33,078 nucleotides of DNA from Ruminococcus sp. (GTDB lineage Bacteria; Bacillota; Clostridia; Oscillospirales; Ruminococcaceae). The translations under genes were made by a program, and so were the position numbers. Below are positions 1-33,078 of the stretch, piece after piece. The notes under the pieces are model-generated. The model did no database searches, had not been told where the DNA came from, and was given only the letters and a program-made list of their open reading frames with translations. The DNA is taken from NCBI GenBank assembly GCA_024403995.1, contig JAKSQT010000021.1, forward strand, positions 1-33,078. The letters run 5' to 3'. Within the stretch, counting starts at the first letter, position 1. Each line of letters opens with the position of its first letter.

Positions 1-56
1 CCGACCGAGCCGACAGGTGAGACCGGCATCCCCTACGTTTTTGTGTCGGGATATTT
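1..56 (-). repeat. Truncated end of a modular structured repeat (element A family)
   Basis: Read on the minus strand, this segment matches 14864-14919: the AATATCCCGACAC lead, a GTAGGGGATGCC hairpin arm, then the first 23 bases of the 63-bp module that starts GTCTCACC. The window edge cuts the copy, so its left part is not visible. It carries no gene and lies just upstream of the pectinase promoter. Confidence 0.85.
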
Positions 57-84
57 TCAGTCATAAATATGATACTATAAATCA

Positions 85-113
85 TTGAATTTCGGGAGTA
101 TACAATATATAAT
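85..113 (+). promoter_or_regulatory. Promoter of the pectinase gene
   Basis: A -35 box TTGAAT at 85-90 and a consensus -10 box TATAAT at 108-113 are separated by 17 bp. The ribosome binding site AAAGGAG lies at about 136-142, ahead of the ATG at 151. The predicted leader is only about 30 nt. Confidence 0.7.
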
Positions 114-150
114 ATAATTACACGATAATCTATCCAAAGGAGTGTAAAGA

Positions 151-3100
151 ATGTTAATAAAACTATCTGAAAATTCAAAGCGGATTTATGCGGCATTTAC
201 AGCATTTGCGGTACTTCTTGCCGTACTGCTGACATTTCCGTCAGCAAGAGCATATGCGGCAGGCACCGACCTCTATGTAGGCTACTCAGGCAGGCAGAAC
301 AACTTCTCAACGGTTCAGGATGCAGTCAACAAAGCCGCAAGTCTCAACCCGACAAGCGAGGAACAGCGTGTAACTATCCACATTGCTCCCGGCACGTACA
401 GACAGCAGGTGATCGTCCAGACACCGTACATAACATTCATCAACGACGAACCGTCAAAGGGCGATGCAGTCCTCACATGGTACTACGGCATTGGCTATAA
501 ATACTACAGCGCAAACTCCAAGGGCTATTACGATGCAAATGCCGCTATGTCAAAATCGGCTAAGAATGTGGCTAATTACCGTTGGGGAGCTACCGTTCAG
601 CTTTGGAGCAAGGCAACTAATTTCAGGGCGGAGAATATCGTTTTCGAGAACTCCTTCAACCGCTATATGACCAGTGAGGAAGTTGCCGACGGCGTTGAAT
701 GTACTAACGAGACTCTCACTGTGGGACGAAATGCTTTTACAGATGTTCAGGCTAAATCCCAGACAGAACGTGCTGCGGCTCTCTCGGCAGATGCAGGCTA
801 CTGTGAATTTCTCAACTGCAAGTTCCTCAGCAGTCAGGATACTCTCTATGCAGGCGCTTCACCTCAGTACTATAAAAACTGCCTTATAGAAGGTCAGACC
901 GACTATATCTTCGGCGACTGTGCGGCTGTTTTTGATAGCTGTGAACTGCGCTGGAAGGGTTACAGCAGTGGTTCTCTCGGAGGATATATCACCGCTGAAC
1001 GTGACGAGAACAATGACGATACAGGCTATCTTTTCTCGAACTGCAAGGTAACTGCAAATCCGGATCTTACGGTTTCTACGGGATATCTCGGCAGACCGTG
1101 GAGACAGTCGGCTAAGGTCATGTTCATCAATACCACCCTTGCAAACGGCAATATGATAACTCCCGAAGGCTGGACTTCAATGAGCGGCGTACAGCCTGAA
1201 ACTGTTGACGGCTTCAAGGAATACGGCACAAAGCTTGCAAACGGTCAGTCTGTTGACCTCTCAAGACGCAAGGGACATACCCTCTCCGCAAACGATGCAA
1301 ATAATATAAAGCTTGAAAATTACATGAAGAACTGGTCACCGTCTTTCCTCTATTCTTCGGGAAGTTCAGAGCAGTCACAGTCAGGTCAGCAGTCGGATAT
1401 CACACCTTCCGTAAGCGATGCCATAAAGACCTGCGGCGGCTGGTTCGAGGAAGCTTATGTCGAATGGGACAGCTCAAAAATCGGCAGTAATGTAAAAATA
1501 AGCTATGCTCCAAGCGGCAGTTCAGACTTCGTTCAGGCAGACTCGGAGCTTATCCGCAGTTCCCGTGCCGATATAGCGGGACTGAAAGGCAATACCGAAT
1601 ATACCCTGAAAATCGAGGGTTCATCGGGTTCGGCAGAGTGTACGGTAAAGACTATGGCTTATGACAGAAGCGGCTATGCTCATTTCAATACATCATCGGG
1701 CGTGGGCGCATACAACAACGACGGTACGCTGAAATCAGGCGTTCAGGTCATCTATGTCACCAACTCAAACAAGGATACTATAACCTACGGCGGCAAAACA
1801 GGTCTGTATAACATCTTCTACAGCGCAAAGCCGAGCAACGTTGTTTTCCGTTTTATCGGCAATGTGGGAGTTCCTTCAGGCGCAAAGGCTAATGACGGTC
1901 AGCAGAATGACGGCTCAAGTATGCTCTATCTCCAGAACGCAGAAAACGTTACCATCGAGGGTATAGGCTATGATGCAAACCTCGATAAATGGGGATTTGA
2001 GATGAAACGATGCAAGAGCATTGAGGTACGCAACCTGTGGCTCGGCAAATATCCGGACGACGGCATATCAATGACAGGCTCGGACGATAACCGTTCGGCT
2101 CATATCTGGGTACACAATAACTCTCTCGAATCGGGCTATAACCGGTTCGCAGGAAACGGCATTGTCGATGACGATAAGGCAGACGGCGACGGCTCAACTG
2201 ATATCAAATGGTCTGAATATGTCACGATTTCCTACAATGTCTACACGAACTGCCACAAGACATCACTCGTCGGAGGCGGCACAAACCATTTTCAGGACTG
2301 GATAACCTATCACCACAACTGGTTCAACGGCACGGAGTCACGTAACCCTCGTGCAAGAAATGCCCATATCCACAGCTATAACAACTACTTCACCAACAAC
2401 AAGCAGTACGGTATAGGCGCTTCATACAACTCGAAGATATTCTCCGAGGCAAACTATTTTGAAAAGACAAATCTCCCGCTTGATGCAGAAAACATCGGAA
2501 GTGACGCATATTCGGGCACTATCAAGTCATACGGAGACAAATTCGTAAGCTGTAATATGGGAAGCGGTCTTGCATATCAGACCGTGAACAGCCGCAATGA
2601 CAAGGCATATATCAACAACCTGAAACAGGGCGGCGACGGCTATGACAACTTCGACACCGACAGCTCAAAGATATACGGCTCGTATAATGTACAGTCCGCA
2701 GATGCCGCAAAGAATGAGGTCATGGCATACGCAGGCAGAATGCAGAACAAGGCTTACAATACAGGTTTGGCAACAAGCGGCAGTCAGGGCACGACTCAGC
2801 CGACCGATATCGGAATAACAAGCGCTCTTATCAGCAATTTCGGTGTTCTGGACTATACATACGGTTCAGCATGGTCAGTTGCAGAGAATGCAAAGGTCTA
2901 TGACAAGGCTTTCGGCGACCGTGATTTTGCGGTAACGGCACTCCCACAGACTCTTGCAGGTTCAGAGCATATCATCACAGCCTGCGACTCAAAGAATACA
3001 GATGCAGACCTTGCACAGTTCACGGCTTTGGCTGATGTTACGGTATATGTTGCAATTGACAGCAGAGTGACGAATATTCCGTCATGGCTCGGCGCATACA

Positions 3101-3597
3101 CGAATACATGGGAGACTCTCACCATAACCGACAGCTCGGCTGAAAGGACGTTCAATATCTACAGCCGTGACTTCAAGGCAGGCGAAAATGTAACTCTCGG
3201 CACAAACGGACAGAGTTCAGGCGTTATGAATTATACGGCATATGTCAAGGAAAAGCCCGTGGTTACTACTGTGACAACAACTACTGCCACGACCACGACC
3301 ACGACTACAACTACTGTGACGACTGCCACAACGACCACAACTGTTTCCGTGGAAATAACGGACAGCATGGCAGGCGATGCAAACTGTGACGGCAAGGTAA
3401 ATATGTCGGACGTAGTGCTTATTATGCAGTCTATGGTAAATCCTGATAAATTCGGAATAAACGGCAGTGACAGTTCACATATGACACGTCAGGGCATGAC
3501 AAACGGCGATGTTGTGGGCAGAGACGGCATAACGAACCTTGATGCACTGGAGATACAGAAGTATCTGCTTGACCTTGTTTCGGAGCTTACATTATAA
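151..3597 (+). CDS. Bifunctional pectinesterase / pectate lyase (PL1) with dockerin
   Basis: Secreted multidomain pectin-degrading enzyme of 1148 aa. A signal peptide spans residues 1-37 and ends at an AxA-like AYAA site. Residues about 38-390 are a pectin methylesterase domain with QDTLY (229-233), DYIFG (251-255) and GRPW (314-317), which carry the catalytic Asp and Arg motifs of the CE8 family. Residues about 425-500 resemble a fibronectin-type linker. Residues about 505-870 are a right-handed parallel beta-helix pectate lyase of the PL1 type, with the RNPRAR motif (731-736) supplying the catalytic Arg. Residues 890-1035 are an unassigned domain. A Thr-rich linker (1039-1064) leads to a C-terminal dockerin (1075-1146) with two calcium-loop repeats starting GDANCDGKVN and GRDGITNLDA. 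De-esterification followed by beta-elimination on one chain is a logical pairing. The dockerin implies assembly on a cohesin scaffold that is not in this window. Confidence 0.93.
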   Translation: MLIKLSENSKRIYAAFTAFAVLLAVLLTFPSARAYAAGTDLYVGYSGRQNNFSTVQDAVNKAASLNPTSEEQRVTIHIAPGTYRQQVIVQTPYITFINDEPSKGDAVLTWYYGIGYKYYSANSKGYYDANAAMSKSAKNVANYRWGATVQLWSKATNFRAENIVFENSFNRYMTSEEVADGVECTNETLTVGRNAFTDVQAKSQTERAAALSADAGYCEFLNCKFLSSQDTLYAGASPQYYKNCLIEGQTDYIFGDCAAVFDSCELRWKGYSSGSLGGYITAERDENNDDTGYLFSNCKVTANPDLTVSTGYLGRPWRQSAKVMFINTTLANGNMITPEGWTSMSGVQPETVDGFKEYGTKLANGQSVDLSRRKGHTLSANDANNIKLENYMKNWSPSFLYSSGSSEQSQSGQQSDITPSVSDAIKTCGGWFEEAYVEWDSSKIGSNVKISYAPSGSSDFVQADSELIRSSRADIAGLKGNTEYTLKIEGSSGSAECTVKTMAYDRSGYAHFNTSSGVGAYNNDGTLKSGVQVIYVTNSNKDTITYGGKTGLYNIFYSAKPSNVVFRFIGNVGVPSGAKANDGQQNDGSSMLYLQNAENVTIEGIGYDANLDKWGFEMKRCKSIEVRNLWLGKYPDDGISMTGSDDNRSAHIWVHNNSLESGYNRFAGNGIVDDDKADGDGSTDIKWSEYVTISYNVYTNCHKTSLVGGGTNHFQDWITYHHNWFNGTESRNPRARNAHIHSYNNYFTNNKQYGIGASYNSKIFSEANYFEKTNLPLDAENIGSDAYSGTIKSYGDKFVSCNMGSGLAYQTVNSRNDKAYINNLKQGGDGYDNFDTDSSKIYGSYNVQSADAAKNEVMAYAGRMQNKAYNTGLATSGSQGTTQPTDIGITSALISNFGVLDYTYGSAWSVAENAKVYDKAFGDRDFAVTALPQTLAGSEHIITACDSKNTDADLAQFTALADVTVYVAIDSRVTNIPSWLGAYTNTWETLTITDSSAERTFNIYSRDFKAGENVTLGTNGQSSGVMNYTAYVKEKPVVTTVTTTTATTTTTTTTTVTTATTTTTVSVEITDSMAGDANCDGKVNMSDVVLIMQSMVNPDKFGINGSDSSHMTRQGMTNGDVVGRDGITNLDALEIQKYLLDLVSELTL

Positions 3598-3610
3598 TTA
3601 AAACTTTGTA

Positions 3611-3639
3611 GGGGCGACCATTGGCCGCCCTTGTTTTTC
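3611..3639 (+). terminator. Intrinsic terminator after the pectinase gene
   Basis: GGGCG (3612-3616) pairs with CGCCC (3626-3630), with inner CC/GG pairs, followed by TTGTTTTTCTT. The hairpin belongs to the TGTAGGGG-type short hairpin family found elsewhere in the window. The T-tract runs directly into the -35 box of the next gene. Confidence 0.7.
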
Positions 3640-3668
3640 TTGACAAAACACGAAAAACATGGTAAAAT
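3640..3668 (+). promoter_or_regulatory. Promoter of the first zinc-ribbon/DUF805 gene
   Basis: TTGACA at 3640-3645, a 17-bp spacer, and TAAAAT at 3663-3668 with an extended -10 TGG immediately upstream. The same arrangement (T-tract, TTGACA, 17 bp, TGnTAAAAT) precedes the next two paralogues. Confidence 0.8.
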
Positions 3669-3701
3669 CAAGCTGTATAGTATAATTGAGGAGTGGTTTA
3701 T

Positions 3702-4430
3702 ATGAGATGTACAAATTGTGGAAATGAGCTAAAGGACGGTGCTAAGTTCTGCGGCAAGTGCGGCATGGCGGTGACGGAGAATAATTTCGGTATGCCATAT
3801 AATCAGCCGCAGAATATGGGTATGCCAAGCGGTCAGCCACAGTATAACGGTCAGCCGAATATGGCAATGCAGAACAGTCAGCCGCAGTACGGCTATAATC
3901 AGCCAAACCCTGCAATGAACATGAACGACGGTCTGAAAAGTCCGAAATACGTGGGATTTATCGATGCAATAAAGCTTTTCTTCAAGAACTATGCCAATTT
4001 CAAAGGGCGCTCAACACGCTCGGAATTCTGGCTTGCAGAGTTTGCAGTATTTATGATTTATGTTCTGCTGACCGTGCCGTTCATAGCGTGGTGCGCAGGC
4101 AATACCAAATTCATATTCAGCTCGTGGGATAATTTCATTTCAGGCTTTGTCGGCTCACTGACCGTATGGGGCATATGCGTAATCATTTTCACGTTTGGAA
4201 TATTTCTTCCGATGCTCTCGCTTCAGGTAAGGCGGCTTCATGATATCGGGCTTTCGGGATGGCTTGTCCTCATTCCTACGGCATCGCTCTTTCTCACAGA
4301 GTATCTTCCGTCATCACTTGAATATGTGGCGAGCTTATTATTTCTCGCTCCCATAGTGGTATACTGTCTGCCGAGCAAGGGCGACAATCAATGGGGACCT
4401 GCGCCTGAACAGAAACAGAGGTATATGTAA
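3702..4430 (+). CDS. Zinc-ribbon DUF805 membrane protein, paralogue 1
   Basis: 242 aa. An in-frame GTG lies at 3693, but GAGGAG at 3688-3693 is correctly spaced only from the ATG at 3702, which gives the N-terminus MRCTNCG. A CxxC...CxxC zinc ribbon covers residues 1-22. A Pro/Gln/Met/Asn-rich linker (about 27-77) carries QPQYN-like units. The DUF805 domain covers about 79-242: the conserved FKGRSTRSEFW entry, several hydrophobic segments, the family signature VRRLHDIGLSGW, and a WGPAPE end. Function is unknown. DUF805 proteins are small inner-membrane proteins, and the ribbon would face the cytoplasm. It is the first of three tandem paralogues, each with its own promoter. The linker sequence differs strongly between copies while the membrane domain is conserved. 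Confidence 0.85.
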   Translation: MRCTNCGNELKDGAKFCGKCGMAVTENNFGMPYNQPQNMGMPSGQPQYNGQPNMAMQNSQPQYGYNQPNPAMNMNDGLKSPKYVGFIDAIKLFFKNYANFKGRSTRSEFWLAEFAVFMIYVLLTVPFIAWCAGNTKFIFSSWDNFISGFVGSLTVWGICVIIFTFGIFLPMLSLQVRRLHDIGLSGWLVLIPTASLFLTEYLPSSLEYVASLLFLAPIVVYCLPSKGDNQWGPAPEQKQRYM

Positions 4431-4433
4431 TTC

Positions 4434-4611
4434 TAAGGCAACACCGCACAAAGCACGTCTGACGACTTTGTACGTCATAAACTTGTATCTTTTCCGTCAT
4501 CTTGCACAGAAATTCTTTGCCATACGACAGTATGCCTGCAAAATTTCTGTACAATCTGACGAAAAATCTAACTGCGTTTCTGCCGCACAATCTTTGTGCG
4601 GTGTTGCCCTA
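4434..4611. mobile_element. MITE-like element with TAAGGCAACACCG terminal inverted repeats
   Basis: A 19-bp inverted repeat with one mismatch bounds the element (4435-4453 and 4592-4610; outer motif AAGGCAACACCGCACAAAG). Inside, ACAGAAATT and AATTTCTGT form a second inverted pair around 4507-4550. TA lies at both outer edges, consistent with a TA target duplication as used by IS630/Tc1-mariner elements (inference). There is no room for a transposase. Solo end fragments occur at 20826-20840 and 28968-28980. It lies between the first and second DUF805 genes. Confidence 0.75.
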
Positions 4612-4642
4612 ATTATTTCAATATTTTGCCTTGTTTTTTTTC

Positions 4643-4671
4643 TTGACAAAAACATAAACTTGTGATAAAAT
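4643..4671 (+). promoter_or_regulatory. Promoter of the second zinc-ribbon/DUF805 gene
   Basis: TTGACA at 4643-4648, 17 bp, then TAAAAT at 4666-4671 with an extended -10 TGA. It follows directly on a run of T residues (4632-4641), as in the two sister promoters. The ribosome binding site GGGGAGG precedes the ATG at 4709. Confidence 0.8.
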
Positions 4672-4708
4672 GAAACTACAAAATAATAATTTTGGGGAGG
4701 ATTAATAT

Positions 4709-5647
4709 ATGAAATGTAAATTTTGCGGTAATGAAATACCGGTTGGTGCAAGATATTGCGAGGAATGCGGTGCGGCTGTCGAGGAGTCTGACGGCAGAAT
4801 AAATCTGTCCAAAGACAACGGCGGTATGCTTGATATTTCCTCACCGAATGCAGGTATGAGCGACAATGTAAATACACAGAACAGCTATAATCAGGAACAA
4901 CAGCAGTACGGCAATCAGCAGTATGGCGGTCAGCAGCAGTACGGAAACCAGCAGTATGGCGGTCAGCAGCAGTACGGTAACCAGCAGTACGGCGGTCAGC
5001 AGCAGTACGGTAATCAGCAGTACGGCGGTCAGCAGCAGTATGGAAACCAGCAGTATGGCGGTCAGCAGCAGTACGGTAATCAGCAGTACGGCGGTCAGCA
5101 GCAGTATGGTAACCAGCAGTACGGCGGTCAGCAGCAGTATGGAAACCAGCAGTACGGCAATCAGCAGTACGGAGCAATGGGAATGGGCATGGGTATGCCT
5201 ATGTATAACGAAGGCTTCGGCAGTCCGAGATATGTCGGTTTCGGCGAGGCAATAAAGCTTTTCTTCAAGAATTACACCAATTTCAGCGGACGTTCAACAC
5301 GTTCGGAATACTGGTGGGTACAGCTTTTCATGTTTATAGTATCTTTTGCATTTGGATTATTCATTAGCATTGAGGCAGCTTCAATAGACTACTCACGTAA
5401 TTCAACAGGCGGCGGATTTGCATTTGCAATGATAATATTAGTTATTTTCTATCTTGCTATTATAATTCCGTCACTTGCAATTACAGTAAGACGACTTCAC
5501 GATATCGGCAAAAGCGGTTGGATGTATTTCATAACGTTTATTCCGTGGGTAGGCAGTATCATTCTTCTTGTATTCACCTGCATGGCAAGTCAGCCGTGTG
5601 CTAATCAGTGGGGACCTGCACCAAATCCGGGCAGAGGTACATATTGA
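4709..5647 (+). CDS. Zinc-ribbon DUF805 membrane protein, paralogue 2, with Q/Y/G/N repeat domain
   Basis: 312 aa. Residues 1-22 form a CxxC...CxxC zinc ribbon (MKCKFCG, CEECG). Residues about 65-155 are a near-perfect repeat of the 11-residue unit QQYGNQQYGGQ, seven full units plus a partial one, encoded by 33-bp direct DNA repeats. A Met/Gly stretch follows, then SPRYVGF opens the DUF805 domain (about 172-310) with GRSTRSEYWW and VRRLHDIGKSGW and about four hydrophobic segments. The repeat composition (Gln, Tyr, Gly, Asn only) is like prion-like or phase-separating low-complexity domains; that role is inference. Repeat number is likely variable between strains. Function is unknown. The gene is monocistronic, with its own promoter and a terminator at 5655. 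Confidence 0.88.
   Translation: MKCKFCGNEIPVGARYCEECGAAVEESDGRINLSKDNGGMLDISSPNAGMSDNVNTQNSYNQEQQQYGNQQYGGQQQYGNQQYGGQQQYGNQQYGGQQQYGNQQYGGQQQYGNQQYGGQQQYGNQQYGGQQQYGNQQYGGQQQYGNQQYGNQQYGAMGMGMGMPMYNEGFGSPRYVGFGEAIKLFFKNYTNFSGRSTRSEYWWVQLFMFIVSFAFGLFISIEAASIDYSRNSTGGGFAFAMIILVIFYLAIIIPSLAITVRRLHDIGKSGWMYFITFIPWVGSIILLVFTCMASQPCANQWGPAPNPGRGTY
4909..5165 (+). repeat. 33-bp coding tandem repeat array
   Basis: A direct repeat of about 33 bp, roughly seven full copies plus a partial one, encodes the 11-residue QQYGNQQYGGQ unit of the second DUF805 protein. Copies differ mainly by synonymous third-position changes (for example TAC/TAT, GGT/GGA/GGC, AAT/AAC), so the amino-acid repeat is more conserved than the DNA. 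Confidence 0.95.
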
Positions 5648-5654
5648 GTTAATT

Positions 5655-5688
5655 CAGCACTCTGAATATTCAGGGTGCTGTTTTTCTT
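5655..5688 (+). terminator. Intrinsic terminator after DUF805 paralogue 2
   Basis: CAGCAC (5655-5660) pairs with GTGCTG (5675-5680), and inner CTGAA/TTCAG extend the stem. TTTTTCTT follows, and its last two T residues are the start of the next TTGACA -35 box. Confidence 0.85.
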
Positions 5689-5715
5689 GACAAACGATGC
5701 AGGCTGTGGTAAAAT
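5687..5715 (+). promoter_or_regulatory. Promoter of the third zinc-ribbon/DUF805 gene
   Basis: TTGACA at 5687-5692, 17 bp, TAAAAT at 5710-5715 with extended -10 TGG. Same design as the promoters at 3640 and 4643. The -35 box overlaps the terminator T-tract of the preceding gene. Confidence 0.8.
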
Positions 5716-5748
5716 AAAATTACTAAAATGTTATAGGGGGACACGGAT

Positions 5749-6459
5749 ATGAAATGTACATCATGCGGAAACATGATATCAGAAAATGCGAAATTCTGCC
5801 GTATATGCGGAGCTGCCATAACAAAACCGGAGCCGCAGAAGGAAGTTTTTGATATGCCTGACCTTTTTGCAACGGATGCAGAAGCAAATGCAAAGCCGCA
5901 GAGCAGAGTGGAAATGTATGATGACCGTCAGAATTACGGAAATCAGGCAGAATATGAAAATCAGGAGAATTTTGACGAGCCGCTGAAGCGTGGCAGATAT
6001 GACCTGCCTATATATAATGAGGGCGACGGCAGTCCGAGATATGTCGGATTTGCTGATGCGATTAAGTTATTTTTCAACAACTGCTTCAATTACAAAGGAC
6101 GCTCGACACGTTCCGAATTCTGGTGGGTACAGCTTTTTACAGGCGTAATAACAATAATAATATTCAACATTCTAAATATACTCAGTGCGAATGCTGAAAA
6201 AAATGATAAATACGGATTTGTCGGAATAGCATCGCTTGTGCTGTCAGCAGTGCTCTTAATACTTGCAATTCCGTCGATATCGCTGATAATAAGGCGGCTT
6301 CATGACGTTGGAAAGAGCGGCAATTATTTCTGGTTTGCGCTTATCCCGACTATCGGCATAGTAATACTTATCGTATTTTTGTCAAAGGAAAGCGAAGATA
6401 ATGCCAATCCGTGGGGTACTGCGCCCAATCCGGACACCAGACCGGGTAAGTTTTTATAA
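5749..6459 (+). CDS. Zinc-ribbon DUF805 membrane protein, paralogue 3
   Basis: 236 aa. A zinc ribbon lies at residues 1-22 (MKCTSCG, CRICG). The linker (about 25-92) is acidic and polar rather than repetitive, with only short NYGNQ-like echoes of the neighbour. The DUF805 domain starts at SPRYVGF and contains YKGRSTRSEFWW, hydrophobic segments and IRRLHDVGKSG, ending WGTAPNPD. Function is unknown. It is the last of the trio and faces dnaJ convergently across a 263-bp palindrome. The start ATG at 5749 follows a purine-rich AGGGGGA ribosome binding site. Confidence 0.85.
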   Translation: MKCTSCGNMISENAKFCRICGAAITKPEPQKEVFDMPDLFATDAEANAKPQSRVEMYDDRQNYGNQAEYENQENFDEPLKRGRYDLPIYNEGDGSPRYVGFADAIKLFFNNCFNYKGRSTRSEFWWVQLFTGVITIIIFNILNILSANAEKNDKYGFVGIASLVLSAVLLILAIPSISLIIRRLHDVGKSGNYFWFALIPTIGIVILIVFLSKESEDNANPWGTAPNPDTRPGKFL

Positions 6460-6467
6460 TAAAAAAA

Positions 6468-6730
6468 CGGCTGCTAATAACGGTGGTACTCATATAGAAG
6501 TTTTTACTATTTATCGGGGAAAACCTTTCTGAGGAAAGGTTCTTCCCCGAACCCCTTTCCAAAGACTTTTAATATTAGGGTGGATATCATACCTGACATA
6601 TGTCAGGTATGACATCCACTAACACTGAAAGTTTTAGGAAGGGAGTTTGAGGGAGAACCCTTTTTCAAAAGGGTTTCCCTCAATAATAAGTACAAAGTTT
6701 CTGTATAAGCATCGCTGTTATTAGCAGCCG
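6468..6730. repeat. 263-bp near-complete palindrome between convergent genes
   Basis: The outer arms CGGCTGCTAATAAC (6468-6481) and GTTATTAGCAGCCG (6717-6730) are perfect complements, and complementarity continues imperfectly for more than 90 bp inward. The centre is a perfect 26-bp palindrome (6587-6612) around CCTGACATATGTCAGG, and the arithmetic midpoint of the arms falls there. Smaller nested hairpins occur in each arm (6514-6547 and 6649-6682). There is no coding capacity. The outer arms followed by A/T-rich tracts could act as a bidirectional terminator for the DUF805 paralogue and dnaJ. It may also be a MITE with long inverted arms. Confidence 0.85.
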
Positions 6731-6737
6731 CTATTTA

Positions 6738-7919
6738 TTATTTATCAAACATTGATTTAAGCTTATCGAAGAAGCCCTGACGCTTTTCGTAGTTCTTTTC
6801 AGAGAGTGAGTCCTCGAATTCTTTGAGGAGGTCTTTCTGCTTTTTGGTGAGATTTTTTGGTATCTCAACGACGATCTTTACATACTGGTCTCCCCTGTCG
6901 GTACGCTGGAGACGCTGTATGCCCTTGCCTTTAAGGCGGAATACCGTACCTGTCTGAGTGCCTTCGTTAATGGTATACTTAACATCGCCGTCGATGGTCG
7001 GAACGATAATTTCAGCGCCGAGAACGGCATTCATATAAGTAACAGGAATTTCGCAGTGTATGTCATAATCCTCACGCTTGAACAGCTCATGAGACTTTAC
7101 ATGAACAGAGAGAAGGATATCACCATTCGGGCCTCCGTTAGCACCGCAGTCGCCCTGACCGCTGAGACGGATAGTCTGTCTGTCATCTATACCGGCAGGG
7201 ATATCAACGCTGACTGTTTTCTGTGTTCTTATTCTGCCAACGCCACGGCATTTTGTACATGGGTTCTTGATTATCTTGCCCTTGCCGCCGCAGTGAGGAC
7301 ATGGCTTTGATGAAGATATCATGCCGAAAGGAGTTCTCTGAGTGACCTTGACAGCACCTCTGCCCTGACAGTCGGGACATATTTCGGTAGATGAGCCTTT
7401 GTCCGAGCCTGTACCGCTGCACGCCTCACAGGTACACATACGGTTGACTTTGAGTTCATGCTGTTTCTTGCCGTGACAGGCTTCCATGAAAGTGAGTGTG
7501 ACATCGGCGTGGATATCAGAGCCACGTTTCGGAGAACTTGCAGATGAACGCTTGGAGGATGATGAAGTACCGAAGCCGAAGCCGCCGAAAAGATTTTCGA
7601 GGATATCGTCCATGCCGCTCATTCCGCTCATGCCGCTGAAGCCTGAGAAGCCTCCCATGCCGCCCATACCGCCGCCGCCGCCATAGCTCGGGTCGATGCC
7701 TGCGTGACCGAACTGGTCATATCTTGCACGTTTCTGTGGGTCGGAAAGAACCTCGTTAGCCTCGTTTATCTCCTGAAACTTTTCAACATAGGAAGGGTCA
7801 TCAGGGTGAAGGTCAGGATGATTTTCTCTTGCTTTCTTTCTGAAAGCTTTTTTTATCTCGTCCTCGGAAGCGCCCTTCTGGAGTCCGAGAACTTCATAAT
7901 AGTCTCTTTTTTCAGGCAT
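6738..7919 (-). CDS. dnaJ: Chaperone DnaJ (Hsp40)
   Basis: 393 aa, full length. Co-chaperone that stimulates DnaK ATPase activity and delivers unfolded substrates. The J domain (residues 1-70) contains the HPD motif at 34-36. A Gly/Phe- and Gly/Met-rich region follows (about 75-120). The zinc-binding domain (about 150-230) has four CxxCxGxG repeats: CEACSGTG, CPDCQGRG, CPHCGGKG, CTKCRGVG. The C-terminal substrate-binding domain ends with a basic tail. It is last in the heat-shock cluster, 231 bp after dnaK, in a gap holding three hairpins. AGGAG precedes the ATG. Confidence 0.98.
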   Translation of the reverse strand: MPEKRDYYEVLGLQKGASEDEIKKAFRKKARENHPDLHPDDPSYVEKFQEINEANEVLSDPQKRARYDQFGHAGIDPSYGGGGGMGGMGGFSGFSGMSGMSGMDDILENLFGGFGFGTSSSSKRSSASSPKRGSDIHADVTLTFMEACHGKKQHELKVNRMCTCEACSGTGSDKGSSTEICPDCQGRGAVKVTQRTPFGMISSSKPCPHCGGKGKIIKNPCTKCRGVGRIRTQKTVSVDIPAGIDDRQTIRLSGQGDCGANGGPNGDILLSVHVKSHELFKREDYDIHCEIPVTYMNAVLGAEIIVPTIDGDVKYTINEGTQTGTVFRLKGKGIQRLQRTDRGDQYVKIVVEIPKNLTKKQKDLLKEFEDSLSEKNYEKRQGFFDKLKSMFDK

Positions 7920-7940
7920 ATTTTTTCTCCTGAAGCCGTG

Positions 7941-7969
7941 ATTCGTAATACGGCAGGCGAATTACGAAT
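7941..7969 (-). promoter_or_regulatory. Inverted repeat in the dnaJ leader
   Basis: ATTCGTAAT (7941-7949) and ATTACGAAT (7961-7969) are perfect 9-bp complements with an 11-nt loop, ending about 22 bp before the dnaJ ATG. It would form a hairpin in the dnaK-dnaJ transcript close to the ribosome binding site. No regulatory family is recognised. Confidence 0.5.
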
Positions 7970-7984
7970 TAATATAAGCACTTA

Positions 7985-8009
7985 CAGGGCGGAGAGATTT
8001 TCCGCCCTG
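7985..8009. repeat. Intercistronic hairpin between dnaK and dnaJ
   Basis: CAGGGCGGA (7985-7993) pairs perfectly with TCCGCCCTG (8001-8009) across a 7-nt loop. No T-tract follows on the minus strand, so it is more likely a transcript stability or processing element than a terminator. Confidence 0.55.
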
Positions 8010-8096
8010 AGAAATATTCTATGCTTGGCAATATTACATTGAGTTGTAAGTGAGCACGCCCTCGTGTTCCCTGTCTGTTGAAATCATGGTGTCAGT

Positions 8097-8124
8097 GGGA
8101 TGCCGAGGGCGGCACCCCCTACAG
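8097..8124. repeat. TGTAGGGG-type short hairpin after dnaK
   Basis: On the minus strand this reads CTGTAGGGGGTGCC, a short loop, then GGCATCCC. It is one of the stand-alone members of the hairpin family that also builds element A; the almost identical stem lies at 15112-15136. Confidence 0.6.
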
Positions 8125-8150
8125 TATTATTTAATTGCCGTAATTATATC

Positions 8151-10013
8151 TTAAACCTCTGTGAAGTCAGCATCAACAACGCCGTCATCATTTGAACCGC
8201 CGTTGTCAGCAGCACCTGCGCCGCCCATGTTAGCAAACTGTGAAGGGTCAATTCCCTCTGCGCCGCCGTTAGGGTTAGCTTGCTGATAGATCTTTGCAGA
8301 AAGGTCATAGAATGCCTTCTGGAGGTCTTCCTTGAGTGACTTTATCTCAGATGAGTTGTTAGCCTCGATAGCAGACTTGAGTGCAGCACACTTGCTTTCG
8401 ATGTTGGACTTTTCGTCAGCAGAAACCTTGTCGCCGAAGTCTGTAAGAGCCTTTTCGCACTGGAATACGAGGTTTTCAGCTTCATTCTTTGTGTCAACTT
8501 CCTCACGGCGCTTCTTGTCCTCAGCAGCATACTGTTCAGCTTCCTTAACAGCCTTGTCGATGTCGTCCTTGGACATATTTGTTGAAGAAGTGATGGTGAT
8601 GTTCTGTTCCTTGCCTGTGCCGAGGTCCTTAGCAGAAACGTGAACGATACCGTTCTGGTCGATATCGAAAGTTACTTCGATCTGTGGGATACCTCTTGGA
8701 GCAGGAGCGATGCCGTCAAGACGGAAAGTACCGAGCTGCTTGTTATCTCTTGCGAACTCACGCTCACCCTGAAGAACGTTGATATCAACAGCAGGCTGAT
8801 TGTCAGCATATGTTGAGAATACCTGAGACTTCTTTGCAGGAATTGTGGTATTTCTTTCGATCATTCTTGTGCAGATGCCGCCGGCAGTCTCGATACCGAG
8901 AGAAAGCGGAGTAACATCGAGGAGGAGCAGACCGTTCTTAACGTCGCCACCGAGAACGCCGCCCTGATATGCAGCACCGAGTGCAACACATTCGTCAGGG
9001 TTGATGCCCTTGAACGGGTCTTTGCCGATGAGCTTCTTAACAGCGTCCTGAACAGCCGGAATTCTTGAAGAACCGCCGACCATGAGAACCTTGTTGATCT
9101 CTGAGATAGCAAGACCGCTGTCGCTGAGAGCCTGTCTTACAGGGCCCATTGTAGCCTCAACGAGGTCAGCTGTGAGTTCATTGAACTTAGCCTGTGTAAG
9201 AGTGAGGTCGAGGTGCTTAGGTGTACCTGTAGCATCAACAGTGATGAATGGGATATTGATATTTGAAGTTGTTGTTGAAGAAAGCTCGATCTTAGCCTTT
9301 TCAGCAGCATCCTTGAGTCTCTGTGCAGCCATCTTGTCAGCAGAGAGGTCGATACCCTCTGACTTCTTGAATTCGTCAACTATCCAGTTTATGATGCGCT
9401 GGTCGAAGTCATCGCCGCCGAGACGGTTGTTGCCTGCGGTTGCGAGAACTTGCTGAACGTCCTCACCCATTTCGATGATGGAAACATCGAATGTACCGCC
9501 GCCGAGGTCATAAACCATAACTATCTGTTCTTCTTCCTTGTCTATGCCATAGGAAAGAGCAGCAGCAGTTGGCTCGTTGATGATACGCTTTACAGTAAGA
9601 CCTGCGATCTGACCTGCGTCCTTTGTAGCCTGTCTCTGAGCGTCAGTGAAGTATGCAGGAACAGTGATAACAGCCTCGGTAACAGTCTCGCCGAGGTAAG
9701 CTTCAGCATCAGCCTTGAGCTTCTGGAGTATCATAGCTGATATTTCCTGTGGTGTATACTTTTTATCGTCGATAGTAACTTTGTAATCAGAACCCATGTG
9801 TCTCTTGATAGAAGCAACAGTTCTGTCGTGGTTTGTGATAGCCTGTCTTTTAGCGACCTGACCAACGAGACGCTCACCGTTATTTGTGAAAGCGACTACG
9901 GAAGGAGTTGTTCTTGCACCTTCATTGTTAGGGATAACAACGGCATTGCCGCCTTCCATAACTGCTACGCATGAGTTGGTTGTACCGAGGTCGATACCAA
10001 TAATTTTTGCCAT
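8151..10013 (-). CDS. dnaK: Chaperone DnaK (Hsp70)
   Basis: 620 aa, usual length for Firmicutes DnaK. ATP-dependent chaperone that binds exposed hydrophobic segments of unfolded proteins in the cytoplasm, cycling with DnaJ and GrpE. The N-terminus has [14 protein letters not shown] (phosphate-binding loop), the middle has [12 protein letters not shown] and VGGSSRIP, and the substrate-binding domain follows (about 380-500) with the C-terminal helical lid. The tail is Gly/Ala/Asn-rich and ends in acidic residues (VVDADFTEV), as is typical. The ATG has GGAGGTAATT ahead of it. It is the third gene of the CIRCE-controlled operon. Confidence 0.99.
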
Positions 10014-10078
10014 AATAATTACCTCCGAATTTTAATTATAGTAAACGACAAATCTTTTTGGCGCTTACTATTTGCCGA

Positions 10079-10114
10079 TTGCAGGGAGCAAATCTTTGAT
10101 TTGCGTATCTGCAA
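10079..10114 (-). promoter_or_regulatory. Intercistronic hairpin between grpE and dnaK
   Basis: TTGCAG/CTGCAA (10079-10084, 10109-10114) enclose the perfect 7-bp stem GCAAATC/GATTTGC (10088-10094, 10098-10104) with a 3-nt loop. It lies in the 144-bp grpE-dnaK gap with no T-tract. In other heat-shock operons such structures separate the low-expressed regulator genes from dnaK by processing; applying that here is inference. Confidence 0.5.
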
Positions 10115-10157
10115 GGAAATTTAAATATACATATTAAGGTTTGTTTATTTGCATTGT

Positions 10158-10739
10158 TCAGACGGCAACAGCGACCATTGCAGGTCTTATGAGCTTGTCG
10201 CCGAGCATATAGCCTTTCTGGTAGACTGCACAGACATAATTGCTTGCATAGTCAGTACCGTCAAGCTGCTGGATAGCGTTGTGAACATTCGGGTCAAACT
10301 CTTTTCCGAGAGCCTCGACCTCAGTCACATTCATTTTATTCATGAAGTCTTTGAGCTGACCCCAGATAAGCTGCATACCGTTCTTGAAATTTTCGTCGGA
10401 GCATTCAGCTTCAAGAGAGCGTTCAAAGCTGTCAATAACAGTGAGAAGATTTTCTATGCATTTAGCGGAAGCGTTCTGATAAGTTTCGGTCTTTTCCTTT
10501 GCAGTTCTTTTGCGGTAGTTGTCATATTCTGCGAAAAGTCTTATATACTTGTCATTTGCTTCTGCGAGGGCATTTTCAAGTTCCTCAGTTTTTACTGCTG
10601 CATCGTTGTATTCGCTTGCAGCATCGTCCTCGTCATCGGAGTCATCGTCGAAGTCATCATCAACATCAGCGGTCTCATCGAGATCGTCGTCAGTTAATTC
10701 CTCGTCAAGCTCCTCATCGGGATTTATTTTATTTTCCAT
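10158..10739 (-). CDS. grpE: Nucleotide exchange factor GrpE
   Basis: 193 aa. Releases ADP from DnaK. The N-terminal 50 residues are very acidic, with long Asp/Glu runs, as in many GrpE proteins. A long coiled-coil helix follows (about 48-100, with YIRLFAEYDNYRKRTAKE), then the C-terminal beta domain ending in the conserved GYMLGDKLIRPAMVAV. GAAAGGAG precedes the ATG. It lies 18 bp after the hrcA stop in the same operon. Confidence 0.97.
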   Translation of the reverse strand: MENKINPDEELDEELTDDDLDETADVDDDFDDDSDDEDDAASEYNDAAVKTEELENALAEANDKYIRLFAEYDNYRKRTAKEKTETYQNASAKCIENLLTVIDSFERSLEAECSDENFKNGMQLIWGQLKDFMNKMNVTEVEALGKEFDPNVHNAIQQLDGTDYASNYVCAVYQKGYMLGDKLIRPAMVAVAV

Positions 10740-10757
10740 TGGTTGTTCTCCTTTCGT

Positions 10758-11795
10758 TTATGTCTCTGTATCTTCCGATATATCATCATCGTCCTCACCC
10801 GACATAAGAGAAGATATTTTCTGTGTCAGGTAATCGACATAAGGAATGATCTTTTTATAGTCAACTCTCATAGGGCCTATTACTCCGAGAGAACCGACTT
10901 CCTTGCCGCCTTTGCGGTATTTTGAGACTATCAGGCTTGAATTGCCGATAGCGAATGTATTATTTTCCTGACCGAACTTTACCTGAATGCCGCTGAAGGT
11001 TTCTTCAAGCAGTTCGGAGAGACCGTTTTTGTGTTCAATAAAGCGGACGACCTCCATTTTGTCAAGCTCCTCGCAGGAGAGCAGTTTTTCGCTGCCGCTA
11101 ACGGTAAGCTCCTGTTGGCGCAGGTCTTCGGAGAGTTCGCAGATGCCCTTGACAAGCGGTGAAAGAGACACCATGTAGGCACTGACTGCGGCGACCATTT
11201 TATCGAACATTTCCTCGGAAAGCTCCTCAACGGAAACGCCGCTGAGATTTTCCTCTATATAATGAGTAAAGAAATCGAGCTGTTCGTGATTGAGGTCAAA
11301 TTCAAGGCGGCAGGCTTTGTTTTTGATACTGCCGTTTGAGGTAATGAGGAGAATGACATAGAGTCGTTTGCCTGTTGGTATTACCTCAACTTTTGATATG
11401 ACCGAGAAGCGTGGAACGGAATTTGTTACCACAGCCGCACACTGAGTAATTTCGGTGAGGGCGGCGGCGGCATTCTGAACGAGAAGTTCTTCGGGAGTAT
11501 CCTTTCCGCCGAGCATTGAGTCGATTTTTGATTTTTCGTCATCAGAGAGTGAGGGGAGAGTCATAAGCTCATCGATATAGAGTCTGTAGCCCTTGAAAGT
11601 GGGGACACGGCCGGCCGATGTATGGGGCTGTTCGAGATAGCCGAGCTGTTCAAGAGCCGCCATGTCGTTGCGTATGGTAGCGGCGGAGACTTTGATATTA
11701 TCGAGCTTTGAGATCGCTTTGGAGCCGACAGGTTCGCCTGTTCTGACATATTCGTCAACGATTGCGGCGAGAATTTTCAGTTTTCTTTCGTCCAC
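10758..11795 (-). CDS. hrcA: Heat-inducible transcription repressor HrcA
   Basis: About 345 aa. Repressor of class I heat-shock genes that binds the CIRCE operator and needs GroEL for activity in other Firmicutes. The N-terminal winged-helix domain shows the family signature ILAAIVDEYVRTGEPVGS and the YLEQPHTSAGRVPTFKGYR segment; a GAF-like middle and dimerisation region follow. The frame is open back to a GTG at 11825, which lies inside the CIRCE operator. The GTG at 11795 (VDERKLKIL) has AAAGG 10 nt upstream and matches family N-termini, so it is preferred. First gene of the operon, autoregulated. Confidence 0.95.
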   Translation of the reverse strand: MDERKLKILAAIVDEYVRTGEPVGSKAISKLDNIKVSAATIRNDMAALEQLGYLEQPHTSAGRVPTFKGYRLYIDELMTLPSLSDDEKSKIDSMLGGKDTPEELLVQNAAAALTEITQCAAVVTNSVPRFSVISKVEVIPTGKRLYVILLITSNGSIKNKACRLEFDLNHEQLDFFTHYIEENLSGVSVEELSEEMFDKMVAAVSAYMVSLSPLVKGICELSEDLRQQELTVSGSEKLLSCEELDKMEVVRFIEHKNGLSELLEETFSGIQVKFGQENNTFAIGNSSLIVSKYRKGGKEVGSLGVIGPMRVDYKKIIPYVDYLTQKISSLMSGEDDDDISEDTET

Positions 11796-11818
11796 GACCT
11801 CACGACCTTTCACAATCT

Positions 11819-11845
11819 TTAGCACTCTAACTCTTTGAGTGCTAA
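11819..11845 (-). promoter_or_regulatory. CIRCE operator
   Basis: Perfect consensus TTAGCACTC (11819-11827), 9-bp spacer, GAGTGCTAA (11837-11845). It lies just downstream of the hrcA promoter, so HrcA binding would block transcription of hrcA-grpE-dnaK-dnaJ. Confidence 0.98.
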
Positions 11846-11849
11846 GTAT

Positions 11850-11878
11850 AATTTATCACTATTATTGGGTTTTGTCAA
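11850..11878 (-). promoter_or_regulatory. Promoter of the hrcA-grpE-dnaK-dnaJ operon
   Basis: On the minus strand TTGACA (11873-11878), 17 bp, then TAAATT (11850-11855). A second possible -10, TATACT, lies 5 bp further but with a 22-bp spacer. The CIRCE operator starts immediately downstream. Confidence 0.75.
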
Positions 11879-11965
11879 GCGTTTTATACATTTTCGGCTT
11901 TTTCAACTAATTTCAACAAACATTACTGCAAATTTAATGTGATATTTTTGCTGAGACAAAACAAA

Positions 11966-12215
11966 AAAGGACAGCCGCAACTGTCCTTTCAGCGTGTCAA
12001 AAAACTTATTTGGGGACGTCGAGGACGCCGTCCCCTACAAATGCATTAACGAAGAATAGCTGAATTGTAGGGGCTGGCGGTCTCACCTGTCGGCTCGGTC
12101 GGTGCTTCTGCGTTGCAGAGGTATCCACTGGATACCCGCACCCTCGACAGCCCTTGTTTAACGAAATAATTTCGACTTTTTAAACAGACTGAAAGGACAG
12201 CCGCAACTGTCCTTT
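11966..12215. repeat. Duplicated terminator hairpin flanking element A copy 2
   Basis: The same 24 bp (AAAGGACAG...CTGTCCTTT) stand at 11966-11989 and 12192-12215 as a perfect direct duplication around element A. Each copy is itself a complete hairpin with a 7-bp or longer stem. On the minus strand the distal copy is followed by TTTTGTTTTG, so it is the functional intrinsic terminator of mscL. The proximal copy has been separated from that T-tract by the element. Confidence 0.9.
11990..12191 (-). mobile_element. Element A copy 2, with the 63-bp loop module
   Basis: 202 bp, in the orientation opposite to copies 1 and 3. The ends read CAGACTG (12185-12191) and CAGCGTGTC (11990-11998) and are imperfect inverted repeats of the form CAGNNTGTNNAAAAA. 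It contains two TGTAGGGG hairpins. In one of them the loop holds a 63-bp insert (12080-12142) that starts GTCTCACC and ends CGCACC; without it the copy would equal the 141-bp form. The insert carries its own stem GGTATCCA/TGGATACC. No coding potential. Together with its flanks this explains the non-coding stretch between hrcA and mscL. Confidence 0.85.
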
Positions 12216-12229
12216 AATTTACATATGTA

Positions 12230-12652
12230 TTACTTCTTCTGCTTTAAGAGGTCTCTGATCTCTGTAAGGAGAACTTCTTCCTTTGACGGCTCAGGAGCTT
12301 TCGGAGCTTCTTCTTCTTTTTTCTTCTTGCCTACTGACATAGCCTTGTTGATAGCCTTGAGGAGGCAGAAAAGAATGAGGGCAATGATGATAAAATTGAG
12401 GACTGACGAGAGGAACGAACCGTAGTTGAAGTCGATGCCTTTGATGGTGAATTTTCCGCCGACGAGCTGCATAACGCCGTTTTCGTCCTTTTTCGCACCG
12501 CCTGTGATTACAGCGATGAGTGGGTTGATGAAATTATCGGTGAGCGAGCTTACGATATTTCCGAAAGCCGCACCGATGATAACACCGATAGCCATGTCCA
12601 TTACATTGCCTTTGAGGGCAAACTCTTTGAATTCCTGTAAAAACTTCTTCAT
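12230..12652 (-). CDS. mscL: Large-conductance mechanosensitive channel MscL
   Basis: 140 aa. Homopentameric inner-membrane channel that opens on membrane tension during osmotic downshock. The amphipathic N-terminal helix (MKKFLQEFKEFALKGNVMD) is followed by transmembrane helix 1 with AIGVIIGAAFGNIVSSL, a periplasmic loop, transmembrane helix 2 (about 77-100), and a Lys/Glu-rich cytoplasmic helix ending LLKQKK. An earlier in-frame ATG at 12670 overlaps the ribosome binding site; AGGAGAAG is spaced for the ATG at 12652, which also matches family N-termini. Monocistronic, with a terminator interrupted by element A. Confidence 0.97.
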   Translation of the reverse strand: MKKFLQEFKEFALKGNVMDMAIGVIIGAAFGNIVSSLTDNFINPLIAVITGGAKKDENGVMQLVGGKFTIKGIDFNYGSFLSSVLNFIIIALILFCLLKAINKAMSVGKKKKEEEAPKAPEPSKEEVLLTEIRDLLKQKK

Positions 12653-12818
12653 TTTTACTTCTCCTAACATAAAAATTCTTATCCCGTTCAGAAGAAGTAC
12701 ACATCCTATCCGAATAAACCTTATGTGAAATATTGGTAGATCTGCGGAAATGCGTACATTTCAGCTTGTCGGGAAATATATCTGAGAAAACACATAAGTG
12801 TTTCTCTTTGATACAGTA

Positions 12819-14573
12819 TTATTCGGGCAGAGCCGCAATTTCGGGCTTTTCCGAAGCAGTCCGTTTTCTTGCCTTCATATATTCAGGCAGTTCTATCGCA
12901 TCAAGTTCTTCATTGAGCGACTTATACTTTTTGGGGAGAGCTTCAACGGCATGGTCTGCCTGTGCCATCATAGCCTCCTTGTGTTCGGGAACATATGCGC
13001 TGAGTTCGCCTGCATTTGCTCTGCCTGCGCCGCCCATCATATCCCATTTCTGAGGTTCATGATTTCTTTCAAGAACGCCTGCATCAGCTTGTGCAGTAGC
13101 TCTCATTCTGTCCTGAGAGTGCTTGTCCTCGTTATAAGCAAGCTGACTTGCATCTGCAACGTCGGTACCTGACATATACTTCTTGCTGTAGTTGACGCTT
13201 TCATTCGGTTTAAGGGCAGAAGCGTCCGCAACAGGAAGGTCATTCATATATGTTTTCTTTTTTGACTCATATTTCTTTATTCTTTCGGCATAGGCATCAC
13301 CTACAACGTCTGATTTGCCGAAGAAATCGTCCGCTTTGGCATCATTTCGCTTGGTAGCCTTTCCGCCGTCGAAGAATGCCCAGAAATCATCAGGGACATC
13401 GACACGCTTATCCTGTTGCAGTTCGGGCTGAAGTGAAACAGAGTCAATATCAGTCGGACGTGACGAAACAGGAGCCATATCCATTGAATGTGATGTCAGG
13501 GGAGCCATGTCTGTATCATGCATATTGTTATGCTGAGATGACGGCACAGAAGTCATACCCCTTGATGACAGCGGCTGCATTCCGTTGTTTGTAGGCGGAA
13601 TTTCCAGCATATCAATAGAATGCTGCTTAGGTGCGGCATTCTGCATATTCTGTAAAGGCTGCATTCCATGCACAGCGTTATGTGGCTGCATATTCTGTAC
13701 AGCGTTCTGAGACGGAATACCCTGCATTGCATTCTGCGGAGGGATATTCTGCATCGGCTGAGGAGCGTTCGGGCGCATTGGCTGCTGCGGCTGACCATAT
13801 GGCGGCGGCGCAGCGTTCATATCAGGCTGACCGTACATCATCGGCTGACTATAGACAGGCATACCGTTCTGGTCGTAACCCATGAACTGCGGCTGACCGT
13901 ACATCATCGGCTGATTATAGACAGGCATACCGTTCTGGTCATATCCCATGAACTGCGGCTGACCGTACATCATCGGCTGATTATAAACAGGCATACCGTT
14001 CTGGTCATATCCCGTAAACTGCGGCTGACCGTACATCATTGGCTGCTGTGGGGAGTTCATCTGCGGAATATTGCGTACTTGCTGTGGATTTGGCTGGTTC
14101 ATTGGCTGCATTCCGTTCATGGGATGCTGCTGTTGCGGCTGCGGCGGCGGTACGTTCCTGAACTGATTTTGCTGAGGAGCACCGTACATCGCATTTGGCT
14201 GATTGAAGTTATTGTTTGGCTGTTGTTTTTGCTGTTGTGGATGTCTTATTTGTTCGGGAAGTGTGATTCGCTCTGCGTCGAGCTTTGGTATAAACGGTTC
14301 GTCAAAGCCTGAGAAGTCGGGCTTGCTGTTAGTATTATTCGGTTCAGCGGCTGTATGCAAATCTGACGGATCTTTCTTTGAAGCACTGTCATTTATAACA
14401 AAAGTACCGTTCCCTATTGTAAAGCCGCCTGCCTTATCTTCGTCCTCTGAATGGTAGCCGCCCATATCGACCGAGTCCATATCGGCAGGCTTGGAGTGAG
14501 GCAGACTTTTACCGCATTTTATGCAAAATCTGTATCCCGAAAGGTTATCTGCTCCGCACTTTGGGCACTTCAT
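12819..14573 (-). CDS. Zinc-ribbon protein with two kinds of internal repeats
   Basis: 584 aa, function not recognised. Residues 1-21 form a CxxC...CxxC zinc ribbon (MKCPKCG, CIKCG) like those of the DUF805 trio. Residues about 110-330 are rich in Pro, Gln, Met and Asn. Within them a 22-residue unit starting QPMMYGQPQF and ending DQNGMPVYN repeats three times (177-242), plus a partial fourth copy. The C-terminal third (448-545) shows a weaker repeat of 20-24 residues starting (V)ADAS-L: VADASAL (448), VADASQL (472), ADAGVL (496), ANAGEL (519), ADHAVEAL (539). There is no signal peptide or membrane segment, so it is probably cytoplasmic. AAGGAGG precedes the ATG. Monocistronic. Confidence 0.8.
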   Translation of the reverse strand: MKCPKCGADNLSGYRFCIKCGKSLPHSKPADMDSVDMGGYHSEDEDKAGGFTIGNGTFVINDSASKKDPSDLHTAAEPNNTNSKPDFSGFDEPFIPKLDAERITLPEQIRHPQQQKQQPNNNFNQPNAMYGAPQQNQFRNVPPPQPQQQHPMNGMQPMNQPNPQQVRNIPQMNSPQQPMMYGQPQFTGYDQNGMPVYNQPMMYGQPQFMGYDQNGMPVYNQPMMYGQPQFMGYDQNGMPVYSQPMMYGQPDMNAAPPPYGQPQQPMRPNAPQPMQNIPPQNAMQGIPSQNAVQNMQPHNAVHGMQPLQNMQNAAPKQHSIDMLEIPPTNNGMQPLSSRGMTSVPSSQHNNMHDTDMAPLTSHSMDMAPVSSRPTDIDSVSLQPELQQDKRVDVPDDFWAFFDGGKATKRNDAKADDFFGKSDVVGDAYAERIKKYESKKKTYMNDLPVADASALKPNESVNYSKKYMSGTDVADASQLAYNEDKHSQDRMRATAQADAGVLERNHEPQKWDMMGGAGRANAGELSAYVPEHKEAMMAQADHAVEALPKKYKSLNEELDAIELPEYMKARKRTASEKPEIAALPE

Positions 14574-14666
14574 AAATTGATCCTCCTTATATAGAATTTA
14601 TCCGCAGGCTATGTGAACAAATTCTGAAATTCCCCTGACCAATTGTTCCTTTTCTGATACATATTC

Positions 14667-14695
14667 ATTATAACATTATTCGCAGTTTATTTCAA
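14667..14695 (-). promoter_or_regulatory. Promoter of the repeat-rich zinc-ribbon gene
   Basis: On the minus strand TTGAAA (14690-14695), 17 bp, TATAAT (14667-14672), about 90 bp upstream of the ATG at 14573. Confidence 0.7.
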
Positions 14696-14710
14696 GGGAA
14701 TTTTTTAAAA

Positions 14711-14732
14711 TTGTGCAATACTGTGACAAAAT
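14711..14732 (+). promoter_or_regulatory. Conserved motif shared with the M23 peptidase upstream region
   Basis: TTGTGCAATACTGTGACAAA followed by AT, then TATATTCA about 17 bp on. The same motif without the internal ACT is found on the minus strand at 26621-26638, ahead of the M23 peptidase gene, in the same orientation relative to the gene (here toward the VanY-like gene). Regulator unknown. Confidence 0.4.
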
Positions 14733-14787
14733 CGTGTTAGAGTTTGTATATTCATAATAATAAACGGCATAATTACAATTACTGCCT

Positions 14788-14969
14788 CAGTCTGTTTAAA
14801 AAGTCGAAATTATTTCGTTAAGTGACAAGGGAGTCCGAGGGCGGACTCCCCTACGTCATATTAATATCCCGACACAAAAACGTAGGGGATGCCGGTCTCA
14901 CCTGTCGGCTCGGTCGGTGCTTCTGCGTTGCAGAGGTATCCACTGGATACCCGCACCCTCGGCATCCCC
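14788..14969 (+). mobile_element. Element A-related outer copy, interrupted
   Basis: It starts with CAGTCTGTTTAAAAAGTC, like element A, then a GGGAGTCCG/CGGACTCCC hairpin, an AATATCCCGACAC linker and a GGGGATGCC hairpin whose loop holds the 63-bp module (14895-14957). A second, complete element A follows directly. The reciprocal right end of this outer copy is not recognisable. The segment from 14864 on is the same as the repeat cut by the window start. Confidence 0.75.
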
Positions 14970-15110
14970 CAGTCTGTCGAAAAAGTCGAAATTATTTCGT
15001 TAAGCAAGGGCTGTCGAGGACGCCAGCCCCTACAATTCAGCTATTCTTCGTTAATGCATTTGTAGGGGACGGCGTCCTCGACGTCCCCAAATAAGTTTTT
15101 TGACACGCTG
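14970..15110 (+). mobile_element. Element A copy 3 (141 bp), nested
   Basis: Same length and order as the copy at 24576-24716: CAGTCTGTCGAAAAAGTC end, GGGCTG/CAGCCC hairpin, TTCAGCTATTCTTCG linker, GGGGACG/CGTCCCC hairpin, TTTTTTGACACGCTG end. It is flanked on the left by a GGGGATGCC...GGCATCCCC hairpin carrying the 63-bp module and on the right (15112-15136) by the same hairpin without it. This looks like insertion into that hairpin with duplication of the hairpin. The rest of 14574-15368 holds promoter signals only. Confidence 0.88.
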
Positions 15111-15111
15111 A

Positions 15112-15136
15112 GGGGATGCCGCCCTCGGCATCCCCC
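15112..15136. repeat. Right-hand copy of the duplicated GGGGATGCC hairpin
   Basis: GGGGATGCC...GGCATCCCC, a stem of 9 bp with a short loop. It is the module-free counterpart of the hairpin on the left of element A copy 3. Confidence 0.75.
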
Positions 15137-15310
15137 ATTATCATGCTAAAAAATATAAATTTCTGTTTTATTGTTCCGCCAAAGGGATAATGATTTTGTC
15201 TGGGAACGAAATAATATGTCAAATCAGACAAATAGCAGATGATATAAGTATGTGTTTTAATGCAATCAGCCAAATATTTCCTTTACCTACTATTTTTTTT
15301 AATTAAAGTG

Positions 15311-15319
15311 TGATATAAT
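15311..15319 (+). promoter_or_regulatory. Extended -10 promoter of the VanY-like gene
   Basis: TGATATAAT, an extended -10 box, about 50 bp upstream of the ATG at 15369. No good -35 box is visible; the -35 position is T-rich. Extended -10 promoters tolerate this. Confidence 0.55.
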
Positions 15320-15368
15320 ACAATTTATGCTGAGCCGTTGGAAAATACGGCAGATAGGAGTGTTTGAA

Positions 15369-16493
15369 ATGGCTAAAGATGTTAGCAAAGCAAAAAGCTA
15401 CAGAAGAACCAGAGCATTTATAGACTTTGTTCTGAGCGTCGCATTGATCGCAGCCTGCACCTATATTGTGAAGGGCGCAGTGGATCGCTCTGAAATCGTT
15501 GATTCTTCGGCATACTTTGACAATACAGACCTCGAAAAGGCAAAGCTTGAGGCTGATAAGGCTGACCCTTCCAAAACAGTCTTTGAAAATATCAGCGTAA
15601 AGACAAGCGATGTATACAGAGGTGACCTTATTCTCGTAAATGAGGATTACGAATACCACGGCGGCGGTGAAGACCTCGTAGGCATAAATGAGATGAACGA
15701 GCGCACAAACAGAGACTTCTTCTCGGCTGTTGACTATGACTACACCATTATCCGTCAGGCTTATGAGCCTATGGCTAAGATGATAGAGGATTTCTATAAA
15801 AAATATGACAATACCTCGCTCATCATCTACGGCTCATACAGAACAACTGAATTCCAGAAACAGCTCTATGAGGATGACCTCGCAAATTCAGGCGATGATG
15901 CTTCAACAAGAGTTGCCCTTCCCGGTCACAGCGAGCACGAAACAGGCTATGCCTTCGATTTCAGCGAGACCGAGACAAACGACTATCAGGGCACGGGCGA
16001 CTATGCATGGATAAACGAAAACAGCTATAAATACGGCTTTGTCGAGCGCTACAAGGAAGATAAGGTCGATATCACAAAGATACAGATAGAGCCTTGGCAT
16101 TTCCGCTATGTCGGCATTCCACACGCTTACTACATGGTCAAGAATAACCTCTGCCTTGAGGAATATGTCGAGAGCGTGAGACAGTATACCTACGGCGGCA
16201 ATACTTTGCAGTTTACCGCTGAGGACGGCGTAACATATGAGATATACTATGTGCCTGTTGACATGAACGCAGAGAGCGCTGAAATTCCTGTTCCTGCCGG
16301 CAAAAAGTACGATATTTCGGGCAATAACTACGACGGTTTCATCGTTACCCTTTATAAGAACGGCGACGAATATATTTCCGCTGACAGTAAGCCTGACACT
16401 GAAAAAACATCGGAAAATACTGAGGAAGCCTCTGAAAGCACTGACGAAAATGCTGAGGATACCGAGAAAACTACAGTTGCACCAACTTTATAA
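15369..16493 (+). CDS. VanY-like D,D-carboxypeptidase (M15 family), membrane anchored
   Basis: 374 aa. Zinc peptidase expected to trim the terminal D-Ala from peptidoglycan stem peptides outside the membrane. A single N-terminal membrane segment (about 17-35) anchors it. The catalytic domain (about 120-265) carries the M15 motif SEHETGYAFDF with zinc ligands His190 and Asp197, and EPWHF with His244. A C-terminal beta region (about 270-335) and a low-complexity Thr/Glu/Asp tail (about 340-374) follow. A GTG-free upstream extension to 15327 exists, but AGGAG at 15356-15360 fits the ATG at 15369. It is not next to vancomycin-resistance genes, so a housekeeping wall-trimming role is more likely than resistance. 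Confidence 0.88.
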   Translation: MAKDVSKAKSYRRTRAFIDFVLSVALIAACTYIVKGAVDRSEIVDSSAYFDNTDLEKAKLEADKADPSKTVFENISVKTSDVYRGDLILVNEDYEYHGGGEDLVGINEMNERTNRDFFSAVDYDYTIIRQAYEPMAKMIEDFYKKYDNTSLIIYGSYRTTEFQKQLYEDDLANSGDDASTRVALPGHSEHETGYAFDFSETETNDYQGTGDYAWINENSYKYGFVERYKEDKVDITKIQIEPWHFRYVGIPHAYYMVKNNLCLEEYVESVRQYTYGGNTLQFTAEDGVTYEIYYVPVDMNAESAEIPVPAGKKYDISGNNYDGFIVTLYKNGDEYISADSKPDTEKTSENTEEASESTDENAEDTEKTTVAPTL

Positions 16494-16503
16494 TGCATTT
16501 TAT

Positions 16504-16532
16504 GGGACAGTTTCGGCTGTCCCTTTTGTTTT
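16504..16532 (+). terminator. Intrinsic terminator after the VanY-like gene
   Basis: GGGACAG (16504-16510), TTTCGG, CTGTCCC (16517-16523), then TTTTGTTTT. The identical stem and loop end the XRE gene at 30682-30706. Confidence 0.92.
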
Positions 16533-16561
16533 GCCGCTATGCGCTGCACGACAGCAATAAA

Positions 16562-16613
16562 TAAAAACGCCGAAGGCGCATACTGCGGGGTCAAGGGAGC
16601 CGCTTCGCCGTTT
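16562..16613. repeat. Imperfect inverted repeat after the VanY-like gene
   Basis: AAAAACGCCGAAGGCG at the left and CGCTTCGCCGTTTTT at the right are imperfect complements, ending in runs of A and T. It could be a second, bidirectional terminator-like hairpin or a small repeat. It fills part of the 385-bp gap before the lipoprotein operon. Confidence 0.45.
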
Positions 16614-16657
16614 TTCTATTTTTTTATGATGTTACTTTGATTTTTTGATAATTCCTC

Positions 16658-16686
16658 TTTACTTTGACAGCAAAATGGGGTATAAT
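16658..16686 (+). promoter_or_regulatory. Promoter of the lipoprotein-nrdR operon
   Basis: TTTACT at 16658-16663, 17 bp, TATAAT at 16681-16686. A TTGACA at 16664 is too close to the -10 (11 bp) to pair with it. A MITE-like element lies between this promoter and the first gene. Confidence 0.55.
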
Positions 16687-16691
16687 TATTG

Positions 16692-16855
16692 TAAGTGTAT
16701 CTCTAAACCCCCCTTCTGAAAAAAAGCAGCTATGCACAGCATCTGCTGCGTCACCCCATCTCGTAATGCGAAAGCACGCTTTCGTGGGCTTTCCTTGCAT
16801 CTACTGCACCTATCTGTTTTTCCTTACTCAAAACGGGGTTTTAGAGATGCCCTTA
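16692..16855. mobile_element. MITE-like element with GCATCTCTAAAACCCC-type ends
   Basis: The left end (16692-16711, TAAGTGTATCTCTAAACCCC) and the right end (16835-16855, reverse complement TAAGGGCATCTCTAAAACC followed by CC) are imperfect inverted repeats with about three differences and one gap. TAA/TTA at the outer edges may be a target duplication. An internal hairpin CGAAAGC...GCTTTCG lies near 16770-16785. There is no transposase gene. It sits in the 5' leader of the lipoprotein operon, between the promoter and the first start codon. Confidence 0.65.
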
Positions 16856-16878
16856 ATTATGAATAAAGGAGGCTGGAT

Positions 16879-17358
16879 ATGAGGAAAATTACAGCGATAT
16901 CTGCAATATTGCTGATGTTTTTCTGCTTTGTCGGATGCAGCCATGACTACGTTGAGGACTACGGCGCTGAGTTGTGCGGTTTCTGGGAATGTGAAAAACT
17001 TATCATGGACAATACCGAGTATACCGAAACTTTTATGGACTCGAAAATCCCCATAAGTGCCGTGTATACGCTGGCGGTAAGCAGTGACGGTACAGGCTGG
17101 CTCGGCTCTCCTATGTCAACGCTTTACGGCGATACAGAGACAAAACAGTCGTTCCGCTGGACGGCTGACAAAAATGGTCTTACTATAAACGGTGAGGACA
17201 GCAAGGATGAAATTCTGCTGGAATACATTGAAAATAAACTTATCATGACAAGGGGCGAGGGTGATGACGAGGTTAAGGTCTGGTTCACCAAAGTTGAGAA
17301 ATTTTCGGAATTTTCGCCCGATATGATAACAGATACAGAAAAAGGAGAGAACAAATAA
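16879..17358 (+). CDS. Small lipoprotein, paralogue 1
   Basis: 159 aa, no recognised family. A lipoprotein signal peptide ends in the lipobox FVGC, with the lipidated Cys at residue 20. The mature part begins with a GFWEC motif, then a hydrophobic strand ending in a DGTGWLGSP turn, FRWTADKNGLTI, a YIENKLIMT strand and a closing WFTKVEKFSEF. This pattern recurs in the next two proteins and suggests a small beta-barrel or lipocalin-like fold (inference). AAAGGAGG precedes the ATG. The stop overlaps the next start (TAATG). Confidence 0.8.
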   Translation: MRKITAISAILLMFFCFVGCSHDYVEDYGAELCGFWECEKLIMDNTEYTETFMDSKIPISAVYTLAVSSDGTGWLGSPMSTLYGDTETKQSFRWTADKNGLTINGEDSKDEILLEYIENKLIMTRGEGDDEVKVWFTKVEKFSEFSPDMITDTEKGENK

Positions 17359-17831
17359 TGAGAAAATTTGCGGCATTTGCCATTGCTTCGGCACTCCTTG
17401 CAGGCAGTCTCACAGGCTGTTCAGGCTATGACGAAAAATTCGTCGGCTGCTGGGAAGCGTCGGAAATGGTCGTCAATGGCAATTCCATCAAGGAGCTTGC
17501 AGGCGTGCCTATCGGTGCAATGATGCGCTTTGAACTGAAAAAGGACGGCACGGCTGACTGGGCTTCACCTATCTCCGCTATCGGAGACCCCAAAAAAAGC
17601 GGCGTACTGGCAATATGGAAATCTACCGATGAGACCAGTGCCGAGCTTACCATAAGAGTTCCCGAACAGGACGATAATGTTATATATCTTGAATATATCG
17701 ACGGCAGAGTGGTCATTGACAACAGCGGCGTTGAGACTTATCTCGACAAGGTAGAGCAGTTCTCCGAGATAGATGAAAATGCGCTCAATGATGCCATTAT
17801 GAAGGGCTACAGCTCAATGCTGGGCGGTTGA
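17358..17831 (+). CDS. Small lipoprotein, paralogue 2
   Basis: 157 aa. The signal peptide ends in the lipobox LTGC (Cys21). The mature protein has VGCWEASEM, KKDGTADWASPIS, a strand ending YIDGRVVID and the closing YLDKVEQFSEID, aligning with paralogue 1 throughout. The start codon overlaps the stop of the previous gene by one base, so translation is probably coupled. Function unknown; expected on the outer face of the membrane. Confidence 0.8.
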   Translation: MRKFAAFAIASALLAGSLTGCSGYDEKFVGCWEASEMVVNGNSIKELAGVPIGAMMRFELKKDGTADWASPISAIGDPKKSGVLAIWKSTDETSAELTIRVPEQDDNVIYLEYIDGRVVIDNSGVETYLDKVEQFSEIDENALNDAIMKGYSSMLGG

Positions 17832-17844
17832 TGCGGAGGTACAA

Positions 17845-18981
17845 ATGAAAAAATTTTTAGCATTTATCTGCACTCTTGCAATGGTCTGCGGAATGACAGC
17901 CTGCAATGATGATAATAACAATGAGAAACATTATTCAGTAACTCCCACAGAACCGCCTGTGACCGAACCTACCACAGAACCTCCGTTTGAGCCTGTTACA
18001 ATTCCGAGAGAAAACATCAAGCCTGAGGATTTCGTGGGCAAATGGACTCCCGTTAAAATAGTAACAAATAATGAAAATGCAGAATATATCTGGCATGATA
18101 TCCCTATGGAGTATCTTTTCAGACTGGAGATAAACGGCGATAATACGGGAAGTATGATGAGCTGTACTCTTGAAAGAAAGCCTGTTTCCGAGGAAATGAC
18201 CACCGAGGCTTCAACTGAGGAGACGACTGCCGCTGAAACTATCGGGACTGAAACCGCAGAAACGACCTCTGCCGAAACAGCCGAAACTGTGACAGAGCCT
18301 GCAACTGAGGAAAATACAGAGCCGGCAATTTCGATATATGATATCCCCGATGAGGAGCTTTTCAGAAACGACAGCTTCACATGGAATGCCGAAAACGGCA
18401 GAATGACGCTTGATTTCGGCGACGGAAAGCATATTTACTGCAAGATTAAAAACGGTACTCTCATGATGAGCGACGGCAGGGGCATGAAGATATATTTCAC
18501 CTCTGCGGACGAATTTGTGGATATAGACTATAAGGAATTCAGGGAATTTGCTGACCTTGACCCTGACGGATATATACCTGTATCTGCGGACTTCTTTGCG
18601 AAAACTTCCGAGCTTTCGGCTGAGGATATCGTCGGAAAATGGGAGTGTACGTTCTATTCGGCTGACGGCGAGAGCTTCAGCGATGAAATTTACGGAATGC
18701 CGCTGAATGCCCTTTTCCAGATGGAGATAAGCGATGATAATACCCTTCAGATGCGTGTGGGCGGTTCTGATGAAGATGCGGAAATTACCGATTATACGTG
18801 GGAAATCGACGAAAACGGTCAGATATTGCTGTATTATGCGGACGACGGCGAATTTCAGGCTGTTGCCGAAATGAATGACGGCGAGCTTTTCATTGAGGAG
18901 GGCACTGATGCCATGCATTATAAGAAGGTTGACAAGTTCACGGAATTTGACTGGGATACCTTCGCTGATACAGGAGCCTGA
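17845..18981 (+). CDS. Two-domain lipoprotein, paralogue 3
   Basis: 378 aa. Lipobox MTAC (Cys20), then a Pro/Thr/Glu linker (about 31-50). It contains two copies of the domain seen singly in the previous two genes: domain 1 from VGKW (64-67) to YFTSADEFVDID (about 228), and domain 2 from VGKW (263-266) to YKKVDKFTEFDWD (about 371). Domain 1 is interrupted at about 114-160 by a Thr/Glu/Ala-rich low-complexity insertion placed where the other copies have the DGTG-to-strand loop. GGAGG precedes the ATG. Function unknown. Confidence 0.82.
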   Translation: MKKFLAFICTLAMVCGMTACNDDNNNEKHYSVTPTEPPVTEPTTEPPFEPVTIPRENIKPEDFVGKWTPVKIVTNNENAEYIWHDIPMEYLFRLEINGDNTGSMMSCTLERKPVSEEMTTEASTEETTAAETIGTETAETTSAETAETVTEPATEENTEPAISIYDIPDEELFRNDSFTWNAENGRMTLDFGDGKHIYCKIKNGTLMMSDGRGMKIYFTSADEFVDIDYKEFREFADLDPDGYIPVSADFFAKTSELSAEDIVGKWECTFYSADGESFSDEIYGMPLNALFQMEISDDNTLQMRVGGSDEDAEITDYTWEIDENGQILLYYADDGEFQAVAEMNDGELFIEEGTDAMHYKKVDKFTEFDWDTFADTGA

Positions 18982-18983
18982 CC

Positions 18984-19781
18984 ATGAAGGTGGGAGTATC
19001 AACAGCGTGCCTTTATCCAAAGCCGCTTGAAGAATGTCTGTATGACCTTGCTGTGAACGGCGTGCCGAATGTCGAAATATTCATAAATACCCATTCCGAG
19101 CTGAAAAAAGGCTTCGCTCACGGCGTGGCAAATCTGCTGAAGCGATTTGACGTGAACTGTGCATCAGTCCATCCGTTCACCTGCGAAATCGAAACGCTGA
19201 TGTTCTTTTCGCCCTATGAGCGCAGAATGAACGATATACTTGAATATTACAAGCACTATTTCGATTTCATGAATACCGTGGGCGCTGAGATATTCGTTTT
19301 CCACGGCGGCAAACCGTCCTCAACGCTTGATGCTGACCTTTACTGCGAGAGATATCTGAAACTGTACCGTCTTGGTAAGGAATTCGGCATAAAAACGGCT
19401 GTGGAGAATGTCTCACGCTGCAAAAGCGCAAGCTCTGCTTTTATAAAGGATATCGCAGGCAGACTCGGCGATGAGTTTGCTTTCGTCCTTGATACGAAAC
19501 AGGCTGTCCGTGCAGGCGAAAATCCTATGAATTTCCTCGATGCCGCCGGAAAAAGCACGGTAAATGTACACATAAGCGATTCAGGCGAAATGGGCGACTG
19601 TCTGCTTATCGGCAGAGGACGCTTCAATTTCAGACAATTTTTTGAAAAGCTGAACAGCTTCAATCCGGACTGCAATGTGATCCTTGAACTTTACAGAAAC
19701 GGATTTGGCGGCATCAGCGACCTTATCACAAGCTGCAACACACTTATAAAAATGACTGAGCCGTATGGCAGGGAGAAATAG
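18984..19781 (+). CDS. Sugar phosphate isomerase/epimerase-like TIM-barrel protein
   Basis: 265 aa. Belongs to the xylose isomerase-like / AP endonuclease 2 TIM-barrel superfamily, with typical strand-end motifs: IFVFHGG (His), TAVENVS (Glu), FVLDTKQA (Asp), VNVHISDSG (His/Asp), GRGRFNF and VILELYR (Glu). Those residues normally hold two or three divalent metals. The substrate cannot be told from sequence; family members include sugar isomerases, inosose dehydratases and endonuclease IV. It begins two bases after the lipoprotein stop with AGGAG inside that gene's end, so it is in the operon. Confidence 0.75.
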   Translation: MKVGVSTACLYPKPLEECLYDLAVNGVPNVEIFINTHSELKKGFAHGVANLLKRFDVNCASVHPFTCEIETLMFFSPYERRMNDILEYYKHYFDFMNTVGAEIFVFHGGKPSSTLDADLYCERYLKLYRLGKEFGIKTAVENVSRCKSASSAFIKDIAGRLGDEFAFVLDTKQAVRAGENPMNFLDAAGKSTVNVHISDSGEMGDCLLIGRGRFNFRQFFEKLNSFNPDCNVILELYRNGFGGISDLITSCNTLIKMTEPYGREK

Positions 19782-19783
19782 CT

Positions 19784-20263
19784 ATGAAATGTCCTTTCTG
19801 CGGATTTATCGATTCAAAAGTAATAGACTCACGCCCGTCCGATGACAGAATAAGAAGGCGCAGGGAATGCGTTAAATGTCACGGAAGATTTACAACATAT
19901 GAAGTGATTGAAATGCCGCTGCTCATGGTTGAAAAGCGTGACGGAAGCTTTCAGCCGTTCGACAGGAACAAGCTTATCACAGGCATTTTCTCGGCTATAA
20001 AAAAGAGACCTGTTACAATTTCACAGGTCTCGGAGATCGCCGATCATGTTGAGAATTATTTTGCAAATGCACTGAAAACAGTCGCAAAATCTAAGGAGAT
20101 AGGCGAACTTGTGCTGAATAAGCTGAGAGAGCTTGACCCGATATCCTACATCAGATTTGCCTCGGTATATGAGGATTTCACCGATACAGCAAGCTTTGTT
20201 GCGGTCATCAGCGAATTTGAGGACAAATCAGCCCGTCAGGCGGCTACTGAACAGGAAACCTGA
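19784..20263 (+). CDS. nrdR: Transcriptional repressor NrdR
   Basis: 159 aa. Regulator of ribonucleotide reductase genes that senses nucleotides through an ATP-cone. The N-terminal zinc ribbon has Cys3, Cys6, Cys29 and Cys32 with the signature KVIDSRPS and RRRRECVKCHGRFTTYE. The ATP-cone domain spans about 49-139 (KRDGSFQPFDRNKLITGI). It starts two bases after the upstream gene's stop and is the last gene of the lipoprotein operon. Its final 20 bp overlap the 3' end of the convergent DUF4830 gene. No nrd genes are in the window. Confidence 0.97.
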   Translation: MKCPFCGFIDSKVIDSRPSDDRIRRRRECVKCHGRFTTYEVIEMPLLMVEKRDGSFQPFDRNKLITGIFSAIKKRPVTISQVSEIADHVENYFANALKTVAKSKEIGELVLNKLRELDPISYIRFASVYEDFTDTASFVAVISEFEDKSARQAATEQET

Positions 20264-20669
20264 GTTTTCCGCCGTCCTCACTGTATACCATTGAGGCGGC
20301 TGCAATACCGTCACAGACGATCAGCTCCGCAAGCATTTTTTTGTTTTCGGGGCTGTAATTTTTCACCTCATAGACATAGAGCCTGCCGTTTCTGCCCATA
20401 TAACGGCGGAGAGGAAGTCCCTGTCTGTCCTGCATGAGGGCGTATTCCTCGTATTCACGGGAGAATTTTTCGGGTATCACGATATCACGGCACGATATTT
20501 CGGAGACCTCCCAGCCGTGTGAGGAGAAATAGTCCATGCGCTCATCGGCAGTTTCAGCCGATACGAACACTTCTTCGGGTTCATCAGTTTCGGGGATTAA
20601 GTTTCGTATGATGACGAATGCCGCCGCAGATAAAGCAGCCGCCGCCGCAAATAACAGAAATTTTTTCAA
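20244..20669 (-). CDS. DUF4830-type membrane-anchored protein
   Basis: 141 aa from a TTG start. The frame runs upstream to an ATG at 20813, but that extension crosses a hairpin and is unlike a protein N-terminus. AGAGGTG at about 20676-20682 is well placed for TTG at 20669, giving LKKFLLFAAAAALSAAAFVI, a single membrane anchor or signal. The rest matches what I recall of the DUF4830 family: YFSSHGWEV, DIVIPEKFSREYEEY, a Q..G.pL..Y.G segment and LYVYEVKNY. Function unknown, probably extracytoplasmic. Convergent with nrdR, overlapping it by 20 bp. Confidence 0.75.
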   Translation of the reverse strand: MKKFLLFAAAAALSAAAFVIIRNLIPETDEPEEVFVSAETADERMDYFSSHGWEVSEISCRDIVIPEKFSREYEEYALMQDRQGLPLRRYMGRNGRLYVYEVKNYSPENKKMLAELIVCDGIAAASMVYSEDGGKLRFPVQ

Positions 20670-20698
20670 TGCAGACACCTCTTTATTATATGTTATAA

Positions 20699-20724
20699 TA
20701 GGGGCGCATTCCGTGCGCCCGTGG
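20699..20724. repeat. Short hairpin upstream of the DUF4830 gene
   Basis: GGGGCGCATTCCGTGCGCCC forms a compact hairpin. A near-copy, inverted, lies at 30843-30868 (CACGGGCGCACGGAATGCCC). Both belong to the short GGGG...CCCC hairpin class of this genome. Confidence 0.6.
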
Positions 20725-20825
20725 TTCACAATAATCTTTATTATCAGCATTATTATCATGCCACGTATTTGGTTCATGTTTATGCTGTGGGATTTTTGTC
20801 TGTTTGGGTTCATGTGGTGTTGAAT

Positions 20826-20840
20826 TAAGGCAACACCGCA
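20826..20840 (+). repeat. Solo end of the TAAGGCAACACCG element
   Basis: TAAGGCAACACCGCA is identical to the left end of the MITE-like element at 4434-4611, with no matching inverted partner nearby. It lies 30 bp before the RsuA-type gene and just ahead of its ribosome binding site. Confidence 0.6.
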
Positions 20841-20870
20841 ATAAGAATATATTCCCGAAAGGAGCAGATT

Positions 20871-21650
20871 ATGCCATCTGTAAGACTTGACAAATTCATA
20901 TCCGAGAGGACTGAGTATACACGCAGTCAGATAAAACAGCTCGCCGCAAAAGGCTCGGTCACTGTGAACGGTATCGCCGTGAAGAAGTCCGATACCAAAA
21001 TAGATCCCGAAAACGACAGCGTGACCGTATGCGGACAGGCGCTTTCAGAAAACCGATACCGCTATTTTCTTGTGAACAAGCCGGAGGGGTATGTGTGCTC
21101 GACCGACGAAAAGGACGGCGAGATAGTTCTTAATCTGATACCGCCTGAGCTGAGGTCAAAAGGACTGTTTCCGGCAGGCAGACTCGACAAGGACTCAACG
21201 GGTGCGCTCCTCATAACAGATGACGGAGAGCTTGCTCACAGGATGCTTTCTCCCAAGCGCCATATCAGCAAAATTTATATTGTGAAACTTGACAGACCTT
21301 TTGAAAGTAAATATGTTAATGAATTTGAAAAAGGCATGGTTCTTGCGAACGGAGACACTTGCAGGAGCGCAAAAGTAAGGTGTTCGCCCGACTGCGAAAC
21401 AGTGGCTTTTGTCGAACTTACCGAGGGAAAATACCATCAGGTAAGACGTATGTTTTCCGCCGTTGGAAATCATGTACAGTTTTTACAGCGAATTTCGCTC
21501 GGCAGTCTCATACTTCCCGAAAAACTGCGCTCAGGTATGTACATGGAATTATTGCACAAAGATGTTGAAAACTTATTCCTGCCGCTGGATTTTGACATTT
21601 TTTTCACAGAAAATGCTTCTTTTTTTTCGGCAAACTTAATAAACAAGTAA
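20871..21650 (+). CDS. rsuA: RsuA-family 16S rRNA pseudouridine synthase
   Basis: 259 aa. Isomerises a uridine in rRNA; RsuA members act on U516 of 16S rRNA (E. coli numbering). An N-terminal S4 RNA-binding domain (VRLDKFISE, residues 4-60) is followed by the catalytic domain with the RsuA/RluB/E/F signature PAGRLDKDSTGALLIT, catalytic Asp106, and the later GKYHQVRRMF motif. CGAAAGGAG precedes the ATG. The C-terminus has an extra Phe-rich tail of about 20 residues. Which rRNA site is used cannot be proved from sequence; RsuA is favoured over RluB. Confidence 0.88.
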   Translation: MPSVRLDKFISERTEYTRSQIKQLAAKGSVTVNGIAVKKSDTKIDPENDSVTVCGQALSENRYRYFLVNKPEGYVCSTDEKDGEIVLNLIPPELRSKGLFPAGRLDKDSTGALLITDDGELAHRMLSPKRHISKIYIVKLDRPFESKYVNEFEKGMVLANGDTCRSAKVRCSPDCETVAFVELTEGKYHQVRRMFSAVGNHVQFLQRISLGSLILPEKLRSGMYMELLHKDVENLFLPLDFDIFFTENASFFSANLINK

Positions 21651-21674
21651 ATATAACTTTGTCAATTTAACCAC

Positions 21675-21703
21675 TTGAAATATGAACGAAAATTTGGTAT
21701 TAT
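21675..21703 (+). promoter_or_regulatory. Promoter of the msmK-like gene
   Basis: TTGAAA (21675-21680), 17 bp, TATTAT (21698-21703). The start codon is at 21925, so the predicted leader is about 210 nt. Confidence 0.6.
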
Positions 21704-21924
21704 ATTATTATAGCTGATACTGTACAAAAACTAATTCTTTGCAATGAAAGCTCAGCGAATGGTAAAATGCAATTTTGTGCTCATAAACAACGGCTCGGGT
21801 ATGTTCCCGTTTACCCTTTCAGTCAGTTCATGAATTCTCATTTGTGCAAAGGCTTTTTCAGATTTATTTTTTGAAGCATCAATAGATATCGGCGTTATAA
21901 TTTTGAACTGGAGGACTGGATTAA

Positions 21925-23049
21925 ATGGCAGGTTTAACACTCAAAGGCATTTATAAAAAATATCCGGGCGGCGTTACAGCTGTAACAGACGTAAATTTAG
22001 ACATTAAAGATAAGGAGTTCATCGTTCTCGTTGGACCATCAGGCTGCGGTAAGTCAACAACTCTCCGTATGATCGCCGGTCTTGAGGAGATCTCAGAAGG
22101 CGAACTCTATATCGGCGACCGTCTGGTTAATGATATTGCTCCTAAGGACAGAGATATCGCAATGGTATTCCAGAACTATGCGCTCTATCCTCATATGACT
22201 GTTTTCGATAATATGGCTTTCGGACTCAAGCTCCGTAAGGTTCCAAAGGAAGAGATCGAAAGAAAGGTTAACGAGGCTGCTAAGATACTCGACCTTTCAC
22301 ACCTCCTCGACAGAAAGCCAAAGGCTATGTCAGGCGGTCAGCGTCAGAGAGTTGCTCTCGGACGTGCTATCGTTCGTTCACCTAAGGTATTCCTTCTCGA
22401 CGAGCCTCTCTCAAACCTCGATGCTAAGCTTCGTGCTCAGATGAGAACCGAAATTGCCAAGATCCATAAGAGACTCGGTACTACATTCATCTATGTAACT
22501 CATGACCAGACCGAGGCTATGACAATGGGCGACAGAATCGTTTGTATGAAAGACGGTTTCGTTCAGCAGGTCGATACTCCTCAGAACCTCTATGAGAACC
22601 CTGTAAACAAGTTCGTTGCAGGCTTCCTTGGTTCACCTCAGATGAACTTCATCGACGCTGTTCTCAGAGAAGAATACGGTCAGTATGTTGTTGAATTTGG
22701 TTCAAACAGAGGCAACATCTACCAGATCATCGTTCCTGAGTCAAAGGTTAACGAAAATCTCCAGAGATACGTTGACAAGGAGATCATCCTCGGCGTTCGT
22801 CCTGAAAGCATTTATGACGATCCTGCATACATCAGCTCTGCTACAACAGGTATCATCGATGCCAACGTTGAAATCACAGAAATGATGGGTGCTGAAACAT
22901 ACCTCTACCTTGTATGTGAGGGTATTCCGCTCACAGCAAGAGTAAATCCTTCTTCAACTGCTAAGCCGGGTGACGATATCAAGGTTGCTATCGACCCGAA
23001 CAGAATCCATATCTTCGATAAGGAAACAGAGAAGGCTATTGTTAACTGA
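21925..23049 (+). CDS. msmK: Sugar ABC transporter ATP-binding protein, MsmK/UgpC type
   Basis: 374 aa. Cytoplasmic ATPase of CUT1-class carbohydrate importers. Walker [10 protein letters not shown] (37-45), Q-loop Gln83, signature MSGGQ (135-139), Walker B FLLDEP, switch His193 (VTHDQ). The C-terminal region (about 240-370) is the MalK-type regulatory/TOBE domain. No permease or binding protein is nearby. Such solo ATPases in Firmicutes are shared by several oligosaccharide transporters (established for MsmK in streptococci), which would fit a plant-fibre degrader. Codon choice is more biased (many CTC, GTT, TCA) than in neighbours, suggesting high expression. GGAGG lies 10 nt before the ATG. 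Confidence 0.93.
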
Positions 23050-23102
23050 TTAATTCTTTTCATATTTATCCTTTCTTTCTTGTGCGGCCGACTACCGCAC
23101 GC

Positions 23103-23135
23103 AATGACCGCAGTAACCCTGCGGTCATTTGTTTT
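23103..23135 (+). terminator. Intrinsic terminator after the msmK-like gene
   Basis: AATGACCGCAG (23103-23113) pairs perfectly with CTGCGGTCATT (23119-23129), then TTGTTTT. It lies just before the next ribosome binding site, so the next gene either depends on readthrough or on an unseen promoter. Confidence 0.9.
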
Positions 23136-23147
23136 GTGGAGGTACAA

Positions 23148-24437
23148 ATGAGTACAATAAAACAATATCTTGAAGAACATAAACAGGAAATGATTGATTT
23201 TCTGGGCGAGCTTGTGGCTGTCAGAAGCGTTCAGGGCAGGGCTGAGGACGGTTTCCCGTTCGGCAGAGAGCCTGCAAGAGCACTTGAAATTATGCTGGAT
23301 AAATGCCGTGAGAATGGTTTTCCTGTTGAAAATGTTGAAAACTATGCAGGCTCGGCTGATCTGAATGAGCTTGAACCACAGCTTGCAATTCTCTCTCACC
23401 TCGATGTCGTTCCCGAAGGCACGGGCTGGACAAGTGAACCGTATAAGCTGAAAATCAGCGGCGAAAAGCTTGTGGGACGTGGAACTATCGACGACAAAGG
23501 CCCTGCGGTTGCGTCGCTCTATGCGCTGAAAGCTGTCAAGGAGCTCGGTATACCGCTGAAAAAGGGCGTTCGTCTTATATTCGGCACTAACGAGGAAAAC
23601 GGCTCGGCTGACCTTGCTTACTATCGGAAAAAGCGCAGTCTGCCGCCTATGGTGTTTACTCCGGACGGCGAATATCCCCTGATAAACGGCGAAAAAGGCA
23701 TGATAAGAGTGTATTTCTCCGCACCTTTCGAGGACGGCGATATCCACGGCGGTCAGGTCATTAACGCTGTGCCGAATACCTGTACTTTCAGCATGATAGA
23801 AAGTCTGCCTGACGGTCCGAGGGCGAATTTCGGCACGGTCAAGGGTACATCTGCCCATGCATCAACACCCGAAAAGGGCGAAAATGCCATTACAAAATTC
23901 CTGCGTGACTACCATTTCAACAAGCCGTTGTTGAAAAGTCTGTTGAAACTTTTCCCTCATGGTGAAACTGACGGCAAATCATGCGGAATTTTCTTCGAGG
24001 ACGATATATCGGGAAAAACTACCTGTGTGCTGTCAATGCTGAACACCGAAAACGGACGCTTGCACGGCGGAATTGACATCCGTTTTCCACTGAACTGCAA
24101 ACTTTTCAACATACAAAACATCATATGTGGAAAACTTCGTGACTGCGGCTTCGATATTGACTCATGTGAGGGAACTGAGCCGCATTATACCGACGAAAAC
24201 AGCGATTTTGTCAAGTCATTGCTGAAAGTATACGAAAAAGTCACGGGCAGAAAAGGTCTGTGCCTGACAATCGGCGGCGGTACATACGTTCACGAGATCG
24301 AGGGCGGCGTGGCATTCGGTGCGGAATTTCCCGATGAGGACGGCAATATGCACGGCGCTGACGAATTTATAACCGTGGAAAATCTGCTGAAAAACGCTGA
24401 AATTATGGCTGAGGCTATCATCGATATATGTAAGTGA
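23148..24437 (+). CDS. M20-family dipeptidase, PepV-like
   Basis: 429 aa. Di-zinc cytoplasmic dipeptidase. Metal and catalytic residues visible: His84 and Asp86 in SHLDVVPEGTGW, Asp116 in GRGTIDDKGP, Glu149/Glu150 in FGTNEENGS, Asp173 in FTPDGEYP, and a late His in GNMHGADE. A dimerisation or lid domain lies between about 180 and 320. An upstream in-frame ATG at 23082 would run across the terminator hairpin; GGAGG next to 23148 supports the shorter form. It follows the msmK-like gene by 98 bp with the terminator between, so co-regulation is doubtful. Confidence 0.9.
   Translation: MSTIKQYLEEHKQEMIDFLGELVAVRSVQGRAEDGFPFGREPARALEIMLDKCRENGFPVENVENYAGSADLNELEPQLAILSHLDVVPEGTGWTSEPYKLKISGEKLVGRGTIDDKGPAVASLYALKAVKELGIPLKKGVRLIFGTNEENGSADLAYYRKKRSLPPMVFTPDGEYPLINGEKGMIRVYFSAPFEDGDIHGGQVINAVPNTCTFSMIESLPDGPRANFGTVKGTSAHASTPEKGENAITKFLRDYHFNKPLLKSLLKLFPHGETDGKSCGIFFEDDISGKTTCVLSMLNTENGRLHGGIDIRFPLNCKLFNIQNIICGKLRDCGFDIDSCEGTEPHYTDENSDFVKSLLKVYEKVTGRKGLCLTIGGGTYVHEIEGGVAFGAEFPDEDGNMHGADEFITVENLLKNAEIMAEAIIDICK
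24103..24140 (+). repeat. 38-bp direct repeat, copy within the dipeptidase gene
   Basis: It starts TTTTCAACAT and contains ATGTGGAAAACTTC. It matches 24443-24480 at 32 of 38 positions without gaps. This copy is coding. Confidence 0.7.
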
Positions 24438-24442
24438 GTGAG

Positions 24443-24480
24443 TTTTCAACATCTCAAACAGCAAATGTGGAAAACTTCAT
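24443..24480 (+). repeat. 38-bp direct repeat, copy after the dipeptidase stop
   Basis: Second copy of the repeat at 24103-24140, exactly 340 bp downstream and just beyond the stop codon. Confidence 0.7.
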
Positions 24481-24502
24481 GCACCGAATAAAATATTTGC
24501 GG

Positions 24503-24530
24503 AGGAGCAAGTATTTGTGCTCCTTTTTGT
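24503..24530 (+). terminator. Intrinsic terminator after the dipeptidase gene
   Basis: AGGAGCA (24503-24509) pairs with TGCTCCT (24518-24524), followed by TTTTTGT. Confidence 0.85.
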
Positions 24531-24547
24531 AATATCAGCGCAAAAAA

Positions 24548-24575
24548 AGGGAGAACACACAAAATGTTCTCCCAT
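24548..24575. terminator. Bidirectional terminator hairpin, left copy beside element A
   Basis: AGGGAGAACA...TGTTCTCCC, 9-bp stem. On the minus strand it is followed by TTTTTTTG, making it the terminator of the M23 peptidase gene. It matches 24718-24745 at 24 of 28 positions; the four differences are in the loop. Confidence 0.85.
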
Positions 24576-24716
24576 CAGTCTGTTTAAAAAGTCGAAATTA
24601 TTTCGTTAAACAAGGGCTGTCGAGGACGCCAGCCCCTACAATTCAGCTATTCTTCGTTAATGTATTTGTAGGGGACGGCGTCCTCGACGTCCCCAAATAA
24701 GTTTTTTGACACGCTG
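24576..24716 (+). mobile_element. Element A copy 1 (141 bp)
   Basis: Reference form of the element. Left end CAGTCTGTTTAAAAAGTC, then an ATTATTTCGTTAAACAAG stretch, a GGGCTG/CAGCCCC hairpin, the TTCAGCTATTCTTCG linker, a GGGGACG/CGTCCCC hairpin and the right end GTTTTTTGACACGCTG. The ends are imperfect inverted repeats. It is sandwiched between two copies of the same terminator hairpin. No open frame of interest; too small to be autonomous. Confidence 0.88.
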
Positions 24717-24717
24717 A

Positions 24718-24745
24718 AGGGAGAACACCTGAAATGTTCTCCCAT
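24718..24745. terminator. Bidirectional terminator hairpin, right copy beside element A
   Basis: AGGGAGAACA...TGTTCTCCC followed on the plus strand by ATATTTTTTATATTTTATT. Together with the left copy it brackets element A between the convergent dipeptidase and M23 genes. Confidence 0.8.
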
Positions 24746-24757
24746 ATTTTTTATATT

Positions 24758-26524
24758 TTATTGTAATGCCGTATCAGCCATCAATGACTCGATGTTGACA
24801 TCTTTTTCCCAGTCGGCAGTATACATGAACTGTGCCGGGTCATAGCAAACGCCCATATACCGCACTTCAAAGTGACAATGCGGACCTGTTGAGTCGCCTG
24901 TTGAGCCGACTGCGCCGATAAGCGAGCCACGCATTACAGGGTCGCCCTCCTTGGCATAGACCTGACTCATATGTGCGTAAACGGTCTGGTAGCCGTCCAG
25001 ATGGTCTATCATGACGAAATAGCCGTAGCCGCCGGGGTTCCAGCCTGCGGAAACAACAACGCCGTTGCCTGCCGCATAGATTTCAGTACCCGTATCCGCC
25101 GCAATATCGAAGCCTTTGTGGTTACGGTCGCTTATGAATACATCGCTTACCCAGCCGCCGTTGACCGGCCATGCAAACTGACCTGTACCGTAGATCTTGG
25201 TATCAGGACTGTCAGGGTGAGCCTTGTATGTGCCGATGCCGATCTGCTCGACAACAGGAACTTTCGTTATTTTTGCGCTGACGGTCTTTCTGGAATATTC
25301 CTTGCCGTCAACGTATGTAATTTCAACATTGCTCGATTTTTCGCCGAGTGAGCCTTTGACAAGAAGCTGACGTGCGCCGAGATTTAGCGTACTTGTCTCG
25401 ACCTCGATAGTCTCATAGTCAAGCATGGAAACAAGCTCCATCTCACGGACATACTGGATAGGCAGATAGCTTTCTGTCTCGGTCACGTTCACAAGCTTGC
25501 CGGCTCTGAAATTTTTCTCGATATTCGGGTTGAGTTTTTCGAGTTCTTCAAGGCTCATGTTATATTTTTTACTTATCGTGACCGGAGTATCATTATCGCC
25601 TGCGACATAGACTGTCGGTTTGCTTGTTGACGAGGTGAGCAGCTTTATCATTTCGCTGTTTTTCATGATACTGCTTGTGAGGTACATACCGTTGATATAG
25701 TCGATGCTGTCCTTATAGGAGACTTCTTTGACGATGCCGTCTATCGGATAATTGAGGAGTTTCCGGGTAAGAGCGTCCTGAATTGCCGTTTTGTCCCTGA
25801 CTGCGCCGACAAATTTATTGTTGACATACACGCCGCAAGCCTCGGCAAACTCGCCTTCCGAAGCGGAAAGAAGTTCATTTGCAAGCTGTGACGAGTTAAG
25901 CATTTTGTCTTCGCCCGAAATAATTTTCAGCGAAAGCTGGGCGGCAAGTTCAGTATGGTCTCCGTCGTCCGAGGTATACGAAAGACGCTGGTCAACGTCA
26001 CGGGCGGCGGCATCATAGATCGATTCGGCGCTGATAACGCCTATTTCACGGTTGCGGTAGACCACGCTTATGCCGTATTCAAGCTTTGAGCCGTACCTTA
26101 TGACGGCAACGAGGAAGAATATCGATGCTATCGGCAGGAGGTAGTTCAGCATTGTGAAGAACAGACCGCTTTTGCCGAAAATATAGGATATCCAGAACTT
26201 CCGTGAGGCTGTTTTATAGGCTTCACGGCTTTGTTTTTTTGCAGTCCGCATATTTTTTTGCAGTTCACGGTTGAGGGCTATCCTCTCTTTCATTGGTGCG
26301 GAGAGGTCACGGAATATCCAGCGCAGAGCCTTTGCGAAAAGTATGAAAAGCTCCTTTATTTCGGTGAAAATTAACCGTATTCCCTTGATTATGAACAGCA
26401 GTATTGCCGATATAAGCTTTATGAGGTAAATGCCTGCGGCGGCTAAAAAGCCTGACAGACCGAAATTGCCGTTGTCTTTGTATTCGTATGAAACGTCCTG
26501 ATATGGCTGACGTTCCTTTTTCAT
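24758..26524 (-). CDS. M23 (LytM-type) peptidoglycan endopeptidase with LysM and G5 domains
   Basis: 588 aa. Expected to cut peptide cross-links in peptidoglycan or act as a division-associated amidase activator. Hydrophobic segments lie at about 26-48 and 120-143, so the protein is membrane anchored with the C-terminus outside. A LysM-like segment (about 303-347, TVYVAGDNDTPVTISKKYN) is followed by a G5 domain (about 355-435) and the M23 domain (about 465-565) with HKGFDIA (His469, Asp473), AHMS (His518) and HCHFE (His549, His551), so all zinc and catalytic residues are present. An in-frame ATG at 26554 exists, but AGGAG lies directly ahead of 26524. Confidence 0.92.
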   Translation of the reverse strand: MKKERQPYQDVSYEYKDNGNFGLSGFLAAAGIYLIKLISAILLFIIKGIRLIFTEIKELFILFAKALRWIFRDLSAPMKERIALNRELQKNMRTAKKQSREAYKTASRKFWISYIFGKSGLFFTMLNYLLPIASIFFLVAVIRYGSKLEYGISVVYRNREIGVISAESIYDAAARDVDQRLSYTSDDGDHTELAAQLSLKIISGEDKMLNSSQLANELLSASEGEFAEACGVYVNNKFVGAVRDKTAIQDALTRKLLNYPIDGIVKEVSYKDSIDYINGMYLTSSIMKNSEMIKLLTSSTSKPTVYVAGDNDTPVTISKKYNMSLEELEKLNPNIEKNFRAGKLVNVTETESYLPIQYVREMELVSMLDYETIEVETSTLNLGARQLLVKGSLGEKSSNVEITYVDGKEYSRKTVSAKITKVPVVEQIGIGTYKAHPDSPDTKIYGTGQFAWPVNGGWVSDVFISDRNHKGFDIAADTGTEIYAAGNGVVVSAGWNPGGYGYFVMIDHLDGYQTVYAHMSQVYAKEGDPVMRGSLIGAVGSTGDSTGPHCHFEVRYMGVCYDPAQFMYTADWEKDVNIESLMADTALQ

Positions 26525-26558
26525 TGAAACAGCTCCTTTCTGATAGTCATACACAATT

Positions 26559-26586
26559 ATTATATCATTTTCAGAAAAAAATACAA
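26559..26586 (-). promoter_or_regulatory. Promoter of the M23 peptidase gene
   Basis: On the minus strand TTGTAT (26581-26586), 16 bp, TATAAT (26559-26564). The predicted leader is about 30 nt. Confidence 0.65.
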
Positions 26587-26620
26587 GATTTTGAAAGCAT
26601 TTCGCTGAATATACGATTTA

Positions 26621-26638
26621 TTTTGTCACATTGCACAA
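26621..26638 (-). promoter_or_regulatory. Conserved motif upstream of the M23 promoter
   Basis: Minus strand TTGTGCAATGTGACAAAA, followed about 10 bp later by GTATATTCA. Partner of the motif at 14711-14732. Confidence 0.4.
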
Positions 26639-26650
26639 AAACAAGAAAAA

Positions 26651-27124
26651 TTATTTACCTGTATGGTATGAATAATCGAGCATTTCAACGGTATAATTTT
26701 CCAGTTTATCAATAAGCGGCAGAACATCCTTGCGTGCGGCTTCGAGGTCATGTTCGAGATAGTTGCCGCATTCCTCGATGGTACAGCCGGGTATCTCCTC
26801 GTTATACTGCGAAATAAACACGAAAGCATCCCTTACGAGCTTTATTGCATCTGCTTTCGGCAGTGTGTCACGGGTGAGGAAATAGAAACCCGTGCGGCAT
26901 CCCATCGGGCCAACGTATACGATCTTGTCCGTAAATTCGGAGTTTCTTGCGTATGTTGCAAAGAGGTGCTCGATAGTGTGGAGCGACGGATTTGAGACAT
27001 AAACTCCTCCGTTCGGCTTGACCATTCTCACGTCATATGAGATAACGTCGCCGTCAATGCGTGATATGTACATACCAACGCCGAATTTTGTGTGGTCAAC
27101 CGAAAAACTTGCTATTCTTTCCAT
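26651..27124 (-). CDS. luxS: S-ribosylhomocysteine lyase LuxS
   Basis: 157 aa, standard length. Splits S-ribosylhomocysteine into homocysteine and the AI-2 precursor DPD in the activated methyl cycle. Metal ligands: His49 and His53 in HTIEH, Cys119 in ECGNY. Catalytic Cys76 is in GPMGCRTGFY. AAGGAG is spaced 9 nt from the ATG. A partial element A lies immediately upstream. Whether AI-2 is used for signalling here cannot be judged. Confidence 0.98.
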   Translation of the reverse strand: MERIASFSVDHTKFGVGMYISRIDGDVISYDVRMVKPNGGVYVSNPSLHTIEHLFATYARNSEFTDKIVYVGPMGCRTGFYFLTRDTLPKADAIKLVRDAFVFISQYNEEIPGCTIEECGNYLEHDLEAARKDVLPLIDKLENYTVEMLDYSYHTGK

Positions 27125-27162
27125 TTGGGGTTACTCCTTTATAAATATTTTAATATTGATTG

Positions 27163-27238
27163 CTTATTTGGGACGTCGAGGACGCCGTCCCCTACAGCCC
27201 TTGTTTAACGAAATAATTTCGACTTTTTAAACAGACTG
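27163..27238 (-). mobile_element. Element A copy 4, internally deleted
   Basis: It keeps the CAGTCTGTTTAAAAAG end (on the minus strand) and one GGGACG/CGTCCCC hairpin. The sequence jumps from the first hairpin's CCCCTACA straight to the GCCCTTGTTTAACG arm of the second, and the opposite CAGCGTGTC end is missing. It occupies the gap between rluA-type and luxS genes and so forms part of the luxS upstream region. Confidence 0.8.
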
Positions 27239-27256
27239 TGACGGCTTTGCCGTTTT

Positions 27257-28117
27257 TTATTTTTTATGTATACACGCTTTGATATCATCGGGCAGTTCTG
27301 CATTCACATGGACTATTTCACCTGTAAGCGGCTCTGTAAAGCTCATTTTTCCGCAGTGCAAAGCCTGTCTTGCAATATTTTCAAGCGTACCTCCATACAT
27401 ATCATCGCCCTCAAGCGGATGTCCGATATGTGCAAAATGTACCCTTATCTGATGCGTTCTGCCGGTTTCAAGATGAATTTCCGCAAGCGAACGCTCTCCG
27501 TCAGTGTCGATACGTGTATAATGCGTCACGGCATTCTGTCCGTCCTCACGCACACAGCGCAGAATTATCGACTCACGCTCACGGGCGATAGGTGCATCTA
27601 TCGTGCCGCTTTCAGGGATAACGCCCGAAACAGCGGCATAATAGACCTTTTCGCAATGTCCCTGCAAAAGTTTTGCGGCAAAGGCATTCTTCGCAATGAC
27701 GCACAGTCCCGAAGTATCACGGTCAAGCCTGTTGACGGCACGGAATGTCAGGTCGGGATAAAGCGCCGCAAATTTGTTGCCGAGAGTGTCGCCCTGATGC
27801 TTTATGGACGGATGCATGGGCATTCCTGACGGTTTATTGAACACGGCCACGCTGTCGCTTTCATAGGCTATCGGGACATTCAGCGCATTGTTCGGTTCAA
27901 GAAAGCTGTCGTCCTCAAAGCGCAGGACAATGACATCTCCGTTTTCAACCATGTCGATGCTGCGGATAAGAACGCCGTTTCGGGTGATGCCGCCGTCGGT
28001 GCGTTTGAGTTTAGTGAGAAGCCGCCTTGAAACGCCGTTTTTTTCTGTGAGAAAGTTCTGGAGCGTGACGGGATTTCCGAGTTCGGCTTTCAGAGTTAAT
28101 TCTTTTATTATATTCAT
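27257..28117 (-). CDS. RluA-family 23S rRNA/tRNA pseudouridine synthase
   Basis: 286 aa. Catalytic signature NRLDRDTSGL with Asp132, preceded by FNKPSGMPMHPS and followed by LETGRTHQIRVHF and GHPLEGDDMYGG, all typical of RluA/RluC/RluD enzymes. An N-terminal S4-like segment spans about 15-70. The first ATG (28117) is immediately preceded by AGAGAGG with essentially no spacing, so start assignment is uncertain and translation may be coupled to the upstream membrane-protein gene, whose 3' end overlaps by 107 bp. Target uridine unknown. Confidence 0.88.
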   Translation of the reverse strand: MNIIKELTLKAELGNPVTLQNFLTEKNGVSRRLLTKLKRTDGGITRNGVLIRSIDMVENGDVIVLRFEDDSFLEPNNALNVPIAYESDSVAVFNKPSGMPMHPSIKHQGDTLGNKFAALYPDLTFRAVNRLDRDTSGLCVIAKNAFAAKLLQGHCEKVYYAAVSGVIPESGTIDAPIARERESIILRCVREDGQNAVTHYTRIDTDGERSLAEIHLETGRTHQIRVHFAHIGHPLEGDDMYGGTLENIARQALHCGKMSFTEPLTGEIVHVNAELPDDIKACIHKK

Positions 28118-28868
28118 CCTCTCTGTTGAAAATGTCGGTACACAGCGTAAAAGCGGTCATAAAGCGTGTCACGGCAAAGGGCAGTCCGACCACGCTTAGT
28201 GCAGGCAGGATATAGATAATGCCGAGACGGAAGATGATGCTTTTTCTGCCGTTCATGAATTTTATGGAATGCAGGACGACTCTCAGGGAGCTTTTCTGCG
28301 GCATTTTTACCATGAGAAAGGGGACTGCCGAGAAGCTGAGTTTCAGCGAGAGCCATGCAATAATGCAGACGAAAGTCATGACGATAAGATTTGCCGCATT
28401 GAATACGCCGTTTGTGCCAAGAGTGCCGTGAAGTATGGAATATGCCGATATACCGAAGAATACGGCAGGCGCAAGGGCGATAAGGCTGAATAATTTTGTA
28501 AAGAGCAGTGCTCCGAGACTTCTGCGGAATGCTGTGCGGCTTATGAGAATTTCCGAAAAACGTGTGATTTTCGGGGCTTCCGAGCATATTTCCGAAAGCC
28601 TGAATGCGGCGGCATAGCCGAGAGGTGCGGTCACTATCCAGCGTAAAAGCGTGAAGATGAGCGATGCGGCAGGCTGTATCGGGCTGTCTGTGCCGAAAAC
28701 GGAAAGCGGCGAAATCTCCCCGAAATACAGGAGCAGACTATAGACCGCCGCCTCTGCCGAACGGAAAAAAAGCTCCGCACACAGCGGCAGAAAGCATATC
28801 AGACAGGTTCGTACCCTGCGCCCTCTGAGCAGTTTTTTTGTATAGCGGATAATTTCTCTGATTTTCAT
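28011..28868 (-). CDS. Uncharacterised multi-pass membrane protein
   Basis: 285 aa. Five or six hydrophobic segments (for example TCLICFLPLCAELFF, SLIFTLLRWIVTAPLGYAAA, LFSLIALAPAVFFGISAY, NLIVMTFVCIIAWLSL and a late one) separated by short basic loops; no catalytic motif seen. The layout resembles DUF975-type membrane proteins, but that is a weak resemblance. GAGGAG is well placed before the ATG at 28868. The C-terminal 35 residues are Arg/Lys/Ser-rich and are encoded entirely within the 107-bp overlap with the RluA-type gene. This may be a real basic tail or the result of a frameshift that removed the original stop. Confidence 0.7.
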   Translation of the reverse strand: MKIREIIRYTKKLLRGRRVRTCLICFLPLCAELFFRSAEAAVYSLLLYFGEISPLSVFGTDSPIQPAASLIFTLLRWIVTAPLGYAAAFRLSEICSEAPKITRFSEILISRTAFRRSLGALLFTKLFSLIALAPAVFFGISAYSILHGTLGTNGVFNAANLIVMTFVCIIAWLSLKLSFSAVPFLMVKMPQKSSLRVVLHSIKFMNGRKSIIFRLGIIYILPALSVVGLPFAVTRFMTAFTLCTDIFNREDEYNKRINSESRTRKSRHAPELSHRKKRRFKAASH

Positions 28869-28967
28869 AGCGCACTCCTCCTGTGAGGATATTATGGCTG
28901 AAAATCGGGGGATTATGCATACACAAGCAAGGATATCTTCAATCTGTAGGGAACGGCATTTAAAATA

Positions 28968-29020
28968 TAAGGCAACACCGTTTGGGTACATTGGTGGGCA
29001 CGGACGACCAATGGTCACCC
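28968..29020 (+). repeat. Solo TAAGGCAACACCG end plus short hairpin
   Basis: TAAGGCAACACCG (28968-28980) is the outer motif of the MITE at 4434-4611 without a partner. Next to it, GACGACCAATGGTCACCC is an inverted relative of the TGTAGGGGCGACCATTGG hairpins at 3608 and 30768. Confidence 0.55.
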
Positions 29021-29057
29021 ATACAGTTTATGTATTATTGCCGTTTATTGTGAATTA

Positions 29058-29702
29058 TCACACATCATATTCATTTTCATCGGGTATCTTGTCATACGGG
29101 CAGTAGCCGAGTATCTCGAAAGCCTGAGAATTGAGCCACATCTGGGCAGTTACGATTATGTCGAAGCCCTCGCCGAATTTTGCATTCAGCGTCTGAGGGT
29201 CATATTTCGGCAGTCCGAAACAGCTCAGCATATTGGCGATAATTCCGCCGTGGGTTATCATGGCGCAGTGCGTCAGACCGTCCTCCATCATGCTCATAAT
29301 GACGGTATGAAGCGCTTTATAGGTTCTTGCGGTCATCTCCTCAAGGCTTTCACCCTGCGGCGGACGGGCATCCTTTGAGCCTTTGAGCCATGCCTTGTAG
29401 TCGTCACGGTTTATCAGTTCATCGACGCTTTTGTTCTCAAATTCGCCTAAATCAAGCTCTATAAGGTCATCAACGGTGACTATCTCGGTACACGGAAAGA
29501 GTATCTCGGAAGTCTCGGTGCATCTTCTCAGCGGCGAGGAATAGACTCTGTGTACTGTCGGGTAGTCAAATTCGTCCATTTTCGAGGCAAGTTCGCTTGC
29601 GCCTTTCCGGGAGAGCGGCATATCTGTGTGACCTATATAAATTCCCTTGTCATTTGCCTCCGTCATGCCGTGGCGGAGTACGCTTATTCTGTAACCCTTC
29701 AA
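29058..29702 (-). CDS. Histidine phosphatase family protein (phosphoglycerate mutase-like)
   Basis: 214 aa from a TTG start at 29702; GAAAGGAG is 9 nt upstream and the RHG motif begins only nine residues in, so the TTG is well supported. Catalytic LRHGMTEAN (Arg10, His11), SSPLRRCTET, acidic Glu87 in LGEFEN and second His151 in MITHGG. Broad family of phosphatases (for example cobalamin biosynthesis CobC and sugar phosphate phosphatases); substrate not determinable. Monocistronic, divergent from the XRE regulator. Confidence 0.87.
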   Translation of the reverse strand: MKGYRISVLRHGMTEANDKGIYIGHTDMPLSRKGASELASKMDEFDYPTVHRVYSSPLRRCTETSEILFPCTEIVTVDDLIELDLGEFENKSVDELINRDDYKAWLKGSKDARPPQGESLEEMTARTYKALHTVIMSMMEDGLTHCAMITHGGIIANMLSCFGLPKYDPQTLNAKFGEGFDIIVTAQMWLNSQAFEILGYCPYDKIPDENEYDV

Positions 29703-29818
29703 AATTATAAGCTCCTTTCGGGTAAAATATGCACAAAAAGTAAACCGTTTTTTGTACAGCTTAGTGAATGTGACGAAAACAACACTGAAATTTTACGAAT
29801 ATTTCATATTTCATCATC

Positions 29819-29847
29819 TTTACAAATTATACACTTTGTATTATAAT
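29819..29847 (+). promoter_or_regulatory. Promoter of the XRE-type regulator
   Basis: TTTACA (29819-29824), 17 bp, consensus TATAAT (29842-29847). Confidence 0.75.
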
Positions 29848-29863
29848 AATATGTAGATATCAC

Positions 29864-29880
29864 AACTCATTATATGAGTT
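29864..29880 (+). promoter_or_regulatory. Palindromic operator candidate for the XRE-type regulator
   Basis: AACTCAT, TAT, ATGAGTT: a perfect 7-bp inverted repeat about 10-17 bp after the predicted transcription start and 30 bp before the start codon. A position after the -10 box suits autorepression by the gene's own HTH product (inference). Confidence 0.5.
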
Positions 29881-29910
29881 ATCATATATAAAAAATAGGA
29901 GGAAACGGTT

Positions 29911-30627
29911 ATGAATTCTGATTTTGCAAGAATTATCACATTACAGAGGAAAGAACGTCACATCAGTCAGAAACAGGCAGCAACAGACTTGGGAATATCA
30001 CAGGCACTTTTATCGCACTACGAAAAGGGCATCAGAGAATGTGGTCTCAATTTTCTTGTCAAGATCGCAGATTACTATAACGTTTCCTGCGACTATCTTC
30101 TCGGCAGAACGCCTGAACCTGAGGGCAAGACCATCACTATCGAGGATATCCCTGACGATGACGGCAACAACAATCTCAAAATGCCTTCACCTGAGATAAT
30201 CAACTTCAACCGCCGTATCATCAACAATTCTATCAGTCTGCTTTTCAGCCTTGCACAGAAAGCCAACAGCATCACCCTTATCAAGGAGGTTTCGTCATAC
30301 CTCATGCTGTCGGTCTATAAGCTTTTCCGTATTGTTTACAATGCTAATCCGCACAATGACCAGAAGCTTTTCCGCATCCCGAAGGTCATCGCAAACGACA
30401 GCGCAAATGCTATGGTTTCCATGAGTGAAGCCAATATCAAGGCGGCTTCAAGCGGTATCGCACTTGACGGCAATGACTGTGTTGACAATTTTGATACGCT
30501 CTATGTTACTACGGCGACTCTGCAAAAGGATTATGCCCAGTATTCGTCATCGCTCCTCAATCTGATAAAGCGCAGTGAGGAGAGTATTTCCAGAACCCGT
30601 GCGAAATATCGTTCTGACTTCAAATAA
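29911..30627 (+). CDS. XRE-family transcriptional regulator
   Basis: 238 aa. The N-terminal helix-turn-helix (about 7-63) reads RKERHISQKQAATDLGISQA then LLSHYEKGIRECGLNFLVKI and a YYNVSCDYLLGRT end, as in Cro/C1-type repressors. A short acidic linker (about 74-88) leads to an unassigned helical C-terminal domain of about 150 residues that could be a dimerisation or sensing region. AGGAGG precedes the ATG. Target genes unknown; a palindrome in its own leader suggests autoregulation. No phage genes nearby. Confidence 0.85.
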   Translation: MNSDFARIITLQRKERHISQKQAATDLGISQALLSHYEKGIRECGLNFLVKIADYYNVSCDYLLGRTPEPEGKTITIEDIPDDDGNNNLKMPSPEIINFNRRIINNSISLLFSLAQKANSITLIKEVSSYLMLSVYKLFRIVYNANPHNDQKLFRIPKVIANDSANAMVSMSEANIKAASSGIALDGNDCVDNFDTLYVTTATLQKDYAQYSSSLLNLIKRSEESISRTRAKYRSDFK

Positions 30628-30681
30628 CGTACATATTCATTATATCATTTTTCACGCATTTTTTCAAGAATATTTTTCACA

Positions 30682-30706
30682 GGGACAGTTTCGGCTGTCC
30701 CTTTTT
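30682..30706 (+). terminator. Intrinsic terminator after the XRE gene
   Basis: GGGACAG (30682-30688), TTTCGG, CTGTCCC (30695-30701), TTTTT. Identical stem-loop to 16504-16523. Confidence 0.92.
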
Positions 30707-30710
30707 GTGT

Positions 30711-30750
30711 TGGTGAACACCTGACGTTCCCGAAAAGAGCAACAATAGAA
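30711..30750 (-). repeat. Inverted copy of the CTATnTTATTCTTTTCGG repeat
   Basis: On the minus strand it reads CTATTGTTGCTCTTTTCGGG then AACGTCAGGTGTTCACCA. Its second half is nearly identical to the middle unit of the direct-repeat cluster at 32971-33012. Confidence 0.75.
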
Positions 30751-30767
30751 AAAAACGTTATGTGTAT

Positions 30768-30868
30768 GTAGGGGCAACCATTGGTCACCCCTCAATAACC
30801 CAAACGCCCACAAATCCCCAACATGACAAAAATTATACCCCCTCACGGGCGCACGGAATGCCCCCCCA
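30768..30868. repeat. Two short hairpins in the gap before the T-box
   Basis: TGTAGGGGCAACCATTGG with a CACCCC closing arm at about 30768-30791, and CACGGGCGCACGGAATGCCC at about 30843-30862, an inverted near-copy of the hairpin at 20699. The rest of 30628-30945 shows no gene; it is C/A-rich. Confidence 0.55.
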
Positions 30869-30946
30869 CACATTATCATCATCATACATCCCCGACAATT
30901 ATCCACAAAAATTTTTGTAACATCTCACAATCTTTCCGTTTGTATA

Positions 30947-30975
30947 TTGACTTTTGGACTTTTTTGTGTTAAAGT
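30947..30975 (+). promoter_or_regulatory. Promoter of the T-box leader and trpB2
   Basis: TTGACT (30947-30952), 17 bp, TAAAGT (30970-30975). The predicted start is near 30982, giving a leader of about 500 nt. Confidence 0.65.
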
Positions 30976-31145
30976 ATATGCAGAAACCGTTGAGGGAGAG
31001 TAAGTAGCACAGGAAACAGCTTTTCAGAGAGTCTGCGGCTGGTGTGAGCAGATATGATGACTTGGGTGAATGGACTTCCGAGGGCGAACCGAAAGGGTGC
31101 GTGGGTGCGGAGTAAGCGGCGCTGGTGCGTTGGTTACAAGGGCAC

Positions 31146-31260
31146 GGGCGTGTGAGTTCAGGCGGCGTGGGTGCAAGGACATGGGCGTGAGTTTCAGGCG
31201 GCGGCGTGAGTGTAGGATACGGCGGCGTTGTGTGAGTTCGGACGGCGTGTCATGCGTTTC
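31146..31260 (+). repeat. G-rich imperfect tandem repeat inside the T-box leader
   Basis: Three units of 37, 38 and 40 bp (31146-31182, 31183-31220, 31221-31260), each with a GGGCG or GGCGGCG start, a TGAGTT-C core and a GGCGGCG tract. Related GTGCGTGGGTGCGG-like sequence extends left to about 31095. Local G content is far above the surroundings. Confidence 0.7.
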
Positions 31261-31382
31261 AGCAGCATTTCCCAAGTAGGCAAGACGCAGAAGGTCTGCG
31301 TTAACAAAACCTTGTGTATGACTGTACACACAGAGTGGACGCATTGCGTCAAGCGGGGTGGCACCGCAGAAGTGAATTTTTC

Positions 31383-31424
31383 GCTCCTGTCCCGGCATAC
31401 TATATGTCGGAACAGGGGCTTTTG
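31383..31424 (+). terminator. Regulated terminator of the T-box leader
   Basis: An 8-bp outer stem (one G-T pair) continues inward through GGCATA/TATGTC, followed by TTTTG. It is mutually exclusive with the antiterminator formed by the T-box sequence at 31355. Confidence 0.85.
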
Positions 31425-31482
31425 TTATACCTTTATTCCGATATAGTCAACAGTCCAATACAATCAAAAAGGAGAAATTGCT

Positions 31483-32859
31483 ATGTCAAACGAAAAGAAA
31501 ATCCCGTATAAAATCTATCTCGAAGAAAACGAAATGCCGAAACAGTGGTACAATGTCCGTGCAGACATGAAGAAAAAGCCTGCACCGCTCCTCAACCCTG
31601 CAACAGGAAAGCCTTGTACAGCAGAGGAACTCAGCCACGTTTTCTGCGATGAACTGGTCGCTCAGGAACTCAACGAGACCGACGCTTATATCGATATCCC
31701 ACAGGAAATTCAGGACTTCTACAAGATGTTCCGTCCGTCGCCTCTCGTAAGGGCATACTGCCTTGAAGAAAAGCTCCGGACTCCTGCAAAGATATACTAC
31801 AAGTTCGAGGGCAACAATACAAGCGGCAGCCACAAGCTCAATTCCGCTATTGCTCAGGCTTATTACGCTAAAAAACAGGGTTTGAAGGGCGTTACTACCG
31901 AAACAGGCGCAGGTCAGTGGGGTACTGCTCTTTCAATGGCTTGCTCATACTTTGATCTTGACTGCCATGTTTATATGGTTAAATGTTCATACGAACAGAA
32001 ACCGTTCCGCCGTGAAGTTATCAGAACATACGGCGCAAACATCACCCCTTCACCGTCCGATACAACAGAAGTAGGAAGAAAAATTCTTGCCGAATTCCCG
32101 AACTCAAACGGCAGTCTCGGCTGTGCTATCTCCGAAGCCGTTGAAGCTGCATCTTCTAAGGAAGGCTATCGCTATGTGCTCGGAAGCGTTCTCTCACAGG
32201 TTCTTCTGCATCAGACTGTCATTGGTCTTGAAACAAAAACTGCCCTTGATAAGTACGGCATCAAGCCTGATATCATCATCGGCTGTGCAGGCGGCGGCTC
32301 AAATCTTGGAGGACTCATCTCGCCGTTCATGGGCGAAAAGCTCCGTGGTGAGGCTGATTATCGCTTTATTGCTGTTGAACCGGCATCATGTCCGAGTCTT
32401 ACCCGTGGTGTTTATGCATATGATTACTGCGACACAGGAAAGGTATGTCCTCTCCAGAAGATGTACACTCTTGGCAGTGGATTTATGCCGTCAGCAAACC
32501 ATGCAGGCGGTCTGAGATATCACGGAATGAGCAGTATTCTTTCTGAGCTTTACGATCAGGGACTTATGGAGGCACGTTCTGTTGAGCAGACTGCTGTATT
32601 TGAAGCTGCTGAGATCTTCGCAAGAATTGAGGGTATTCTCCCTGCGCCTGAGAGCAGTCATGCAATCCGTGCCGCTATTGACGAGGCGCTGAAATGCAAG
32701 GAAACAGGCGAGGAAAAGACGATAGTATTCGGTCTTACGGGCACAGGTTATTTTGATATGTATGCATATGCCGCATATAATGACGGTAAAATGCAGGATT
32801 ATATTCCGACAGACGAGGAATTGCAGAAGTCAATTGCAAAACTGCCGAAAATTGATTAA
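31483..32859 (+). CDS. trpB: Tryptophan synthase beta-like protein TrpB2
   Basis: 458 aa, PLP-dependent enzyme expected to make L-tryptophan from indole and L-serine. Length and N-terminal extension fit the TrpB2 subgroup rather than canonical TrpB (about 400 aa). PLP lysine Lys118 in TSGSHKLNSA, catalytic Glu140 in TETGAGQWG, and the phosphate-binding GCAGGGSNLGG. There is no trpA or other trp gene in the window, so it may work on free or salvaged indole (inference). AAAGGAG precedes the ATG. It is controlled by the Trp T-box directly upstream and followed by a terminator at 32876. Confidence 0.95.
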   Translation: MSNEKKIPYKIYLEENEMPKQWYNVRADMKKKPAPLLNPATGKPCTAEELSHVFCDELVAQELNETDAYIDIPQEIQDFYKMFRPSPLVRAYCLEEKLRTPAKIYYKFEGNNTSGSHKLNSAIAQAYYAKKQGLKGVTTETGAGQWGTALSMACSYFDLDCHVYMVKCSYEQKPFRREVIRTYGANITPSPSDTTEVGRKILAEFPNSNGSLGCAISEAVEAASSKEGYRYVLGSVLSQVLLHQTVIGLETKTALDKYGIKPDIIIGCAGGGSNLGGLISPFMGEKLRGEADYRFIAVEPASCPSLTRGVYAYDYCDTGKVCPLQKMYTLGSGFMPSANHAGGLRYHGMSSILSELYDQGLMEARSVEQTAVFEAAEIFARIEGILPAPESSHAIRAAIDEALKCKETGEEKTIVFGLTGTGYFDMYAYAAYNDGKMQDYIPTDEELQKSIAKLPKID

Positions 32860-32875
32860 TAGAATTTTGTATGGG

Positions 32876-32901
32876 GGGCGACTATTCGGTCGCCCTTTTT
32901 T
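32876..32901 (+). terminator. Intrinsic terminator after trpB2
   Basis: GGGCGAC (32876-32882) pairs with GTCGCCC (32889-32895), loop TATTCG, followed by six T. Related in sequence to the TGTAGGGGCGACC hairpin family. Confidence 0.9.
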
Positions 32902-32902
32902 G

Positions 32903-33078
32903 TTCTATGTTATTCTTTTCGGGGACGTTAATTGTTCTGCTCCCCGTTAGCAAAGGGACAATTTGCTTTTCTATTTGTATTCTTTTCGAGAACGTCAGGT
33001 GTTCACCAAAGAGGGATTTTTCGTCTATGTTATTCTTTTCGGAAACGTCAATTGTTCTGCTACCCGTTATGCAAAGGG
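32903..33078 (+). repeat. Direct-repeat cluster at the window edge
   Basis: Three units start with CTATGTTATTCTTTTCGG or a close variant at 32905, 32971 and 33025 (spacing 66 and 54 bp). Units 1 and 3 continue with ACGTnAATTGTTCTGCT, a CCCGTTA segment and GCAAAGGG; unit 2 continues with AACGTCAGGTGTTCACC. The cluster is cut by the window end. A fourth, inverted copy lies at 30711-30750. No gene is seen here. Confidence 0.8.

Follow-up and report, generated by a model that had tools for sequence, protein, structure and literature searches.

What places a 202-bp element inside the terminator of mscL, with a complete terminator hairpin on either side of it? We followed up this question for the window, i.e. 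the whole 33,078-nucleotide stretch of DNA that was analysed (contig JAKSQT010000021.1), which belongs to a Ruminococcus sp. genome (G000; 2.58 Mb, 179 contigs, 86% complete), in the following called the source genome. According to our analysis the element, termed element A, is very probably a non-autonomous element (MITE) of the IS1182 type which, on transposing into the terminator of mscL, duplicated the complete hairpin as its target site. This degree of confidence applies to the part of the reading that comprises insertion at many hairpins, duplication of the hairpin as a whole unit, the matching insertion sequences (ISs), the empty alleles with one hairpin and a duplication length set by the dyad.

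Element A in the mscL terminator

Two identical 24-bp copies of AAAGGACAGCCGCAACTGTCCTTT, each with a 9-bp stem, are located at positions 11966–11989 and 12192–12215 with a start-to-start spacing of 226. The 202 bp between them (11990–12191, plus strand) constitute element A, which starts with CAGCGTG and ends with CAGACTG. Its terminal repeat A (CAGCGTGTCAAAAAACTT..., 11990–12011, plus strand) resembles IS ends such as CAGTCTGTCAAAAAAGGT, and terminal repeat B (CAGTCTGTTTAAAAAGTCGAAA, 12170–12191, minus strand) resembles the IS ends CAGTCTGTCGAAAAAGTC. Element A carries no gene. It represents the long form of the element; a stretch of about 62 bp (12080–12141, plus strand) is absent from a 141-bp form, copies of which match only positions 1–90 and 153–202.

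The terminator belongs to mscL (12230–12670, minus strand; NCBIfam TIGR00220, 122.1 bits, cut-off 71), and hrcA (10758–11825, minus strand; NCBIfam TIGR00331, 294.4 bits, cut-off 197.2) is its downstream neighbor on the same strand. Read along the minus strand, mscL is followed by the adjoining hairpin (12215–12192), element A, the distal hairpin (11989–11966) and, beyond it, hrcA. The distal copy continues into TTTGTTTTGTC, its own last three bases also being T, and is presumably the working terminator. The copy adjoining mscL runs directly into CAGTCTG, its T-tract being replaced by element A. A preliminary description of this locus had placed the element between two perfect copies of the hairpin and had assigned the minus-strand T-tract to the distal copy only, and both statements agree with the positions given here.

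Since the insertion leaves two complete hairpins, one of them with a T-tract, the terminator is expected to keep working. Termination of mscL and insulation of hrcA should thus survive the insertion, and the predicted transcript end adds element A to the 3' end of mscL. With termination kept, terminators would be a harmless landing place, and on present evidence element A is a parasite whose landing rule is harmless.

The 250-nt span formed by element A and both hairpins folds into one long, imperfect stem (z = -9.25; 0 of 200 shuffles equally good), mainly because the two hairpin copies and the ends of element A can pair mutually. This stem is a predicted fold, from which its formation in the cell does not follow. 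No Rfam family matched in the window at gathering scores. Before hrcA we noted an inverted repeat, TTAGCACTC...GAGTGCTAA (11819–11845), which we take to be CIRCE-like, and a TTGACA promoter-like site (11878–11850, minus strand).

The MITE family in the source genome

A search of the source genome with element A gave 88 full or partial matches, including six near-full copies of 202 bp and about twenty copies of 141 bp without positions 91–152. The family is multicopy and short and has constant ends, as is typical of MITEs. A script that required both ends retained 24 copies; L006 and L026, in which the A end is damaged, were left out of this count, and inspection of L026 by eye revealed a 25-bp hairpin repeat with one mismatch. 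The genome-wide tabulation of flanks that had been proposed in the preliminary description yielded a duplicated hairpin, i.e. a target-site duplication at the ends of the MITE, for 20 of the 24 two-ended copies. In nineteen of them the script detected a direct repeat of 15 bp or more (18–32 bp); the twentieth (L004) was recognized by eye from its 32- and 33-bp copies with a one-base difference in the loop. The hairpin sequence varies from site to site and the core is constant. At least five of the 19 repeats are imperfect, and one copy of the hairpin at L017 is no longer a good hairpin, which speaks against the main reading.

The other two-ended copies are L022, which is flanked by two different hairpins, L013, which is nested in the hairpin of another repeat, and L023 and L024, both on a 3.2-kb contig (G000:C22) and both without hairpin duplication. 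With one-ended copies included, a stem of 7 or more pairs adjoins 50 of the 58 distinct MITE junctions, compared to 348 of 2950 random positions; eight of the 58 junctions failed this stem test. L024 failed it on both sides and L023 on the A side, the latter having a mere 11-bp repeat with one mismatch.

Further family members are found in the window. A 141-bp copy nested in another repeat (14970–15110, minus strand) has a whole GGGGATGCCG-type hairpin on one side and the same hairpin, interrupted by the 62-bp stretch, on the other. Another 141-bp copy (24576–24716, minus strand) is flanked on both sides by GGGAGAACA...TGTTCTCCC hairpins with identical stems and loops that differ at three positions. 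The B end of a damaged copy (27217–27238, minus strand) abuts a short hairpin, GACGGCTTTGCCGTTTTTT, with 6 pairs, which is below the 7-pair limit used. The stretch of about 62 bp (GGTCTCACCTGTCGGC...CCGCACC) at 12080–12141 and at about 14895–14956 is in both places embedded in the loop region of a hairpin, the two hairpins being different; sequences overlapping it match at 79–92% in several genomes of the genus. It may be another small mobile repeat, one that likewise inserts into hairpins, but into the loop.

The B-end pattern, with up to one mismatch, was absent from 59 other genomes. Looser homologues of the element occur in the sibling species G105, G044, G017 and G052.

IS1182-family relatives and empty alleles

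A search of the source genome for PF13751 gave no match. NF033551 gave six weak matches (E-values of 6e-6 and worse), which were rejected as partner transposases, all of them being below the cut-off. Because the source genome contains no IS1182 transposase over the cut-off, we infer the partner IS only indirectly; a partner that is no longer present, or that resides in a region missing from the assembly, is the probable source of the transposase. In related genomes, the ends of the PF13751 transposase loci L063, L067, L070 and L076 differ from the B end of the MITE by 2 of 19 bases, so that end B has its terminal repeat in common with autonomous members of the IS1182 family. Four of 27 such PF13751 loci have direct repeats of 28–35 bp that are whole hairpins. 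All five related transposases tested scored over the NF033551 cut-off, which assigns them to the IS1182 family (NCBIfam), and their ends are of the type CAGTCTGTCGAAAAAGTC.

Scanning genome contigs with the aligned sequences of these five transposases confirmed at least 572 relatives, of which the best 80 were fetched. Both ends were found in 69 of these best 80. Whole-hairpin direct repeats of 18–39 bp flank 45 of the 69 two-ended relatives and are perfect in 37 cases. Nine loci have two different hairpins (assigned by eye), as expected after recombination between copies. In the rest of the 69, also sorted by eye, one end lies at most 44 bases from a contig end (nine loci), one end is ambiguous (five loci) or the sequence is masked (one locus); the masked locus (L164, masked N) was left out of the 46 repeats of at least 15 bp. 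Among the IS junctions with enough flank (from the best 80 of at least 572 relatives), 122 of 126 abut the foot of a hairpin with at least 7 pairs, compared to 364 of 2743 random positions, and at a threshold of 8 pairs the numbers are 111 of 126 and 179 of 2743, respectively. Four low junctions (L105 twice, L128 and L155), which are probably misassigned ends, were kept in the count. The best 80 loci are not all independent: L158 and L077, L096 and L070, and L147 and L064 are the same records, and several loci come from one genome.

With a duplicated whole hairpin, varying by site, at 20 of 24 MITE loci and at 45 of 69 IS loci (from the best 80 of at least 572 relatives), the earlier suggestion that the mobilizing enzyme recognizes hairpin DNA is strongly supported.

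Seventeen more distant IS1182 members were picked by hand, 15 from 431 matching plasmid records and two from 14 phage records; one further locus, L229, was retrieved but left out of the analysis. Whole-hairpin repeats were found in twelve of them, including members from Cetobacterium, Sutcliffiella, Providencia, Rhizobium and Salinivibrio. Two members (Sinorhizobium and Bradyrhizobium, 27–28% identity) have GGGG ends and 5-bp repeats, and the repeat class of three (L218, L220 and L235) was left unassigned. In a tree of 69 rows, the hairpin duplicators run through the clade with CAG ends, interspersed with the two-hairpin rows; the pair of rows with 5-bp repeats branches apart. The deep branches of this tree are modestly supported and some rows sit on long branches. 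Rows whose open frames were short were left out of it (three of the 45 duplicators, three of the nine two-hairpin loci and L221). Seven rows labelled "other" are loci without assigned ends, of which L066 is placed, weakly supported, inside the CAG-end clade and L081 probably reflects a wrong reading frame. We met the IS1182 clade in Bacillota, Pseudomonadota, Fusobacteriota and one MAG labelled as Chloroflexota.

In phage Javan87, a 26-bp hairpin is present on either side of a 1538-bp IS1182 element. Phage Javan90, with flanks identical to those of Javan87 over 130 and 150 bases, contains one hairpin, and the lengths of the two records differ by exactly 1564, the sum of 1538 and 26. Plasmid pELF_AA94 contains a 25-bp hairpin twice, around an ISEfa7-type element; in the stretches compared from three related plasmids, with flanks slightly different from pELF_AA94, this hairpin occurs once and there is no IS. 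One hairpin in the empty alleles means that the hairpin was duplicated at insertion and was not present in two copies beforehand. Judged from these records, the hairpin is a true target duplication at two IS insertions, a statement that concerns the ISs and not the MITE. As findings that would speak against it, the preliminary description had listed empty sites already containing two hairpins and element copies without hairpin flanks. The former were not seen at the two IS sites; the latter do exist, namely L023 and L024 among the 24 MITE copies.

For element A itself, an orthologous empty mscL–hrcA site was not found among the relatives' rows examined, because hrcA and mscL are kilobases apart or on different contigs in these relatives. 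Their mscL terminators have other sequences than that of the source genome. We compared the mscL 3' regions of ten distinct relatives by eye (G044:C21 repeats G044:C49). Most of them have a single hairpin with a T-run behind mscL and no element directly after it; in G105 and G044 a related element lies farther downstream of mscL, between imperfectly repeated hairpins, and the region of L198 was ambiguous on inspection. A clean empty site was not found for the MITE family, and the one near-identical allele pair, L201 and G000:C179, was rejected as such since both alleles are rearranged by other repeats. The contig carrying L201 (G052:C62) is 97–100% identical to G000:C179, although G052 is assigned to a different species of the genus. 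Misbinning or a very recent transfer may account for this. In a sibling species (L074, G001:C12:1–1612), a terminator-like hairpin immediately upstream of hrcA is abutted by an IS1182-type end, which suggests an independent hit on a terminator before hrcA.

Proposed mechanism and relation to known systems

The length of a target-site duplication is normally near-constant for a given transposase; for the IS1182 family, ISfinder gives repeats that vary in length and reach about 60 bp. In our set, the repeat is centred on the hairpin dyad in 39 of 45 ISs (from the best 80 of at least 572 relatives) and in 18 of 19 MITEs. On average, 7.2 (ISs) and 7.3 (MITEs) of the 8 outermost positions are paired, a value that drops to 2.3–3.8 when the frame is slid by 1–10 bases. 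In MITEs the repeat stops close to where the palindrome ends: the edge positions pair in 15 of 19 repeats, the next positions outward in 6 of 19. For the same ISs the edge is softer: the edge positions pair in 30 of 45, and in 26 of 45 the palindrome continues beyond the repeat by one complementary pair or more, so that the two do not always end together. As far as these comparisons go, the duplication length follows the dyad of the target.

We propose the following course of insertion. A DDE transposase of the IS1182 family would recognize the junction of an extruded palindrome (cruciform), and on either strand the hairpin's 5' foot would be joined to one of the two 3' ends of the transposon. 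These 5' feet are a whole hairpin apart along the linear DNA and would be close together across the four-way junction. Gap repair would then copy the hairpin onto both sides. The cruciform step with joining at the 5' feet represents the simplest geometry, and on this step our judgment is evenly divided. Inverted loops between the two hairpin copies were observed at L142, L158 (identical to L077) and L201 (AGAT/ATCT, AAGATT/AATCTT and TTTTGAAAAA/TTTTTCAAAA), the first two being ISs and the third a MITE copy at a rearranged locus. These three cases are too few to build on. They count against the main reading, because simple gap repair does not give a loop inversion; copying or resolving a hairpin can leave one.

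The same targeting could instead act on single-stranded hairpins, either on the lagging strand or in the bubble of terminating transcription. This variant, which is compatible with those parts of the main reading to which our higher confidence applies, is possible but rather unlikely. Such hairpins form easily, and most targets look like transcription terminators, with a T-rich tail at 34 of 45 IS sites (from the best 80 of at least 572 relatives) and at 18 of 19 MITE sites. Duplication of the whole hairpin, however, would require both strands to be joined at two feet, which a hairpin on one strand would not offer by itself.

A long, fixed staggered cut at sites that happen to be palindromic is very improbable. 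IS1202-type elements have a long, near-constant duplication of about 27 bp, and our duplications have a mean of 27.0 bp, but they range from 18 to 39 bp and are centred on the dyad. Even the five copies in a single Chakrabartyella piscis genome have duplications of 22, 23, 25, 31 and 35 bp. This variation, overall and within one genome, contradicts a fixed stagger.

It is still less credible that the hairpins belong to the mobile unit or were spread by homologous recombination between identical terminators. Terminators of similar sequence do recur in the source genome (e.g. CCGCAC-type and GGACAG-type hairpins), but hairpin sequences vary by site next to a constant core, and empty alleles have one hairpin, the Javan87/Javan90 pair contradicting this explanation. 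Acquisition of the second hairpin only later, an ordinary insertion being followed by replication slippage or by selection restoring termination, would fit the expectation that two hairpins keep termination but would leave unexplained both the perfect repeats at the two junctions in 37 of 45 ISs (from the best 80 of at least 572 relatives) and the position of the junctions at hairpin feet, and can be set aside to the same extent.

Returning to transposition with duplication of the target hairpin, we suggest with intermediate confidence that in a large IS1182 clade the DDE transposase reads a four-way junction and not a sequence. The target, rather than the enzyme, would therefore determine the duplication length, the deletion seen with IS1272 would be the mirror case with joining at the 3' feet, and the loop inversions would be scars of a hairpin intermediate. 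That the duplication length tracks the secondary structure of the target allows structure-guided transposition to be put to a direct test, and pairs of occupied and empty alleles are natural evidence for an enzyme that reads palindromes as hairpins or cruciforms. It also explains how the elements can spread through terminators without breaking genes, each insertion leaving two whole hairpins and usually one T-tract.

Class C group II introns likewise insert beside terminator hairpins, but by RNA-based retrotargeting downstream of the stem and without hairpin duplication. The ISEfa7-type copies L219 and L222 (PLSDB annotation) resemble the elements described here in having hairpin repeats, 22 and 25 bp long, on both sides; their ends are of the type CAGACTGTAGACAAA. 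Unlike the MITE, these ISs are autonomous, with a transposase about 47% identical. MITEs from the archaeon Methanosarcina have been assigned to the IS1182-family partner ISMac2, which is a parallel to element A; their direct repeats, in the part of the source covered, are small (read as 4 and 0 bp) and not whole hairpins (PMC3852290). In a literature search carried out mostly at title and abstract level, with ISfinder and TnPedia outside its scope, we noticed no report of whole-hairpin duplication, and the passages covered of PMC10383233 and PMC12540322 contain nothing on hairpin duplication.

IS1272/TnSha1 from Staphylococcus uses a transposase of the same family and, according to the parts covered of PMC4923244 and PMC5678879, also targets hairpins, which have no common sequence and several of which are confirmed terminators. 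There the hairpin is partly deleted or replaced and no target duplication is formed (PMC4923244, PMC5678879). The present elements, in contrast, do not lose the hairpin but duplicate it whole, at 20 of 24 MITE and 45 of 69 IS sites (from the best 80 of at least 572 relatives), IS1272 being compared by its published description only. Duplication of a whole stem-loop is drawn as pathway b of the model in PMC5678879 (Figure 13), as a hypothetical route and without examples in the text covered; the same text credits Siguier et al. with a mention of palindromic targets but no detailed data. Hairpin targeting by an IS1182-family element was thus already known, and what appears new, as far as this literature search goes, is the duplication of the whole hairpin, with natural examples.
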